Made by a program: the position numbers and the translations under genes. From contig DASYCE010000001.1 in NCBI GenBank assembly GCA_036500345.1, positions 1 to 64,000 on the forward strand: a stretch of 64,000 nt of DNA. Direction: 5' to 3'. Shown here one piece after another: positions 1 to 64,000 of this stretch; positions within the stretch are counted from its first letter, which is position 1; each line of letters starts with the position of its first letter. The notes beneath the pieces were generated by a model. The model worked only from the letters and a program-made list of their open reading frames with translations, was not told the DNA's origin and ran no database searches. Source of the stretch: Gemmatimonadales bacterium. Lineage in GTDB: Bacteria > Gemmatimonadota > Gemmatimonadetes > Gemmatimonadales > GWC2-71-9.

Positions 1-29
1 ACCACGCTCCATGTTGCCGCTCGAGATGC

Positions 30-50
30 ACCCCGCGCGGGCCGCGGGGT
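30..50. terminator. GC-rich hairpin before the first gene
   Basis: A perfect 8-bp stem (ACCCCGCG at 30-37 with CGCGGGGT at 43-50) closes a 5-base loop just upstream of the first gene. No clear T-run follows on either strand. It may end transcription of a gene lying outside the window, or it may be only a GC-rich palindrome. Confidence 0.3.
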
Positions 51-83
51 CGCGTCTCTCCAACCACTTGCAGGAGGGATCTG

Positions 84-581
84 ATGCGATTTCGTGTGCT
101 GGCTCTCCCCTTGGCGTTCCTTGCGGTCGGTGCCGCGCAGCTCAACGCGCAGGCATTCAAGGCAGGCACCAATTACATCGGTCCATCGATCTCGCTCGCA
201 ACGTATGGGAGCACCGTCGCCTTCGAGGGGAATTTCGAGCACGCGATCAATGACAAGTGGGGCTGGGGGCTGTCGGCGGGATACTGGTCCTATGGCGTGG
301 TCGACTTCAACTACCACGTCATCCCGGTCGCCGGGACCGTCGCATACCACTTCACGGTCAGCAACGAAAAGCTCGACCCATTTGTCGGTGGCTCGGTGGG
401 CGTCTTCATCTTCAGCTGCAGCGGCGCGCACGGCGATTGCGGCGCCGGCGCCCGATCGACCGGCTTGCTCATCGGGCCGTTCGGCGGAGTCCGCTATTGG
501 CTGAAGGACAATCTCGCGCTGACCGGACGCGTCGGATACGGCATCGGCTTCCTGACGGCCGGCGTCGACTTCAAGATGTGA
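84..581 (+). CDS. secreted outer-membrane beta-barrel protein
   Basis: A 165-residue exported protein. Residues 1-23 form a signal peptide (Arg at 2 and 4, Leu/Ala-rich core) with likely cleavage in LNA|QAFKAG, leaving N-terminal Gln. The mature part alternates short amphipathic strands rich in Gly, Tyr and Phe (for example GWGLSAGYWSYG and GPFGGVRYWL). It ends in a hydrophobic strand after GRVGYGIGF, as small 8-stranded OmpW/OmpX-like barrels do. Two Cys (in FSCSGAHGDCG) could form a surface-loop disulphide. The start is fixed by AGGAGG at 72-77. Another secreted gene follows 37 bases downstream. Substrate and role are unknown; the barrel call rests on pattern, not on family recognition. Confidence 0.8.
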   Translation: MRFRVLALPLAFLAVGAAQLNAQAFKAGTNYIGPSISLATYGSTVAFEGNFEHAINDKWGWGLSAGYWSYGVVDFNYHVIPVAGTVAYHFTVSNEKLDPFVGGSVGVFIFSCSGAHGDCGAGARSTGLLIGPFGGVRYWLKDNLALTGRVGYGIGFLTAGVDFKM

Positions 582-618
582 TCTGCAGTCCCTGTTGCTG
601 ACTTGTTCCGGAGTCTCG

Positions 619-1104
619 ATGCGATTGCGTCTTGCCACGTTGACGGTCGTCCTGGCGCTTGTCATCGCTCCCCGCGCGCCGGCACAGGCACAGACACAGG
701 CACAGGCACAGGCGCCGAAAAGTGCCGAGGTGCTGACCAACCAGTCCGTGGTCCAGATGGTTCTCGCCAAGGTGCCGAAGGACGTGATCCAGGCGAAGGT
801 GCAATCGACCAGGAGTGACTTTGATATCTCCGTTTCCGGCCTGATCGGCCTCCAGGCGAACAAGGTGTCGGCCGACCTCATGAAGGCGATGATGTCGGCC
901 GGCGCCAAGAAACCGTCCACCGAAGTCCTGACCAACGAGTCCGTGATCAACATGGTGGCATCGAAACTCCCCAAGGATGTCATCCTCGCGAAAATCCAGT
1001 CGACCAAGAAGAACTTCGACATCACGAGCGATGGCCTTGTGTCGCTGAACACCAACAAGGTGCCGAAGGAAGTGGTGACCGTGATGATGGCCGCCGGTCA
1101 CTGA
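619..1104 (+). CDS. secreted protein with two internal repeats
   Basis: A 161-residue exported protein that I do not recognise as a named family. The signal peptide ends in APA|QAQTQ, followed by a short Ala-Gln run. The mature protein is two copies of a unit of about 60 residues. Each begins VLTN(Q/E)SV and continues with a (V/L)PKDVI(Q/L)AK(V/I)QST block, then FDI, GL, a NKV core and a closing MM(S/A)A. The units look helical and may be a small binding module. The ATG at 619 is preferred over an earlier in-frame TTG because CCGGAG lies just before it and it opens directly into the signal peptide. The neighbours are also secreted proteins. Confidence 0.75.
   Translation: MRLRLATLTVVLALVIAPRAPAQAQTQAQAQAPKSAEVLTNQSVVQMVLAKVPKDVIQAKVQSTRSDFDISVSGLIGLQANKVSADLMKAMMSAGAKKPSTEVLTNESVINMVASKLPKDVILAKIQSTKKNFDITSDGLVSLNTNKVPKEVVTVMMAAGH
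681..712 (+). repeat. hexanucleotide microsatellite CAGGCA
   Basis: About five tandem copies of GGCACA/CAGGCA (one copy reads CAGACA) encode the Ala-Gln run at and just after the signal peptidase site of the gene at 619. Unit length is a multiple of three, so copy-number change would lengthen or shorten the N-terminus without shifting the frame. Confidence 0.7.
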
Positions 1105-1155
1105 GACCACTGCGGCGGCCCGGTTCGATTCCTGACCCCTACTCGAACAAGTGAG

Positions 1156-2193
1156 ATGCCGATGTTCCGCACCAGATGCTGGTCGGGCGCGTTGCTGGTC
1201 GTGCTCGGAGTGGGAACGGTGGCCGCGCAGCAACCAGAGCTGGTCCGCGTCCGCGCCGACCGTGCCAATGTCCGCGTCGCGCCGTCGATTGATTCGATGG
1301 TGACCCGGGTCCTCTCCAAGGGGACAGTCCTGACCGCCGTCGGGCACGACAGCGGATGGGTCAAGGTCGAGCTCGCCGAGTTGCAGCTCAAGGGGTGGAT
1401 CGCGCGCAACCTCGTGGAACCGGTGACCGCTGCGGGCGCTGCACCGGTCGCTGCCGCGACGAAGGCCGCCAGCATGCAGGAGAGCTCAGCATCAGCTCCG
1501 GCAACGTCAACCGCAGCGTCGGCGACGCGTGCCGAGCCACCGCCGCCACCACCACCAGCGCCCTTGTCATCGACGCGGCCCGGCGCTGCGAACGCTTCCC
1601 CGACGAGCAACTTGCCACCGATGGCGGCGGCGACCGCCGCCGCGAGCACCGATGACCGGATGCACGTACAACTAATTGCCGGTTGGCTCCGGACGACTGG
1701 CGCAGGCAGTGACGCCAGCGGCAATGCGGTCCACGGAATTCGTGGCGCGGTCGGATTTGTGGTGCCCGTCGCGAGTGGCGTCGGGATCATGCCGGAACTT
1801 GGTGTCAATCGGTACACCAGGACGACCACGGACAACTCGTTCGGTGTCGAGAGCACTTCCTCCCTGGTCGAGTACGACGCAGTGGCGTCGTTCCTGGTCC
1901 GTCCCAGGTTCGGGTCGGAGAGCGCCAGCTTCTTCATCGTGGCCGGACCCACAATCACCTACGACGTCCACTGCAATGCATCGACTTCCGGCGACGGCTT
2001 TTCGTTCTCGGGTTCCTGCACCGGAAGCGGCAGCGACCGGTTGGACTACGGAATCACTGGCGGCGCCGGCGCGCAGCTCGGCCCACTGGTTCTCCAGGTG
2101 CGGTACACCTTTGGCCTGCACAACTTCGATTCGGATTTTGGTGGAAGCCTGAGGACGCGTACGCTTTTGCTCAGCGGCGGCCTGATCCTCTAG
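1156..2193 (+). CDS. secreted SH3-like domain plus beta-barrel protein
   Basis: A 345-residue exported protein. The signal peptide ends TVAA|QQPELV. Residues about 28-92 form a bacterial SH3-like module (VRADRANVRVAPS, then GHDSGWVKVEL and GWIARNLVEP). Residues 93-165 are an Ala/Ser/Pro linker with a run of seven prolines. From about residue 170 there is a Gly/aromatic beta-strand pattern ending in LLLSGGLIL, which resembles an outer-membrane barrel. A Cys pair sits in HCNAS...SGSCTG. SH3 modules of this kind often bind peptidoglycan, so the protein could tether the outer membrane to the wall. ATG 1156 and ATG 1162 are both possible starts. It converges on moeA with a 4-base overlap. Confidence 0.75.
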   Translation: MPMFRTRCWSGALLVVLGVGTVAAQQPELVRVRADRANVRVAPSIDSMVTRVLSKGTVLTAVGHDSGWVKVELAELQLKGWIARNLVEPVTAAGAAPVAAATKAASMQESSASAPATSTAASATRAEPPPPPPPAPLSSTRPGAANASPTSNLPPMAAATAAASTDDRMHVQLIAGWLRTTGAGSDASGNAVHGIRGAVGFVVPVASGVGIMPELGVNRYTRTTTDNSFGVESTSSLVEYDAVASFLVRPRFGSESASFFIVAGPTITYDVHCNASTSGDGFSFSGSCTGSGSDRLDYGITGGAGAQLGPLVLQVRYTFGLHNFDSDFGGSLRTRTLLLSGGLIL

Positions 2194-3416
2194 CCAAGCG
2201 GCAGGATCTGCACGCTGGTCCCGGCCGGGAGCGCAGCATTCCCTGCCGGGATCAGCGCCAGCGCGTCGGCGCGTGCAATCGAGGTGAGAAAGCCCGACCC
2301 CTGCGGGCCGGTGGGGACGACTCGCCGCTCGCCATCGTCGGCGCATTCGATCACGCACCGGATGTACTGATCGAGGACTGGCTCCCGGGGGAAGTCCTGC
2401 GTGAGCACGGCGCGTTGCCACCGCCGCGCCGGCGACCGGCTTCCTCGCATGATCGCGATCGCCGGCCGGCCGAAGAGCTCGAAGGTCACCATCGCGCTCA
2501 CCGGATTCCCGGGCAGCGCGAGCCACGGCAGTCCGCCGGGAAAGACGCCGAAGGTGGTCGGCCCGCCCGGGCGCATCCGGACCCGGTCGAACGGCGTGAC
2601 CACGCCCAGCGCCGTCATCACTTCTCGCACGTGGTCGTGATCGCCCACGCTCACGCCGCCCGCCGTAATCAGCAGGTCAATCTGCTCAGCCGAGACAATC
2701 CGTTCCTTCAGAGCGCCGCAGCTATCGGGGGCGATGCCGAGCGGAACCGGCACCGCGCCGGCATCGCGCACCAACGCCGCGAGGGCCGGTCCGTTGACGT
2801 CGGCGAGTGACTGGGATGCGAGGACCCGGTCGACCTGGTCCAGGCTCACCACCTCGTCACCGGTGGCCAGGATGCCGACGCGCGGCGCCCGATGGACCAT
2901 CGGATGGGTGATGGCCAGCGCGGCGAGCAGTCCGATCTGCCGTGGGCCGATCTCCGTCCCCGCCGCGAACGCCACGGCGCCGCGCTCAAGGTCAGCGCCT
3001 CCTCGGCGAACATTGGCCCCCGCGTCGCGGGCGTCGACGATCTGGACCATCTCCCGTCCCCGGTCGGTGTCTTCCTGGCGCACCACACTATCGGCGCCGG
3101 CGGGGACCGGGGCACCGGTGAAGATCCGCATCGCGTCGCCGGCTTCGACGGTTCGGTCGGGGAATGTCCCGGCCTGGCTCGTTCCGACGACGCGCAGCGA
3201 GACGGGACGGCTACGCGTGGCGCCGTGGAGATCGGCCGCACGCACCGCGTATCCGTCCATGGCGGCGTTGGTCCAGGGGGGCAGCGGAATGGTGGCGCGA
3301 ACGTCGTCGGCGAGGATGTGGCCGACCGCATCGGCGAGGGGAATTCGGACCGCCGGCTGGGGGATGAGCTGCGCCGCAATCGCGCGCTCGGCGTCGTCGG
3401 CCGACACGACGCGCAT
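2190..3416 (-). CDS. moeA: molybdopterin molybdenumtransferase MoeA
   Basis: MoeA inserts molybdate into adenylylated molybdopterin, the last step of molybdenum cofactor synthesis in the cytosol. The 408-residue length is normal for the family. Family features in order are: the N-terminal PLPPWTNAAMDGYAVRA segment, IFTGAPVPAGADSVVRQE, GILATGDEVV, the molybdopterin-binding core ITAGGVSVGDHD, LALPGNPVSAMVTFELF, and a C-terminal domain ending in GSGFLTSIARADALALIP. No other molybdenum cofactor genes are in the window. The next gene upstream on the same strand encodes a beta-barrel protein whose stop is 3 bases before this start, so the two may be co-transcribed. Confidence 0.95.
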   Translation of the reverse strand: MRVVSADDAERAIAAQLIPQPAVRIPLADAVGHILADDVRATIPLPPWTNAAMDGYAVRAADLHGATRSRPVSLRVVGTSQAGTFPDRTVEAGDAMRIFTGAPVPAGADSVVRQEDTDRGREMVQIVDARDAGANVRRGGADLERGAVAFAAGTEIGPRQIGLLAALAITHPMVHRAPRVGILATGDEVVSLDQVDRVLASQSLADVNGPALAALVRDAGAVPVPLGIAPDSCGALKERIVSAEQIDLLITAGGVSVGDHDHVREVMTALGVVTPFDRVRMRPGGPTTFGVFPGGLPWLALPGNPVSAMVTFELFGRPAIAIMRGSRSPARRWQRAVLTQDFPREPVLDQYIRCVIECADDGERRVVPTGPQGSGFLTSIARADALALIPAGNAALPAGTSVQILPLG

Positions 3417-3419
3417 CGG

Positions 3420-4241
3420 CTAGTAGCGTCTCCCGCGGTTCTTTTCGAGCACGACGTCGAAGCCCACCATCACGCTGATGACGTGCCTGAACGCGTGCGT
3501 GATTGATGGGACGAATCCCTGGCCCTCGGAAACCGGTCCGGCGACCATCGACAGCGGCAGCCACGTTTCGCGCACTTCAGCCCTGATCTGGTAGCCGCTG
3601 CTCGGTGCGGTCGCGAATCCCGCGGCGAGTGACGCGCTGACCCGGATCGGCTTCCAGGCGGGATCGCGGTACACCGTGAGTTGCAGCACCGCGGTGTCGG
3701 CCACCACGCCGTAGATCGACTCCATTTCGACCGTGCTGAGCGGGGTGAACGCGAGTCCCGCCATCCCCTTGAAATAGGGCTGGATCAACGTGCGCGTCAG
3801 TGGCCGATAGATCGCGCCTCCCTGCATGGTGGTCACCGACGCGGGACGCTGGTCGCCTTTCAGTGCGTTGCACGCAGCCGCCAGGTCGGGATCGCCGTTG
3901 TCGTGGACGATGGTGCATCCATCGGTGGAACCGAGGCCGAGATAGGTGAACTCCCCCGTGAAGCCGAAGTGGGGCCTCGGGAAATAGGTCACCGATCCGC
4001 TCAGCGAAATATCGGACCGGAGTTCACGGGTGAGATGCCAGGTCTCCGGATTGCAGCTCAGGCCAACCGAACAGATCGGCTGGTCGACATCCCAGAGGTG
4101 CAGCGACGAGACATACCCGCCCGAGATTCCCACGGCGAGGCGCGCCTGATCATTGGTACGCTGGGCGGAGAGGTTGGTCGTCGCGGCGAAGAGCACGACC
4201 GCTGCGGTACGGCATGCGAGCACACGGTGACGCTCGATCAT
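3420..4241 (-). CDS. secreted outer-membrane protein, unknown
   Basis: A 273-residue exported protein of no recognised family. The chosen ATG at 4241 has GGAG upstream and opens a signal peptide ending TTNLSA|QRTNDQ. An in-frame start further upstream would put about 55 polar residues before the signal and is unlikely. The mature part has alternating hydrophobic strands (AVGISGGYVSSLHLWDV, SDISLSGSVTYFPRPHFGFTG, VMVGFDVVLEKN), consistent with a beta-barrel. Four Cys, in PICSVGLSCN and CTIV...AACN, may form disulphides. It sits 3 bases before moeA. Confidence 0.7.
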   Translation of the reverse strand: MIERHRVLACRTAAVVLFAATTNLSAQRTNDQARLAVGISGGYVSSLHLWDVDQPICSVGLSCNPETWHLTRELRSDISLSGSVTYFPRPHFGFTGEFTYLGLGSTDGCTIVHDNGDPDLAAACNALKGDQRPASVTTMQGGAIYRPLTRTLIQPYFKGMAGLAFTPLSTVEMESIYGVVADTAVLQLTVYRDPAWKPIRVSASLAAGFATAPSSGYQIRAEVRETWLPLSMVAGPVSEGQGFVPSITHAFRHVISVMVGFDVVLEKNRGRRY

Positions 4242-4267
4242 CGAAGACTCCGCCCTACTCCAGAGGG

Positions 4268-4669
4268 TCAGCCAGTTCCGGTGCAATCGGCCCAGAGCGT
4301 GGCATCCTCCGCCACGCGGACTCGTTCCAGCTCCACACCGGAAGGGAGACGTGGTGCGATCTGGCGCCAGCACCATGCCGCGAATGCTTCGCACGTCGGC
4401 AGCCATCCCCTCGACGCGAAATCAGCGATCGCTTCATTAAGGTGGCGTCCGTCGATCGGTTTGGCGATCTCGTCGGTCAGAATGCGGTCAAGGAGGGCAA
4501 GATCGATCAGGGTCTGTCTGGCCTCGTCGATCACGCCGCCGACCGTGATCTCGATGCGATACAGATGGCCGTGATCGCCGGTTGGACCGGCATCCGGATA
4601 GCGATGGCGCGCGTGCAGCGAGATCGCCCGCGTCAAGGCACAGCGTGCTGTATTTTTCGTTACCACCAT
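4268..4669 (-). CDS. 6-pyruvoyl-tetrahydropterin synthase/QueD-like protein
   Basis: A 133-residue T-fold protein of the PTPS/QueD family, whose members act on dihydroneopterin triphosphate in queuosine or pterin synthesis. Zn ligands are visible: His in ARHRYP and both His in DHGHLYRIEITV. PTCEAFA (the PTxE motif) and the late Glu in VRVAEDATLW are also present. The catalytic Cys normally four residues before HGH is Pro here, and the usual Asp-His before the LN motif reads DGRHLN. The classical Cys/Asp/His triad is therefore broken, so the reaction may differ. The start overlaps the stop of the upstream barrel gene by 10 bases, suggesting translational coupling. QueD-type fold is likely; exact function is open. 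Confidence 0.75.
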   Translation of the reverse strand: MVVTKNTARCALTRAISLHARHRYPDAGPTGDHGHLYRIEITVGGVIDEARQTLIDLALLDRILTDEIAKPIDGRHLNEAIADFASRGWLPTCEAFAAWCWRQIAPRLPSGVELERVRVAEDATLWADCTGTG

Positions 4670-5364
4670 GCGAATCCGAAGCCGACCCGGATCTCCGGCG
4701 TCAACGTGTATTGCGAACTGACGCCGGTCGGATTGACCGCATTCGGTGCGGTGAGCGTTCCCGGCTGCTGCGACGGCTCGAGCGAGTACGAGGTCGGGTA
4801 GTCCAGCTTCCAGAACAATCCGCGAACCTCGGCGCGCAGATACAGCCGTTGCGACAGGAAGTACCGCGTTCCCAGCGAGGGGCCGAAGTAGACCTTGGTT
4901 CCGAACGAGTACCCCGATGTGTCGGTGGCCGGACCACTCTGCCCGTGCAGGAATCCGAAATTCGCAGCGGCGAACGGCGCGAATCCACGCCAGGTCTTGC
5001 CTCCGGTGACGTTGAGCTGGATCCCGATTTCGCCGGCAATGAGGCGCTGATTGAACAGGCCCTTGTTGCGCGTGGCAAGCGAGTCATTGGCATCGATGAC
5101 CGATCGCACCGTCCCGGCGGTCCATCCGCCGAACGAGAACTGCAGGGCGTTCTTGCCGCGAAGGACGAAGCGTGCCCCTTCCGAATAGCCATTGCGCGGG
5201 CCGAGCTGCAGCAGGCCACCGGTGCCGAGGATCCGGCCGCCGAGGGCTTCGACGAAGGCACCGCGCTGGATTTCGTGATACGGTGACTGCGATGGCAGAA
5301 ACCCCACCTGCGCGACGAGCGGGGCGGGGGCGAGGGCAAGGGCGAAGGCCAGGTAGGTGCGCAT
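4660..5364 (-). CDS. secreted outer-membrane beta-barrel protein
   Basis: A 234-residue exported protein. ATG 5364 is preferred to an in-frame TTG two codons earlier. The signal peptide ends PAPLVA|QVGFLP. The mature sequence has repeated amphipathic strands (ALQFSFGGWTAGTV, GEIGIQLNVTGG, APFAAANFGFLHG, VYFGPSLGTRYFL, RLYLRAEVRGLFWKLDY). It ends with EIRVGFGFAWW, and a terminal aromatic residue is typical of outer-membrane barrels that use the BAM insertion signal. Its stop overlaps the QueD-like gene by 10 bases, and gpmI begins upstream on the same strand. Ligand and role are unknown. Confidence 0.75.
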   Translation of the reverse strand: MRTYLAFALALAPAPLVAQVGFLPSQSPYHEIQRGAFVEALGGRILGTGGLLQLGPRNGYSEGARFVLRGKNALQFSFGGWTAGTVRSVIDANDSLATRNKGLFNQRLIAGEIGIQLNVTGGKTWRGFAPFAAANFGFLHGQSGPATDTSGYSFGTKVYFGPSLGTRYFLSQRLYLRAEVRGLFWKLDYPTSYSLEPSQQPGTLTAPNAVNPTGVSSQYTLTPEIRVGFGFAWW

Positions 5365-5372
5365 CCTCAAAA

Positions 5373-6923
5373 CTAGCCTCGCAAGAGCGCTCGCCCCGTC
5401 ATCTCCGCCGGCTGCTCGAGCCCCAGCAGCGCCAGGAGGGTCGGGGCGACGTCACAGAGCGCGCCGCCCGAGCGCAGCGCATGGGTGGTACCCAGCGCCA
5501 CGAACGGCACTGGATTGGTGGTATGGGCCGTGTGCGGGCCACCGGTGGCGGGATCGATCATCTGTTCGGCATTGCCGTGATCCGCGGTCACCATGACCAT
5601 CACATTTGATGCGGCCGCCGTCGCGAGGATCCGTCCGAGCGAATCATCAACCGTCTCGATCGCCTTGATCACTGCCGGGAGGACCCCGGTGTGCCCGACC
5701 ATGTCGGCGTTGGCGAAGTTGGCGAGATAGAAGTCATGCTCGCGATGCTGCAGCGCGGTGCAGAGGACCTCGGTGATCCCGGCCGCACTCATTTCCGGTT
5801 GCAGGTCGTAGGTGGCGACCTTGGCGGACGGGACCAGCGTCCGCTCCTCGCCGGGCCACGGCGGTTCGTGACCGCCATTGAAGAAGTACGTCACGTGCGG
5901 ATACTTCTCGGTCTCGGCGGTCCGGAACTGCCGCCGCTCGGCGCCGCTCAGCACTTCGGTGAGAATGCGGACCATCGAGAACGGGGCGAACGCCTGCGGC
6001 AGTGTGAAGGTCTGGTCGTACTGCGTCATCGTCGCGGCGAACAATTCCGGCCGCTCGCCGACGGGAAAGCCGGTGAATCCCGGCGAGGTGAGCGCCGCAA
6101 CGATCTGCCGCATCCGGTCGGACCGGTAATTGAAGAAGAAGATGGCGTCTCCACCGCGCATCGTCGCGACCGGCTCGCCGTGCGCGGTGATGACGAGCGG
6201 CTTGATGAACTCGTCGGTCTCGCCGCGCGCGTACGCGTCGAGCACGGCAGGGACCGGATCCGCCGCCTGGATTCCGACGCCATGGACCATCGCGTCATAT
6301 GCCAGACGGGTTCGATCCCACCGTTTGTCGCGATCCATCGCGAAGTACCGCCCGGTGAGCGATGCAATGACGGTGCGGCCCCCGCCGATACTGGCGATAT
6401 CGCGCTGCAGTCCGGCCACCACATCGCCGGCGGACTTCGGCGGCGAATCGCGACCATCGAGGAAGCCGTGGATGGCAATGCGGGGAACATCGAGCTCGAC
6501 CATCGCCGCGATGACGGCACGGAGATGGGCGTCGATCGCATGCACGCCGCCTGGGCCGAGGAGTCCGGCCAGGTGCACCGTGCTGCGATTCCTGATCGCG
6601 TGCGCGGCCACCGCTTCGATCGCCCGGAGGTGCTGGAATTCGCCGCGTTCGATGCTCTGGTTGATGCGGACGAGGTCCTGCGGGACGACGCGTCCGGCCC
6701 CGAGATTGAGGTGCCCGACTTCGCTGTTTCCCATCTGTCCCGCCGGCAGGCCGACGGCGAGTCCGCTGGCATCGAGGAGCGTCATCGGCGCGGTCGCGAG
6801 GAGCCGATCCCATACTGGTGTATTCGCCATCGCGATGGCATTGCCGTCGGTTTCGGTGCGCCACCCCCAGCCGTCCAGGACGAGGAGGAGCACTGCAGGC
6901 GAAGATCGAGTGGCGGGGCTCAC
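5373..6923 (-). CDS. gpmI: 2,3-bisphosphoglycerate-independent phosphoglycerate mutase
   Basis: Interconverts 3- and 2-phosphoglycerate in glycolysis and gluconeogenesis, using two metal ions (usually Mn2+) and a phosphoserine intermediate. The 516-residue length is normal. LVLDGWGWR holds the first metal ligand (Asp17). The nucleophile is Ser67 in GQMGNSEVGHLN. Later metal and substrate motifs are FLDGRDSPPKS, FFNYRSDRMRQI, ANFANADMVGHTG and TADHGNAEQM. The GTG start at 6923 was chosen because GGAG lies about 10 bases upstream and a TTGGCC/TACCTT promoter lies before it. Further in-frame upstream sequence is Arg-rich and runs into the divergent SH3 gene, so it is not coding. Confidence 0.96.
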   Translation of the reverse strand: MSPATRSSPAVLLLVLDGWGWRTETDGNAIAMANTPVWDRLLATAPMTLLDASGLAVGLPAGQMGNSEVGHLNLGAGRVVPQDLVRINQSIERGEFQHLRAIEAVAAHAIRNRSTVHLAGLLGPGGVHAIDAHLRAVIAAMVELDVPRIAIHGFLDGRDSPPKSAGDVVAGLQRDIASIGGGRTVIASLTGRYFAMDRDKRWDRTRLAYDAMVHGVGIQAADPVPAVLDAYARGETDEFIKPLVITAHGEPVATMRGGDAIFFFNYRSDRMRQIVAALTSPGFTGFPVGERPELFAATMTQYDQTFTLPQAFAPFSMVRILTEVLSGAERRQFRTAETEKYPHVTYFFNGGHEPPWPGEERTLVPSAKVATYDLQPEMSAAGITEVLCTALQHREHDFYLANFANADMVGHTGVLPAVIKAIETVDDSLGRILATAAASNVMVMVTADHGNAEQMIDPATGGPHTAHTTNPVPFVALGTTHALRSGGALCDVAPTLLALLGLEQPAEMTGRALLRG

Positions 6924-6960
6924 GGTCAGTCGTGCTCCGGCGGTACCGGGAAGAGCAACG

Positions 6961-6989
6961 AAGGTAGCCGACCTGCGGGAACCGGCCAA
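6961..6989 (-). promoter_or_regulatory. predicted promoter of gpmI
   Basis: On the minus strand TTGGCC (6989-6984) and TACCTT (6966-6961) are separated by exactly 17 bases. The same hexamer pair occurs before menG. Transcription would start near 6954, leaving a leader of about 30 bases with a Shine-Dalgarno. It is back to back with the promoter at 6999-7027. Confidence 0.5.
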
Positions 6990-6998
6990 CCAGAACCT

Positions 6999-7027
6999 TT
7001 GACGTGCGACCTCACGCACGATAGACT
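6999..7027 (+). promoter_or_regulatory. predicted promoter, probably leaderless transcript
   Basis: TTGACG (6999-7004, 5/6 to the -35 consensus) is followed after 17 bases by TAGACT (7022-7027). The ATG of the SH3 gene lies only 7 bases after the -10, so RNA should begin at or within a base or two of the start codon. No Shine-Dalgarno is present. Confidence 0.6.
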
Positions 7028-7034
7028 GCCCACA

Positions 7035-8030
7035 ATGCCACGCGTCTTCCGATTGGCTCTGTTCACGATGGCGATGGTTTGCGGCACGGCGCCGCGCCTC
7101 CGGGCGCAATCGCCGCGGCCGCTCGCGGTCGAGACTGACCTGGACAAGGATCCGTCCGGGATCGTCCTGCTGCATCTCACGCGTGGAACGCCGGTGACCA
7201 CGGGGCCGGCTCGCGGCGAGTGGATCCAGGCAACAGTCGACGGATGGATTGCGCAGAATGCGCTGCGCGACGACAAGCGTGACGGATTCGACGTCAGCGT
7301 GAGTCCGACCGCCGGCACCACGCTTCGCGCCGGTCCCGCCAGCGGCGGGACGCTCGCGACCGCTCGGCTCGGCGCGCTCTTCGACCGGGTCGAGACGAGA
7401 GGTGGCTGGACCCATGTGCGGCGGACCGGGTGGATCGTGTCGAGCGCGCTGATTGCGCCGAAGACGAATCCGGTCGCGCCGAAGCCCAATCCGCCGCCGC
7501 CCGCGGCGCCACAGCCATTGGCGGCAGCCCCGGCGCACCCGGCGACGACGATTGCCGCCGGTGCTGCGATCTCGGCGTCAGCGGGAAGCGCTCCGGTTGC
7601 CACGGTCGAGGCGCCACTCCCCGCTGAAGTCGTCGAGCACAGGAACGGCTGGGCCCACGTGAAGATCGATGCGTGGGTGCACGATGCGACGCTCGGCAAT
7701 GCACAGGCGCCGAACACGATCACGGCGGCCGAGATTCGCGCCGCTCCCGACAAGTACGTCGGCCAGACCGTGGAATGGACAGTGCAGATACTCGGCATCG
7801 AAACCGCCGACGAGTTGCGTCCCGAGCTTCCTGCCGGCGAACCGTATCTCCTGGCGCGAGGTCCGCTGCCGGAGAGTGGTTTCCTCTACATCGGGATCAC
7901 CAAGGATGAGGCGCAATCGTTCCGGCGGCTGGAACCGCTCGCCCGGGTGAAGATCCGCGCGACGATCCGTGCCGGCCGCTCACGCTTCCTACCGACGCCG
8001 GTGCTCAACCTGGTCCGGCGTCTCGACTGA
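7035..8030 (+). CDS. secreted protein with multiple SH3-like modules
   Basis: A 331-residue exported protein. The signal peptide ends RLRA|QSPRPL. Three SH3-like segments can be seen: about residues 30-85 (GTPVTTGPARGEWIQATVDG, WIAQNAL), 90-137 (GTTLRAGPASGGTLATARLG, GGWTHVRRTGWIVSSAL) and a shorter one after the linker (HRNGWAHVKIDAWVHDATLG). A Pro/Ala-rich linker separates them. The C-terminal 100 residues (ITAAEIRAAPDKYVGQTVEW onward) look like a small OB-type beta domain. Likely a periplasmic or envelope protein that binds wall or peptide ligands. The gene has its own promoter and starts a three-gene-scale + strand block with the gene at 8041. Confidence 0.75.
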   Translation: MPRVFRLALFTMAMVCGTAPRLRAQSPRPLAVETDLDKDPSGIVLLHLTRGTPVTTGPARGEWIQATVDGWIAQNALRDDKRDGFDVSVSPTAGTTLRAGPASGGTLATARLGALFDRVETRGGWTHVRRTGWIVSSALIAPKTNPVAPKPNPPPPAAPQPLAAAPAHPATTIAAGAAISASAGSAPVATVEAPLPAEVVEHRNGWAHVKIDAWVHDATLGNAQAPNTITAAEIRAAPDKYVGQTVEWTVQILGIETADELRPELPAGEPYLLARGPLPESGFLYIGITKDEAQSFRRLEPLARVKIRATIRAGRSRFLPTPVLNLVRRLD

Positions 8031-8040
8031 AGGACGGACC

Positions 8041-8421
8041 GTGAACGAACATCTCAAGGATCGCATCGAGCGCGCCATCGACAACCTGTCCGACGAGCGC
8101 GGCTACCAGATTCTCGACTACATCGAGTTCCTGGGCAGCAAGTACGCCGAGCGGTCCAGCCCGACCAACATCTTCGCGAAAATGACCGACAAGGCCGAAG
8201 ACCTGCTGCGTGCGGGAAAGATGCCGATCGACGCCATCAGCGGGACGGTGACGTTCTTCGATGGGGCGTCGAAGGTGATGAAGGGACTCGCATCGGCGGC
8301 GCAATCGGTGGTCGAAGAGGCGTCGCGCACGGCGCAGAACATTGCGGCACAAAAACCACCCGCGACACCGTCAGCGGGCGAAGGGGAGTCCGCGTCGCCC
8401 GATCCGGGCGCAAAGCCGTGA
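8041..8421 (+). CDS. small conserved-looking hypothetical protein
   Basis: A 126-residue cytosolic protein that I do not recognise. It starts with GTG 8041, 10 bases after the preceding stop. Residues 1-40 form charged helices (HLKDRIERAIDNLSDERGYQ, then ILDYIEFLGSKYAE). The middle is a mixed helix with LLRAGKMPIDAISGTVTFFD. The last 40 residues are a Pro/Ala/Ser/Gly-rich tail that looks disordered. No membrane segment, no Cys and no catalytic motif. The close spacing suggests co-expression with the SH3 protein upstream. Confidence 0.6.
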   Translation: MNEHLKDRIERAIDNLSDERGYQILDYIEFLGSKYAERSSPTNIFAKMTDKAEDLLRAGKMPIDAISGTVTFFDGASKVMKGLASAAQSVVEEASRTAQNIAAQKPPATPSAGEGESASPDPGAKP

Positions 8422-8432
8422 TGCGGCGGTAA

Positions 8433-9536
8433 TCAGGAAATCGACAGGACCGGATCGCCGAGCGCCGCCATCTTCGGGCGCACGCCGAGACCCGGTTCCC
8501 GCGACGCAGCGAGCCGCCCGTGCTGTCGGCGTGGCGCGCCATCGGCAAATGCCACCGTGACATACGAGTTGAAATCGGTCGCCGAGAAAAGGAAGCGTTC
8601 CGGCGTGCTGTGGGCGAGGTGGGCAATCGCCGCGGTGATGATGTCGCCGCCCCAGGTGTCCTCGATCGTCATCGCGATGCCGAGCGAGACGCAGAGGTCG
8701 CGAATCTGTCGCGCACGGGTCAGGCCGCCGACCTTGGAGATCTTGAGATTGATCACGTCCATCGCGCCGTCTGCGGCACCGCGCACCACCATGCCGATCC
8801 CGTCGATCACTTCGTCGAGGATGAAGGGACGATCGGTGTGGCGGCGCACCGCGAGACATTCCTCGTACGAAGTGCACGGCTGCTCGAGGTAGACATCGAC
8901 ATCGCGCACCGCGCCGGCGACGCGAATCGCCGCGTGCTGTGTCCATCCGGTATTCGCGTCGGCAATCAGGACGTCACCCGGTGCCAGTACTCCTGCCGCC
9001 GCACGAATCCGCTCGATATCGGTGTCGGGATCGCCGCCGACCTTGAGCTGAAACTTGGTGTATCCCTCGCTGCGGTACTGCGCGATGTGCTGCGCCATCA
9101 CGTCGGGAGGTTCCTGCGAGATCGCGCGGTACAGCGCGAAATCCTCGCCGGCGCGGCCGCCCATCAACGTCACTGCGGGGAGTCCGCAGGCATGACCGAG
9201 AATGTCCCAGCACGCCATGTCGATCGCCGACTTGACGTACGGGTGTCCGCGCATCGCGGCGTCCATCTGGTCGTTGAGGCGGGCGAGGTCGCACGGATCG
9301 GAGCCGATCAGCTGCGGCGCGAGTTCGGCGATCCCGGTCCGCGCACCGCGCGCATACGCCGGCAGATATGCCGGGCCGAGCGGACAGACTTCACCCCAGC
9401 CGGTGATGCCGGCATCGGTGTCGATCGCGACGACGGTCGAATCGAAGACCGTGACCGCGTTGCCGCCCGACCACTTGTAGCTCGCCTCGTGCAGCGGCAG
9501 GTCGATCTGATAGGCGCGAATGCCGGTAATTCGCAT
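8433..9536 (-). CDS. enolase-superfamily dehydratase/epimerase (MR/MLE type)
   Basis: A 367-residue enzyme of the mandelate racemase/muconate lactonizing group, which abstracts a proton alpha to a carboxylate using Mg2+. The KxK base motif lies in KFQLKVGG. Metal ligands follow in LIADANTGW (Asp), YLEQPC (Glu) and FILDEVIDG (Asp/Glu). The second Lys base is in [13 protein letters not shown], and EDTWGGDI follows near the C-terminus. The pattern recalls cis-3-hydroxy-L-proline dehydratase-like members, but substrate cannot be set from sequence. ATG 9536 shares one base with the stop of the upstream permease gene (TGATG), so a transporter-enzyme pair for a carboxylate or amino acid derivative is plausible. 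Confidence 0.85.
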
Positions 9537-10351
9537 CAGGCGACCGATGCGGCGTTGCGCGATGCGACCCAGAGCGTTGCCGACGTGTAGAGCAGCACCA
9601 CGACAACCACCCACTTCACCACGCTCAGGGGCAACTCCTTCACCAGGAACGCGGCGATGAAGACGCCGGGGATGCCGCCGATCGCGAGGCCGATCGCGGT
9701 GCGGCGATCGAATCGTCCGGCGCGAAAGAAGCGCAGCGCCGCGGCGGGGAGAATCAGCGACGCCGACGCAGCCATGATCGGGAAGACGGCCTTCTCGTTC
9801 ATGCCGAGCATGTAGGTCATCGCCATCGTGGGGGCGTAATTGCCGATACCGAGCGACGTGAGCGAGCCGATCACCACGCTGCCGATGATCGCGACCACAA
9901 GCGGGAGGCCGGTGAAGCCCGTGGTGCCTGCGGTGTGCGAAAGATTCAAGAGCATCCGGACCGCCATGAACGCCGCAGTGATCACCAGGGCGATGGCCAT
10001 GCCGCGCTGGATCGCGCGACGCGGCCAGTTCGCCACGATCCCGGCGCCGTACCACGCGCCGACCCCGCCGGCGAGTACCATCGTGACGATCGTCGGCAGG
10101 TCGATCAATCCGCCGAGGAGGATGATGAAGATCACCGCCTCCGTGATTGTCGGGATCGCATGACCGACATTCAGCGTGCCGGGGATATTCTCGTCCTCGA
10201 CGATTCGACCGAGGCGGAGAATTGCCGTCGTCGTGGCAAACGATCCGATCCCGAGCGTGTCGAAGAAGTCGGTGACGGTGCCGAGGAGGAACAGCCCCGC
10301 CATCGGGGTGGCGCGTTCACGGCTGGCCGTGGTCGACGGAATGGCAGACAT
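9536..10351 (-). CDS. TauE/SafE-family membrane permease
   Basis: A 271-residue inner-membrane protein with about 8 hydrophobic helices in two halves, as in TauE/SafE anion exporters. A signature early loop is [20 protein letters not shown], and [14 protein letters not shown] repeats it in the second half. Family members export sulfite, sulfoacetate or other organic anions; substrate here is unknown. Start ATG 10351 is preceded by AAGGGA. It is coupled by a one-base overlap to the enolase-superfamily gene, which suggests the permease moves that enzyme's substrate or product. Confidence 0.8.
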
Positions 10352-10441
10352 CAGGGTCCCTTCATGGAAACAGTGATGGCGCGGCGAATTCGGGATGTCG
10401 GAGTGACCGTTGATGATAGCGGAATCGGGCGCGCGCCGTGA

Positions 10442-11971
<1,530 letters not shown>

Positions 11972-12013
11972 CGCTTCGCGGGGCACCATCCACTCCAGTG
12001 GGAGAATCGCATC

Positions 12014-13522
12014 ATGAGTCTGTGGGCCACCAAGTCCATTGCCGATCTGCGCGCCGAGGCTGAGGCGACGAACGAGCACAGCCTCAAGCGTTCGCTGACG
12101 GCGGGTAACCTTACGGCACTCGGGATCGGCGCGATCATCGGCGCCGGGATCTTCGTCCTGACGGGACAGGCGGCCGCGCTGTACGCCGGGCCCGCGGTCC
12201 CGCTCTCGATGATCATCGTCGGCATCGCGTGCGCCTTCGCCGGACTCTGCTACGCCGAGATGGCGAGCGTGGTCCCGGTCGCCGGGAGCGCCTACACCTA
12301 CTCCTACGCGACGATGGGCGAACTCGTCGCCTGGATCATCGGCTGGGACCTGGTCCTCGAATACGCCGCCGGTGCCGCGACGGTCGGCGTCGGCTGGGGT
12401 GGACACCTCGTCGACCTCTTCCACAATCTCGGGATCGCGCTCCCCGCAACGCTGACCAACGCGCCGACGCGCTGGTGCGAAGCCGAAGACGTGGCGAAGG
12501 CTGTTGCCGGATGCGCCCACACCGGTATCAACATGACCGGTGCATTGCTCAACTTCCCGGCGATGTTCATCGTCATCCTGATGTCGACGATCCTGGTGAT
12601 CGGCATCAAGGAATCGGCGACGTTCAACAACTTCATCGTGATCCTCAAGGTCCTCATCGTCCTGCTGATCATCGCGGTCGGTCTCGGCCACATCAACACC
12701 GCCAACCTGCATCCGTTCATCCCGGACAACACCGGCAAATGGGGCACCTTCGGTTATTCCGGCGTGCTGCGCGGCGCGGGGATGGTCTTCTTCGCGTACA
12801 TCGGATTCGACGCGGTCTCGACTGCAGCGCAGGAAGCGAAGAATCCGCAGCGCGACCTCCCGATCGGCATCCTCGCGTCGCTGGGGATCTGCACGCTCCT
12901 GTACGTCGCCGTGTCCGCGGTGCTCGTCGGGATGGTGCCGTACACCGAGCTCAACGTCTCGGCTCCGATGGCATTCGCGATGGACAAGATCGGTGCCCCG
13001 TTCATCATCCGGATTCTCGTTGACGTCGGTGCAGTGCTCGGTCTCGGCTCAGTGGTGCTCGTGATGCTGCTCGGCCAGTCGCGGGTCTTCTACTCGATGT
13101 CACGAGACGGCCTGATCGGTGGATGGGGCTCGCGGGTGCATCCCAAGTTTCGCACGCCGTATCTGTCGACGATCTTCACCGGCATCGCGGTCACTATCGC
13201 CGCCGGCATCCTTCCCCTCGACGTCATCTCGCAGCTGGTCAACATCGGCACGCTGCTCGCCTTCGTGCTGGTCTGCATTGGCGTGATGGTGTTGCGGAAA
13301 GTGCGTCCCGACCTCGAACGGCCGTTCCGCACGCCATGGGTGCCGCTGGTACCGATTCTCGGCGTGATCTGCTGCTTCGGTCTGATGCTGACGCTGCCGG
13401 GCTACACCTGGCTCCGACTCATCGTGTGGCTGATCATCGGCCTCTGCATCTACTTCACCTACGGTCGCAAGCACAGTACGCTGCAGCGCTCGCTCGCGGG
13501 AGGAGCGGCACCGCACGGCTGA
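12014..13522 (+). CDS. APC-family amino-acid permease
   Basis: A 502-residue inner-membrane transporter of the amino acid-polyamine-organocation family, closest in style to cationic amino-acid transporters (YfnA/CAT-like). After a cytosolic N-terminus (residues 1-30), TM1 contains the substrate-binding break IGAIIGAGIFVLTG. About 12 TM segments follow. FFAYIGFDAVSTAAQEAKNPQRDLP at TM6 is the second hallmark. A loop near residues 145-180 carries two Cys and faces the periplasm. GGGAG-like ribosome binding sequence lies 5-10 bases before ATG 12014. A strong terminator follows at 13541. Substrate, probably a neutral or basic amino acid, is inferred only from family. Confidence 0.9.
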   Translation: MSLWATKSIADLRAEAEATNEHSLKRSLTAGNLTALGIGAIIGAGIFVLTGQAAALYAGPAVPLSMIIVGIACAFAGLCYAEMASVVPVAGSAYTYSYATMGELVAWIIGWDLVLEYAAGAATVGVGWGGHLVDLFHNLGIALPATLTNAPTRWCEAEDVAKAVAGCAHTGINMTGALLNFPAMFIVILMSTILVIGIKESATFNNFIVILKVLIVLLIIAVGLGHINTANLHPFIPDNTGKWGTFGYSGVLRGAGMVFFAYIGFDAVSTAAQEAKNPQRDLPIGILASLGICTLLYVAVSAVLVGMVPYTELNVSAPMAFAMDKIGAPFIIRILVDVGAVLGLGSVVLVMLLGQSRVFYSMSRDGLIGGWGSRVHPKFRTPYLSTIFTGIAVTIAAGILPLDVISQLVNIGTLLAFVLVCIGVMVLRKVRPDLERPFRTPWVPLVPILGVICCFGLMLTLPGYTWLRLIVWLIIGLCIYFTYGRKHSTLQRSLAGGAAPHG

Positions 13523-13540
13523 TCGCTCAACGGTCGCATG

Positions 13541-13586
13541 CGAATGGGGGCGGAGCCGGGAGAGCGGCGACGCCCCCATTCGTTTT
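13541..13586 (+). terminator. intrinsic terminator after the APC permease
   Basis: A perfect 12-bp inverted repeat, CGAATGGGGGCG (13541-13552) and CGCCCCCATTCG (13571-13582), is followed at once by TTTT. It ends the permease transcript. The T-run merges into the TACCTT hexamer of the next gene's predicted promoter. Confidence 0.85.
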
Positions 13587-13591
13587 ACCTT
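13586..13591 (+). promoter_or_regulatory. -10-like hexamer of nrnA, leaderless
   Basis: TACCTT lies 6 bases before ATG 13598, the same hexamer and spacing as at dtd. No Shine-Dalgarno is present and no clear -35 is visible because the terminator stem occupies that place. Confidence 0.4.
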
Positions 13592-13597
13592 CACGAC

Positions 13598-14602
13598 ATG
13601 TCTTCCTCGGGACTTGATCCGGATGCAATCGCGGCAATCGCCGGTCTGGCACTGCCACGCCGGAGAATCTGCCTCACCACCCATGTGAATCCCGATGGAG
13701 ACGGCCTCGGGAGCGAGGTCGCCATGGCGCACCTGCTCCGCGCGGCCGGCGCCGACGTCTGCATCACCAATCCCACCGCGACGCCGCCGCGCTTCGGTTT
13801 CCTCTTCGAGGATCTTCCCGGCGTTGATCGCTCCGACCATGCGGTCAAGGAACTCCGACGGGCCGAGGCGATCATCGTGCTCGACATCGCCGACCTCGCA
13901 CGGCTCGGATCGCTGGCCGATACGGTTCGCGAGCGCGGCGTGCCGGTGGGATGCATCGACCACCACGTCAGTCCCGGCACGCTCCCGCCCGGGCCGAGGC
14001 TTGTCGATCCCACCGCCGCCGCGACAGGAGAGCTGGTTGCCCTCCTTGCTCGCGAATCGGGGTGGCACCTCACCACGGCAATGGCACGAGCGCTCTATGT
14101 CGCCCTGGTGACCGACACCGGTGGCTTCCGCTTCTCCAACACCCGCCCCCGGACGTTGCGCGTTGCGGCTGACCTGCTGGAGGCAGGCGTCGACCCCGAG
14201 CAGGTCTATCTCGACGTCTACGCCGGCGCGCCGCCCGGCCGGCCGCGGTTGCTGGCCGAGGTGCTCGAAACGCTGGTGGTCGAAGACAAAATCGGCCTCG
14301 CCTGGATCACCGTTCCATCGGGGGCGCTCGAGCGCCACCAGGTCGAATCCGACGATCTTGACGGTGCGGTGGAGCACGCGCGATCGGTTCGCGGGGTGCG
14401 GCTGGCGCTCCTGTTCCGCGAAGTCTCCGGCGATCGGATCAAGGTCTCGTTCCGCAGTGTCGGCGCGGTCAACGTTGCGGAGCTGGCACGCCGGTTTGGC
14501 GGTGGCGGCCATGCGAAGGCGTCCGGCGTGGCACTGCCGGGAACGATGGCGCAGGTGCAATCGACGGTACTCGCCGCCTCGCGCGAATATCTGCGCAGTT
14601 GA
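13598..14602 (+). CDS. nrnA: DHH-DHHA1 phosphoesterase, NrnA-like
   Basis: A 334-residue DHH phosphoesterase. Homologues degrade nano-RNA/pGpG oligonucleotides and dephosphorylate 3'-phosphoadenosine 5'-phosphate. Metal-binding motifs appear in order: TTHVNPDGDGLGSE (motif I), IVLDIADLARLG (motif II), CIDHHVSP (the DHH motif) and LVTDTGGFRFSNT (motif IV). The C-terminal DHHA1 substrate domain ends in GGGGHAKASGVALPG. ATG 13598 was chosen because residues upstream fall inside the terminator hairpin. If oligoribonuclease Orn is absent from the genome, this would be the main nanoRNase, also completing c-di-GMP turnover. Confidence 0.88.
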   Translation: MSSSGLDPDAIAAIAGLALPRRRICLTTHVNPDGDGLGSEVAMAHLLRAAGADVCITNPTATPPRFGFLFEDLPGVDRSDHAVKELRRAEAIIVLDIADLARLGSLADTVRERGVPVGCIDHHVSPGTLPPGPRLVDPTAAATGELVALLARESGWHLTTAMARALYVALVTDTGGFRFSNTRPRTLRVAADLLEAGVDPEQVYLDVYAGAPPGRPRLLAEVLETLVVEDKIGLAWITVPSGALERHQVESDDLDGAVEHARSVRGVRLALLFREVSGDRIKVSFRSVGAVNVAELARRFGGGGHAKASGVALPGTMAQVQSTVLAASREYLRS

Positions 14603-14623
14603 ATTCGCGCGGATCTGCGCCCC

Positions 14624-14651
14624 TTGTACCGCGTGTGGAGCGTGGTAGTTT
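14624..14651 (+). promoter_or_regulatory. predicted promoter of the NifU-like/Mrp operon, leaderless
   Basis: TTGTAC (14624-14629) and TAGTTT (14646-14651) are 16 bases apart. The GTG start at 14659 begins 7 bases after the -10 hexamer, so the message would carry no leader. Confidence 0.5.
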
Positions 14652-14658
14652 CCGCGCC

Positions 14659-14910
14659 GTGACCACCATTGTCGCCTCAGAAGCGTTGTTCGAGCGCATC
14701 GAACGCACCATCGACGAACTCCGACCCTACATCGCATCCCATCGGGGGAGCGTCGAGGTGATCGACTTCGACGTGGCTGCCGGCCGCCTCCTCGTCCGTC
14801 TCGGCGGACATTGCGCCGGCTGCGCGGCCTCCACGGTCACGCTCAAGCAGGGGCTCGAGTCCCGGCTCCGCTCTGCCGTCCCAGAGGTGCTGGTCGTCGA
14901 GGCCGTGTGA
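14659..14910 (+). CDS. NifU C-terminal domain Fe-S carrier
   Basis: An 83-residue single-domain Nfu-type protein. IDELRPYIASHRGSVEVIDF is followed by the cluster-binding GGHCAGCAAS (CxxC) and TLKQGLESRLR, ending in VPEVLVVEAV. Two such CxxC motifs from a dimer normally hold a [4Fe-4S] cluster for transfer to target proteins. GTG 14659 matches the domain edge and the predicted leaderless promoter; an upstream ATG at 14599 would add 20 non-conserved residues. Its stop overlaps the start of the Mrp-type ATPase by 4 bases (GTGA), so the two are very likely made together and work in Fe-S cluster delivery. Confidence 0.88.
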   Translation: MTTIVASEALFERIERTIDELRPYIASHRGSVEVIDFDVAAGRLLVRLGGHCAGCAASTVTLKQGLESRLRSAVPEVLVVEAV

Positions 14911-16004
14911 GCAGATCCCGCGACGAGGAGATTCGTGCGGCACTCGACAGCGTGGTCAACCCGCGCACCGGCACGGGGCTGATCGCATCCGGGATGATCG
15001 ACGGTCTCACGGTTGATGAAAGCACTGGCGACGCATCGTTCACCTTCCTGCTGCGCCGGGATGATCCTGCGACGCTGGTCCGCCAGGCTCGCCAGGCGGT
15101 CGTGACCGCGGGGCTGCCGCAGCCGCGGATCGACGTGAAGGATCCCGCCGGACCACAGAAAGTCACGCACGGTGCGCCGCAGAGCGCGCAGGCCGGCGTT
15201 CCCGCTCCCACGCCGATGCAGGTGCCCGGCGTGCACAAGGTGATCGCCGTGTCGTCGGGAAAGGGCGGAGTCGGCAAGTCGACGGTGACAGTGAATGTCG
15301 CGGTCGCGCTGGCCGAAGCGGGGTTCCGCGTCGGGATCGTCGATCTCGATTTCTACGGCCCGGACATCCCGCGCATGATGGGCGTGTACGAGAAGCCGGC
15401 GGTTCGCGACGGCCGGATCATTCCGCTCGACGCGCACGGCGTCCGGCTGATGTCGATCGGATTCCTCATCGACCGCGATGCCGCGGCGATCTGGCGCGGT
15501 CCGATCATCACCAAGATCCTCCATCAATTCCTGCACGACGTCGAATGGGGCGAGCTCGACTTCCTCCTCGCCGACATGCCTCCGGGTACCGGCGACGCAC
15601 AGCTCTCACTGGTGCAACAGGTGATGGTGTCGGGTGCGGTGATCGTGACGACGCCGCAGGAAGTCGCCGTGGGCGACGCGCTGCGTGGTTCGCGCATGTT
15701 CGAGCGGGTCAACGTCCCGGTCCTCGGTGTGATCGAAAACATGAGCGGATTCATCGATCCGGTAACCGGTGCGCGTCACGATCTCTTTGGCTCGGGTGGC
15801 GGCGCAAGACTCGCCGATGAGCTCGGCGTGCCGCTCCTCGGTCAGATTCCGTTGCAGCCGGGGCTGACCGATGCAGCCGATCGCGGCGAACCGGTCGTGC
15901 TCGCGGCACCGACCTCCGCCGCCGGCGTGATGCTGCGCGAAGTCAGTACCCGGATCCGGAGCGGAGTGGAGCGCACTGGGGTCTCATTGCCGATTCTCGA
16001 ATGA
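14907..16004 (+). CDS. mrp: Mrp/ApbC-family P-loop ATPase (Fe-S carrier type)
   Basis: A 365-residue Mrp/Nbp35-type ATPase that carries or delivers Fe-S clusters. Residues 1-85 are an MIP18/DUF59 domain (EEIRAALDSVVNPRTGTGLI). The deviant Walker A is VSSGKGGVGKSTV at about 115, followed by VGIVDLDFYGPDIPRMMG, FLLADMPPGTGDAQL and VIENMSGF. Most family members have CPxC after NMSxF; here the stretch reads IDPVTGARHD, so the cluster-binding cysteines are absent, as also seen in some actinobacterial Mrp proteins. The GTG start overlaps the NifU-like gene by 4 bases; the gene at 16001 overlaps its end by 4 bases. Confidence 0.92.
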   Translation: MSRSRDEEIRAALDSVVNPRTGTGLIASGMIDGLTVDESTGDASFTFLLRRDDPATLVRQARQAVVTAGLPQPRIDVKDPAGPQKVTHGAPQSAQAGVPAPTPMQVPGVHKVIAVSSGKGGVGKSTVTVNVAVALAEAGFRVGIVDLDFYGPDIPRMMGVYEKPAVRDGRIIPLDAHGVRLMSIGFLIDRDAAAIWRGPIITKILHQFLHDVEWGELDFLLADMPPGTGDAQLSLVQQVMVSGAVIVTTPQEVAVGDALRGSRMFERVNVPVLGVIENMSGFIDPVTGARHDLFGSGGGARLADELGVPLLGQIPLQPGLTDAADRGEPVVLAAPTSAAGVMLREVSTRIRSGVERTGVSLPILE

Positions 16005-16435
16005 CCGCGCGGCACGTCGCGGCGATCGCTGCACTGCCGATCGTCCTGATGATCTGTACGCCGTCCGGCGCACCGGCCCAGCAACCTGCCGGAACAGAGC
16101 AGGCGGTGACATCGTTCGTCGTGGCGCTGCAGCGCGCGGTGCGTGCAGGTGATCGCGCGGGCGTCGCACGACTCACGCACTTTCCGCTGCGGGTCAACCA
16201 TGGCCCCAAGGTGCATCAGCTGGTCAGGACAAGCGCCGCGCTGCAGGCAGGCTACGCCGCGATCTTCATATCGCGGGTCCGTGACGCCATTCTCGCGCAG
16301 AAGCCGGACCGGGCCGCCCTCGGTCCGCAGGGGATTTCGATTGCACTGGGCGCCGTCTGGGCCCAGATGGTCTGCGCGCCACAGTCGCGGCGCGGATGCC
16401 GTGTCGAACTCGCCAGCGTGAATATCGACCGCTAG
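16001..16435 (+). CDS. small secreted protein, unknown
   Basis: A 144-residue exported protein of unrecognised family. The signal peptide ends SGAPA|QQPAGT. The mature part is a helix-sheet fold of about 115 residues (AVTSFVVALQRAVRAGDRAG, VARLTHFPLRVN, AALQAGYAAIF) that resembles the SnoaL/NTF2-like or DUF4440 layout, a suggestion only. Two Cys, in QMVCAPQSRRGCRV, may pair. Its ATG overlaps the mrp stop by 4 bases; it converges on a membrane-protein gene with a 4-base overlap. Confidence 0.65.
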   Translation: MTARHVAAIAALPIVLMICTPSGAPAQQPAGTEQAVTSFVVALQRAVRAGDRAGVARLTHFPLRVNHGPKVHQLVRTSAALQAGYAAIFISRVRDAILAQKPDRAALGPQGISIALGAVWAQMVCAPQSRRGCRVELASVNIDR

Positions 16436-17370
16436 GCCTCGGTCTTCGGTCGGCCGGGGCGTTTCACCGCGGGGACTCCAAACTGCGGCGTGGCCCACAA
16501 ATACTCGTCGGTCATCGTGTCGGCGCCGAGAAGACGGCCGGCGAAGTGCTCGTGGATGCCGCCCCGCGAGAGCAACGCGGCGCCCAGCCCCACAGTCGCC
16601 ACGGTCCACGTCGTCACCCCCGCCAACACCAGCAGCAGGGTCCCGGCGACCGGCACCCATCCGAACAGGACCCAGCCGATCCAGATCGTCGCAATCGTTC
16701 CGAGACCGGTGAACAGGTAGCGGTACGAGTTCGGCGAGACGAGGACACCGCGAGCCATCCGGCGTCGCGTGATCCGCTCGCCCATCGCGTGGGCCACGGC
16801 GAGCAGCCCGCCGACCGTGGCAATCGCGACGAGCAGCGCATAGACCATGATGGCGAACGGCAGCAGCAGCGCGCCCGCGATGGTGAGCGCCAATCCGACG
16901 ATGAGCAGCCCGAAGGTGGGGAGCACGAGCATCTGCCCCAGGAGCCCGGCGAGGAACGCGCGACCGAACGAATGCGTCACGGTATCGGAAACGATTTCGA
17001 GATTGGGGCGGCCGAACGTGACGAGACCGAGGCCGAGGACGATCAGGGCACAGAGGAGGCCGATGAGTCCTGCCGCGCTCTGGACGATTTCGCCACCGAT
17101 TGAGATCGATCGTTCCGGGGCGAGCAAGACGATGTTGTCCGAACGACCAGGCTCCCGTGCGCGCTGATCGATCGCTGCCAACGGATCTCCCGCTGCCGCA
17201 TCCGCCATGATGAATGGCGCATCCGCGGTTGTGAGAATCGATGACTCTTGCAGTTGCCGAAGCTGCCCCGATGGTCCTGCGACATCACGCACTGGCGCCG
17301 CGGTGAGGCGGCTTGTGAAGGTCAGTGCGGCGATGACGAGGAGAGCGGCACCGCGGTTACCAGCCCGCAT
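16432..17370 (-). CDS. polytopic membrane protein in sigma/anti-sigma operon
   Basis: A 312-residue protein with an N-terminal signal or anchor, an extracytoplasmic segment (about 30-90) and then 5-6 hydrophobic helices (LIGLLCALIVLGLGLVTFG, FLAGLLGQMLVLPTFGLLIV, YALLVAIATVGGLLAVAHAM, WIGWVLFGWVPVAGTLLLVL, WTVATVGLGAALLSRGGI). The C-terminal 35 residues are soluble. No family was recognised. It overlaps the anti-sigma gene by 14 bases and is the third gene of the sigma factor operon, so it may sense or respond to envelope state. Its signal lacks the A|Q site seen in the window's secreted proteins. Confidence 0.65.
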   Translation of the reverse strand: MRAGNRGAALLVIAALTFTSRLTAAPVRDVAGPSGQLRQLQESSILTTADAPFIMADAAAGDPLAAIDQRAREPGRSDNIVLLAPERSISIGGEIVQSAAGLIGLLCALIVLGLGLVTFGRPNLEIVSDTVTHSFGRAFLAGLLGQMLVLPTFGLLIVGLALTIAGALLLPFAIMVYALLVAIATVGGLLAVAHAMGERITRRRMARGVLVSPNSYRYLFTGLGTIATIWIGWVLFGWVPVAGTLLLVLAGVTTWTVATVGLGAALLSRGGIHEHFAGRLLGADTMTDEYLWATPQFGVPAVKRPGRPKTEA

Positions 17371-17938
17371 CGGTCGTCGGCTCCGCCATCAGCCGCCGAA
17401 AACCGGTGAGAGCAACGGTATAGAGACCGGTGCCACCGAGGAAGAAGAGCAGCGCGCGTCCCGGCGCCGCCACGGTCTCGCGGATCGAGAGAAACCATGG
17501 TTCCGTTGCCGCGTGACTTGCCGACGCCTGCAGCGACAGCCATGCCGCCTGTGCGGCCTGCTGCAGTTCGGGCATCGAAACGCGGATCGCATCGGCGGGG
17601 TGCAGCGTCGCCCAGGCGAATCCCGCCGCGATGCTTCCGAGGCCGACGACGAGCGCCATGAGTGCCCGGGGGCGGGCCGCCTTGGCGCGGGGAGTGAGGA
17701 TCGCAGCCCGGGCACTGGCCACCTTCGATGCGGCCAGCAGTACCCGTTCCTCGAAGCCGCGCGGCGGGTCGAAGTAGGGGAGGGTCGCAAGTGACGCGAC
17801 GAGCCGGGCATCGGATTCCACCATCAGGGCGCACGTCGGGCATGTCCCAAGGTGGGACAGTACCCGCGGCGAACTGGATTCCGTCAGGAATGCATCCAGT
17901 TCATCGGCGGTCAGGTGCTGCGGATCATGCGAATTCAT
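17357..17938 (-). CDS. zinc-finger anti-sigma factor
   Basis: A 193-residue single-pass membrane protein. The N-terminal cytosolic region (1-45) has the zf-HC2/ZAS anti-sigma signature HLTADELDAFL and HLGTCPTC (HxxxCxxC). A TM helix sits near 92-108 (ALMALVVGLGSIAAGFAW), and a second hydrophobic stretch (ALLFFLGGTGLYTVAL) near the C-terminus may be a second TM. It should hold the cognate sigma factor, encoded 69 bases upstream, inactive until an envelope signal. The following membrane protein overlaps its end by 14 bases. Confidence 0.85.
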   Translation of the reverse strand: MNSHDPQHLTADELDAFLTESSSPRVLSHLGTCPTCALMVESDARLVASLATLPYFDPPRGFEERVLLAASKVASARAAILTPRAKAARPRALMALVVGLGSIAAGFAWATLHPADAIRVSMPELQQAAQAAWLSLQASASHAATEPWFLSIRETVAAPGRALLFFLGGTGLYTVALTGFRRLMAEPTTDAGW

Positions 17939-18007
17939 GCTAAAGCCTCATACGGTGACGGTGAAGTCCGGTTTCATTGGACCCGGTAGCAGGTGCCTCG
18001 TCCCGGG

Positions 18008-18616
18008 TCATGCTCGTGTGTCCTGCAACAGGATCCGCAACTCGTTGCGGGCCCTGTGGATGTAGGTCTTTACCGTCCCCAGCGGGAGGTTGAGAATTTC
18101 GGCAATTTCTTCATAGGGGCGGCCATCGATATGGCGCAGGATGATGCAGCTGCGGTACTCCGGGCGGAGCTTGCCAATCGCCGCTTCGATCTGTGAGCCG
18201 AGCTCCCGGCTGGTCACTTCATCGAGTTGTGATTCCCGCGCGTCGCCGATCTGCAGCGTGGTCGCCTCGACGGCATCCGACGTGGCGGCATGCGGTGATC
18301 CGTCGAGCGACAGCGTGTCGAGCCCGCGCCGCCGGAGCTGATCGATCGCGGCGTTGTTGGCGATCTTGAAGATCCAGCTGGAAAATTTGTATTCCGGCCG
18401 ATAGCTGTCGATCGCGTTGAGAACCTTCATGAACGTTTCCTGCGCCAGGTCCTCCGCGAGCTCGCGGTCGCGCACCATGCGGTAGATCAGGGAAAAGACC
18501 GGCCGCTGGTATCGGCGGATCAGCTCCCGGTACGCGGCCTCGCGACCCCGGGCGGCGTGGCGAACCACATCCTGGTCGGAGAGTCCGGCCCATTCGATCG
18601 GCGTGGGGTGGGTCAT
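18008..18616 (-). CDS. ECF-family RNA polymerase sigma factor
   Basis: A 202-residue sigma-70 factor with only regions 2 and 4. Region 2 contains YRELIRRYQRPVFSLIYRM and the -10 recognition helix around FSSWIFKIANNAAIDQLRRR. Region 4 contains LRPEYRSCIILRHIDGRPYE and the helix-turn-helix EIAEILNLPLGTVKTYIHRA. The linker between them (about 105-140) is longer than usual. It is followed by a zinc-finger anti-sigma gene and a membrane protein, so it likely controls an envelope response. It is divergent from menG, 69 bases away. The start is ATG 18616; its promoter may lie within the GC-rich divergent region. Confidence 0.93.
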   Translation of the reverse strand: MTHPTPIEWAGLSDQDVVRHAARGREAAYRELIRRYQRPVFSLIYRMVRDRELAEDLAQETFMKVLNAIDSYRPEYKFSSWIFKIANNAAIDQLRRRGLDTLSLDGSPHAATSDAVEATTLQIGDARESQLDEVTSRELGSQIEAAIGKLRPEYRSCIILRHIDGRPYEEIAEILNLPLGTVKTYIHRARNELRILLQDTRA

Positions 18617-18647
18617 TGACCGGCCGCGAGCGGCCCGCGGGCGCGCC

Positions 18648-18677
18648 TTGGCCCCGGAATCGGCAGTCCGGTACCTT
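18648..18677 (+). promoter_or_regulatory. predicted promoter of the menaquinone operon, leaderless
   Basis: TTGGCC (18648-18653) and TACCTT (18672-18677) are 18 bases apart, the same pair as before gpmI. ATG 18686 is 8 bases after the -10, so the mRNA should be leaderless or nearly so. Confidence 0.5.
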
Positions 18678-18685
18678 TCGCGCCG

Positions 18686-19420
18686 ATGCCTGCACTCGAC
18701 CAGCCGCTACCGGTCACCGGAGGCCTCGCCAAGCGCGAGTACGTGCGCGGTGTCTTCACGGCGATCGCACCTCGGTACGACCTGCTCAACCACCTGCTCT
18801 CGCTCAACGCCGATCGCCGCTGGCGTCGCGCGGCAGTGGACGAGTTGCGCTGGGAAGACGCTCCGGCAGGACGCTATCTCGATCTCTGCGCCGGCACCCT
18901 CGACCTCGCCGCAGACCTCGGGAATCGGCGCGGATTCGCCGGCGAGGTCATTGCGGCCGATTTTGTCGCCGCGATGCTGCGCCGGGGGATCGGCAAGTCG
19001 TCGCGGGTCGCTCCCGCGGCGGCGGATGCGCTGACGCTGCCGTTCGCCGACGCGACGTTCGCGGGCGCCACAGTCGGGTTCGGGGTGCGCAATCTGATGG
19101 ATCTCGATGCCGGCCTCCGCGAGGCTGCACGGGTACTCCGCCCAGGTGCGCGCCTGGTCGTCCTCGAATTCACCACACCACGCCGCGAGCCGATTCGCAC
19201 ATTGTACCTCGCATACTTGCGGCACATCCTGCCACGCATCGGTCGACTCGTGTCGAAACATAGGAGCGCCTACGACTGGCTTCCAGCGTCGGTCCTGCCG
19301 TTTCCCGATCCGCCGGCACTCGCCGCGCGACTCGAACAGGCGGGATTCGCCCCGGTGACCTGGCGCACCCGGTGGGCCGGGATCGTGGCGATTCACACGG
19401 CGGTGAGGATGCCGCGGTGA
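18686..19420 (+). CDS. menG: demethylmenaquinone methyltransferase
   Basis: Methylates demethylmenaquinone with S-adenosylmethionine, the last step of menaquinone synthesis, at the cytoplasmic membrane. The 244-residue length fits. Family features are VRGVFTAIAPRYDLLNHLLS, LNADRRWRRAAVDE, the SAM loop YLDLCAGTLDLAADL (the usual LDLACGTG reads LDLCAGT), FVAAMLRRG, TVGFGVRNLMD and VVLEFTTPRREP. It overlaps the following ubiD by GTGA. Because ubiA/ubiD/ubiX follow and no ubiquinone genes are present, menaquinone is more likely than ubiquinone as product. Confidence 0.92.
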   Translation: MPALDQPLPVTGGLAKREYVRGVFTAIAPRYDLLNHLLSLNADRRWRRAAVDELRWEDAPAGRYLDLCAGTLDLAADLGNRRGFAGEVIAADFVAAMLRRGIGKSSRVAPAAADALTLPFADATFAGATVGFGVRNLMDLDAGLREAARVLRPGARLVVLEFTTPRREPIRTLYLAYLRHILPRIGRLVSKHRSAYDWLPASVLPFPDPPALAARLEQAGFAPVTWRTRWAGIVAIHTAVRMPR

Positions 19421-20892
19421 GCCTCGACACCGTGAACGAATTCCTCGCGGCGATCGACCGGGTCGGCGAACTGGTGCGGATCAGCGAGCCGGTCCGCACC
19501 CATCTTGAAATCGCCGAGATCGCCGACCGCGCCATGAAATCGCCGCGGGGCGGCCCCGCACTGCTGTTCGAAAAGCCGGTCCTTCCCGATGGCGCGGTGA
19601 GCCCGATTCCCGTGGCGATCAATCTCTTCGGATCGGAGCGGCGCATGTCGCTCGCGCTCGGAACCGAACGGCTCGACGAGATCGGCGATCGGATCGGCGA
19701 GATGATCAACCTCAAGGTCCCCGACGGATTGCTCGCCAAGCTCGCGCTGCTGCCGCGCCTCGCGGAACTGACCAGGTTTCCGCCGCGGGTTGGCTCGGGA
19801 AAACCAGCGTGCCAGCAGGTAATCTGGCAGGGGGACGAGATCGACCTCGACCGGATCCCCTTCCTGCAGACCTGGCCCGGCGACGGTGGCCGCTACATCA
19901 CGCTGCCGATGGTGATCACCCGCGACCCGGTGCGGGGGACCCGCAATGTCGGGATGTACCGGGTGCAGATCCTGGGGAAACGCGATCTTGCGATGCACTG
20001 GCAGCGCCACAAGAGCGGGGCGGCGCACTGGCGCGAAATGGCGGCGCGCGGCGAACGGATGCCGGTGGCGATCGCCATCGGGGCCGACCCGGCAAGCGTC
20101 TACTCCGCGTCCGCGCCGCTCCCTCCCGGCATCGATGAATTCCTCTTCGCCGGTTTCATCCGTCGCAATCATGTGGCGCTCGCCCGCGCAGTGACCTGCG
20201 ATCTCGACGTCCCGGCCGATGCCGAGATCGTGATCGAGGGGTACATCGATCCCGCCGAAGCGCTGGTCACCGAAGGTCCGTTCGGCGATCACACCGGGTT
20301 CTACTCACTCGCCGATCTCTACCCTCGCATGCACGTCACCGCGGTGACGATGCAGCGTCAGCCGACGTACATCGCCACCCTTGTCGGCCGGCCGCCGATG
20401 GAGGACTACTGGCTCGGGCACGCGACCGAACGGATCTTCCTGCCGCTGCTCAAGCTCACCGTCCCCGAAATTGTCGACTACCACATGCCGGCCGCCGGCA
20501 TCTTCCACAATCTGGTGTTCGTGTCGATCGACAAGCAGTACCCCGGCCAGGCGTACAAGGTGATGCACGCGCTCTGGGGACAGGGGCTGATGTCGCTCGC
20601 GAAGGTGCTGGTGATCGTCGACAAGGATGTCAACGTGCACGACGCCGACGAGGTCTGGTGGATCGCGCTCAATCACATCGATCCGCAACGTGACACCGAA
20701 TTCGTGCGCGGCCCCGTCGACGTCCTCGATCACGCGTCGCAGCAATTCACGTTCGGCAGCAAGATGGGGATCGACGCAACCCGCAAATGGCCCGAGGAAG
20801 GATTCACCCGCGAATGGCCGGAGCGGATCGTGATGGATCCCGACACGCGGCGCCGCATCGACGAACTCTGGCCCACGCTCGGGATCCGGTGA
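19417..20892 (+). CDS. ubiD: UbiD-family decarboxylase (menaquinone route)
   Basis: A 491-residue decarboxylase that uses the prenylated FMN made by UbiX. In futalosine-type menaquinone synthesis this homologue (MqnL) removes the carboxylate of a prenylated naphthoate. It has FLAAIDRVGELVRISEPV, the prFMN/Mn region RYITLPMVITRDPVRGTRN, GMYRVQILGKRDLAMHWQRH and EGPFGDHTGFYS (with the catalytic Glu). VNVHDADEVWWIALNHIDPQRD and FTFGSKMGIDATRKWPEE are typical late motifs. GTG 19417 overlaps the menG stop by 4 bases; its own stop overlaps ubiA by 4. Overlap throughout suggests one tightly coupled operon. Confidence 0.93.
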   Translation: MSLDTVNEFLAAIDRVGELVRISEPVRTHLEIAEIADRAMKSPRGGPALLFEKPVLPDGAVSPIPVAINLFGSERRMSLALGTERLDEIGDRIGEMINLKVPDGLLAKLALLPRLAELTRFPPRVGSGKPACQQVIWQGDEIDLDRIPFLQTWPGDGGRYITLPMVITRDPVRGTRNVGMYRVQILGKRDLAMHWQRHKSGAAHWREMAARGERMPVAIAIGADPASVYSASAPLPPGIDEFLFAGFIRRNHVALARAVTCDLDVPADAEIVIEGYIDPAEALVTEGPFGDHTGFYSLADLYPRMHVTAVTMQRQPTYIATLVGRPPMEDYWLGHATERIFLPLLKLTVPEIVDYHMPAAGIFHNLVFVSIDKQYPGQAYKVMHALWGQGLMSLAKVLVIVDKDVNVHDADEVWWIALNHIDPQRDTEFVRGPVDVLDHASQQFTFGSKMGIDATRKWPEEGFTREWPERIVMDPDTRRRIDELWPTLGIR

Positions 20893-21794
20893 CCAGCCAG
20901 CCGGTGCGCGAAGGGCAGACCTTTGGCGGCGCCTCGCGCATCGCGCGCTACGCATCGTTCGTCAAGCTGCCGCACACTGTCTTTGCGCTGCCGTTCGCGT
21001 TGCTCGGCATGCTCGCCGCCGCCCAGGTCGCGCCACTCACTCCGCGGATCGTGATCCTCGTGATCGTCGCGTTTTCGTCTGCGCGCTTTGCGGCCATGGG
21101 ATTCAATCGCCTCGCCGACCGCGTCTACGACGCGAAGAATCCGCGCACCAGCGCGCGCGAGCTCCCGCGCGGTGCGATGACGGTGTTCGAAGCGTCAATG
21201 GCGGTCGTGATCGCCGGTGCACTCTTCGTCGCTGCTGCGGCAATGCTGAACACCATCTGTCTGCTGCTCTCGCCGGTGGCGCTCGGATGGATCCTCGGCT
21301 ACAGCTATGCCAAGCGATTCACCCACTGGCCGCACCTCTGGCTCGGAATGTCGCTGGCGATCGCGCCGGTCGGAGGATGGCTCGCGGTCACCGGCGCATG
21401 GAGCCGTCCGTGGTGGCTCCTCGTCGCGATCACCATCGCCGTCGCGACCTGGGTCGCCGGCTTCGACATGTTCTACGCCTTGCCGGACGAAGGATTCGAT
21501 CGGGACGAAGGACTCCACAGTGTCGTGGTGCGCTTCGGCCGGCGCCGGGCGATCCTGATCGCGAAGCTCCTCCATGGCGTGACGATTCCGGCGCTGATCA
21601 TCTTCGGCTGGGGGGCACATTTCGGGACCCTTTATTTCGTCGGGCTCATCATCGCGATGGCGATTCTCATGTACGAGCACCGCCTGGTCCGACCCGACGA
21701 TCTTTCGCGCCTCGACGCCGCATTCTTCACGTTGAACGGCGTGATGAGCATCACCGTCTTCGCCTTTGCGCTCGCCGATCGGCTGGTGGCCTGA
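20889..21794 (+). CDS. ubiA: UbiA-family polyprenyltransferase (MqnP-like)
   Basis: A 301-residue inner-membrane prenyltransferase with about 8-9 TM helices. The two Asp-rich Mg-diphosphate motifs are FNRLADRVYDAKNPRTSARE (NxxxD...D) and the second DMFYALPDEGFDRDEGLHSV. In the futalosine pathway MqnP attaches a polyprenyl chain to a 1,4-dihydroxy-6-naphthoate derivative before decarboxylation and methylation. GTG 20889 overlaps the ubiD stop (GTGA), and its TGA overlaps the ubiX ATG. I infer MqnP rather than 4-hydroxybenzoate prenyltransferase from the neighbouring menG and the opening FVKLPHTVFALPFAL. Confidence 0.9.
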   Translation: MTSQPVREGQTFGGASRIARYASFVKLPHTVFALPFALLGMLAAAQVAPLTPRIVILVIVAFSSARFAAMGFNRLADRVYDAKNPRTSARELPRGAMTVFEASMAVVIAGALFVAAAAMLNTICLLLSPVALGWILGYSYAKRFTHWPHLWLGMSLAIAPVGGWLAVTGAWSRPWWLLVAITIAVATWVAGFDMFYALPDEGFDRDEGLHSVVVRFGRRRAILIAKLLHGVTIPALIIFGWGAHFGTLYFVGLIIAMAILMYEHRLVRPDDLSRLDAAFFTLNGVMSITVFAFALADRLVA

Positions 21795-22378
21795 TGAGCC
21801 AGCGTCCGGTCGTCCTGGCGATCACGGGTGCGAGCGGCGCGCCATACGGTGTGCGGCTCCTCGAACTCCTGGCGCGCAACCACGTCCCGGTCGAACTGAT
21901 CATCTCGTCGCACGGATGGCGGCTCCTCGAAACCGAGTCGGGGATCGCCGACGACGCGGGGCTCAAGGCGCGGACCGGCGGCGACTGGACTTCGATCACG
22001 GTCAACACCGATGACGATCGCGGTGCGCGACCGGCGTCAGGGTCGTATCGCACCGCGGGGATGGTGATCTGTCCCTGCTCGATGGGAACGGTCGCGGCGA
22101 TCGCCGCCGGGACGTCGCGTTCGCTGGTCGAGCGTGCCGCCGATGTGATGCTCAAGGAGCGGCGCAAACTGATCCTTGTGCCGCGCGAAACGCCGCTGTC
22201 GCTGATCCACCTGCGCAATCTCACGACCGTGACCGAAGCGGGTGCCGTCGTGATCCCGGCCGCGCCCGGCTTCTACCATCGTCCCACGACGATCGATGAA
22301 CTCGTCGATTTCATCGTGCAGCGCGTGCTCGATCAGCTGGGACTCGACATCGCCGTCGCGCCGCGCTGGCAAGGCTGA
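21794..22378 (+). CDS. ubiX: UbiX flavin prenyltransferase
   Basis: A 194-residue enzyme that prenylates FMN from dimethylallyl phosphate to give the cofactor for UbiD. The FMN-binding Rossmann-like start is VVLAITGASGAPYGVRLLEL. CPCSMGTVAAIAAGTSRSLV and PRETPLSLIHLRNL are the Ser/Arg phosphate and flavin motifs; PAAPGFYHRPTTIDELVDF is the late signature. It has full length and shares a TGATG junction with ubiA. It supplies the co-factor for the decarboxylase encoded two genes upstream, so the operon contains enzyme and cofactor maker together. Confidence 0.95.
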   Translation: MSQRPVVLAITGASGAPYGVRLLELLARNHVPVELIISSHGWRLLETESGIADDAGLKARTGGDWTSITVNTDDDRGARPASGSYRTAGMVICPCSMGTVAAIAAGTSRSLVERAADVMLKERRKLILVPRETPLSLIHLRNLTTVTEAGAVVIPAAPGFYHRPTTIDELVDFIVQRVLDQLGLDIAVAPRWQG

Positions 22379-22379
22379 C

Positions 22380-22874
22380 ATGCGACTCGGCATCATCAGC
22401 GACACCCACGGGTTGCTGCGCCCGCAGGTGTTCGATCTCTTCGCGGGCGTCGATCACATCTTCCACGCCGGCGACGTCGGCACGCTCGACATTCTCACGG
22501 AGCTCGAGGCGATTGCGCCGCTAACCGCGGTATATGGCAACATCGACGGCGGCGATCTGCGGGCCCGGCTGCCGAGAGTGGCGCGTGTCGAACTCGACGG
22601 TTTCATCATCGTCGTGACGCACGGCGACCAGGTCGGTCGCGGAGTGCCGAGCGACGCGCTGCACGAACTCTTTCCCGATGCCGACATTCTGATCCACGGA
22701 CACACCCACATCCCCAAGCTCGAGCTGGTCGACGTGGTGGTGACGGTGATGAACCCGGGTGGTGCGGGGCCGCGGCGATTCGACCTTCCCGCGTCGGTGG
22801 GGATCATGGAACTGGAGCCCGGGATTCCCCCGCGCGGGCGGCTGGTTCCGCTCACCGCCGCCGACGAGGACTGA
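22380..22874 (+). CDS. YfcE/MJ0936-family metallophosphodiesterase
   Basis: A 164-residue calcineurin-like phosphoesterase. Metal motifs are LGIISDTHG (DxH), IFHAGDVG (GDxx), VYGNIDGGD (GN), VVTHGDQVG (H) and LIHGHTHIPKL (GHTH). Family members hydrolyse model phosphodiesters and their physiological substrate is usually unknown. ATG 22380 lies 1 base after the ubiX stop, so it is the last gene of the menaquinone operon, though its link to quinone synthesis is not evident. A short imperfect GACG/CGTC hairpin follows at 22872. Confidence 0.9.
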   Translation: MRLGIISDTHGLLRPQVFDLFAGVDHIFHAGDVGTLDILTELEAIAPLTAVYGNIDGGDLRARLPRVARVELDGFIIVVTHGDQVGRGVPSDALHELFPDADILIHGHTHIPKLELVDVVVTVMNPGGAGPRRFDLPASVGIMELEPGIPPRGRLVPLTAADED

Positions 22875-22889
22875 CGGCACATCCCGGCG

Positions 22890-23978
22890 TCAGTGCCACC
22901 CTTCCAGCGGCGACGTGCGCCGCCACGCCTCGGGGTGGTTCCGGAACCACGACATCACCAGCAGGCGTTCGTGCAGCCGCTCGGCGTCGACGCGCTCGAT
23001 CGGCGCGAGCGGCTTCTCGAGCTCTGCCGTCACGACGCCGGCGAACATCTCGCGCTCGAGCGGCGACACCGGATCGGGAAACGACGCGCGGACCTCGCCG
23101 CACCGGATCAGGTAGATCCGATCGTCGCCCTGCGCTCCCGGATCGCGGTACGCGAAGGTGAGGAGTTCGAGTGCCGCGCGGGCGCGTGTTGTCGCGGCCA
23201 GCAGCCATTCGAGCGCCTCGAATTTCTCGCGCCAGCGCACCGCGCCCTCAAAATCGGCGGCGTCCGACCTCGTGGTCATCTCGTGCACGACGCGGTCGAC
23301 CGGTTGCACGGCGCGCCCTTCGCAGAAATCCGCCGCCGAATCGACCCGTTCGCGGTATTGCCATTCGGCCACGAGGCCGGCGCATGGACCGAGGCAGGTC
23401 TTGAAGTCGTAGCGCGCGCAGGCGGCGCGGCGCGGCTCGCTGAAGAGCTCGCCCTGCTCGGCGTAGTGGACCGGCATGTCGGCACGGCAGTCGCGGAGGC
23501 CGAGCAGGTCCGACAGGACGCGCGCGGCGAGGTGCGTGCGCATCGGCGACGGGAGCGGCCCGTACGTCCGCCCCCGCAGCCGCTCGGGGGTGCTGGTCGC
23601 CACGAGGCGCGGGGCTGCTTCGTCGGTGAGGACCAGGAAAGCGTGACGCCGCGCCCGGTTCATCGCGACGTTGAACGGCGGGCGGTGCTTGCGGATCAGC
23701 CGCAATTCGGCGAGCGACGCTGCGAATTCGCTCGGCGCATAGTCGAACGCGATGTCGCTCGCGGCGTGCAGGATCCTCGCCTGCTTGTCGTCGGGATAGG
23801 CGGCGCGGAAGTAGGTCAGGAGCCGGGTACGCAGCGCCTTCGCCTTGCCGGCATAGAGGACCCGGCCGCTTGCGTCGAGCATCCGGTAGGTGCCGGGACG
23901 GTCCTCGGCGAGCCGCTGGACGCGGAATCGAAGGGCGGGCAGGTCGGTTGCGGGAAGCGCCAGCGCGAGCGTGGACAC
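22890..23978 (-). CDS. UvrC-like GIY-YIG nuclease lacking the C-terminal half
   Basis: A 362-residue protein with the N-terminal half of UvrC. The GIY-YIG endonuclease domain is at 26-105 (PGTYRMLDASGRVLYAGKAK, then RTRLLTYFRAAYPDDKQARI and EFAASLAELRLIRKHRPPFN). A Cys-rich region has RAACARYDFKTCLGPCAG, which in other UvrC/Cho-like proteins can bind a metal or Fe-S cluster. A UVR-like motif is FEGAVRWREKFEALEWL. The UvrC RNase H-like and HhH domains are missing. It resembles Cho-type incision nucleases and lies 9 bases after mutM, a repair gene, on the same strand. Confidence 0.85.
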   Translation of the reverse strand: MSTLALALPATDLPALRFRVQRLAEDRPGTYRMLDASGRVLYAGKAKALRTRLLTYFRAAYPDDKQARILHAASDIAFDYAPSEFAASLAELRLIRKHRPPFNVAMNRARRHAFLVLTDEAAPRLVATSTPERLRGRTYGPLPSPMRTHLAARVLSDLLGLRDCRADMPVHYAEQGELFSEPRRAACARYDFKTCLGPCAGLVAEWQYRERVDSAADFCEGRAVQPVDRVVHEMTTRSDAADFEGAVRWREKFEALEWLLAATTRARAALELLTFAYRDPGAQGDDRIYLIRCGEVRASFPDPVSPLEREMFAGVVTAELEKPLAPIERVDAERLHERLLVMSWFRNHPEAWRRTSPLEGWH

Positions 23979-23987
23979 GGCTGCAAT

Positions 23988-24812
23988 TTAGGTCTGGCAC
24001 CGCCAGCAGAACACCGTGCTCCGGCCGTCGATCGAATGGGTTGCCGCGAGACGCGTCCCGCAGACCACGCACCGCTCCCCTTCGCGGCCATACGCGACGA
24101 TCTCCAGCTGGAAATTTCCCGGCTCGCCGCGGCCGGTGACGTAGTCGCGGAAGGTCGTTCCCTCGCTCGCGATCGCTGCCGCAAGGATCCGACGTACATC
24201 GTGGTACAGCACGATCAACTGAGGGCGCGGCACGTCGCTGGCCGGCTTCGACGGATCGATGCGCGCGGCGAAGAGCGCTTCGTTGGCGTAGATGTTTCCG
24301 ACCCCGACGACCGCGCGCTGGTCCATCAGCACCTTCTTGATCGGTGATCGCGAGCGGCTCATCCGGTCGGCGAACTGCTCCGCGGTGAATTCCGGGTCGA
24401 GCGGCTCGGGGCCGAGTCGCGCCTGGTACTTGTCCCATGCCGCCGGCGTCAACCATCGCAATGTTCCGATCCGCCGTACGTCGCGATACACCAGGATCGC
24501 ACCGTCGTCGAGGCCGCAGCACAGCACGGCATACTTCGCTTCGGCCGGAGTCAGGGCGCGATCGTAGCGGAGCAGCGCGCCGGTCATCCCCGGCTGGACC
24601 GCAAGGATGTTCGTGTCGGTATGGATCAGCGCGTGCTTGGCGCGGCGCGTCACAGCCGTAATCTGCCGCCGCCGCAATTCCCGCAGCAGCAGTGTGCGCG
24701 AGACGGCTTCCAGCAGATCATCGTGCGACAGCGTGGCCGACACGATCGTCCGGCCGACGAGGTGCGGCCGCAGCTGGCGAACGATCGTGTCGACTTCGGG
24801 GAGTTCGGGCAC
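23988..24812 (-). CDS. mutM: formamidopyrimidine-DNA glycosylase
   Basis: Excises 8-oxoguanine and formamidopyrimidines and cleaves the abasic site by beta,delta-elimination. The 274-residue protein begins MPELPEVDTI: after Met removal Pro is the nucleophile, with Glu next. RRAKHALIH carries the conserved Lys, PGMTGALL and GVGNIYANEALFAARI are core motifs, and the C-terminal zinc finger has CVVC and CWRC. The start codon is GTG at 24812, 7 bases after a TATCTT hexamer, so the mRNA may be leaderless. It heads an operon with the UvrC-like nuclease. Confidence 0.96.
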   Translation of the reverse strand: MPELPEVDTIVRQLRPHLVGRTIVSATLSHDDLLEAVSRTLLLRELRRRQITAVTRRAKHALIHTDTNILAVQPGMTGALLRYDRALTPAEAKYAVLCCGLDDGAILVYRDVRRIGTLRWLTPAAWDKYQARLGPEPLDPEFTAEQFADRMSRSRSPIKKVLMDQRAVVGVGNIYANEALFAARIDPSKPASDVPRPQLIVLYHDVRRILAAAIASEGTTFRDYVTGRGEPGNFQLEIVAYGREGERCVVCGTRLAATHSIDGRSTVFCWRCQT

Positions 24813-24819
24813 CCCGGGA

Positions 24820-24825
24820 AAGATA
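24820..24825 (-). promoter_or_regulatory. -10-like hexamer of mutM, leaderless
   Basis: On the minus strand TATCTT (24825-24820) ends 7 bases before the GTG start of mutM. No Shine-Dalgarno is visible and the -35 is weak. Confidence 0.4.
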
Positions 24826-24839
24826 GGGCGCCCCGGTCG

Positions 24840-25211
24840 TCACTTCCCCCGCGCGCTGCTCAGGACGAACTGGTTCCCTTCGCTGTCCTTGAATTTCGCG
24901 AACGTCCCCCACAGCATCTTCTCGGGCGGGGAGGTGAATTCCACCCCGCGCGCCGACAGTTCGGCGTGGGTCTTCGCCACGTCGTCGGTCGCGAACGATC
25001 CATTGAAGAACGATCCGACGCGGTCCTCATGCCCCTCCGGGGTGAAGAGGACGACGCCGGTCTCGGCGCGGCCGCAGCGCAGTTCGATCCACCGCTGCGA
25101 CCCCATCGGCTGGTCGGTGATGACGTCGAATCCGAGCTTCTCGGTGTAGAACCGCAGGGCGCGCTCCTGATCGGCCACCGGGATTCCGACGAACTTGACC
25201 TGGGTGATCAT
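24840..25211 (-). CDS. VOC-superfamily (glyoxalase-like) protein
   Basis: A 123-residue protein with paired beta-alpha-beta-beta-beta units of the vicinal oxygen chelate fold. TQVKFVGIPVADQERALRFY and EKLGFDVITDQPMG form the first half; GSFFNGSFATDDVAKTHAEL, RGVEFTSPPEKMLWGTFAKF and KDSEGNQFVLSS form the second. Similar small proteins are glyoxalases, fosfomycin or bleomycin-type resistance proteins, or lyases; ligand residues alone do not decide. ATG 25211 is chosen because it opens the first strand; longer in-frame starts (25280, 25283) would cover the inverted repeat shared with the divergent regulator. Confidence 0.82.
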   Translation of the reverse strand: MITQVKFVGIPVADQERALRFYTEKLGFDVITDQPMGSQRWIELRCGRAETGVVLFTPEGHEDRVGSFFNGSFATDDVAKTHAELSARGVEFTSPPEKMLWGTFAKFKDSEGNQFVLSSARGK

Positions 25212-25279
25212 GACCTGTCCGGGTGAGAGATGGCGCCCAATCTGTTGCGCCGTCCCGGGGGTGTCCAGCATCTTTTTCA

Positions 25280-25306
25280 TCACTATTCCAACGGATACTA
25301 TAGTGA
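25280..25306. promoter_or_regulatory. candidate operator in divergent VOC/HTH gap
   Basis: TCACTAT (25280-25286) and ATAGTGA (25300-25306) form a perfect 7-bp inverted repeat with 13 bases between. The right arm also makes the 8-bp palindrome ACTATAGT (25297-25304) that overlaps the GTG of the small HTH gene. The arrangement suits an operator for the adjacent regulator and for the divergent VOC gene. Confidence 0.4.
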
Positions 25307-25605
25307 CTCACGAGACGATCCGCCTCGACCGCTACATCGTGACCACCCTGTTGCGCGACCTGGTGGGGCATGACCGCCATCCCTCGGCGTATCTCGTCTA
25401 CCTCCACCTCACCATTCGTGCGACCGGCGGCCGGCACGCAACGGTCACGGCGTCGTACGAGGATCTCGCGACGGCGACCGGCCTCTCCAAGAGCGGTGTG
25501 CAGCAGGCGGTGCGGACGCTCAAGCGCCGGCGGTTGATCCGCGTCGAACGCACGACGCCAACGTCGATTCCGGAGTACGAGGTATTGACGCCGTGGCGCC
25601 GGTAG
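25303..25605 (+). CDS. small winged-helix DNA-binding regulator
   Basis: A 100-residue protein. The winged helix-turn-helix is seen in ASYEDLATATGLSKSGVQQA followed by VRTLKRRRLIRVERTT, where the KRRR run lies in the recognition helix or wing. The N-terminal part (LDRYIVTTLLRDLVGHDRHP) is helical. The layout is that of HTH proteins related to MarR or to replication-initiator winged helices. No ligand domain is evident. The GTG start overlaps the 25280-25306 inverted repeat, suggesting autoregulation; the neighbouring divergent VOC gene is a likely target. Confidence 0.75.
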   Translation: MTHETIRLDRYIVTTLLRDLVGHDRHPSAYLVYLHLTIRATGGRHATVTASYEDLATATGLSKSGVQQAVRTLKRRRLIRVERTTPTSIPEYEVLTPWRR

Positions 25606-25626
25606 CACGCGTGTAGCGCCCGGCGC

Positions 25627-26709
25627 CTACGGTCCGCAGAACGGCAGTCGGTACATCCACACCGGTGCGATCTCGCCGACCAGGATCCGGCAAAAGCGCG
25701 GACCCGTTGCGGTGCGCGCCACTACATCCCATCCCACTCCGTCGTGCGCGGCGTGGATCTGCGCGACGGTCCCGGCGGAGAGCACGAAGTTCGACGCATT
25801 GGTGACGCTGTCGAGCGTCCCCGCGTAGTGACCGTAGTCCATCCGGAAGGCCGTCCCCGCCGCTTCGAGATTGCGCAGGTCGATCGCCAGGACGCGTGTA
25901 CCGAGAGAAGTATCTGGCGGAAACTCATCGCCCCGGCGGGCGCACGCCGGACTCACCGAATGTGGCGGCATCGTGACGCCGAATACCTCGATCCGTTCGA
26001 GGCCGTCCGCGTCGCGCCGGCGGCCCACCACGACGTCGCGTCGAATCTGCATCATCTCGAATCCAGCCGGCAGCAGAACTCGTCCCAGTTCGCGGCCATC
26101 CGCCGCGCGCACCGACCACGTCGCTGATCCCTCGTCCCTGAGCCAGACGCGGTCGGCGCCATCAGGGACGAGTTCGCGATACGCGGTGTCGTGCGGCGGC
26201 GGCAATCGATCGATCAGCGGTCGGAGGCACGCCGAGAGGGGCTGGCCGGTCGCGTGGATCAGCGTGCGCCGGTAGGCAATCGGCGTGATGTTGCGTCGTT
26301 CTTCCGGTGTCGAAACCCAGCTGCGCACCAGCGTGCCGTTGGGGAGGTACAGCGTCCACCGCGAGGTCTGATCATCAAAGGCCACGATCGAATCGCCGCG
26401 GAGCGGGTAGATCGTCACGCGACCGCGATATTCGCCCGGTCCGCTGCCGTGCTGGCCGATGCGCGCGAGAAAGGTGCCGTGTTCCTCGTAGCGCCGGATC
26501 TGCAGCGGGTCACTTGCAACCGCGACAAGGTGACCGTCCTCCTGCCGGAATGCGCCGGTGATCCCGACCAGTTCCTGATTCGGATCGCCGGCGGTCGCGC
26601 CCACCACCGTGAGCGGTCGCGCCGTCACCGGCCACACCGGACCCTGCGCAATGACTGGCCGGGCGGCCGCCGCAAACAGCGCAGCGGAGACGGCAAGTGC
26701 GCCTGACAT
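25627..26709 (-). CDS. secreted 6-bladed beta-propeller protein
   Basis: A 360-residue exported protein. The ATG at 26709 has GAGGAC upstream and opens a signal peptide ending RPVIA|QGPVWP. The propeller includes IGQHGSGPGEYRGRVTIYPL, the GxGPGE(Y/F) blade motif also found in the gene at 45424. Blades follow as repeated strand-turn units (VAFDDQTSRWTLYLPNGTLV, AADGRELGRVLLPAGFEMMQ). Cys pairs are in CLRPL, SPACARRGDE, FCRI and PFCGP. No enzyme motif is seen. Such propellers are usually binding or scaffolding proteins. It begins 8 bases after purD stop and may be co-transcribed with it. Confidence 0.78.
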   Translation of the reverse strand: MSGALAVSAALFAAAARPVIAQGPVWPVTARPLTVVGATAGDPNQELVGITGAFRQEDGHLVAVASDPLQIRRYEEHGTFLARIGQHGSGPGEYRGRVTIYPLRGDSIVAFDDQTSRWTLYLPNGTLVRSWVSTPEERRNITPIAYRRTLIHATGQPLSACLRPLIDRLPPPHDTAYRELVPDGADRVWLRDEGSATWSVRAADGRELGRVLLPAGFEMMQIRRDVVVGRRRDADGLERIEVFGVTMPPHSVSPACARRGDEFPPDTSLGTRVLAIDLRNLEAAGTAFRMDYGHYAGTLDSVTNASNFVLSAGTVAQIHAAHDGVGWDVVARTATGPRFCRILVGEIAPVWMYRLPFCGP

Positions 26710-26717
26710 TGCCGTCC

Positions 26718-27992
26718 TCACCGAGCCCGTTCCTTCTCGCGCCACCCGATGTCGCGACGAAACTGCTTTCCGTCGAACTGCACCGCTTCCGCCGCACCAC
26801 GACTCCGCTGCTGTGCTGCATCGAAGTGATCGGTGACCGCGGTGAGTGCCAGCACGCGCCCGCCGTTCACTACGAGTGCTCCATCGGGACTCCGCGCCGT
26901 TCCGGCGTGGTACGCCGTGACGCCGTCGCCGAGCTCTGCCGGCAGTGTGATGACGGCGCCGCGTTCCGGCGTGTCGGGATATCCGCGCGCCGCAACGATC
27001 GTCGTCACAGCGCTCGCAGTTCGAATCGCGATCGGCGGGAGTGCGTCTCCACGTGCTGCGGCGTCGAAGAGGCCGACCAGCCCCGACCGGACCAGCGGCA
27101 GGACGACCTGCGTTTCGGGATCGCCGAGTCGGCAGTTGAATTCGACGACGTTGGGCGTTCCATCCGGGTGGAGCATCACGCCGGCATAGAGGACGCCGCG
27201 ATACGGCTCCCCTTGTCGCGCCAGTTCGGCGAGCGTCGGCAGCAGGACTTCATTCCTCACCCGTTCGAGCACCGTCGGCGTGGCGATCGACACTGGCGCG
27301 TAGGCGCCCATTCCGCCGGTATTCGGCCCGCGGTCTCCTTCCAATAGCCGCTTGTGGTCCTGCGCTGCGGGAAGGAGTGTCACGTCGCGACCGTTTGTGA
27401 TGGCGAGGACCGAGAGCTCCTCGCCCTGGAGAAACTCCTCGATCACGACCATGGCACCGGCGTCGCCAAGGACGCGGTCCGCGAGCATCGAGGTCACGGC
27501 GCGCCGCGCATCACTCCTGGTTTCGCAGACCACGGCACCCTTGCCGGCCGCGAGTCCCGACGCCTTGACCACCAGCGGCTCGGCGTGCCGTTCGACGTAC
27601 GCGAGAGCACGTTGCAGGTCGGTGAAGGTTTCGCTGGCGGCGGTCGGCACCCCGGCCGCGCGCATCAGATCCTTGGCGAACGATTTCGACGCTTCGATGC
27701 GTGCGCCGTGCGCTCCCGGCCCGAACACGGTCTTTCCCTCGGCGCGGAGCCGGTCGGCGAGACCGATGGCCAGTGGAAGTTCCGGACCGACGACAACCAG
27801 GTCGATCGCATACGCATCAGTGGCGTCGGCGATCCGGTCGATATCGGTCGGCTGGATGGGGAGATTGGTGGCGAGATCCGCGGTGCCGGGATTTCCCGGC
27901 GCGACGTAGAGCAGATGGGAAGCGTCGTCGGCAGCGAAGGCGTGGGCGAGGGCGTGCTCGCGGCCGCCGCTACCGACGACGAGAATCCTCAT
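26718..27992 (-). CDS. purD: phosphoribosylamine-glycine ligase
   Basis: Ligates glycine to 5-phosphoribosylamine with ATP in step 2 of purine synthesis (GAR synthetase). The 424-residue length and ATP-grasp fold are normal: ILVVGSGGREHALAHAFA, IDLVVVGPELPLAIGLADRL, VFGPGAHGARIEASKSFAKD, PLVVKASGLAAGKGAVVCET, EEFLQGEELSVLAITNGRDV, GPNTGGMGAYAPVS and VVEFNCRLGDPETQVVLP. Its ATG overlaps the stop of the upstream M48 peptidase gene by 4 bases. No other de novo purine genes lie nearby. Confidence 0.96.
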   Translation of the reverse strand: MRILVVGSGGREHALAHAFAADDASHLLYVAPGNPGTADLATNLPIQPTDIDRIADATDAYAIDLVVVGPELPLAIGLADRLRAEGKTVFGPGAHGARIEASKSFAKDLMRAAGVPTAASETFTDLQRALAYVERHAEPLVVKASGLAAGKGAVVCETRSDARRAVTSMLADRVLGDAGAMVVIEEFLQGEELSVLAITNGRDVTLLPAAQDHKRLLEGDRGPNTGGMGAYAPVSIATPTVLERVRNEVLLPTLAELARQGEPYRGVLYAGVMLHPDGTPNVVEFNCRLGDPETQVVLPLVRSGLVGLFDAAARGDALPPIAIRTASAVTTIVAARGYPDTPERGAVITLPAELGDGVTAYHAGTARSPDGALVVNGGRVLALTAVTDHFDAAQQRSRGAAEAVQFDGKQFRRDIGWREKERAR

Positions 27993-29017
27993 CCAACGTT
28001 TCGCTGGCGCGCTTCGTTGAAGGCATCGCGTGCCCGCTCGGCGGCCTGTTTTGCCGCGGTCTTGAGCTGGTCGGCAAAGACGTTGAACTCTTCCTTGTAG
28101 TGCTGCGCCGCGTCCTTCATGTCGTCGCGCAACGGACGCTCGTCGGCTTCCGGCGTACCGCGACGCACGTACTCACCACCGACGATCCGCTCGTAGGCGC
28201 CGCTGCGCACCCACTTCTGCACTTCGCCGGCGCGGACGACGTTCATCGGATGCGTCAACGCGAGGGTGTTGAGGACCTTGTACACGATGTCGAAGCCGTC
28301 GTGCTGCTCGGCGTACTCGCTCGCCTGGACCATGAACGGCTCCAGGTTGAGGTCGCCGGGCCGCACATTCGAGATATTGGCACCGCCGGCCATCTTCATG
28401 AACAGGCGCATCGTCGCGGCGAGATCCTGCGAGCCGAGGAGCCCGGCGCGATCGGCCGAGAGTTCGGACTTGCGCGACCATTCCAGGAACGCGAGCCGTA
28501 CCGGAAGGACGACGAGTTCGACCGGAAAGGGGAGCGCGCCGATGCTGATCAGCAGCATGATCGCCGCGATCGTGCTGTACAGCGCATGCCCGCTCATCAC
28601 GTGGCCGAGCTCATGGGCCAGCAGCACCCGCTGCTCGTCGGTATCGAGGAGTTCGAACGCCGACGAATGGATCACGATGAACGGATCGTCGACGCCGTAC
28701 GCACCGGCGTTGAAGATCGGGGTCTGCGTAACGTACAGCTCCGGCACCTTCTCCCATCCGAAGGTGGTGCAGTTCTCGAGGTGCATTGCCCAGAGCTGCG
28801 GGAATTGCGTCGGCCCGACGCGAATCGCGTTCCCCTGGAAGAGGAGGCGGATCCCGCGTTCGCCACCGAGAATCCCGAGAATCTTGCGGATGACCTGGTC
28901 GACGCCGGGGAGTGCCCGGAGCGCCTGCAACGCGGCACGGTCAGCAGGATGCTCCCAGGACACCGGGGCGATGTCGGGGAGGGCAACGCGGGGTCGGGCA
29001 GCTGGCAGCGAAGTCAT
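27989..29017 (-). CDS. M48-family zinc metallopeptidase
   Basis: A 342-residue peptidase. The zinc site is HELGHVMSGH (HExxH), with the third ligand Glu in KSELSADRAG. Two hydrophobic helices (IAAIMLLISIGALPFPVELV and neighbouring) suggest membrane anchoring. M48 proteins cut membrane proteins, as in HtpX, or act in the periplasm; here no signal peptide is visible, so a cytosolic-facing membrane peptidase is likely. The C-terminal 60 residues are a charged helix (RDDMKDAAQHYKEEFNVFAD). Its stop overlaps purD by 4 bases although the functions look unrelated. Confidence 0.88.
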   Translation of the reverse strand: MTSLPAARPRVALPDIAPVSWEHPADRAALQALRALPGVDQVIRKILGILGGERGIRLLFQGNAIRVGPTQFPQLWAMHLENCTTFGWEKVPELYVTQTPIFNAGAYGVDDPFIVIHSSAFELLDTDEQRVLLAHELGHVMSGHALYSTIAAIMLLISIGALPFPVELVVLPVRLAFLEWSRKSELSADRAGLLGSQDLAATMRLFMKMAGGANISNVRPGDLNLEPFMVQASEYAEQHDGFDIVYKVLNTLALTHPMNVVRAGEVQKWVRSGAYERIVGGEYVRRGTPEADERPLRDDMKDAAQHYKEEFNVFADQLKTAAKQAAERARDAFNEARQRNVG

Positions 29018-29094
29018 GGTTGGCTCAACGATAAGGAGTGGCGGACCCTACGCGCCCTGGCAGGTCGAGTTTCATGGTGCACCGTGTCCGCCGG

Positions 29095-30261
29095 TCAACG
29101 GAGTGCCCGATCGAGGTCGGCCATCAGGTCGCGGACATCCTCGATCCCGACGGAAAGCCGGACCAGCGAATCGGTGAGCCCCATCTCTTCCCGCATCGCC
29201 TTGGGCACCGAGGCGTGCGTCATCGACGCCGGATGTCCGATCAGGCTTTCAACCCCGCCGAGCGATTCCGCGAGGGTGAAGATGCGCGTCCCTTCGGCGA
29301 CGGTGCGCGCCCGTTCGACCGAGCCAAGCTCGATCGAGATGATGCCGCCGAATGCGGACATCTGCCGTGACGCGAGCGCGTGCTGCGGGTGGCTGGACAG
29401 TCCGGGATAATAGACCCGCGGAATATCCTTGCGCGACGCGAGCCACTGAGCCAGCTGCATGGCATTGTCGCAGTGGGCCCGCATGCGAAGCGGCAGCGTC
29501 TTGACGCCGCGGAGCGCCAGCCAGCAATCGAACGGGCCCGGGACCGCACCACTGGCGTTCTGGATGAACCCGATCCGCTCGGCGAGATCGTCGCGCGACG
29601 TGATCAGCGCTCCACCGACCATGTCGGAGTGACCGTTGAGATATTTGGTCGTGGAGTGGAGCACGATGTCGGCGCCGAGCGCCAGCGGGCGTTGCAGCAT
29701 CGGGGTGGCGAAGGTGTTGTCGGCGACGAGCACCACGCCGCGGGCCTGCGCGAGGTCGCCCAGCTGCGCGAGATCCGCGAGAAACATCATCGGGTTGGTC
29801 GGCGTCTCGCAGTAGATCATCCTGGTGTTCGGCTGCATCGCAGCGTCGACACGTGCGGTCTCGCGCATGTCGACAAAGGTGAACGAGAGGCCGAACTGAC
29901 CGTAGATCCGTTCCATCTGACGATGGCTGCCGCCGTAGATGTTGTTCCCGACGACGACGTGATCGCCGGCAGCAAGCAGCTTGAGCACCGCGTCCAGCGC
30001 GGCGAGTCCCGACGCGAACGCAAAGGCATGCGTCGCGCCTTCGAGCGCGGCGAGATTCCGTTGCCAGGCGTTGCGCGTCGGATTGCTCGTCCGCGCGTAT
30101 TCGAAGCCGTTGTGCGGCTTGCCGAGCCCGTCCTGGGCATAGGTCGAGGTCTGATAGATCGGCGGCATCACGGCGCCGGAGAGCGGGTCGGGAATCGCGC
30201 CCGCATGCACGGCGAGCGTGGCGATGCGCTGGTCGGTCTGATCGTCGTGGGCGTGAGTCAT
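29095..30261 (-). CDS. cystathionine gamma-synthase/lyase-type PLP enzyme
   Basis: A 388-residue Cys/Met-metabolism enzyme (fold type I PLP). [31 protein letters not shown] and [15 protein letters not shown] are early motifs. The PLP Lys is in [16 protein letters not shown], and [18 protein letters not shown] followed by [18 protein letters not shown] is the C-terminal signature. The family includes cystathionine gamma-synthase, gamma-lyase and homocysteine-forming enzymes, and the exact reaction is not decidable here. ATG 30261 overlaps the stop of the upstream DNA methyltransferase gene by 4 bases. Confidence 0.93.
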
Positions 30262-31106
30262 TTGGCGCGCCGGGTCTGGGTAGAAGGGAAGCGGGTGTTG
30301 CGGCCGGCAAAGCGCCGCCGCATCACGTCAATCGCTTCAGGATTGCTGTCAATCAGTACCACGTCGCGGCCATGCCGGTCGGCGGCGTCGCCGAACGAGC
30401 CGCTCCCCGCGAAGAAGTCGCACAGCATCGCGCCAGGTTCCGAATGCACCTTGACGATCCGCTCGAGGATGCCGACCGGCTTCTGCGTCGGATAGCCGGT
30501 GCGCTCCCTCCCCGTGGGACTGACGATCGTGTGCCACCAGGTATCGGTCGGCGTCTTGCCGCGCGCCGCCTTGGCCGGTCCGACGAGCTGCGGCGCCATG
30601 TAGGCGATCCGGTCGGCATCGTCGAGACGGAAGGTGTAGCGGGCGGGATCGCGAGTGTACCAGAGAATGTTGTCGTGCTTGGCGGGCCAGCGCGTGGTCG
30701 ACCGCGCGCCGTAGTCGTACGCCCAGATGATTTCGTTCTGGAAGGACGCCCGGCCGAAGATCTGATCGAGCAGCACCTTCACATAATGGACTTCTCGAAC
30801 ATCGAGATGCACGAAGAGGCTCCCGGTGCTCGTGAGCACGCGGTGCGCCTCCCGGAGTCTCGGCTCGAGAAAGCCGATGTAGTCGTCGAAGGTGTCGGGA
30901 TAGCTGCGGGTGTCGAGCCGAAGCGTGCGATAGCGGCGCTGCTGAAAGCCGGTGCGGTCGCCGGTGTCGTCGCGAACCGTGCGCGTCCGTGTCAGGCGCC
31001 GCGGCGAGCCGGTGTTGAATGGCGGGTCGATATAGATCAGATCGAACCGGCGATCGGGGAATCGGCGCAACACGTCGAGATTGTCGCCCAGATGGATGTC
31101 GATCAC
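30258..31106 (-). CDS. orphan site-specific DNA methyltransferase
   Basis: A 282-residue amino-methyltransferase of the N6-adenine/N4-cytosine type. The catalytic DPPF lies near residue 27 (FDLIYIDPPFNTGSP), and the SAM motif FxGxG is late in DFFAGSGSFGDAA, so the motif order is of the beta class. YPTQKPVGILERIVKVHSEP precedes the SAM motif, and the target-recognition region lies between. There is no restriction endonuclease nearby, so it may be a solitary methylase used for epigenetic control or a relic. The start is GTG at 31106 with GGAGG upstream. It overlaps the PLP gene by ATGA. Confidence 0.88.
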   Translation of the reverse strand: MIDIHLGDNLDVLRRFPDRRFDLIYIDPPFNTGSPRRLTRTRTVRDDTGDRTGFQQRRYRTLRLDTRSYPDTFDDYIGFLEPRLREAHRVLTSTGSLFVHLDVREVHYVKVLLDQIFGRASFQNEIIWAYDYGARSTTRWPAKHDNILWYTRDPARYTFRLDDADRIAYMAPQLVGPAKAARGKTPTDTWWHTIVSPTGRERTGYPTQKPVGILERIVKVHSEPGAMLCDFFAGSGSFGDAADRHGRDVVLIDSNPEAIDVMRRRFAGRNTRFPSTQTRRAK

Positions 31107-31173
31107 GCCGCCTCCGCGTTCGCGCCCGGGACGAATCTACTCCTGATCACTGCCCGCTGCCCCCGGTTCACTG

Positions 31174-31179
31174 TATTTT
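31174..31179 (+). promoter_or_regulatory. -10-like hexamer of the HD-GYP operon, leaderless
   Basis: TATTTT (31174-31179) stands 6 bases before ATG 31186. No Shine-Dalgarno precedes the start and no good -35 is seen. Confidence 0.4.
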
Positions 31180-31185
31180 GCGCGC

Positions 31186-32250
31186 ATGGCGTCTGACAGC
31201 GGTCCGCATGAAGTGCCGATCCCGCGCGTCCTGATCGTTGACGACGATTATCGCGTGCGCGAGATCCTCGCGCGCGTGCTGAAGACCCAGGGGTACCACG
31301 TCAGCGAAGCCGGCGACACCGACTCCGCGCTCGCGATGCTCGCCAGCAGCGGCGAGGTGCCACTGGTCCTGAGCGACCTGCACATGCCGGGGCGCGACGG
31401 GATGGAACTCCTGCGCGAAGTGCGCGGCCGCTATCCCGACACAGCTGTCGTGATGCTGACCGGCGATGGCGAAGTCGCCACCGCGGTGGAGTGTCTCAAG
31501 ATCGGCGCGCGCGACTATCTCTCGAAGCCGGTGCAGGCACAGGAAGTCCGTGCGCGCATCGAGAAGGCGCTCGCCGAACGCCGCATGTCGCTGGAGATCC
31601 GCCGGCTCAAGGAAAGCTACCAGCAGGACCTCGAGCGGCAGGTGCAGCAGCTGTCGCGAAAGAATCAGGCAATGTTCCTCGCGCAGGTGCAGATGGCCGT
31701 CACGATGCTGGAGGCGAAGGATCCATACACGCGCGGCCACTCGGCGCGGGTATCGATCTACGCCGTCGCCACCGGCCGGCAGCTCGGGCTCGACAGCGCC
31801 ATGCTCGAACAGATCCGGCTCGGCGGCGAACTGCACGACATCGGCAAGATCGGGACGCGCGATGCCGTCCTGCACAAGCCCGACGCGCTCACCCCCGAGG
31901 AATTCGCCGAGATGCGGCGTCACACGGTCGAAGGCGAAGCGATGCTCAGCGTCCTCCGCGCCGATCACCCGGAGGTGCTGCACATCGTGCGGTGGCATCA
32001 CGAGCGCCTCGATGGCACCGGATTCCCGGATGGGCTGGTCGGCGACCAGATCCCGATCGCGGCGCGGATCGTGTCGGTTGTGGATGCGTTCGACGCGATG
32101 ACGTCCACCCGCGCGTATCGCGAACATCAAGGAGCCCAGGTGTCGATTGCCGAATTGCAGCGGTGCGCCGGGCGACAGTTCGACCCCCGGATCGTCGAGG
32201 CGTTCCTCGGCGCCTATCCCGGCCCCGACGCCCTGCCGATCCGGGTGTGA
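31186..32250 (+). CDS. response regulator with HD-GYP phosphodiesterase domain
   Basis: A 354-residue two-domain protein. Residues 14-128 are a receiver with DDD at 19-21, phospho-Asp64 in VLSDLHMPGRDG and Lys in LSKPV. A coiled-coil-like linker (LKESYQQDLERQVQQLSRKN) follows. The HD-GYP domain has HD at 217-218 (GELHDIGKIG) and HHERLDGTGFP at 271-281, where the GYP triad reads GFP. HD-GYP proteins hydrolyse cyclic di-GMP or related dinucleotides, so phosphorylation probably controls second-messenger levels. Its stop overlaps the glmM start by GTGA, linking it to amino-sugar synthesis. Confidence 0.94.
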   Translation: MASDSGPHEVPIPRVLIVDDDYRVREILARVLKTQGYHVSEAGDTDSALAMLASSGEVPLVLSDLHMPGRDGMELLREVRGRYPDTAVVMLTGDGEVATAVECLKIGARDYLSKPVQAQEVRARIEKALAERRMSLEIRRLKESYQQDLERQVQQLSRKNQAMFLAQVQMAVTMLEAKDPYTRGHSARVSIYAVATGRQLGLDSAMLEQIRLGGELHDIGKIGTRDAVLHKPDALTPEEFAEMRRHTVEGEAMLSVLRADHPEVLHIVRWHHERLDGTGFPDGLVGDQIPIAARIVSVVDAFDAMTSTRAYREHQGAQVSIAELQRCAGRQFDPRIVEAFLGAYPGPDALPIRV

Positions 32251-33638
32251 CCGCCAACTCCGAAGGATCTCCCGCCGGGACATTGATGATCTCGGTTTCC
32301 GGCATGCGTGGTCTCGTCGGAACCGATCTCACGCCGGAAATCGTCGCCCGTCACGCCGCGGCCCTCGGTGCCTGGGTTCGCTCGAGTGGTGGAACCCACG
32401 TCGTGCTCGGTCGCGACGCGCGCACCTCGGGCGAGATGTTCGCGCGGGCAGCAACCGCCGGGTTGCAATCGGTCGGCGTCGACGTGATCGATGTCGGCGT
32501 CGCGCCCACGCCCACGGTGCAGATGGCCGTCGAGCACCACTGTGCCGGCGCCGGCTTGATCATCACGGCGAGTCACAATCCGATCGAATGGAACGCCCTC
32601 AAGTTCGTCGGGCCCGACGGAATCTTCCTCGACGCCGCGGCCGGCGCGACGGTACGTGCGCTCGCCGCGGACGGTCCCCAGCGCGCCGGATGGGATGAGA
32701 TTGGCAGCGCCACGATTGACGACGGCGCCATCGCTCGCCATCTCGACGCCATCCTTGCCCTCCCCGATATCGACGCCGAGGCGATTCGCGCCCGCGGATT
32801 CCATGTGGCACTCGATTGCGTCCGGGGTGCCGGTGCGCCCACCATGCTGGCGCTCTTCGACCGCCTCGGCGTCCGGGTGAGCGGCATCAATCTCGAAAGT
32901 GATGGCCGATTTCCGCGCCCCCCGGAGCCGGTCCCCGAGAATCTCGGCGCGCTCGGCGAACTGGTGCAGCAGTCGGCCGCCGACATCGGGATGGCCGTCG
33001 ACCCCGACGTCGATCGCCTGGCGCTCGTCGACGAGACCGGCGCTCCGATCGGCGAGGATTACACCCTTGCCCTCGCCATCCGTGCGGTACTCGCGAGGCA
33101 AATGCCGGGAAGTACGCCGCCGGTCGTGGTCGCCAACCTCTCCACATCACTGGTCGTGGCAGATGCCGCCCGCGCAGGTGGCGCTCGATTCCTTCAGGCC
33201 CCGGTTGGCGAGGCGAACGTTGCCCGGGCGATCGTCGCCAACGGCGCCACCATCGGTGGCGAGGGGAACGGCGGCGTGATCCTCCCAGCGCTTCACGTCG
33301 GGCGCGACGCTCCCTTGGGGGCGGCCCTCATCTTGCAATACCTCGCCGGCCTGGGTCGGTCGCTCTCTGCCATGGTTCGGGAGGCGCCCCGATACGTCAT
33401 TGTCAAAGCAAAGGCCGAACGCGGTGGCGATCTCGAAGCGCAATATCGGCGGCTTGCGGCGATCTTTCCCGACGCCGAACTCGACCGGCGTGATGGCCTC
33501 CGTCTCGGATGGTCCGACCGATGGCTTCACGTCAGGCCGTCGGGGACCGAGCCGATCGTTCGCCTGATTGCCGAGGCGCCGACTATCGAAGGAGCAGACG
33601 CACTGATTGCCCGGGCGCGCGACGCCCGCGAGGGTTAG
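32247..33638 (+). CDS. glmM: phosphoglucosamine mutase
   Basis: Converts glucosamine-6-phosphate to glucosamine-1-phosphate for UDP-GlcNAc, peptidoglycan and lipopolysaccharide. The 463-residue alpha-D-phosphohexomutase has the catalytic Ser109 in ITASHNPIEWNALKF and the Mg2+ site in AVDPDVDRLALVDE. The sugar loop is GGEGNGGVILP, and the phosphate-binding loop near the end is RPSGTEPIVRLIAEAP. GTG 32247 overlaps the HD-GYP gene by 4 bases; an internal ATG (32286) is another possible start. glmS follows 33 bases downstream, so the amino-sugar pathway genes are adjacent. Confidence 0.94.
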   Translation: MTANSEGSPAGTLMISVSGMRGLVGTDLTPEIVARHAAALGAWVRSSGGTHVVLGRDARTSGEMFARAATAGLQSVGVDVIDVGVAPTPTVQMAVEHHCAGAGLIITASHNPIEWNALKFVGPDGIFLDAAAGATVRALAADGPQRAGWDEIGSATIDDGAIARHLDAILALPDIDAEAIRARGFHVALDCVRGAGAPTMLALFDRLGVRVSGINLESDGRFPRPPEPVPENLGALGELVQQSAADIGMAVDPDVDRLALVDETGAPIGEDYTLALAIRAVLARQMPGSTPPVVVANLSTSLVVADAARAGGARFLQAPVGEANVARAIVANGATIGGEGNGGVILPALHVGRDAPLGAALILQYLAGLGRSLSAMVREAPRYVIVKAKAERGGDLEAQYRRLAAIFPDAELDRRDGLRLGWSDRWLHVRPSGTEPIVRLIAEAPTIEGADALIARARDAREG

Positions 33639-33671
33639 CGGGAATACAGCACCACTGAGGAGTTGACGAGC

Positions 33672-35498
33672 ATGTGCGGAATCGTGGGATATGTCGGACC
33701 CAAGCAGGCGACGCGGATTCTGATGGAAGGGCTGCGCCGCATGGAATACCGCGGGTACGACTCCGCCGGCATCGCCGTCCTCAACGGGCACGGTCTCGAA
33801 ATTCACAAGGCCGCCGGCAAGCTCTCCGTCCTCGCCGATGAACTCTGCGGCAAGGAGCCGGTCGGCACGCTCGGCATCGGGCACACTCGCTGGGCCACGC
33901 ACGGCGGGCCGACCACGCCGAACGCCCACCCGCACACCGATCAGTCGGGGCGGGTTGCACTGATTCACAACGGGATCATCGAGAACGCCACCGCGATCAA
34001 GAGGGCGCTGGTCGACCGCGGTCATACATTCCATTCGGAAACCGACACCGAAGTCCTGGCGCACCTCATCGGCGAGTTGTACGAGGGTTCGCTGGAGGAG
34101 GCGGTCGCCGCCGCGCTGCGCGACGTCAACGGCGCATACGGCATCGTGGTGATCTCGGCCGACGAGCCCGGCACCCTCGTCACCGCGCGGAACGGCTCGC
34201 CGATCGTCCTCGGGATCGGCGAAGGGGAGAACCTCGTGGCGTCGGACCAGTCGGCGCTGCTCGATCACACCCGGTCGGTGGTCTACCTCGACAACGGCGA
34301 ACTCGCCGTCCTCACCAAGGATGACTTCCGCGTCCGCACGCTGACGACGCGCCATGTCGACAAGCCGATCAACCAGATCGAATGGGACCTCGCCACGATC
34401 GAGCGCGGCGGATTCGACCATTTCATGCTCAAGGAAATCTTCGAGCAACCCGAGAGCATCGAGAACACGATGCGCGGGCACCTCCTCGAGGAAACCGGCA
34501 ACGTCCGTGTCTTCGGCCTCAAGCTCTCCGACACCGACGCGATGAAGGTCAAGCGGATCATCATCACCGCCTGCGGCACCTCATGGCATTCGGGGTTGAT
34601 CGGCAAGCACATGCTCGAAGAGCTGGCCCGGATCCCCACCGAAGTCGAATACGCCTCGGAATTCCGCTACCGCAATCCCGTCGTCGATTCCGACACGCTG
34701 GTCATCGCGATTTCGCAGTCGGGCGAGACGGCGGATACGCTGGCCGCGATGATGGAGGCCAAGCAGCGCGGGGCCCGTGTCCTCGGCCTGGTGAACGTGG
34801 TCGGTTCGACGATCTCGCGCGAAGTTGACGGCGGCCTCTATCTGCGATGTGGTCCGGAAATCGGCGTCGCAAGCACCAAGGCGTTCACCTCGCAGGTCGC
34901 GGCTCTGGCGCTCGTGACGTTGCGATTCGCGCGGCTGCGGACGATGTCGCTCCTCGAAGGACGGCGCTACATCGAGGCACTGCAGCAGTTGCCGGGGAAG
35001 GTCCGCCAGATTCTCGACCGCGCCGAAGAGGTCGAGGCGCTCGCGTCGCGGTTCGACGGAATGACCAACGCCCTCTATCTCGGACGCGGTGTCAACTTCC
35101 CGGTGGCACTGGAGGGGGCGCTCAAGCTGAAGGAGATCTCATACATCCACGCCGAGGGATACCCTGCGGCGGAGATGAAGCACGGGCCGATCGCGTTGAT
35201 CGACGAGAACATGCCGGTCGTCGTCGTCGCCCCGCGCGACGCCGTGCACAGCAAGATCGTGTCGAATGTGCAGGAGGTACGGGCGAGGGGAGGAAAGGTG
35301 ATCGCGATCGTCAATGAAAACGACGAGGAGATCGCGCGGCTCGCCGAAGCGACATTCATTGTGCCCGAGACGCTGGACCTGCTGACGCCGGTGCTGACGA
35401 TCATTCCGCTGCAGCTGTTGTCGTACTACGTCGCCGTCAACCGTGGCTGCAACGTGGATCAGCCGAGAAACCTGGCCAAGTCGGTAACCGTCGAATAA
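33672..35498 (+). CDS. glmS: glutamine-fructose-6-phosphate aminotransferase
   Basis: Makes glucosamine-6-phosphate from fructose-6-phosphate and glutamine. The 608-residue length is standard. The start ATG 33672 puts the nucleophile Cys at position 2 (MCGIVGYVG), as the N-terminal amidohydrolase mechanism requires, and GAGGAG lies 9 bases upstream. HTRWATHGGPT and YRGYDSAGIAV are glutaminase motifs. Two SIS isomerase domains follow (ITACGTSWHSGLIGKHMLEE, ISQSGETADTLAAM and YLGRGVNFPVALEGALKLKE). The C-terminal DQPRNLAKSVTVE is the family tail. It lies in the HD-GYP-glmM-glmS operon. Confidence 0.97.
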   Translation: MCGIVGYVGPKQATRILMEGLRRMEYRGYDSAGIAVLNGHGLEIHKAAGKLSVLADELCGKEPVGTLGIGHTRWATHGGPTTPNAHPHTDQSGRVALIHNGIIENATAIKRALVDRGHTFHSETDTEVLAHLIGELYEGSLEEAVAAALRDVNGAYGIVVISADEPGTLVTARNGSPIVLGIGEGENLVASDQSALLDHTRSVVYLDNGELAVLTKDDFRVRTLTTRHVDKPINQIEWDLATIERGGFDHFMLKEIFEQPESIENTMRGHLLEETGNVRVFGLKLSDTDAMKVKRIIITACGTSWHSGLIGKHMLEELARIPTEVEYASEFRYRNPVVDSDTLVIAISQSGETADTLAAMMEAKQRGARVLGLVNVVGSTISREVDGGLYLRCGPEIGVASTKAFTSQVAALALVTLRFARLRTMSLLEGRRYIEALQQLPGKVRQILDRAEEVEALASRFDGMTNALYLGRGVNFPVALEGALKLKEISYIHAEGYPAAEMKHGPIALIDENMPVVVVAPRDAVHSKIVSNVQEVRARGGKVIAIVNENDEEIARLAEATFIVPETLDLLTPVLTIIPLQLLSYYVAVNRGCNVDQPRNLAKSVTVE

Positions 35499-35519
35499 CA
35501 GCGATCACTCCGGGCGCGG

Positions 35520-35879
35520 TCACTGGGTGCCGCGCACGGCGTAGATCACCAGGTACCCGAACCCCAATCCGACCGGAAGCATCAGGAACCAGAGGTTCTC
35601 CTCTGGCCTCCCGACGCGTGGGTTGTCCACCCGCGACAACGGATATGACGTCCGGCACGAATCACAGGCCGGATTGCGAAGCCACGGGATTCCGCTGACC
35701 GAATCCGCAGTGAACCGGACGGAATGCAGCCGCACCTTCTCGCCGACGAAATCGAATTGCAGGACGTCGCGTTCCTTGAGCACCGGCTGCCTGGCCGGTT
35801 CAACCGGCTGCCAGTGGGCGCATCCGGCAACGGTGAGTGCAGCCACCAGCATGGCGACGGCGAACAAGACGCGGCGCAT
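35520..35879 (-). CDS. small lipoprotein, unknown
   Basis: A 119-residue lipoprotein. ATG 35879 begins a signal with a lipobox at TVAGCAHW. The mature protein has a short beta-rich segment (RDVLQFDFVGEKVRLHSVRF), a zinc-ribbon-like pair in PACDSCRTSYPL and a C-terminal hydrophobic helix (LMLPVGLGFGYLVIYAV). No family was recognised. It is convergent with glmS and upstream of another secreted protein gene on the same strand. Confidence 0.65.
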   Translation of the reverse strand: MRRVLFAVAMLVAALTVAGCAHWQPVEPARQPVLKERDVLQFDFVGEKVRLHSVRFTADSVSGIPWLRNPACDSCRTSYPLSRVDNPRVGRPEENLWFLMLPVGLGFGYLVIYAVRGTQ

Positions 35880-35921
35880 CGCCGAATCTACCACACCGAC
35901 CATCGGCGACCGGGAGGGCGG

Positions 35922-36524
35922 TCACCACCGCCGCCTGATCCCCAGCACTACCCCGCGCCGCCACGCGGTCAGCGACTGAAATCCCTCAGGAAGCTCCGCC
36001 GTGCGGAAGATCGATGGCGACCTGGTCACTTCGCCGCGGATCACGGCATCCCAGCGGCCGCCGAGCGGAAGACTCGCTTCGAGCGCGCCCCGCAGCGTAC
36101 TCCGCCACCGCGGCGAATCATCCGACAGGTCGAATGACCAGCGGTCGGCGCCGGCGCCGAGGGCGACTTCGAGCGACGGCCGGGGGGCGCGGCCGACGAT
36201 TCGGGTGGCGACCTCGAAGCCGGCGCCCCATGCACTCAGCACCCCGGGTGTGGTAACAACTGCCGCCGCGCTCGCTTCGGAGAGATCGGCGCCGGCGTGG
36301 CGCCCCTCGAGTCCCACTCGCCACCGACCGATCGTGCGCCCGATCGCGACGGTAACCACGGCGAGGCGGTCGGCGCGGATTTCAGGGTGATCGGGATCGA
36401 GCGCGTCCCGTGCGTCCCCGCGCGAAGTGATGGAGCCACCGAGGAGGGTGGCGCTCCACTGGGCGCAAAGCGGAGTGTGGCCGGGGAGGGCGAGAAGGAG
36501 GATGAGGAGAAGCGCGCGACGCAT
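35922..36524 (-). CDS. secreted beta-rich protein, unknown
   Basis: A 200-residue exported protein. ATG 36524 opens a signal peptide ending TPLCA|QWSATL. Amphipathic strands (VVTVAIGRTIGRWRVGLEGR, WGAGFEVATRIVGR, PSLEVALGAGADRWSFDL, RWDAVIRGEVTRSP) and a C-terminal GVVLGIRRRW fit a small outer-membrane barrel. Function is unknown. It is 42 bases upstream of the small lipoprotein gene and may share its transcript. Confidence 0.65.
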   Translation of the reverse strand: MRRALLLILLLALPGHTPLCAQWSATLLGGSITSRGDARDALDPDHPEIRADRLAVVTVAIGRTIGRWRVGLEGRHAGADLSEASAAAVVTTPGVLSAWGAGFEVATRIVGRAPRPSLEVALGAGADRWSFDLSDDSPRWRSTLRGALEASLPLGGRWDAVIRGEVTRSPSIFRTAELPEGFQSLTAWRRGVVLGIRRRW

Positions 36525-36590
36525 CGGACCGTCCGGATGAAGTGGTGCACACGATCGCACCACCGCGTCAACGGTCGATCAACGCGAACG

Positions 36591-37202
36591 CTACGGCTTC
36601 GGTTTCTGCATGTACTTCCAGTTCCGCTGCTTCCCTTCGCTGATCCATTCCATCGCGGTGGCAAGGCGCCTGGTCCGCGTCGCGTCGGTCTTCGCCTCGG
36701 TGATCCACTCGATGTACTCGCGCCGGTGACTTGGCGCGAACGCTTCCCACGACGACAAGGCCTTCCGGTTCCGCTTCAGCGCTCCCTGGAAATCAGCCGG
36801 CGTCCTGGGAACTGGCTTGGGCGCACGCTTTGGCTTGGCGACCTTGATCCGCTCGCGATTGAGCCGCGCCGCCTGCCGCACATATCCCACCAGCGTGTTC
36901 ATCCGCGGGAGGTCGGCCATCGTCGTGATCTTGCCGAATTGACCCATCGCCTCGTCAGCGCGCTGGCCCGACGGCGTCACCACCAGTGCACTCTTCCAGA
37001 ACCCCAGCGCCGCATGGGCCTTGAACGCAGCCATGCCGCAGAGAATGCCGTGGAAGTTGAACGACGGCATCCCCCATTTGATCGTCTCTTCGACGTCGGG
37101 GCAGCCGCGGTGCACCGCGGCACGGATCCGGGTGAGGATCGGCTGGGCGAATTCGGGAGCGTTGTCGATGTACTTGTCGACGCGCGGGTCGCGGGTTCCC
37201 AT
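36591..37202 (-). CDS. YdeI/DUF1801-type protein
   Basis: A 203-residue cytosolic protein. The N-terminal 115 residues match the DUF1801 layout (RVDKYIDNAPEFAQPILTRI, CPDVEETIKWGMPSFNFHG). The C-terminal half carries the YdeI/OmdA bacteriocin-protection pattern (SWEAFAPSHRREYIEWITEA, RTRRLATAMEWISEGKQ) after a Lys/Pro-rich hinge. Homologues are linked to acid or antimicrobial peptide tolerance but the biochemical role is not known. ATG 37202 starts the first domain. Confidence 0.85.
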   Translation of the reverse strand: MGTRDPRVDKYIDNAPEFAQPILTRIRAAVHRGCPDVEETIKWGMPSFNFHGILCGMAAFKAHAALGFWKSALVVTPSGQRADEAMGQFGKITTMADLPRMNTLVGYVRQAARLNRERIKVAKPKRAPKPVPRTPADFQGALKRNRKALSSWEAFAPSHRREYIEWITEAKTDATRTRRLATAMEWISEGKQRNWKYMQKPKP

Positions 37203-37267
37203 GATCGATCCTCTCCGGACGAGGGTCAAAGCTACGACGCGGCGCAAGGCCGTCGATCTGATTCCAT

Positions 37268-37273
37268 TACCTT
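37268..37273 (+). promoter_or_regulatory. -10-like hexamer of dtd, leaderless
   Basis: TACCTT (37268-37273) lies 6 bases before the GTG start at 37280, as at nrnA. No Shine-Dalgarno and no clear -35 were found. Confidence 0.4.
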
Positions 37274-37279
37274 CTCCGC

Positions 37280-37726
37280 GTGCGCTGCCTGATCCAGCGG
37301 GTCACGGAAGCATCGGTCACGATCGACGGAGAAGTATCGGCCGCGATCGGTGCCGGATTGCTGGTCCTCGTCGGGATCGCTCCCACCGACACACCGGCCG
37401 ACCTGACGTGGATGGCGAGCAGGATTGCCGGGCTCCGGATCTTCAACGACGTGCAGGGGAAGATGAATCTCGATCTTGCCTCGATCGGCGGGGCGGTGCT
37501 GGTCGTCTCGCAGTTCACCCTCTACGGCGATGCAACTGCCGGCCGGCGGCCCTCCTTCATCGGCGCGGCGCGCCCGGAGACGGCGATCCCGCTATACGAG
37601 CAATTCGTCGCGAACCTTCGCACCACCGGCCTCACGGTGGCGACCGGCACCTTCGGCGCCGACATGAAGGTCGCCCTGGTCAACGACGGCCCCGTGACAC
37701 TGATGCTGGAGTATCCGCCGCGATGA
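37280..37726 (+). CDS. dtd: D-aminoacyl-tRNA deacylase
   Basis: Removes D-amino acids and mischarged glycine from tRNA. The 148-residue length is standard. The family cross-subunit motifs are present: [10 protein letters not shown] (SQxT) and [12 protein letters not shown] (NxGPxT, Gly-cisPro). [14 protein letters not shown] is the usual start. GTG 37280 is the only start that places the first strand correctly; it lies 6 bases after a TACCTT hexamer. The stop overlaps the maf ATG by 4 bases. Confidence 0.95.
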
Positions 37727-38295
37727 CAATGCCGACGATCGTCCTGGCGTCGGCGTCGCCGCGCCGTCGCCAGCTGATGGACATGCTGCACATTCCGGTG
37801 ATTGTCGCTCCGGCGAATGTGCAGGAGATCCGCCTGCCGCGCGAAGCGCCGCCCGCCTACTCGCGCCGTCTCGCCCGCGACAAGGCCCGCGCCGTCCCGG
37901 GCGCGCTCGTTCTCGGTGCGGATACGATCGTCGTGGTCGATGATGACGTGCTGGAGAAGCCGGCGGACGATGCCGACGCACTGCAGATGCTGCGCCGGTT
38001 GCAGGGGCGGAGCCACGTGGTGATTACCGCGGTCTGCCTGATCGCCAATGGCACCGAGTATCACGCCGCCGACGAAACCCGCGTCACCTTCCGCCGCTGC
38101 GGCGAGCCGATGCTGCTCGACTACATCGCCACGGGCGAACCGCACGACAAGGCCGGTGCCTACGGGATCCAGGGATGGGGCGCGGCACTTGTCGAGCGAA
38201 TCGACGGAGATTTCTTCGGCGTGATGGGCCTGCCGGTGCGTCTGGTCCTCGATCTCCTCCGTCAGGCGGGATACGAGTACCGCTTCCCGCGATAG
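37723..38295 (+). CDS. maf: Maf-family nucleotide pyrophosphatase
   Basis: Hydrolyses non-canonical or excess nucleoside triphosphates (dTTP/UTP-type in Maf proteins), removing mispaired nucleotides. The 190-residue protein starts [19 protein letters not shown] (SxSPRR). [17 protein letters not shown] follows, then [22 protein letters not shown] and [20 protein letters not shown]. Both ATG 37723 and ATG 37729 are possible; the former overlaps the dtd stop (ATGA). dtd and maf form a quality-control pair. Confidence 0.95.
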
Positions 38296-38298
38296 TGG

Positions 38299-39792
38299 CT
38301 AGCGATCCTTCATCGCCTGGCCAAGCGCCGCGAGCACCGCGCCCGCCTTGGCGCTCGTCTCGTTCAATTCACCCACCGGCACCGAATCGGCGACGATCCC
38401 CGCACCTGCCTGCACGCTCGCGATGTTCCCGTGGAAGATGACCGTCCGGATCGCGATCGCGGTGTCGAGGGTGCGGGCCCCCCACCCGACGTACCCCACC
38501 GCGCCGGCGTACGGCCCGCGCCGCGTCGGCTCGAGTTCGTCGATGATCTCCATGGCGCGCACCTTCGGCGCGCCGCTCACCGTCCCGGCTGGGAATGCCG
38601 CCGCCAGTGCGTCGAGCGCATCCAGCTCGGGGCGGAGCGTTCCGTGAACTTCGCTCACGAGGTGCATCACATGGGAATAGCGCTCGACCACCATCCGCTC
38701 CGCGACGTGGACCGATCCGTATTGCGCCACCCGTCCCACGTCGTTGCGGCCGAGATCGAGGAGCATGGTGTGCTCGGCGACTTCTTTCGGGTCGGCACGC
38801 ATTTCCGCTTCGAGCTGGCGGTCGGCCTCGGGGGTCGCGCCGCGCGGGCGGGTTCCCGCGATCGGGCGCACCGTGACACGATCGTGCTCCACGCGCACCA
38901 GCACTTCCGGTGACGCGCCGGCAATGGTGATCCCCGCGAGCCGCAGGAAATAGCAGTACGGCGCCGGATTGAGCGCGCGGAGCCAGCGATACGCCAGAAA
39001 TGGATCGGGCGCCGGCGTGACGTCGAGGCGGCGCGACAGCACGATCTGGAAGGCGTCGCCCGCAGCGATGTAATCCCGGCAGCGCTGCACGTCGCGCTGA
39101 AAGTCGGCGTCGGTGAAGTTCGCGGTGGCGGCCGCACGGTGGACCCCGTCGATCGCCAGCGGCGCGAGATGGTTCGGCGCATCGAGCCGCGCGACCCATT
39201 CGTCGCACCGCCGCTCGGCATCGGCGATCCGTGCGTCGAGATCGGCGTCCGAGAGACGCTCGTCCACCGCGACGTTGGCGATCACCGTTGCCCGATGAAA
39301 GAGATTGTCGAGCACGAGGAGCGTGTCGACCAGCATCACCACGGCATCGGGAAGGTCGCGGTCGTCGCGCGGCGGATCGGGAAGCCGCTCGATCGTGCGC
39401 ACCACATCGTAGCCCCAGAACCCCACCGCGCCGCCGGTGAAGCGCGGCAATCCGGGAACCTCGACCGACCGATCGGCGCGCAGCATCTCGCTCAGATGCG
39501 CCAGCGGGGCGATCGGGTCGTTGCGTGGAACCCAGTCATCACCGTCCGTCGACATCTCGCAGCGGCGACCGCGGTAGCGATAGATCGCGCCCGGTTCAGT
39601 CGCGAGGAATGAATACCGCGCCCACCGTTCGCCACCCTCCAGCGATTCGAGGAGAAAGCCGTACTCGCCGCGATGAATCTTCGCGAATGCCGATACTGGT
39701 GTATCGCCGTCGAGGACCACCTCGCGCGTCACGGGGACGCGGGTGAATCCGTTGCGCGCGGCATCGCGGCAGCGCGATCGCAGGTCGCTCAT
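38299..39792 (-). CDS. trpE: anthranilate synthase component I
   Basis: Converts chorismate to anthranilate with glutamine amide nitrogen from TrpG. The 497-residue length fits. Features are LLESLEGGERWARYSFLATE, the substrate-site PAPYCYFLRLAGITIAGASP, GTRPRGATPEAD, LLDLGRNDVGRVA, VMHLVSEVHGTLRPELDA and AFPAGTVSGAPKVRAME, ending in a short C-terminal helix. No trpG or trpD is adjacent, so the amidotransferase must be encoded elsewhere. Its ATG overlaps the stop of an upstream lipoprotein gene by 4 bases. It converges on maf with a 3-base gap. Confidence 0.95.
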   Translation of the reverse strand: MSDLRSRCRDAARNGFTRVPVTREVVLDGDTPVSAFAKIHRGEYGFLLESLEGGERWARYSFLATEPGAIYRYRGRRCEMSTDGDDWVPRNDPIAPLAHLSEMLRADRSVEVPGLPRFTGGAVGFWGYDVVRTIERLPDPPRDDRDLPDAVVMLVDTLLVLDNLFHRATVIANVAVDERLSDADLDARIADAERRCDEWVARLDAPNHLAPLAIDGVHRAAATANFTDADFQRDVQRCRDYIAAGDAFQIVLSRRLDVTPAPDPFLAYRWLRALNPAPYCYFLRLAGITIAGASPEVLVRVEHDRVTVRPIAGTRPRGATPEADRQLEAEMRADPKEVAEHTMLLDLGRNDVGRVAQYGSVHVAERMVVERYSHVMHLVSEVHGTLRPELDALDALAAAFPAGTVSGAPKVRAMEIIDELEPTRRGPYAGAVGYVGWGARTLDTAIAIRTVIFHGNIASVQAGAGIVADSVPVGELNETSAKAGAVLAALGQAMKDR

Positions 39793-40367
39793 CGAAGGGC
39801 CAGCAACGCGTAGACGCCGGACGTGGTGAGCGGAAAGCGCATCATGTCGGCGGCGGGACGATTCCCGGCGAGGAACTTGACATGGGTGTCGGTCACCAGG
39901 GCCGGCGCGACGAGCTGTTCGAATTGTCCGGGGCTCGGATGGGTTGCGGCGGCGCCGGATGGCGTCTTGAAATGAATGGCATACGAAAACGTTCCGGTCG
40001 AACCGGTCGGCACATTGTCGGGAAGCGAGATCGTCACCGCGTATTGGCCGGCGACGGGATGCACTTCGACGCGGATCGAATCGCGCGAGGGAGTCGAATC
40101 ATGGGCGGCGGGAAAATGGAGCATCAGGAAGATGGCCTGATCGTCGGCATGCTTCATCACGATCGTCCGCCCTGCTGCTCGGGCGAACACGACCTGCGTG
40201 TCACGCACCACGCCCCCCGAGGTTTCGAGCATCCACACCTTGTCGGTCGTCGTCTGCGTCCCCGGCGCGATCGCCATCGTGGCTGGGACCGCGCCGACGT
40301 TGACGTTGGTTCCATGGCAGGCGGCCACCAGCGCCAGCGCGGCGACGCCTATCTTCCGGCGATGCTT
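39789..40367 (-). CDS. lipoprotein upstream of trpE, start unresolved
   Basis: About 190 residues are coded, but no ATG, GTG or TTG lies at the expected place. The signal-like stretch KHRRKIGVAALALVAACHG has a lipobox (VAAC) but begins at non-canonical codons (ACG, ATA or CTG). A short ATG-led frame from about 40388 reads MPADRRSIAGR and stops at a TAG just before the signal core, so a single-base frameshift would also restore a normal start. The mature protein has beta strands (WMLETSGGVVRDTQVVFARA, QYAVTISLPDNV, FSYAIHFKTP). The 5' end overlaps the divergent gene at 40362. Confidence 0.55.
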   Translation of the reverse strand, partial: KHRRKIGVAALALVAACHGTNVNVGAVPATMAIAPGTQTTTDKVWMLETSGGVVRDTQVVFARAAGRTIVMKHADDQAIFLMLHFPAAHDSTPSRDSIRVEVHPVAGQYAVTISLPDNVPTGSTGTFSYAIHFKTPSGAAATHPSPGQFEQLVAPALVTDTHVKFLAGNRPAADMMRFPLTTSGVYALLALR

Positions 40368-42374
40368 CGTCGATCGGCCGGCATCGCGGTGCTTCTCGCC
40401 ACGGTCGTTGCGGCTCCGCTCACCGCGCAGCGCTGGGTCGCCGGCGATTCGCTGCCGCTGATCCAGGCGGCGGTTGCTCACCGCGCCAGCCGCGATGCCG
40501 ATACCCTTCTCGCCTCGTGGCAAGCCGAAGCGCACGGGTTCCTGCGGTTTGCCTCGGTCATCGATCACGGCGATGGTCCTGTCGAACGGGTGATTCGGGC
40601 CGACGAATTGCGGGTCGAAGTGTACGGGGAGGCCCCGAACTGGAGCAAGCAGAATATCGTCGCCTGGCGCGACACCTCCTTCCTTCCCAACCAGATGCAG
40701 TACCATCGCGACCATCTCGGCATCGTCGCGAACGACTTCGGACCGCTGATCCGGCTGGGCCAGGGCGACGAGGTCCGTAACGTCCCCCATCCGCTCTCGG
40801 CCGCCGGTCTCTCATTCTACCGCTTCGCGCTCGGCGACACCCTGCGGCTGACCGCACCGCGCGGAACGGTCCGCGTCGTCGCAATCGACGTGCGGCCGAG
40901 CGACCCCGGGACCGCCGGAACGATCGGGACCCTCTACATCGACATCGACCGCGCCGCGCTGGTCCGCTTCCAGTTCACCTTCACACCTCCTGCCTATCGC
41001 GATCGCACCGTCGAGGATATCACCGTCACCCTCGACAACGCCCTCGAGGAAAACGCTCGCTGGCTCCCCTGGCGCCAGTCGATCGTGATCCGCCGCGCGA
41101 CGCCGTGGCTCGATACGCCGCTCCATACCGTGATTCGCGGTGACTGGGTGATCGACGACTACCGCTTCGGCACGGTGCATCCGCCGGTCTTCTTTGCAGG
41201 CCCCCCGATCGGAGGCCGCACGGCGCCCGTCGATTCGGGATGGACGGCGCCGATCGCGAACGAACTCAGCGACCTCCCGGAGACCGAGCTGGACGTCGCC
41301 CAGGTGGCGCGCCGCGCATCGCAATCGATCGGCGGACGTTCGCTCGACGGCTTGCCGCGCTTCCGGGTCGTCGACGGAGCCCTGAGCGATCTGCTGCGCG
41401 TCAACCGCGTCGAAGGCGTGACAATCGAGCCGGGAAGCTCCCTTGAACTCGGTCGCGGTTTCAACCTCCGCGCCCGCGCCGGGATCGGCCTGAGCGATGA
41501 CCGGATGATCTGGGCCGGCGAAGTGGCGAAGCGCAGCGGCCCGGCGCGCTGGTCGGTCGGCGCCACGCGCAGCGTTGCCGACGTCGGAGATCTCCCGATG
41601 ATCAGCGGCGTGGTGAACTCCGTCGCCACCGCCGTCGCCGGAACCGATCTGGGCGACTACACCCTCCTCGATCGAGCGACTGCCGCCGCGACGATCGCGT
41701 CCGGGCGCACTCTCGTCACCATCGCGGGCGGGTGGGAAGAATCGCGTCCGGCCGCGGCCGCCTTCACGCCGCTCACCGACTCGGTGCTCCCCAATCCGCT
41801 CCTGCCACGAAGCAGCGCGGCGATCGCGCGGCTGTCGCTGTCACGGCAAGGCACCGCCGGCGACGGCTGGACCATCGACGGCGAAGCCGGTGCTGGTACG
41901 ACTGAATGGGCCCGGATCCGGGCGGCGGGCAACGTCGCGATCGCCATCGGGACCGGCTCGATCGAACTGAGCGGCACGGCCGGGTGGGGGAGCGCCGATC
42001 TCCCTGTCTATCGAAGCTTTCTCCTCGGCGGAAAAGGGACCCTCCCCGGGCTCCCGTTTCGCGAGCTCGGCGGCCGCAGGATGGCCATGGCTTCGGTCGG
42101 CTGGGCGCTTCCGGTCCGGCTCCCCACACCTCCCTTTCCGTATTCGAAATACGTCACGCTTCCAAGCATCTTGGAGCCGTTCCTGGCCGCCGGAATTGCC
42201 GGTGGCGACTTCGCGCTCGCCCCGTGGCGAGCGACCGGGAGCATCGAACCGGTGGCCGGCCTCCGCATCGATGCCTGGGGGCCGCTGATCCGCGTGGAAT
42301 CGGGGATTTCGCTGCGAACCGGGCGGGTTACCATCTCGCTCGATGCCCATCCCGATTGGTGGGCAATCCTCTAG
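40362..42374 (+). CDS. large secreted outer-membrane protein
   Basis: A 670-residue exported protein. The signal peptide ends AAPLTA|QRWVAG. Residues about 25-260 form a soluble beta-rich region (WQAEAHGFLRFASVIDHGDG, WSKQNIVAWRDTSFLPNQM, VTLDNALEENARWLPWRQSI). From about 320 the sequence resembles a BamA/Omp85-type or DUF5686-like barrel (LELGRGFNLRARAGIGLSDD, VAIAIGTGSIELSGTAG, SILEPFLAAGIAGG), ending RTGRVTISLDAHPDWW. It may be an outer-membrane assembly or receptor protein. The start lies inside the 5' end of the divergent lipoprotein gene. Confidence 0.72.
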   Translation: MLRRSAGIAVLLATVVAAPLTAQRWVAGDSLPLIQAAVAHRASRDADTLLASWQAEAHGFLRFASVIDHGDGPVERVIRADELRVEVYGEAPNWSKQNIVAWRDTSFLPNQMQYHRDHLGIVANDFGPLIRLGQGDEVRNVPHPLSAAGLSFYRFALGDTLRLTAPRGTVRVVAIDVRPSDPGTAGTIGTLYIDIDRAALVRFQFTFTPPAYRDRTVEDITVTLDNALEENARWLPWRQSIVIRRATPWLDTPLHTVIRGDWVIDDYRFGTVHPPVFFAGPPIGGRTAPVDSGWTAPIANELSDLPETELDVAQVARRASQSIGGRSLDGLPRFRVVDGALSDLLRVNRVEGVTIEPGSSLELGRGFNLRARAGIGLSDDRMIWAGEVAKRSGPARWSVGATRSVADVGDLPMISGVVNSVATAVAGTDLGDYTLLDRATAAATIASGRTLVTIAGGWEESRPAAAAFTPLTDSVLPNPLLPRSSAAIARLSLSRQGTAGDGWTIDGEAGAGTTEWARIRAAGNVAIAIGTGSIELSGTAGWGSADLPVYRSFLLGGKGTLPGLPFRELGGRRMAMASVGWALPVRLPTPPFPYSKYVTLPSILEPFLAAGIAGGDFALAPWRATGSIEPVAGLRIDAWGPLIRVESGISLRTGRVTISLDAHPDWWAIL

Positions 42375-42486
42375 CGGCGCCGCGCCAGTGCGACAATCCG
42401 GTCACATCCTGACAGCGAGATGTCATGTGGCGACAGAGGCACCTAGATTGCAATGAACCGGCTGGAAACCCGTATCGAAGGGGCTC

Positions 42487-44748
42487 GTGCGTAACTACAA
42501 CGACGAATGGACAGCCGTGGTCCTCGGGCCGCTCGTCCCGGTGGAGAAGCTGGAGCGGCTGCAGAATGATCGCGAATCATCCACCTCTCTCTGGGAGCGG
42601 ATTCTTGACGCCCGCCTCCTGACCGAGGTGCAGGTCCTGGACGCCGTTGCCGCCCGTTGCAAGCTCCCGATCGCCGATCTCAAGCTGGCCGGCGAAGCGG
42701 CACGCGACGCCGTCCCCGAGCCGCTGGCCCGTCGCTACAGCATCGTGCCGCTCACGGTCAACGACGTCCTCCTCGAGGTCGCGACCAGCAATCCGTTCGA
42801 CATCGGCGCCGAGCAGGCGCTTGCCTTTGCCACCGGACGCGAAGTGCGGATGCTGCTCGCTTCGCCGCCGCGGATCCGCGAGAAGCTCGACCAGCTCTAC
42901 GGTGCCGCCCGTCGCGAGGGGAGCGTCAAGGACATCCTCACCGGGATGGAAGCGGCCGACGTCCGCACCGTCGAAGACGAGCAGGACGAGATGGACGCCG
43001 ATGCCGCCGCGGCAGAAGCGAGTTCGCGGCCGATCATCAAGCTGGTCAACGTCCTCCTCGACGACGGTGTCACCAGCCGGGCGAGCGACATCCACATCGA
43101 ATCGGGCGAGCAGGCCGTCGTGGTGCGCTACCGCATCGATGGCGTGCTCCGCCATGCGATGACGATTCCCCGCAAGGCCGGCACGCCGCTGATCTCGCGC
43201 ATCAAGATCATGTCGGGACTCGATATCGCAGACCGGCTGCGGCCGCAGGACGGGCGCGCGCGCGTCGAGATCAAGGGGAACCCGGTCGACCTGCGCGTGT
43301 CGACGCTCCCCGCGACGCACGGCGAAAAGGTCGTCATCCGGATCCTGAACACCCAGTCGACGATGCTGTCGCTCGATTCGCTCGGCCTCTACGACGACGA
43401 GCAGACGCTGATCAAGCGGCTCCTCAACAGCAAGGAAGGGATTCTTCTTTGCACCGGCCCGACCGGGTCGGGAAAGACGACCACCCTCTACTCGTGCATT
43501 CGCACCATCGAAGGTGAAGGGATCAACATCGTCACCGTCGAGGACCCGGTCGAATACCGCCTCGGCAAGAACGTCGTCCAGGTGCAGACCAACGAGAAGA
43601 CAGGACTGACCTTCGCGGCCGCACTGCGGTCGATCCTCCGCCAGGACCCCGACATTGTCCTCGTCGGCGAAATTCGTGACATCGAGACGGCACAGGTCGC
43701 AGTGCAGGCGTCACTCACCGGCCATCTGGTCCTGTCGACGCTGCACACCAACGATGCGCCGAACACGGTGACCCGTCTCGTCGACATGGGGCTCGAAGCG
43801 TTCAAGATCGGCGCGGCACTGCGCGGCGTGATTGCGCAGCGGCTGATGCGCAAGCTCTGCCCCTCGTGCCGTGTCGAGCAGGCGCACACCGAGGTACCGG
43901 AGCGGCTCCGTCCGTTCCTGTCGCGTGATGCCCAGCTCTGGAAAGCGGTCGGCTGCGGCCAATGCTCGCAGACCGGCTATCGCGGCCGCTTCTCGGTGGT
44001 CGAGATCCTGGCGATGAACCCCGATCTCGAGCGCCTCGTCGGCAACAACGCCAACGCCGACCAGATCGGCCGCGCGGCGCAGGAACACGGCATGCGGAGC
44101 CTCTTCGAATGCGGACTCCGGCATCTGATCGACGGGCACACCTCGATCGACGAACTGCTCCGCGTCACCGATGTCCCGCAGAGCCACGACGCGCCACCCG
44201 CCAAGGGACGCGGCAAGGCGAAGGGGAAGGGGAAGCAGACCTCCTCGACCGCCTCGCCGGCCGGCACCGACATCGAGACCACCGACGAACACAGCACCGA
44301 CGAACTCTTTGCCGGGCTCGAACTGGTCGATGAGCCGGAAGCGCCGGCCCCGGCCGATCAGGCCAAGCCGTCGCGCGCGACGATCCTGCTCGTCGAGGAC
44401 GAGGAGTCGCTGCGACGGGTGATCAAGGATCTGCTGGAGCAGGAGGGGTATCACATCTGCGAGGCGCGCGACGGTGCCGAAGCGATGGAACAGGTCGACC
44501 GGCACAACCCCGACCTCGTCCTGCTCGACCTCAACCTGCCGAACATCGACGGCTACACCGTGCTGCAGAAGCTCCGCGCCCATCCACGGACCGAGCACCT
44601 TCCCGTCGTGATCCTCTCGGCCCGCGGCGATGAGGACAACGAGGTGAAGGTCCTCCGGCTAGGCGCCACCGATTTCCTCTCCAAGCCGTTCCGGCCGAAA
44701 GCGCTCTCGGCCCGTCTCGAAGCGACGCTGGCACGCCGGGGCAGATAG
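42487..44748 (+). CDS. GspE/PilB-type ATPase fused to a response-regulator receiver
   Basis: A 753-residue fusion. Residues 1-160 are a GspE N-terminal domain. The motor ATPase has Walker A GPTGSGKTTTLYS at about 324, Asp box VEDPVEYRLGKNVVQVQT, Walker B ILRQDPDIVLVGEIRDIETA and His box HLVLSTLHTNDAPNTVTR. A zinc clip has CPSC (458-461) and CGQC (490-493). A Lys/Gly-rich linker (KGRGKAKGKGKQ) leads to a receiver near 630-750 with EDEE, phospho-Asp681 (LLDLNLPNIDG) and KPF. Such motors drive type IV pilus assembly or type II secretion; here phosphorylation may gate the motor. Other pilus genes are absent from the window. The start is GTG 42487 with AAGGGG upstream and a TAGATT hexamer at 42444. 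Confidence 0.93.
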   Translation: MRNYNDEWTAVVLGPLVPVEKLERLQNDRESSTSLWERILDARLLTEVQVLDAVAARCKLPIADLKLAGEAARDAVPEPLARRYSIVPLTVNDVLLEVATSNPFDIGAEQALAFATGREVRMLLASPPRIREKLDQLYGAARREGSVKDILTGMEAADVRTVEDEQDEMDADAAAAEASSRPIIKLVNVLLDDGVTSRASDIHIESGEQAVVVRYRIDGVLRHAMTIPRKAGTPLISRIKIMSGLDIADRLRPQDGRARVEIKGNPVDLRVSTLPATHGEKVVIRILNTQSTMLSLDSLGLYDDEQTLIKRLLNSKEGILLCTGPTGSGKTTTLYSCIRTIEGEGINIVTVEDPVEYRLGKNVVQVQTNEKTGLTFAAALRSILRQDPDIVLVGEIRDIETAQVAVQASLTGHLVLSTLHTNDAPNTVTRLVDMGLEAFKIGAALRGVIAQRLMRKLCPSCRVEQAHTEVPERLRPFLSRDAQLWKAVGCGQCSQTGYRGRFSVVEILAMNPDLERLVGNNANADQIGRAAQEHGMRSLFECGLRHLIDGHTSIDELLRVTDVPQSHDAPPAKGRGKAKGKGKQTSSTASPAGTDIETTDEHSTDELFAGLELVDEPEAPAPADQAKPSRATILLVEDEESLRRVIKDLLEQEGYHICEARDGAEAMEQVDRHNPDLVLLDLNLPNIDGYTVLQKLRAHPRTEHLPVVILSARGDEDNEVKVLRLGATDFLSKPFRPKALSARLEATLARRGR

Positions 44749-44793
44749 CCACGGCGGTGCCGGCAGAATCCATTGATCCGTCAATGGAATGTC

Positions 44794-45261
44794 ATGACGA
44801 CCGTATCCGTTTCCCTGGTTGATGTCTACGTCCTGCGCGGGCGCGGTGAGGAGCTCGAAGTGCTGCTCCTCCGGCGCGCACCGCGTGGCGTCCGTGCAGG
44901 CACCTGGGAAGGGGTGCATGGAAAGATCGATCCCGGCGAGTCGCCCGTCGACGCGGCGGTGCGCGAACTCCATGAAGAAACGGGGTGCCATCCGCTGGCG
45001 CTGTACAATCTCAGCCGCGTCGAGCAGTTCTATCTGCACACCGAGGACCGGGTTGCAATGATTCCCGTCTTCGTGGCGTTCCTTGCCGGCGACGCCGTCG
45101 TCCGCCTCAGCGACGAGCACGACACACTGCTCTGGATGAAGCCCGACCCGGCGCGCGAGCGCCTGACGTGGCCGCGCGCGCGCCGCGCGCTTGACGATGC
45201 GATCGCGTTGCTGGGCAGCGGCGGCGCGGGAATACTGGAGGAGGTCCTCCGCGTGCGTTAA
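44794..45261 (+). CDS. Nudix hydrolase
   Basis: A 155-residue Nudix enzyme hydrolysing nucleoside-diphosphate-linked substrates with Mg2+. The Nudix box is GKIDPGESPVDAAVREL followed by HEETGCHPL (GX5EX7REUXEEXGU). Similar proteins include NudB dihydroneopterin triphosphate pyrophosphatases, but the substrate is not clear. ATG 44794 was preferred over an in-frame TTG 21 bases upstream. It lies 45 bases after the GspE-REC gene, so co-transcription is possible. A C-terminal extension (GILEEVLRVR) follows the fold. Confidence 0.9.
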   Translation: MTTVSVSLVDVYVLRGRGEELEVLLLRRAPRGVRAGTWEGVHGKIDPGESPVDAAVRELHEETGCHPLALYNLSRVEQFYLHTEDRVAMIPVFVAFLAGDAVVRLSDEHDTLLWMKPDPARERLTWPRARRALDDAIALLGSGGAGILEEVLRVR

Positions 45262-45337
45262 AAAGATCCGTAAACAGAATATCTGATCCGTTCTCCCTTC
45301 ATTTGACAATTTGTTCGCCTTGCCGCATCCCAATTCT

Positions 45338-45348
45338 CACGTAACGTG
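45338..45348. promoter_or_regulatory. palindrome CACGTAACGTG upstream of propeller gene
   Basis: A perfect 5+1+5 inverted repeat lies 75 bases before the start of the propeller gene, in the longest AT-rich stretch of the area. A perfect TTGACA (45303-45308) lies upstream but no fitting -10 follows it. It may be an operator for a regulator of the 45424-47403 gene group. Confidence 0.3.
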
Positions 45349-45423
45349 CTATGACCTCCGGCGCCACACGATTCGGTGGTCGCCGTCGTCCGTGTGTATC
45401 GACAATCTTTCAGAGCGAGCCCG

Positions 45424-46509
45424 ATGCGAGCCATCTCCCCCAACTCCCTGGTGGTGTGCGCAGCCGCCGGCGCAGTGATCCTCTTCGCGGGAAACGCGCG
45501 CGCCCAGGTCGCGCTCGATCCACACTTCCCGCTGCACATCGCGAGCGCGTCCTTCCAGACCGACTCGGATCGCGTCGGCAACCTCCTCGACGGCGCCATT
45601 GGCCGCGATGGACGAATCTGCGCCGCGGATTTCAGCGAAAAGATGATTCACTGTCTCGTCCGCAATCCCGATCATTGGGTCGAAATCGGCCGCAATGGTG
45701 AAGGACCCGGCGAATTCCGCGCACCCTACCGCGTCGCCTTCACACCATCACAGGCGATGTGGGTGTGGGATTTCCAGTCTCAGCAATTATCGCATTTCGA
45801 TGCCGCCGGTCATTTCACCGGTCGCGCCGCCCTGCCGTACTTCTTCCGGCAGGTCGACAACATGGTCGCGCTGGGCGAGGATCGTGTGGTCTTCTGCGGT
45901 GTGACTTCGATTGCCTCTCCTGCCCGCGACAGCGCGCTCCATCTCTTCAAGTGGGTCGGCAGCGGCACTCCGATGCAGTTGGTCCGCGCCTTCGGCCGGC
46001 TCCCGGCGTATTCCGTCCGTGAAAAGATCGACCATTGGGGCGCTGGCGTCGTCACCGTCGCGGCCAACGGCAATCTCTACTACACCCGCCGCGTTCCCTG
46101 GGACATCTCGGAGTTTCGTCTCGATGGCACGCTGGTGCGAGTGATTCCGGGGCCCGAGACGCTGATCATGGGTGCCGATTCGGCGGTGTCGATCACCGAA
46201 GACAAGGAGACCGTGACCATTCGGCGGAACCCGGATGCGACGATCGTGTACCCGCTCCGCGCGATCGATATCGGCCAGAACTGGATCCTCACCGGGCGGC
46301 GGATCGCGACTCCCAAGGAAGCGCATGTCGTCTGGGACCTGCTCGACCGCCGCACCGGACGCCGGATCGCCGAGACGCCGCTCCCCAAGCCGCTCACCGA
46401 GATCTCCGGGTTCGGCTACGACGCGACGCGCAATACCCTGTGGGCGTCAGGCTCCAGGGATGATGTCGACGGCATCTGGTCGGTCACGTTTGCCCGAACT
46501 CCGCAGTAA
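45424..46509 (+). CDS. secreted 6-bladed beta-propeller protein
   Basis: A 361-residue exported protein. ATG 45424 opens a signal peptide ending GNARA|QVALDP; upstream in-frame residues are not signal-like. The propeller has GRDGRICAADFSEKMIHCLV, IGRNGEGPGEFRAPYRVAF (the GxGPGE motif), FFRQVDNMVALGEDRVVFCG and GVVTVAANGNLYYTRRVPWD. Cys residues lie at blade edges. It is a paralogue in style of the gene at 25627. Two small Cys-rich secreted proteins follow 31 and 435 bases downstream, in an arrangement that recalls Bacteroidota propellers paired with small exported peptides. Confidence 0.78.
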   Translation: MRAISPNSLVVCAAAGAVILFAGNARAQVALDPHFPLHIASASFQTDSDRVGNLLDGAIGRDGRICAADFSEKMIHCLVRNPDHWVEIGRNGEGPGEFRAPYRVAFTPSQAMWVWDFQSQQLSHFDAAGHFTGRAALPYFFRQVDNMVALGEDRVVFCGVTSIASPARDSALHLFKWVGSGTPMQLVRAFGRLPAYSVREKIDHWGAGVVTVAANGNLYYTRRVPWDISEFRLDGTLVRVIPGPETLIMGADSAVSITEDKETVTIRRNPDATIVYPLRAIDIGQNWILTGRRIATPKEAHVVWDLLDRRTGRRIAETPLPKPLTEISGFGYDATRNTLWASGSRDDVDGIWSVTFARTPQ

Positions 46510-46540
46510 ACCACACACCCCCAACCCAAGGAGTCGATCC

Positions 46541-46948
46541 ATGATCGCACGCATCGCCGCCGCACTGGCGGTCCTCGTTCCCTGCGCGCTCGGAGCGCAG
46601 ACAATAGCGCCGGGCCGGATGCAGCCCCTGATGCAGAGCAATCTCTGCAACTTCGGCTGCGCAACCTTCCAGATGGGTGACAACGGTCCGAAGTTCGACG
46701 GCTGCCAGGAGAACACGGGCACCGATACCACGTTCAAGGCATGCACGTCGAACACCGACGCCGGCTGCTCGCTCAGCAATTGTCATGTCGCGACGCTGAC
46801 CATGTCCGATGGCGTGGTCCTCGCCGCGGCACCCGCCTGCCAGCTCGATCACGCCGTTGCAGTTGCGCTGCAGACCTCGCGCTCCGCCGGTGGCGACCCT
46901 GATTGGTCCGTCACCGTTTCCACCACCTTTGCCAGGAGAACGCAATGA
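46541..46948 (+). CDS. small secreted Cys-rich protein
   Basis: A 135-residue exported protein. AAGGAG at 46528-46533 fixes ATG 46541; the signal peptide ends ALGA|QTIAPG. Mature Cys residues fall in NLCNFGCATF, FDGCQEN, KACTSN, AGCSLSNCHV and PACQLDH, so about eight could form disulphides. The fold is not recognised. Its stop overlaps the ATG of the next small Cys-rich gene by 4 bases, so both are probably made in fixed ratio. Perhaps a ligand, an inhibitor or a substrate of the upstream propeller. Confidence 0.7.
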   Translation: MIARIAAALAVLVPCALGAQTIAPGRMQPLMQSNLCNFGCATFQMGDNGPKFDGCQENTGTDTTFKACTSNTDAGCSLSNCHVATLTMSDGVVLAAAPACQLDHAVAVALQTSRSAGGDPDWSVTVSTTFARRTQ

Positions 46949-47403
46949 AGAAGTTCGCAGTCGCCCTCGCTGCAGTCGCGTGCCTGACCGTCGCGCTCGG
47001 TCCCCGCACCCTGCAAGCCCAGGTTCGAGCAGGGGGTGCCGCCCCGCAGATGATGACGCCGGTCGTGTGCACCTGGCACTGCTACTGGAGCACCGGCTCC
47101 GACGGGAGTGCGTCGGGGTATGCCTGCTACGAGGCGTTTGACGGCGTCCAGCAGTTCGAAGGCTGCGCCGCCGACGGGATCTGGCGCGAACCATACGGAT
47201 GCGCCATGAAGCTCTGCGGTGAGGACGAAGCGGTCCTCGGCCCCGATGGGTCGCACGTCGGCGAGGCACGACTCTGCGACAACGCCCCCGAGTCGGCGCG
47301 CCGGTTGGTGACCGCCGCCAGTCTCCACAAGGCGCAGCAGAGCGAAAGCTTCGGACCGGCGTATATCGGGAGAGATGACGCGACGGCGAAGGGAATGCAG
47401 TAG
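46945..47403 (+). CDS. small secreted Cys-rich protein
   Basis: A 152-residue exported protein. GGAG at 46934 precedes ATG 46945. The signal peptide ends TLQA|QVRAGG. Cys occur in VVCTWHCYW, YACYEAF, EGCAADG, YGCAMKLCG and ARLCDN, spaced differently from the previous gene, though both have CxxC-like pairs after the N-terminal region. No family was recognised. It is the last gene of the propeller group, which ends at a hairpin before the convergent kinase gene. Confidence 0.7.
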   Translation: MKKFAVALAAVACLTVALGPRTLQAQVRAGGAAPQMMTPVVCTWHCYWSTGSDGSASGYACYEAFDGVQQFEGCAADGIWREPYGCAMKLCGEDEAVLGPDGSHVGEARLCDNAPESARRLVTAASLHKAQQSESFGPAYIGRDDATAKGMQ

Positions 47404-47416
47404 CTCCAGTGACGTG

Positions 47417-47450
47417 ACGAGGGCATCCCTGTCACGAGGTATGCCCTCGT
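47417..47450. terminator. hairpin between convergent genes
   Basis: ACGAGGGCAT (47417-47426) pairs perfectly with ATGCCCTCGT (47441-47450) across a 14-base loop, in the 58-base gap between the Cys-rich gene and the convergent kinase gene. There is no T-run on either side, so it may be a weak bidirectional terminator. Confidence 0.5.
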
Positions 47451-47461
47451 ACCGTCCGCGC

Positions 47462-49066
47462 TCAATCCTTCTTTTCGAGCGCCGCCAGTCGTGCCTCGAG
47501 TTCAGCGAGCCGGTCAACCTGGGCGGCCGGCGCCGGCGCAATGGCGGATGGTGCAGCGGTCGCGGCGGGCACCGCAGCCGCTGCCGGCACTGCACGCGCG
47601 GGCGTCGTGGTGCGCGGGACATTCCGCGCGGCGAGGCGGACGAATCCTCGTCCGAGCGGACCGAGCCAGACCGTTTCAAAGATCCGGTCACCGGGTGGCG
47701 CGCGGAACGGACTGCGAAGCAGCAACATCATTCCCACGCCAAACCAGATCACCGCCACGACCAACGCGATCAATCCCAGGAGGCCGACGTGGTAGCGCGC
47801 CGGCCCGGCCTTGACTGCGCTCCTCGCAACCACCACAACGAGAACGACCGCCGTCACGACCATCACCGACGCGATCCGCAGCGTCTTCTTCCGGTGCGCC
47901 AGCACTGCCGGATTGGCGCGATACGCTTCCCGCACCACCAGACGTTCCTCGGCGACCGCGCGCATCCCCTTGAGGATGTCGTCGGCGCTGTAACCGTCGG
48001 CCGCAAGGCGGCGCGCCGAGGAGAAGCTCATCATCGCACGGGTGATGATCACCGCGGTGATGAGCAGGACCGGGATTGCGGCGTCGAAGAGTCCGCCAGC
48101 CGACATTCCTCGCGCGATGAGCGGGAACATGATCAGAAGGAAGAACGCGACCAGTGACAGCGTGCCGAGATCCTGCGCGAACAGGCGGATCGGGAGCGGG
48201 ATTTCCGGCGCGGCGAGCTGGGCGGCGTCGATCGCGTCGACCAGCGCTTCGGCGGTGCGGAACCGGGCGTCCGGCGCCTTGGCGACGCAGCGATCGATTG
48301 AGTCACCGAGCGCCGCGGGGATCCCGCTGCGAAGCGTCGACGCCGGCGGCAGCACCTCGGTGAGCTGCTTGACGATGATCTGCTGCGTCGACGTCCCGGT
48401 GATCGGCTTCGTGCCGGTCAGCGCAAACAGCGCCACCAGGCCGAGCGAATAGAGATCGGTGCGGCCGTCGACCGTGTCGCCGGACGCCTGCTCGGGGCTC
48501 ATGAATTCCGGCGTGCCGACAACCTCGCCGACGCGGGTGAGCCCCGGCGCGGCGGCGGTCGACGTGATCGGTCGCGAGATTCCGAAGTCCATCAGCAGGG
48601 CGCGGCCGGTGGCGCGCTCGATCATGATGTTGTCGGGCTTGATGTCGCGATGCACCACCCCCCGGCCGTGCGCGTAGGCGAGAGCGTATCCGATGTCCTG
48701 CAGCACCCGCACGATCGTCCGGATATCCAGCGGTCCGGCACGCTTCACCCGCTCGGCGAGCGATTCACCCTCGACGTACCCCATCGCGAAGGCGAGGAGC
48801 CCGTCGCGGTCCTCGACGGCGTAGACCGGAACGATGTTGGGATGCGAGAACGACGCGGCGACCCGGGTTTCGCGGAGAAAGCGTTCGCGAAGTGACGGAT
48901 CAGCGGCGAACTCGGGCGGCAGGACCTTGAGCGCGACCGGGCGGTCGAGCTGCACGTCGCGTGCGAGGTAGACCGCGCCCATCCCGCCGCGACCGAGTTC
49001 GCGGTCGACGGCATAGCGGTCGCCCAAGCGGGCGCGGACCTGGTCGAGGGTGCTGGTGGCTGGCAT
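47462..49066 (-). CDS. Hanks-type serine/threonine kinase, membrane-bound
   Basis: A 534-residue kinase. The N-terminal kinase domain (about 17-275) has GRGGMGAVYLA (P-loop), the VALKV Lys, HRDIKPDN (catalytic loop), DFGISRP and GTPEFMSPEQASGDTV. Four TM helices follow at about 300-475 (LVAFFLLIMFPLIARGM, IPVLLITAVIITRAM, VMVVTAVVLVVVVARS, LIALVVAVIWFGVGMML). The C-terminus is an Ala/Pro linker and a coiled coil (VDRLAELEARLAALEKK). There is no PASTA or other sensor domain outside the membrane, so signals probably come through the membrane segment or the coiled coil. Confidence 0.94.
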   Translation of the reverse strand: MPATSTLDQVRARLGDRYAVDRELGRGGMGAVYLARDVQLDRPVALKVLPPEFAADPSLRERFLRETRVAASFSHPNIVPVYAVEDRDGLLAFAMGYVEGESLAERVKRAGPLDIRTIVRVLQDIGYALAYAHGRGVVHRDIKPDNIMIERATGRALLMDFGISRPITSTAAAPGLTRVGEVVGTPEFMSPEQASGDTVDGRTDLYSLGLVALFALTGTKPITGTSTQQIIVKQLTEVLPPASTLRSGIPAALGDSIDRCVAKAPDARFRTAEALVDAIDAAQLAAPEIPLPIRLFAQDLGTLSLVAFFLLIMFPLIARGMSAGGLFDAAIPVLLITAVIITRAMMSFSSARRLAADGYSADDILKGMRAVAEERLVVREAYRANPAVLAHRKKTLRIASVMVVTAVVLVVVVARSAVKAGPARYHVGLLGLIALVVAVIWFGVGMMLLLRSPFRAPPGDRIFETVWLGPLGRGFVRLAARNVPRTTTPARAVPAAAAVPAATAAPSAIAPAPAAQVDRLAELEARLAALEKKD

Positions 49067-49139
49067 CAGGAGGCCGAAATCGACAGCGGCGCGCGGAGGG
49101 GCGCAAGGTGGCAGAGCGAGCCGACTGTTCTCGACGATT

Positions 49140-49775
49140 CTAGTCCGGCTGGTACGGCCAAGCCCAGACCGGTTGATCGTCGTCGGCGCCGCAGCGATCG
49201 AGATGCCCGATGCGCTGCAGGGCGTCCATGCGGGCGTCGGCTTCTTCGTAGCGCTGGTAGCGAATTGCGTGAACCGTATTCCGGCGACTCAATGGCATCG
49301 ATGAGAGCGGCGGTGACGGCAGAATGTCAGAGGCGGGCTTCCGGGTGTCTGGACCGGTCGGCGGATCGCCGTAGGGATAGGTGATCGGAGCTTGCGGGCG
49401 ACGCCAACTGGCGGATCGTGACCGCTGCGGCTGGCCCCATTCAGGAAGTCCGGGACCAGCCGCGCGACGAATTACTGGCGGCGGATGATGTTGGGCATGC
49501 TGAATAACAGCGTCAGCTGGATCCGCGGTCGGGCGTGGTCGAGAGATCGCCCCTCCCGACGCGATGCCGAGTGACTCGCACAGGGTGGTGACCTCGCGAA
49601 GGAGTCGCTCAAGCGTCACGGAGTCACGCTGTGCGGCTGCCCGAGCCGCTTCCCGAAGCAGGGCGGCGCGCAGGCGTATGGCGTGTTTCGTGGCTGGCAA
49701 CTGCTCGAGCAGGTGCTCGATTGCAGCGCGTTGGTCATTGATCGAATGTTCGTCTGGTGGTTTTGACGTGTTCAT
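49140..49775 (-). CDS. hypothetical cytosolic protein downstream of RHS locus
   Basis: A 211-residue protein with no recognised domain. ATG 49775 has GGAG upstream. The first 85 residues are two or three helices (SINDQRAAIEHLLEQLPATK, RLRAALLREAARAAAQRDSV, LERLLREVTTLCESLGIAS). The rest is Pro/Arg/His-rich and looks disordered, ending in HAIRYQRYEEADARMDALQR. It lies on the same strand, 218 bases beyond the small membrane protein of the RHS locus. A role there is unproved. Confidence 0.55.
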   Translation of the reverse strand: MNTSKPPDEHSINDQRAAIEHLLEQLPATKHAIRLRAALLREAARAAAQRDSVTLERLLREVTTLCESLGIASGGAISRPRPTADPADAVIQHAQHHPPPVIRRAAGPGLPEWGQPQRSRSASWRRPQAPITYPYGDPPTGPDTRKPASDILPSPPLSSMPLSRRNTVHAIRYQRYEEADARMDALQRIGHLDRCGADDDQPVWAWPYQPD

Positions 49776-49993
49776 GTGTCTGTCTCCTGCACTTGGCAGG
49801 GCGCCGAAATGCTCACCTATGATGAATCTGCCTGGTGCCCAATCTGATCCGTAGGATTCAACAAGATCCTTCGTCACTCGATTCGAATTCCCTGTGTCAG
49901 CTCGTGGTGCAGGATGGCCAGTTCGCGTCGGTCGCGGAGTTGCCGCCGAACCCCGAACTGCAGGCCGACGGCAACTCTTCGCCTCGCGATGCA
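49776..49993. other. 218-base gap in RHS locus with no gene seen
   Basis: Between the hypothetical gene and the small membrane-protein gene no supported gene was found. Short overlapping frames exist but none has a good start, codon use or family match. The stretch likely holds the promoter of the gene at 49775 and the end of the RHS transcript. Confidence 0.4.
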
Positions 49994-50290
49994 TCATCGA
50001 TGTGGCTCGCCGAGGTCGAAGATCCAATAGATCCAAGCAAATGGCGCATTTAGCAGCGCTAAGGCAATCCCCAAAATGAAAGAGCGCGGCTTACTTCGAT
50101 ACCAATCGACAAACGCGAGCCACCACGACCACAGCGAGCACACGACACCGACTAACCCGATCGATGCGATCGCGTATTGTGCTTGTGTCGGCAGGCTTTG
50201 CCACTGATTACTCGAAAGACGAATTGCGCAGTAGCCGACCAGGGAGGCAACCATCCCTAGAATGGCGATGCGTTTTCCACTGTGGATCAT
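49994..50290 (-). CDS. small membrane protein, candidate immunity protein
   Basis: A 98-residue protein with three hydrophobic helices (RIAILGMVASLVGYCAIRL, IASIGLVGVVCSLWSWWLAF, ILGIALALLNAPFAWIYWIF). ATG 50290 overlaps the stop of the RHS gene by 4 bases, so it is translated with it. In polymorphic RHS toxin loci the gene right after the toxin usually encodes its immunity protein; a membrane protein suggests protection against a membrane-active toxin. GC of 50041-50280 is low here (131 of 240 by hand count), in line with a mobile cassette tip. No family match is known to me. Confidence 0.6.
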   Translation of the reverse strand: MIHSGKRIAILGMVASLVGYCAIRLSSNQWQSLPTQAQYAIASIGLVGVVCSLWSWWLAFVDWYRSKPRSFILGIALALLNAPFAWIYWIFDLGEPHR

Positions 50291-53200
50291 GGTAGAGTGC
50301 TCCGAATCAGTGTTTGAGCTTGATGGACAGCGCGAGCTGCGACTGCCCGAAGCGCAGTCCAATTGATTGTCACGTCGAAGCCAAGCCCGACGGCTACGCC
50401 AATTGTCGTGCTCTTGCCATGCAACTGCTCTCGATGCTCGGCACCCAAGTCCTGACTCCCTGCGCGGAGCGCTCCCGTCAACTCGGGCGACTTCGCCAAA
50501 TCCAACTTTACGCCGCCCCTCTGTCCGACAACCTCCGCGCCGAACTCGATCTTCGGCGAGCCGCTGCTGACCGTCAATTCGGCGGGGTATTTTGCAGAGA
50601 GGTCAATCGAAGCCACGCCCCCAACCGAGCCTTCGGCATAGGCTCCGACTAATCCGCTCGATATCGAGATTCCTCCCTGAAATCCTGCGGAGACCGTTCC
50701 GGTCAAGATGTCTCCGACGGTACAGGCCGAACTGTCGCGTGGCGGGCACAGGCCAAACGGATCTGTGAAGCTGTTGGGGTCATTCCCGTTGTACTGATAG
50801 AGGTTACCTCCGCCCGCGATTCCCGCGTGATCCTCCTGCAGCCACGTCCCAGTCGCCGGATCATACTGCCGCGTGCGGAAGCTGGAGATGTTCGCCGTGG
50901 AGTCAATCGCTACCCGCCGCGGATCAAAGGTCTGCGCCCGGGTGGTGATCCCCGACGTGGCCCATGTGCCGGGGGCGTACGATTGTGGTCCTTCGTACGT
51001 TGTGTTGAATGCCCCGATCGAGTCACCAATTGCCAGCAACTGGCCGAGGCCATCCGAGACCAGGAAGAGCTGCGCCTGCTGCACATTGCCGGTAATCCGC
51101 CGTACGGCGCTGAGCGGCTCGTCGAGCCCAGGCGCCGGGACATAGGTCCAGAAGTTGTCGGGATCACGGACGACGTTGTCGCCCAGGAACACGACCGGCC
51201 CGCGGCCGCACGGCTCGAAGGTGCGGCCGTCGGGATCGTAGCCGCAGGTGTTGGGCGCGGTGAAGAAGTCATGCCCTTCACCGGCCATTCGGCCTGCACC
51301 ATCGTACTGGTACTCGTAAACGTCCGCCGCCACGGTGTGGACCGCGTCCTGAAGGTAGTCAGCCCACCGGCTGCCATCGGCAAGGTATTCATAGTGGCGG
51401 ACCGACGTGCCCAGTGACGATACCGTCACCTGGCTGTCCACCCGATTGCTGTTGGCCGGAAAAATGTTGGTAATCACCTGCGTAATTCCGCCGAGATGAA
51501 TCTGCTTGGTGCGATTCCCCGACGGATCGTATGTGAAGCTGTCGGTCGTCGTGATCGAACCGCTGCGGCCGGTGAGGGTCTGGACCGCGATCGCCCCGGT
51601 CCGGAAGTACCGGGTGATCGCTTCGCTCGGCAGCCAGTCGCCGCACGGGTCGCCCGGCATCGAGTCGGCGAAGAACGCGCCGTCGCGGCAGCTCATCGTC
51701 TGATGCAGCGGGCGCCCCATGGCGTCCACGCTATCCTGCGCCATCGTGAAGTAGAAGCGGTTCGGGATGAGCGATCCCGTGTCTCGAGATACCAGCTCCC
51801 GCAGCACGCCCAGACGGTCGTAGTGCGACGTCACGTTGAGCTGCGCTGTGGTATCGAACGGATAGACGATCGTCTGCCGACGGCCGAGCTGGTCCCAGGT
51901 GAACTCGTACAGTTGCCGCTGCACGCTGTCGCTGTTCACCAGCTTCGCCACCAAGGTATCGAGATCACCTGTGCTCTTGTACACATAGTGCCAGATGTCG
52001 CCGACGCGCCAGAGGAGCGAGTCGACGCGCCCGCCGGCATCGTAGTGAGTGCGCACCGAATCCGCCGCAAGCGCTCGCACTCCGGTGAGCGCGGTGTTCG
52101 GATGAATGGCTTCGGTGTGAACGTCGCCGTTCTGGAAGTAGCTGCGGGTAATATCCCCGCGAGTGCTTCGGTGAACGAGCAGGTTCCCGACAGCATCATA
52201 CGCGCTGGTGACCGTGTCGGCGGGTGTCTCATAGAATTCGCCGAACATGACAATACTGTCGATCGGCATCGTCCAACGGGTTTCGCGACCGAGTGAGTCA
52301 TAGCTGAACGTCAAGACTTGCCCCTTGCGCGTCTTCCGGCTGGTCATCAAGCCGCGGCTATCGTAGAAATTCGAGTCTGCGACGCCCTGCTCGTCGATGT
52401 CGGCGATCAGCAGGCCTCGCGGATCGTACCGGTATTTGTGGGAGACGTTCCTGTAGTCATCCACCTCACTCAGCAATCCGTTCGTGTAGAAGCGCTTCGT
52501 ATACACTGGATCGAACGCGAGGTTGTTGAGGATATTGTTATCGTTGCAGACGAACTCGCTGGAGAGGCACCCGGCCGCCGTGGAATCCGTCGCACCATTT
52601 GAGGCCATCAGGGTATCACGATCCATCGAGTCGTAGAAGTAGGACAGCCGGTAGTGCAGCGGGTTGCTGGATGAGGTGATCCGGCCGGCGGCGTCGTAGT
52701 AGTACAGCGTCGCGCCGCCGGCAGGATTCTTGACCTCGACTGGGTTTCCCGTGCTGTTGTAATTGATGGTCGTCACGAGGTCAGTGTCACGGTCGGCGGT
52801 GAGACTCTGGATCCATGTCGTCACGCTCCGATCGGTCACGCTGGTGATCTGTCCGCGGACGGAATCGTCCGAGCTGGCATAGCCGAACACCGTGTGATGG
52901 CTCCGCGGGTCGATCACCGAGTCGGTCAGACCGAGCGAGTTATAGAAATACTTGGTGACGAGCCCCGATGGATCGGTGACCTGGCTTGGCGAGAACAGAT
53001 CGTTGGCGTCGCCATAAAGCCACGAAGTGGTACGTGGCGACAGCCCATCGGTCGTGCTGTCCTGCAGGGAGGTCAGATTGGCGTTGGCGTCATAACCCAG
53101 ATTCAGACGGCGGCCATTCGGGTAGAGAATCCGTGTCGGCATCGCCGGCACCGCCGAGTTCGCACGACTATACGTCGTTATCGATCCGTAGGCGTCGCGT

Positions 53201-55041
53201 TCCACGATCGGGGCGCCCCACTTGTCGACGTGAAATATCGACGTGAACCCCTCGCCACTCGGCGGCCCGTCAATGGTCGTGACGGCCGTTGAGGTATCCG
53301 CGGGAGTCTGGCCGACGTATCCGGCGGCCTGCCACGGCGCAAACGTCGTCACCGCGGTCTTCGCGTTTGTGGCAGTCCCGTAGAGAACCTTCGCTGAATC
53401 GACCAACCCGTTGGAAGCATAATGCAGGACAGTCGTGTCTCCTTGAGGACTGATAGCCCTGCCTATCCGGCCACCGGTCGTCGAGTCGAACGAGAATGCT
53501 GTTCCGTCGGGCCAATGCCAGAGTGTCATCTTGCCGCCGCTTGTCGACACGGCCACATCACGTCCGCCGACGCGCACGCTATCGAGGAAGCCCGAGCCAT
53601 TGTAGTGCATCACGAATGTCCTACCGCCAGACCCGGCGGGTGGCACGTGGACACTGTCGAGCTGGGTTGCGCTCCGCCAGAAGAAAGTGGTGACCTGCGT
53701 TTGCCGATTGCTGGTGCGGATATGTCGTCCGGTGCTATCGAAGACGACCTGGATTCCGTGCGGAAGGGTTCGCGTGTATTGGCCGCTCGCAAGCTTGATC
53801 GTGTCCTTGAAAGCTTCCGACGGCGCGATCCATGTCGTGCTGTTGATTTGATGATAGAACTTGCTCGATCCATCACCATCGACCCACAAGATTTGCGACT
53901 GTCCGGTTCCTACCGGCTGATGAAGCACCAAGCGCTCCACGCCAAGCCACTCCCAGCCGGCACCGTAGTTCCCGGTGCTTCGGTTCACGACTTGTAGAAG
54001 GCCGTTGACCGAACTCCCCATCGAGTCACTGCCCGCCACCGCGTAGACGGTGAGCGTGTAGGAATAAGCCCCCGTGGGCGCCGAACCCGCGTTCCAACCC
54101 AGCACTAGCTGCCGAATGCCGCCGGCACTCCACGGCGAATAGGTCGCAGTTGTACGGACGGTGTCGTGGACGGAGAGCACGGCCGTAATCCGCGTGAGTG
54201 TCGGTTCGCCCGGATCGAGTGACACGTTCGCGGCAACGAGTGGCTGAGGCGCAGCGGTAGCGGACGCATACGTCAGTGTCATCCGCCGAGTGCGATCGAG
54301 CGTGGTGTACCCTGGCGTGCTCAGCATCAGCAGGGCGTCGCCGCATGACCAGTCTGCGACTCCCGCCGAACTCGTCAGACAATGTGCCCGGTTGAAGACC
54401 GAATCGTTCTGCCGCGGTTGAGTCAGCGTCGGAGCGATCGGCGACACGATGTTGACATCGTACCAGCCGGAGTCTGACACGATACCGGTCATGTGCAGGA
54501 CGACTTGCCCCGAGCCGCTGGTTCCGGTCACCGAGTAGCCAACAGTGACGTCGGTACTCGCGAGCGGATCGAGGGTGATGTTGTCGTCCGGTGTCGTCCC
54601 GCAGCTGGTGACGACGCCGGTCCCATCGCAGGAGGGCGTGTACGTAGTGGTAAAGCCGCGGTTGTTGGTGACGGTGAAGGTGACCTCGCCGCCCCCGTTC
54701 GCCGAAACGCCCACTGGCCCGCCATCCTTTGGCTCGACGTCAACCGACCCCGATGCCGGCGGTGGCGGCGTCCGGCGGATCGGGACCTGAGCGGCGCCTG
54801 CCGTGAGATGTGCCGCCATGGCGAGTGCGCCAGTGCAGAGCGCACCGACGACTCGCCTCCAAAGGTGGGCACCGTTCCGGCGCCGATGGAGCGCGCCAGA
54901 ACGGCGGTCCCGGTCCTCAGGGGGAGAGGTCCGGGGGGACTGCGTCCAGCCTGGGAATGGCCGGGGTGGGTGGTGGAGCGCCGCCGCCGGATAGGCGACG
55001 GTCAAGGCGGCGCCGGACGGCGCCAAAACGGGATGCTTCAT
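50287..55041 (-). CDS. RHS/YD-repeat protein with variable C-terminal domain
   Basis: A 1584-residue exported protein. Start ATG 55041 follows GAGG. The N-terminus is unusual: about 70 Arg/Pro-rich residues precede a hydrophobic stretch (VVGALCTGALAMAAHLTAGA) with likely cleavage before QVPIRR. Residues 95-350 are beta-rich Ig/CARDB-like modules. From about 360 to 1420 there are many YD repeats (YDPRGLLIADIDEQGVADSN, YDSLGRETRW, YDPSGNRTKQ), closing in the RHS core end YDPATGTWLQEDHAGIAGGG and LYQYNGNDPNSFTDPFGL. The last 160 residues form a distinct Gly/Ala/Ser-rich beta domain (GGISISSGLVGAYAEGSVGG). RHS shells cage such C-terminal toxin domains. No peptidase or nuclease motif is seen in the tip. 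Confidence 0.9.
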   Translation of the reverse strand: MKHPVLAPSGAALTVAYPAAALHHPPRPFPGWTQSPRTSPPEDRDRRSGALHRRRNGAHLWRRVVGALCTGALAMAAHLTAGAAQVPIRRTPPPPASGSVDVEPKDGGPVGVSANGGGEVTFTVTNNRGFTTTYTPSCDGTGVVTSCGTTPDDNITLDPLASTDVTVGYSVTGTSGSGQVVLHMTGIVSDSGWYDVNIVSPIAPTLTQPRQNDSVFNRAHCLTSSAGVADWSCGDALLMLSTPGYTTLDRTRRMTLTYASATAAPQPLVAANVSLDPGEPTLTRITAVLSVHDTVRTTATYSPWSAGGIRQLVLGWNAGSAPTGAYSYTLTVYAVAGSDSMGSSVNGLLQVVNRSTGNYGAGWEWLGVERLVLHQPVGTGQSQILWVDGDGSSKFYHQINSTTWIAPSEAFKDTIKLASGQYTRTLPHGIQVVFDSTGRHIRTSNRQTQVTTFFWRSATQLDSVHVPPAGSGGRTFVMHYNGSGFLDSVRVGGRDVAVSTSGGKMTLWHWPDGTAFSFDSTTGGRIGRAISPQGDTTVLHYASNGLVDSAKVLYGTATNAKTAVTTFAPWQAAGYVGQTPADTSTAVTTIDGPPSGEGFTSIFHVDKWGAPIVERDAYGSITTYSRANSAVPAMPTRILYPNGRRLNLGYDANANLTSLQDSTTDGLSPRTTSWLYGDANDLFSPSQVTDPSGLVTKYFYNSLGLTDSVIDPRSHHTVFGYASSDDSVRGQITSVTDRSVTTWIQSLTADRDTDLVTTINYNSTGNPVEVKNPAGGATLYYYDAAGRITSSSNPLHYRLSYFYDSMDRDTLMASNGATDSTAAGCLSSEFVCNDNNILNNLAFDPVYTKRFYTNGLLSEVDDYRNVSHKYRYDPRGLLIADIDEQGVADSNFYDSRGLMTSRKTRKGQVLTFSYDSLGRETRWTMPIDSIVMFGEFYETPADTVTSAYDAVGNLLVHRSTRGDITRSYFQNGDVHTEAIHPNTALTGVRALAADSVRTHYDAGGRVDSLLWRVGDIWHYVYKSTGDLDTLVAKLVNSDSVQRQLYEFTWDQLGRRQTIVYPFDTTAQLNVTSHYDRLGVLRELVSRDTGSLIPNRFYFTMAQDSVDAMGRPLHQTMSCRDGAFFADSMPGDPCGDWLPSEAITRYFRTGAIAVQTLTGRSGSITTTDSFTYDPSGNRTKQIHLGGITQVITNIFPANSNRVDSQVTVSSLGTSVRHYEYLADGSRWADYLQDAVHTVAADVYEYQYDGAGRMAGEGHDFFTAPNTCGYDPDGRTFEPCGRGPVVFLGDNVVRDPDNFWTYVPAPGLDEPLSAVRRITGNVQQAQLFLVSDGLGQLLAIGDSIGAFNTTYEGPQSYAPGTWATSGITTRAQTFDPRRVAIDSTANISSFRTRQYDPATGTWLQEDHAGIAGGGNLYQYNGNDPNSFTDPFGLCPPRDSSACTVGDILTGTVSAGFQGGISISSGLVGAYAEGSVGGVASIDLSAKYPAELTVSSGSPKIEFGAEVVGQRGGVKLDLAKSPELTGALRAGSQDLGAEHREQLHGKSTTIGVAVGLGFDVTINWTALRAVAARAVHQAQTLIRSTLP

Positions 55042-55163
55042 CTGGACAACCTCGGTCAGGGGGTAACCGAATAAAAACCGAAACAACGGACCAGATTTAC
55101 GCGCTTCCTGACCCCCTGTCAACCCGCCCGAAAGTTCCACGATTCATCGGTCCCAAAACGTCA

Positions 55164-55189
55164 AGAACCCGGCATTTCTGCCGGGTTCT
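55164..55189 (-). terminator. intrinsic terminator of the acyltransferase operon
   Basis: AGAACCCGGCA (55164-55174) and TGCCGGGTTCT (55179-55189) form a perfect 11-bp stem with a TTTC loop. On the minus strand it is followed by TTGACGTTTT, a T-rich tail. It should end the tig-clpP-clpX-engB-acyltransferase transcript before the RHS gene. Confidence 0.8.
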
Positions 55190-55242
55190 CCCATTCGCAG
55201 CGCATCTTCAGCGCGCGACTCGACGCCGCTGCCTGACTCCCC

Positions 55243-56088
55243 TCAGCTCTCCCGCTTCCGATCCGGATCCCGGTGCGTCTGGAACACCTCCGCCGGCGCA
55301 TTCGGCTTCACCCGGATCGATTTGGCCGGAATCCCCACGTGCACGTGGTACGGCCGCACATCCTTCGTCGCCAGCGCTGACGCGCCTACCATCCCGTTGC
55401 GCCCCACGCGAACACCCGCGAGCACCGTCGCGTGGTACGTCACCCGCACATCATCCTCCAGCACCGTCCGGATCGACGTCACATCCTTCTGCTCCACGAT
55501 GCTGTGCGTGTGCGAGTAGATGTTGGCGTAATCCGAAATCGAGACGCGATTCCCCAGCGTGATCCCGCCGCGATCGTCCAGCAGGACGTGCCGGTGCACC
55601 ACGACGTCGTCGCCGACCTCGAGCTGATAGCCGAACGAGAACTCGACGTGCTGGAAGCATTTGAAATTCGTCCCGACGCGCGCAAAGAGCAGCGGCGCCA
55701 GGATCCGCCGGAATTCGACGCCCAGGTCGACATTCTGCCCGCCGCACGGGAGGCGATCGAACGAATACCAGAGCCAGAGAATCGGCTTGACTCGCGCAAA
55801 CTTCTCCGCATCGACATCGCCGTAGTACTCCGGCTCCAGCGTGATGTTGCGCGGATCGCACGCTGCGACCGCGATCCGCATCGCAGCCGGAAGCGTCGCA
55901 TCGTCGGCGCGCTCCTCCCACCCGCCCTGTCCGGGATAGGCGAGCTCGAAGATCGTGTCGCGGGCGATGACGTTCCAGTCGGCGCCCGGCGCGTTGAGCC
56001 GCTGGTCGAGATCGGAGAGCCACGCGTCACGGAGTGCGCGCGCCTGGTCCGGAATGTCGACCTGCTTGAGCGGGAGCATGACCATCAA
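55243..56088 (-). CDS. hexapeptide-repeat acyltransferase (left-handed beta-helix)
   Basis: A 281-residue acyltransferase-like protein. Residues 1-125 are a helical and mixed domain (DIPDQARALRDAWLSDLDQR). Residues 130-260 have hexapeptide turns of a left-handed beta-helix (VGDDVVVHRHVLLDDRGGIT, LGNRVSISDYANIYSHTHSI, VLEDDVRVTYHATVLAGVRV). The catalytic-type His is in SHTHS. Its closest style is maltose/galactoside O-acetyltransferase-like enzymes; the acceptor is unknown, and surface sugar or lipid modification is possible. ATG 56088 overlaps the stop of the preceding secreted protein by 4 bases; a terminator follows at 55164. Confidence 0.85.
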   Translation of the reverse strand: MMVMLPLKQVDIPDQARALRDAWLSDLDQRLNAPGADWNVIARDTIFELAYPGQGGWEERADDATLPAAMRIAVAACDPRNITLEPEYYGDVDAEKFARVKPILWLWYSFDRLPCGGQNVDLGVEFRRILAPLLFARVGTNFKCFQHVEFSFGYQLEVGDDVVVHRHVLLDDRGGITLGNRVSISDYANIYSHTHSIVEQKDVTSIRTVLEDDVRVTYHATVLAGVRVGRNGMVGASALATKDVRPYHVHVGIPAKSIRVKPNAPAEVFQTHRDPDRKRES

Positions 56089-56726
56089 TGGTGTCCTCCG
56101 CTCGTGTCGGCATGCAGGCGGGCCCGCCCCTGAATGCGCGAGCGCTCCGAATCGAATCGGGTCAGCCGATTCGCCCAGTCGTCGTTCGTCGCGGCGAGGT
56201 ATGAGAGGGTGAACGCTTCTTTCACCGGGATGTCGCGCCGGTAGAGCAGCAAAGCCTGCACCTGCTGGCGCACGTCGAGCTGCAGGTTCGAGAAATCGGC
56301 CGAGAGCGGCACCCAGCCGACGGGACGAAACTGCTGGCCATGGAACGTCAGCGTGACGAGCGCCGGGTCGAAGCGCGTGTTCTGTGCGGTCGCATGGAAC
56401 GAGACCAGCGCAATTCCCGGATCGGTCACCCCATCGAGCGATCCCACCGAATCGATCTGGGTCCGGTACTCGGAGACGAGGCGCTGCATCGCCAGGTACG
56501 AGTCTTTGGTAAGCAGCCGCAGGATCCGTTCGTCGAGCGGCACGAAGACGATTTCGAGATTGCCGTTCATCAGGTTGATCGTGGCATTCGACAGGCTCAT
56601 CTGGCCCATCCCGATCGGCAGATTGTCGGTCCGCGACGTGTCGGTCACCACAGCCTGCGCGTTTGCGGACGCTGCCATTGCGATGCTCGCGGCGAACACC
56701 ACCATCGCGCGTTGTACGATCTTCAT
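56085..56726 (-). CDS. secreted protein, unknown
   Basis: A 213-residue exported protein of no recognised family. The signal peptide ends SANA|QAVVTD. The mature part is beta-rich (GQMSLSNATINLMNGNLEIV, LVTLTFHGQQFRPVGWVPL) with a helix-rich middle (YLAMQRLVSEYRTQIDSVG) and a charged C-terminus. It lies between engB and the acyltransferase gene, overlapping both by ATGA, so it is translationally tied to a housekeeping operon. Confidence 0.65.
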   Translation of the reverse strand: MKIVQRAMVVFAASIAMAASANAQAVVTDTSRTDNLPIGMGQMSLSNATINLMNGNLEIVFVPLDERILRLLTKDSYLAMQRLVSEYRTQIDSVGSLDGVTDPGIALVSFHATAQNTRFDPALVTLTFHGQQFRPVGWVPLSADFSNLQLDVRQQVQALLLYRRDIPVKEAFTLSYLAATNDDWANRLTRFDSERSRIQGRARLHADTSGGHH

Positions 56727-57328
56727 CGATTCTCCCCCACTGTTGCCGCCTGGAGCAAAGAGGCGCCGAGGTCGGCGATGCCGAGCCCGGTGCGGGCGCT
56801 CACCAACTGGATCTGGTCGGCTTCCAGCCCCAACTCCCGGCTCCTCGCCTCGAGTGCGGCCGTCTGTCCGCTGCGGGAAAGCTTGTCGGCCTTGGTCAGA
56901 ACCGCCAGCACCGGCGCCGCCGAGCTCGACAGCAGCGTCTGCATCTCGACGTCGTCGCTTGACGGCGAGTGGCGCACATCGAGAAGCCAGACCACCCCCG
57001 TCAGCGATTTCCGCTCCTTCAGCAGTCGTTCGAGGAGGACGCGGTACTCGCGCCGGGCTGCCTGGCTCGCCTGGGCGAAGCCGTAGCCGGGGAGATCGAT
57101 CAGATAGAGTGCGGGAAGGCGGTAGATGTTGAGCAGCTGCGTCTTGCCGGGAGTGCTGCTCACCCGGGCCAGCGCCCTGCGTCCCACCAGTGCGTTGAGC
57201 AGAGAAGACTTGCCGACATTGGAGCGCCCGATCAGCGCGAATTCAGGCGCTGATGGATCGAGCGGATGGTTGGGATCCGGAAACGACCCGATGAACTCGA
57301 TCGGGACGGTCGCGAGCGGGCCGGTCAC
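56723..57328 (-). CDS. engB: ribosome biogenesis GTPase EngB/YsxC
   Basis: A 201-residue GTPase needed for large ribosomal subunit maturation. G motifs are [18 protein letters not shown] (G1), [13 protein letters not shown] (G2), [11 protein letters not shown] (G3), TKADKLSRS (G4) and [10 protein letters not shown] (G5). Length is standard. GTG 57328 overlaps the clpX stop by 4 bases and the stop overlaps the next ATG by 4. The grouping of tig, clpP, clpX and engB is known from many bacteria. Confidence 0.95.
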
Positions 57329-58578
57329 GCCTCTTTCTTCTGACGGGCGCGTTCGGTGACGACGATCGGCGAGGTCCCCTGGGTCACCGCTTCAGGTGTG
57401 ATGATGACTTCGCGCACGTCCTGCCGGCTCGGAAGATCGAACATGATATCGGTCATCATCTGCTCAAGAATGGCGCGGAGCCCGCGAGCACCGGTCTGCC
57501 GCGTGATCGCCTTGCGTGCCGCGGCGCGCAGCGCCTCGGGATCGAAGGTCAGGCCGACCCCTTCGAGATCGAAGAGCTTCCGGTACTGCTTGGTGAGCGC
57601 ATTCTTCGGCTCGACGAGAATCCGCACCAGGGCGTCTTCGTCGAGCGACTCGAGCGCCACCAGCACCGGCAACCGTCCCACCAGTTCGGGGATCAGCCCG
57701 AACCGAAGGAGGTCATCCGGCTCGGCGCAGCTGTACGGATGCTTCTCGTCGAAGACCGCAGTCGACGTCACTGCGGGTTCGGTCGATGCAAAGCCGATCC
57801 GCGACCGCCCCATCCGCGTCTCGATGATCTTCTCGAGGCCGTCGAAGGCGCCGCCGCAGATGAAGAGGATGTCGCGGGTGTTGATCTGGATGTATTCCTG
57901 TTGCGGATGCTTCCGGCCACCCTGCGGCGGCACCGACGCAACCGTTCCCTCCAGGATCTTGAGCAGCGCCTGCTGCACCCCTTCGCCCGAGACATCGCGG
58001 GTGATGCTCGGGTTCTCCGACTTGCGAGCGATCTTGTCGATCTCGTCGATATAGACGATCCCGCGCTCGCACTCGTTGACGTTGAAATCGCCGGCCTGCA
58101 GCAGCCGCACCAGGATGTTCTCGACATCCTCGCCGACGTATCCCGCCTCGGTCAGCGTCGTCGCGTCGGCGATGGTGAAGGGAACGTCGAGGATCCGCGC
58201 CAGCGTCTGGGCGAGCAGCGTCTTTCCGGTCCCGGTCGGGCCGAGGAGCAGGATGTTGGACTTCTCCAGCTCGACTTCGCTGCTGTCGCGCGGACCGGAG
58301 TTGATCCGCTTGTAGTGATTGTAGACCGCCACGGCGAGTGAACGCTTGGCGCGCTCCTGGCCGACGACATACTGGTCGAGCGTGTCCTTGATCTCCTGCG
58401 GCGACGGAACGGGGCGCTGCCCTTCTGTCGCTTCGCGCTCTTCGTCCTCGGCCAGGATCTCGTTGCAGAGCGTGATGCATTCATTGCAGATATAGACCGA
58501 CGGACCGGAGATGAATTTCCGGACCGAATCCTTGCTCTTGCCGCAGAACGAGCAACGCAGGTGTTTGTCGTTGGACAT
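57325..58578 (-). CDS. clpX: ClpX unfoldase subunit of ClpXP
   Basis: ATP-dependent unfoldase that delivers tagged proteins to ClpP. The 417-residue protein has the N-terminal C4 zinc domain (CSFC and CNEC spaced for substrate and adaptor binding). Walker A is [14 protein letters not shown], Walker [14 protein letters not shown]. The pore loop GYVG lies in [12 protein letters not shown], the RKH loop in [13 protein letters not shown] and the ClpP-docking IGF loop in GRSRIGFAS. It follows clpP by 13 bases and overlaps engB by 4. Confidence 0.97.
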
Positions 58579-58591
58579 CGGTCGATTGCCC

Positions 58592-59206
58592 CTAACTCGC
58601 GATCGTGACAGCCTTGCGCGGCATGAATACCGTGTCGACGAGGCCGTACTCCACTGCTTCGTTGGCGCTCATGAAGCGGTCGCGCTCCATGTCGCGTTCG
58701 ATCTGTTCCACCGGTTGCCCGGTGTGCTTGGCGTAGAGCTCGTGCATCTTGCCGCGAAGGTAGAGAATCTCGCGCGCCTGGATCTCGATGTCGGCCGCGG
58801 TCCCCTGCGCGCCGCCCGACGGCTGGTGCATCATGATCCGGGAGTGCGGCAGCGCGGCCCGCTTCCCCTTGGTCCCCGCCGCGAGGAGAAACGACCCCAT
58901 CGACGCGGCCATCCCCATGCAGATCGTGTTGATCGGTGCCCGCAGGTGCTGCATCGTGTCGTAGATCGCCATCCCGCTCGACACCACCCCGCCCGGCGAG
59001 TTGATGTACAGGTAGATGTCCTTCTCGGGATTGTCGGCCTCGAGAAAGAGCAGCTGGGCGATGATGATGTTCGCGACGTCGTCATTGATCCCGGCACCCA
59101 TGAACACAATCCGGTCCATGAGCAGCCGCGAAAAGATGTCGTAGGTGCGCTCGCCCCGACTGGAGCGCTCGATGATATACGGCGGATAAACGGAGGCGTG
59201 GGTCAC
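58592..59206 (-). CDS. clpP: ClpP protease subunit
   Basis: Serine protease that forms 14-mers capped by ClpX. The 204-residue protein has catalytic Ser102 ([14 protein letters not shown]), His127 ([14 protein letters not shown]) and Asp172 ([13 protein letters not shown]). [20 protein letters not shown] is the usual N-terminus. GTG 59206 overlaps the trigger factor stop by 4 bases. Confidence 0.98.
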
Positions 59207-60459
59207 GCCGATTCCTCGGTCACGGTGGACTGCTGGAGGAGCCAGGTGAAGACCTTCTCCTCGGTGATCGATCGCTCGACTTCCGCCAGGCGATGATGCT
59301 GCTGCAACGATGCGTAGAGCTGGCCGGGTTCCATCCCGCGAGCGGCTGCCATCGCGGCGACGCGGGTATCAATATCCGCCTCAGTGGCACGCAGGTTCTG
59401 GGCCGTCGCGACCGCATCGAGCACCAATTCCCGCTTGACCTGCGCCTCTGCAATCGGATGGAACGACTGTTCGAACGTTTCAAGCTGCGACTGATCGATC
59501 CGGTACGACTCGGCATACGCATGCATCAACCGGTGGACCATCACGTTCGGCGCCGGGACGTTGTTTGCCTCGGCGAGTTGGCGCACCAGTGCCGACCGCA
59601 CCTCCTCGTCGGCGTGGCGGCCCGCTTCGGCTCGAAGATCGTCCGCGACCCGCTCCCGCAGGACGGCGAGCGAATCAAAATCGCCGAGCTCGCGGGCCAG
59701 GGCATCATCGAGCGGCGGCAGAGCCTGCTCCTTCACCTCGTGCAACGTCACCCGAACGCGACGCTGCTGGCCACGGCGCGAGGCATCGGTATGGTCGTCC
59801 GGGAAGCGAACGTCGGCATCGACCGTCTCGCCAGGTTGCAGTTCCATGATCCGTTCTTCGAGTTCGGGAATCGCCTGGCCTTGGCCCAGGATGAGGTCGT
59901 GCGGCTGGCCCGGGGTCGGCTCGGTCCCTTCTTCCAGCGTCGTCACTGTCACAGAGACGAGGTTCCCGGGCTTGGGCCGCACGCCGCTCAACGGGTTCCA
60001 GCTCCCGCGCTCCTCGCGCAGCCGCTGGAGTTGTTCGTCGATCGCAGCCTCGCTGACCGGCGGCACGGTGCGGGCGAGGGCGAACCCGCCGGTCGTGGCG
60101 AGGGTGATCTCCGGGCGCACCTCGATCAGGAGCTCGAAGGTGAGGGGCTTGCCGGTCTCGAAGGAGACGTTCCGAACCTGTGGCTCGGTGATCGGCCTGA
60201 CCTCGGTCTCCTTGAGGATCGTATCCCAGCTTTCGCGGAGCGCATCCTCGAGGACGAACTGGCGGATCTCCTGTTCGAAGCGCCGCCGGATCACCGGTTC
60301 GGGGGCGTGTCCCTTGCGGAAGCCGGGGAGCCGCGCCTTGCGGGCATATTCGCGGACTGCCCGGAGCTCGCTGGCGGCAAGGCGGTCGGCATCGACGGTC
60401 ACTTGCAGCGCCCGGGATGCGACGTCTTCCGCTTTCGTTTCGTATGTGATTCCTGTCAT
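59203..60459 (-). CDS. tig: trigger factor
   Basis: Ribosome-bound chaperone for nascent chains with a PPIase domain. The 418-residue protein has the ribosome signature [16 protein letters not shown] near residue 45. The FKBP-type middle ([34 protein letters not shown]) and a helical C-terminal domain follow. ATG 60459 starts the ribosome-binding domain; upstream in-frame codons are not conserved. It leads the tig-clpP-clpX-engB operon, and the divergent regulator at 60549 lies 89 bases away. Confidence 0.95.
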
Positions 60460-60548
60460 AACCTGAAAAAATAGCGATTTCCGGGTCTCCTCGCGCCCCT
60501 CTGGCGACAAGGTCTTTTCGTTTACCGGCTATTGCGCTCTATTGCGTT

Positions 60549-60938
60549 GTGGCCCGCATCATGGTTGTCGACGACGACGCGTCAGTCCGGCGCGTGCTCC
60601 GGCTTGCGTTCGAGCGGGCGGGCCACACCGTCATCGAGGCCGAGTCGGCCTTTCAGGCGCTCGACCTGCTGCGCAGCGACGGCGCTCCCGACGCGGTCGT
60701 CAGCGATGTCCTCATGCCCGGCATGAGCGGGCTGCAGTTCTACCAGCACCTGAGCGAGCGAGCCCCCAACCTCCGCAACCGCGTGGTCTTCCTGAGTGGC
60801 GCCAACCGCGACCCTCGAATCCACGTACCGATTGAGCAGCTCGGTGTGCCGCTCCTCGGCAAGCTCGATGATCCTCGGCTGGTGATCGACGCGATCCGCG
60901 TGGCGCTCCTCCGGCCCACCGACACCACCGGAAGCTGA
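60549..60938 (+). CDS. stand-alone response-regulator receiver
   Basis: A 129-residue single receiver domain. VVDDDASVRRVL has the acidic pair, phospho-Asp is in AVVSDVLMPGMSG, and the switch Ser is in VFLSGANRD. The conserved Lys-Pro near the end reads GKLDDPRL, so the usual Pro is replaced. There is no output domain; such proteins relay phosphate or control partner proteins. GTG 60549 is divergent from tig. Confidence 0.88.
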   Translation: MARIMVVDDDASVRRVLRLAFERAGHTVIEAESAFQALDLLRSDGAPDAVVSDVLMPGMSGLQFYQHLSERAPNLRNRVVFLSGANRDPRIHVPIEQLGVPLLGKLDDPRLVIDAIRVALLRPTDTTGS

Positions 60939-61015
60939 GTTTGCACCCGCCGCGAGTGAATCGTGGCGTTACACTTGTCGCCAACCCCAACCATCCCCGT
61001 TCGAGAGCCTTCTTC

Positions 61016-62680
61016 ATGCGCCGTGCTCTGTTCGCCGTCACCTTTGTCGTTGCTGCCGCGTCACAGGCCGTGGCGCAGCAGCCACGCCGCGGGTTCACCC
61101 ATGCCGACACTCTCCGCGCCGCCAACGGCCCCGGCCGCTCGTGGTGGGATGCGACTTTCTACGACCTCCATACCTATGTCTCCCCGGCCGATTCATCGAT
61201 CCACGGCTGGAACGGGATCACCTACAAGGTCCTGGCGCCCGCCCAGGAGATGCAGATCGACCTGCAGCTGCCGCTCGAGATGGACAGCGTCGTCCAGGAC
61301 GGGAAGACGCTGACCTCGCGCCGCGACGGCAACGCCTTCTTCGTGACGCTCACCTCGCCGCAGCGGAAGGGGACGACGCGGACGGTGACGGCGTACTACC
61401 ACGGCAAGCCGGTCGCCGCTCGCCGGCCGCCGTGGGACGGCGGCTTCATCTGGCAGCACGACTCGCTCGGCCGGCTCTGGGTCGCGACGGCGAACGAGGG
61501 GCTCGGCGCGTCGGTCTGGTGGCCCGACAAGGACATCGCCTCCGACGAACCCGATTCGCAGCGAATCGCCATCACCGTTCCCGATCCGATGCAGGATGTC
61601 TCGAACGGCCGTCTGCGGAGCACCCGCAGGAACGGCGACGGCACCACGACGTACGAGTGGTTTGTCACCGAGCCGATCAACAACTACGACGTGGAAGTGA
61701 ACGCCGGTGGCTACGCCCATTTCAGCGATGTCTTCAAGGGCGAGGCGGGGAATCTCACGCTCGATTTCTGGCCGCTGAGCTTCCATCTCGACACTGCCAA
61801 GGTGCAGTTCCAGCAGGCGAAGTCGATGCTGTCGTGCTTCGAGCACTGGTTCGGGCCGTATCCCTGGTATGCTGACGGGTACAAGCTGGTCGAAGCGCCG
61901 CACCTCGGCATGGAGCACCAGAGCGGCGTGGCCTACGGCAACAAGTACAAGAACGGCTACTCCGGCCGCGACCTCTCGAAGACCGGCATCGGTCTGAAGT
62001 GGGACTTCATCATCGTGCACGAAAGCGCGCACGAATGGTGGGGGAACAACATCACCGGCAACGCGTCAAGCGACATGTGGATCCACGAATCGTTCGCGAA
62101 CTACGCCGAGAACCTCTACACCGAATGTCAGCAGGGGAAGGACGCCGGGGCGAAGTACGTGATCGGCACCCGTTCCCTGGTACGGAATGACTCGCCGATC
62201 ATCCCCGACTCGGGAATGCATGTCGAAGGGTCCGGCGACGTGTACTACAAGGGCGGCAACATGCTGCACACCATCCGCCACCTCGTCGACAACGACGACA
62301 AGTGGCGCGACGTGTTGCGCGGCTTGCAGCACCATTTCTGGCACCAGACCGCGTCGACCCGGCCGTTCGAGGAAGAATTCAACAAGCTCGCGGGGAAGAA
62401 TTTCGACAAGGTCTTCGATCAGTACCTCACGACCACCAGGATTCCGACGCTCGAATACAGGATCGCGGGGAACAAGCTCTCCTACCGGTGGGTCGACGTC
62501 GTCCCCGGCTTCGACATGCCGGTTCGCGTGACGTTGAACGGCAACGGCTATTCGTGGATCCATCCGACGCCCGACTGGAAGGATTCGCCGATTGCGCTGC
62601 CGTCGGGAACACCGTTCACCGTCGACGAGAATTTCTACGTGAAGGCGCACGACGTGGGCTCGGGAACCGGAACGGAGTGA
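61016..62680 (+). CDS. secreted M1-family zinc aminopeptidase
   Basis: A 554-residue exported metallopeptidase. ATG 61016 opens a signal peptide ending ASQAVA|QQPRRG. The M1 zinc site is HESAHEWWGN (His335, His339) with Glu358 in WIHESFANY. The substrate motif normally GAMEN reads LGMEHQSGVAYGN. N-terminal beta domain (about 40-225) and the catalytic region follow in the usual order, but the long helical C-terminal domain of full M1 enzymes is missing, ending after FTVDENFYVKAHDV. Likely a periplasmic or secreted peptidase that trims N-terminal residues for nutrition. Confidence 0.92.
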   Translation: MRRALFAVTFVVAAASQAVAQQPRRGFTHADTLRAANGPGRSWWDATFYDLHTYVSPADSSIHGWNGITYKVLAPAQEMQIDLQLPLEMDSVVQDGKTLTSRRDGNAFFVTLTSPQRKGTTRTVTAYYHGKPVAARRPPWDGGFIWQHDSLGRLWVATANEGLGASVWWPDKDIASDEPDSQRIAITVPDPMQDVSNGRLRSTRRNGDGTTTYEWFVTEPINNYDVEVNAGGYAHFSDVFKGEAGNLTLDFWPLSFHLDTAKVQFQQAKSMLSCFEHWFGPYPWYADGYKLVEAPHLGMEHQSGVAYGNKYKNGYSGRDLSKTGIGLKWDFIIVHESAHEWWGNNITGNASSDMWIHESFANYAENLYTECQQGKDAGAKYVIGTRSLVRNDSPIIPDSGMHVEGSGDVYYKGGNMLHTIRHLVDNDDKWRDVLRGLQHHFWHQTASTRPFEEEFNKLAGKNFDKVFDQYLTTTRIPTLEYRIAGNKLSYRWVDVVPGFDMPVRVTLNGNGYSWIHPTPDWKDSPIALPSGTPFTVDENFYVKAHDVGSGTGTE

Positions 62681-62774
62681 ACCGCATCGGTCCTCGCGAT
62701 CGGTGTACGATGCCGTGACGTCAACCGTCTCCTCGACAGCGGCACGCGATTCAACTTTCGCGAGGAGGCGGACG

Positions 62775-63149
62775 ATGTTGCGTGACTTCACGAGATTCCT
62801 CAGCGACGACCCGATGGATGTCCTGCTCAATCCCCGGCGGACCGAGGAGCAGGACCGGGCGAGGGCGGCTGGTGCATCGCGGTTGCAGGCACTCGGCGTC
62901 CGGCTCACCGGCACCGAGACGAGCGACGAGATCGGGGACCTTCTCGACGCGATCGAGGCGTTCGAAGAGGCGGTGGAATCGCGCGGCGGCGACCTGATGA
63001 TCGATGAGGGGCCGCACGGCGTGACGACCGAGCCGGAATCTCCCGATTTCGTCCTCCCAAGGCGCGGCGACCACGAATCGGTGGCAGCGTTCAGGGCTCG
63101 GCTCATCGACACCGCATCCCGGCTCAGGGAGATCGGTCAGCGCCGTTGA
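62775..63149 (+). CDS. hypothetical small protein
   Basis: A 124-residue cytosolic protein of no recognised family. GAGGAGG at 62762-62768 fixes ATG 62775. The sequence is helical and acidic (TMLRDFTRFLSDDPMDVLLN, TSDEIGDLLDAIEAFEEAVE), with a C-terminal helix (FRARLIDTASRLREIGQ). No catalytic or membrane motif was found. Confidence 0.6.
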   Translation: MLRDFTRFLSDDPMDVLLNPRRTEEQDRARAAGASRLQALGVRLTGTETSDEIGDLLDAIEAFEEAVESRGGDLMIDEGPHGVTTEPESPDFVLPRRGDHESVAAFRARLIDTASRLREIGQRR

Positions 63150-63189
63150 TCGGCGCGGGAGGCGCTTGGTCGGCTCCCGGAAGTCGTTG

Positions 63190-63228
63190 ATCGAACCGGC
63201 CACGCGCGGTCGGCTCTTTCGGTTCGAT
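63190..63228. terminator. hairpin before the final lipoprotein gene
   Basis: ATCGAACCG (63190-63198) pairs with CGGTTCGAT (63220-63228), a 9-bp stem with a 21-base loop. It may end transcription from the gene at 62775 or serve as an operator for the next gene, whose promoter could include TACACT just after. Confidence 0.35.
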
Positions 63229-63397
63229 ATTTGACGGTACACTTTCTCGCCGGCTTCTGGCGCCGGATTCTCAATGGCACCCCCCGTCGCATCCGGGTAT
63301 GGTTCAACTCATGAGATACGCCCCTGAAGTGACCAGCGTCGGACTCCGCCGGCCGAGGGCAGTTAACCTTGGCCGGAAGCGCTCCGTCCTTACGAAC

Positions 63398-64000
63398 ATG
63401 ATCCCAGCGTCCTTCGCCTCCCGCGCCGCGCGCCGCTCGTGGTGGCTCGCAGCAGCTGCCGGCGCCGCCTTCCTCGCGGCGTGCAGCAGCACCTCCCCGG
63501 GGAACACCGGCGTCCCGAGCGGACCGTTCGTCAACAATCCGTGCTCGCCGGGAACAGTCAATCTTGGCGTCGCGCAGAGCGTCCTGCTCGACTGCAGCAA
63601 CGGCGGGTCGACGGTATCGCTGGCCGGTAACGGTGCCAGTTATGTGGTCGTGGCACAGTTCGCGACCAACCTGGTTGCCAATCAGAACATCCCTTACACA
63701 CTCGAGACCGGCACCCTCGCGACGGCCAACCTGACGGCGCAGCGGGTGGCCGCGATGCGATCGGCAAGCACCACGGCGTTTCTGTCGCGCGGGACGTTGC
63801 CGCCGAAGCGGCCGATGGAAAACCAGGCGGCGTTCGAGCGCGCGGTGATCGGCCACGCGGCGAGCGTCAGCTATCCGCGGATGTCCGCGCGCCCGCTCGC
63901 TCATGAGATCGCGCCGCCGACACTGGGTAGCACCCGCACCTTCCGGGTCCTTTCCAACTTCAATGCCAATTCCTTCTCGACGGCGACAGCGCAGCTCGCG
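63398..64000 (+). CDS. lipoprotein, 3' end outside window
   Basis: The reading frame stays open from ATG 63398 to the last base (201 codons). Residues 1-30 form a signal (Trp-Trp-Leu-Ala core) with a lipobox LAAC in AAFLAACSST. The mature part starts with Ser/Thr/Gly-rich sequence, then beta-rich repeats around SPGTVNLGVAQSVLLDCSNG and YVVVAQFATNL. The ending lies beyond the window, so size and family are open. Upstream ATG at 63312 is out of frame. Confidence 0.65.
   Translation, partial: MIPASFASRAARRSWWLAAAAGAAFLAACSSTSPGNTGVPSGPFVNNPCSPGTVNLGVAQSVLLDCSNGGSTVSLAGNGASYVVVAQFATNLVANQNIPYTLETGTLATANLTAQRVAAMRSASTTAFLSRGTLPPKRPMENQAAFERAVIGHAASVSYPRMSARPLAHEIAPPTLGSTRTFRVLSNFNANSFSTATAQLA

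What the first reader, a model, noticed from the sequence alone, without database searches (positions are those of the whole stretch)
49994..55041. RHS protein with unknown C-terminal tip and overlapping membrane protein
The 1584-residue YD-repeat protein ends in a RHS core (about residue 1420) followed by 160 residues of Gly/Ser-rich beta sequence matching no toxin family I know. A 98-residue, three-helix membrane protein overlaps the stop by 4 bases and sits in a lower-GC stretch. That layout is typical for toxin-immunity pairs, but both tip and partner look new, and a membrane partner suggests a pore-forming or envelope-active tip.
Basis: partly seen in the sequence, partly recalled or inferred. 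Interest (0 to 1): 0.65.

Follow-up and report, generated by a model that had tools for sequence, protein, structure and literature searches.

The report
RHS toxin tip with membrane immunity
A large bacterial secreted protein ends in a swappable, previously undescribed poison-like tip, and the small membrane protein encoded right after it is most likely the antidote; this is a new pair in a well-known kind of bacterial weapon.

Summary
A YD-repeat/RHS ORF (window 55041 or 55140 to 50287, minus strand) ends its core at DPFGL. It then carries a 153-residue Gly/Ser-rich tip with no match in Pfam, NCBIfam, PADLOC or PDB sequences. A 98-aa protein with three TM helices follows, overlapping by ATGA.

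The toxin-immunity reading is well supported. (1) In the only other congener with this RHS protein, DNA similarity stops exactly at the core/tip boundary, and that genome has two different tip/partner cassettes. (2) RHS homologues across the family carry different tips. (3) Two RHS proteins in other families of the class carry homologues of this tip (shuffle z about 10). One is followed by an ATGA-overlapping 99-aa three-TM protein, the other by a decayed copy of that gene. (4) The island is absent from the same site in a congener.

The killing mechanism is not shown. The tip has no TM helix and no glycine zipper, and its structure could not be predicted (pLDDT 33). An inner-membrane-active tip is the most likely guess, drawn from the membrane partner.

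Verdict: a new tip and immunity family within the known RHS polymorphic toxin kind. The genome lacks a T6SS sheath gene; the export route is unknown.

The parts
50287..55140 (-). RHS/YD-repeat protein, 1617 aa from GTG (1584 aa from ATG 55041)
54787..54867 (-). Sec-type signal-peptide-like stretch HLWRRVVGALCTGALAMAAHLTAGAAQ (true start codon uncertain; no PAAR or MIX domain found upstream)
   Evidence: sequence read directly; no N-terminal Pfam domain
50749..50904 (-). RHS-associated core / C-plug, TIGR03696
50761..50832 (-). Asp1437 (DHAG) and Asp1460 (DPFG), spacing DXXG-X19-DPXG as in Tse5; predicted self-cleavage after DPFGL
   Evidence: motif and cleavage in Tse5 from PMC10684867
50290..50748 (-). 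C-terminal tip, 153 aa, predicted beta-rich with a C-terminal helix (low confidence); putative toxin
49994..50290 (-). 98-aa three-TM protein, putative immunity protein, ATGA overlap with RHS
49140..49781 (-). 213-aa accessory ORF of unknown function, found only beside RHS cassettes in this genus
45259..55245 (.). about 10-kb island at a variable site; the site is empty in congener G006

Best explanation
This is an RHS polymorphic toxin cassette. The protein is probably exported through Sec (inferred). Its YD-repeat shell encloses the last 153 residues and cuts them free after DPFGL with the conserved pair of Asp residues (inferred from the motif). The released tip acts on or through the inner membrane of a competing bacterium, most likely by perturbing it (inferred, about 45%). 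The overlapping 98-aa three-TM protein sits in the producer's inner membrane and neutralises the tip (pairing supported by co-occurrence; neutralisation inferred). Tip and partner are exchanged as a cassette behind a conserved core (shown by comparison).
For: Nucleotide similarity between the window and the G006 RHS ends at window 50750, in the last codon of DPFGL. G006 carries a different tip plus an orphan core stub (83% identical to its own main core) with a third tip and a lipoprotein partner. RHS relatives in the family have different tips, several with an ATGA- or near-overlapping partner gene. Tip homologues lie behind RHS cores in G256 and G247 (Smith-Waterman z 10.0 and 10.2, 0 of 2000 shuffles reach them; four unrelated RHS tips give z 0.5-2.0). 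In G256 the tip is followed by a 99-aa three-TM protein with ATGA overlap. A profile of the two small proteins, searched on its own, then led to the G247 locus with its tip homologue and a decayed partner. The protease Asp pair has the Tse5 spacing. The literature states that immunity to channel-forming effectors is in almost all cases a polytopic membrane protein (PMC12744356).
Against: The window's 98-aa protein resembles the other partners only weakly (z about 3.4; 12-18 of 2000 shuffles reach it), so homology rests partly on position, length and topology. The first protease motif reads DHAG instead of DPxG. The tip family was found in only 3 of 394 class genomes, and the first E-value (0.002 per genome) was not convincing alone. 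There is no TM helix in the tip and no usable structure. Toxicity is untested.
Confidence: 0.8

Rival explanations
1. The tip is a toxin, but not a membrane one: it enters the cytoplasm or acts in the periplasm on peptidoglycan or another target, and the membrane partner blocks its entry or binds it at the membrane face.
For: Sister cassettes in the congener look periplasm-directed: an M15/VanY-like tip (weak, E 0.05, below cut-off) with a lipoprotein partner. The tip has no TM helix.
Against: No enzyme family, and the columns invariant in all three tips are mostly Gly outside the core end. A membrane-embedded partner is more usual for membrane-active toxins (PMC12744356).
Confidence: 0.35
2. 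The tip is a harmless structural end of a surface YD-repeat protein (adhesin or wall protein), and the small membrane protein is an unrelated neighbour.
For: No toxin family match; Gly/Ser-rich beta sequence; some YD-repeat proteins are not toxins (general knowledge).
Against: The tip is replaced wholesale in the congener, with the break exactly at DPFGL; the tip and a three-TM partner recur together at distant RHS loci.
Confidence: 0.1
3. The tip is a degraded remnant and the 98-aa ORF is chance.
For: Low GC3; weak similarity of the small protein; a degraded relative exists in G247.
Against: Both frames are intact; the partner recurs at the same length and overlap; three clean TM helices.
Confidence: 0.05

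Closest known systems
Tse5/Tsi5 of Pseudomonas aeruginosa (RHS pore-forming effector with membrane immunity)
   Same: RHS shell, DXXG-X19-DPXG protease pair, C-terminal toxin of about 150 aa, small membrane partner (two TM in Tsi5)
   Different: Tse5 is exported by T6SS with a PAAR-like N-terminus, and its tip is predicted alpha-helical with TM segments. Here there is a Sec-like N-terminus, no T6SS sheath gene in the genome, a probably beta-rich tip without TM helix, and a three-TM partner.
RHS/YD polymorphic toxin systems with orphan cassettes (Zhang et al. 2012, PMC3482391)
   Same: Conserved core, swapped tips, adjacent partner genes, orphan core stub plus tip in the congener
   Different: Neither tip nor partner matches a family in the libraries searched.
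CDI ionophore toxins and two-TM CdiI (PMC11630599)
   Same: Small hydrophobic membrane immunity of 72-100 aa
   Different: CdiA delivery and a five-helix bundle toxin; no resemblance to a beta-rich tip.
Cdz glycine-zipper bacteriocin with three-TM CdzI (PMC5380434)
   Same: Gly-rich toxin and a small three-TM immunity protein
   Different: The tip shows no excess of glycine zippers over shuffles; [quoted passage not shown]
PLDc_N hairpin (PF13396)
   Same: Two partner relatives score weakly against this membrane domain (E 3e-4 and 3e-3)
   Different: Both are below the gathering cut-off, and the window protein itself does not match.

Membership tests
RHS polymorphic toxin | YD repeats and RHS-associated core | tested here: met
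   above curated cut-offs
RHS polymorphic toxin | DPxG-X18/19-DPxG aspartyl protease motif before the tip | tested here: met
   Asp1437 and Asp1460 with X19 spacing; the first motif departs (DHAG)
RHS polymorphic toxin | Tip varies between related loci while the core is conserved | tested here: met
RHS polymorphic toxin | Tip followed immediately by a partner gene that travels with it | tested here: met
   G256 pair intact, G247 pair decayed; similarity of the window partner to these is weak
RHS polymorphic toxin | Tip is toxic and partner neutralises it | not testable with these tools
   needs expression assays
T6SS RHS effector (Tse5/RhsA type) | T6SS in the genome and PAAR-type N-terminus | tested here: not met
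   no VipB (T6SS sheath) match in a 96%-complete genome, while the E. coli control is found; no N-terminal PAAR
Alpha-helical pore-forming tip (Tse5-CT, CDI ionophore) | Predicted TM helices in the tip | tested here: not met
   no 19-residue hydropathy window above 1.3 in any of the three tips
Glycine-zipper toxin | Extended GxxxGxxxG | tested here: not met
   no excess over shuffles
Beta-barrel pore former | Amphipathic beta strands forming a barrel | tested here: inconclusive
   beta moment raised in G256 and G247 tips (P about 0.03), not in the window tip (P 0.43); model unusable

The most novel reading that the evidence does not exclude
The tip is a beta-type membrane-inserting toxin carried by a Sec-exported RHS shell and countered by a three-TM protein. 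The one RHS-borne membrane toxin whose papers were read here (Tse5) is thought to be alpha-helical.
Probability: 0.2. Interest if true: 0.6.

Novelty: new member of a known kind. Interest (0 to 1): 0.38.

Why it matters
It adds a tip and immunity family that the curated libraries searched here do not hold. It also shows RHS cassette exchange at work in a lineage without a T6SS sheath gene, where how RHS toxins leave the cell is unknown. If the tip is membrane-active without helices, it would widen the set of mechanisms known for RHS toxins.

Tried and rejected
Family searches of tip and partner gave nothing above cut-off. PDB sequence search: no meaningful match (the designed-repeat-protein hits are artefacts of summed repeats). 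AF2 of the tip with two sequences: pLDDT 33, so not used for fold search. Fold search of the partner model: no E below 1. The genome-contig hit L022 (Rhodospirillales) is a spurious antisense frame. Apart from L005, the weak tip hits in the phylum (L006-L013) and in the G256 family (L051-L055) look like chance. The plasmid hit on a fimbrial usher (E 0.3) and the Pfam MspA hit of the G247 tip (E 0.04) are both to beta-barrel membrane proteins, but too weak to use. No viral contigs relative. Glycine zipper tested and rejected. T6SS delivery tested and not supported.

Full report
Observation. The core is called by RHS_repeat and Rhs_assc_core above their cut-offs and ends at DPFGL, residue 1464 of 1617. 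Tip and small ORF have lower GC3 (0.64 and 0.61) than the RHS core (0.77) or the neighbouring clpX, clpP and acyltransferase genes (0.84-0.89).

Cassette exchange. Of nine congeners only G006 has this RHS protein (54% identity). DNA similarity with the window stops at window 50750, in the last codon of DPFGL. G006 has an unrelated tip there, plus a downstream orphan core stub, 83% identical to its own main core, that carries a third tip (weak M15/VanY resemblance, E about 0.05, below cut-off) and a lipoprotein-like partner. Across the family, RHS relatives end in different tips, several followed by ATGA-overlapping or close genes, and G288 has two neighbouring RHS matches with the same core end and different tips. 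This is the pattern of RHS polymorphic toxins.

The tip family. A phylum-wide search found one full-length relative behind an RHS core in another family (G256, 28% identity over 139 aa, E 0.002 per genome). That E-value alone is weak, and the other hits at similar E-values look like chance. Two independent lines raise it. First, the G256 tip is followed by a 99-aa three-TM protein with the same ATGA overlap. Second, a profile of the two small proteins, searched on its own, hit G247, where the gene upstream of the decayed small ORF is an RHS protein whose tip matches the window tip. Shuffle tests give z 10.0 (G256) and 10.2 (G247) for the tips, against 0.5-2.0 for four unrelated RHS tips. The G247 tip stops early and its partner is frameshifted; an intact orphan partner lies elsewhere in G247 and another in G341. 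The three non-window partners are plainly related to each other (z 13-25). The window partner resembles them weakly (z about 3.4), so its membership rests on similarity plus position, length and topology.

Anatomy and likely mechanism. The Asp pair of the RHS self-cleavage site is present with the Tse5 spacing (X19), though the first motif reads DHAG; cleavage after DPFGL is inferred. A Sec-type signal peptide is read near residues 92-118, no PAAR or MIX domain is found, and the 96%-complete genome has no match to the T6SS sheath family VipB. Delivery is therefore probably not by T6SS; how the protein leaves the cell is unknown. The tip has no TM helix and no glycine zipper. AF2 gave pLDDT 33 with strands and one C-terminal helix, which is only a hint. 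Beta amphipathicity is raised in the two relatives but not in the window tip. The partner is a three-helix membrane protein (pLDDT 68). Because immunity to channel-forming effectors is in almost all cases a polytopic membrane protein (PMC12744356), inner-membrane action is my best guess at about 45%. A periplasmic or entry-blocked toxin is the main rival.

Surroundings. The stretch of about 10 kb at 45.26-55.24 kb behaves as an insertion: in G006 the flanking genes lie about 50 bp apart, in G001 about 1.5 kb apart, and in G009 other genes follow the acyltransferase. A 213-aa ORF at 49140-49781 occurs only in the two RHS-bearing genomes of the genus among 102 family genomes, once after each tip/partner cassette seen (the order in G006); its role is unknown.

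Membership and novelty. It meets the testable features of RHS polymorphic toxins, fails those of T6SS RHS effectors and of helical or glycine-zipper pore formers, and is inconclusive for a beta-barrel pore former. It is a new tip and partner within a known kind.

Noticed in passing
window 49140-49781 (-); L023 about 9277-10000 and 11450-11995 (+): A 213-aa ORF with a helical-looking N-terminus and a conserved SASWRRPxAPIxYPxxDPPTG-like stretch follows each tip/partner cassette in this genus and is found nowhere else in 102 family genomes.
   Followed up: partly
L023 10317-11478 (G006:C47): Orphan RHS core stub with a weakly M15/VanY-like tip and an adjacent lipoprotein-like gene: a possible peptidoglycan-targeting cassette.
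   Followed up: partly
window 45259-55245: Variable insertion site between a NUDIX-like gene and an acyltransferase: empty in G006, 1.5 kb in G001, different genes in G009.
   Followed up: partly
L059 (G247:C481) and L060 (G341:C121): Intact orphan relatives of the partner protein without an RHS gene in the fetched stretch, as expected of stand-alone immunity genes; the G341 one lies beside toxin-antitoxin-like genes.
   Followed up: partly
window 50821-50832: The first protease motif reads DHAG where relatives have DPIG or DPLG; it may affect self-cleavage.
   Followed up: no
L027, L042, L047 (G288): A genome with three RHS matches, two of them neighbours with the same core end and different tips.
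   Followed up: no
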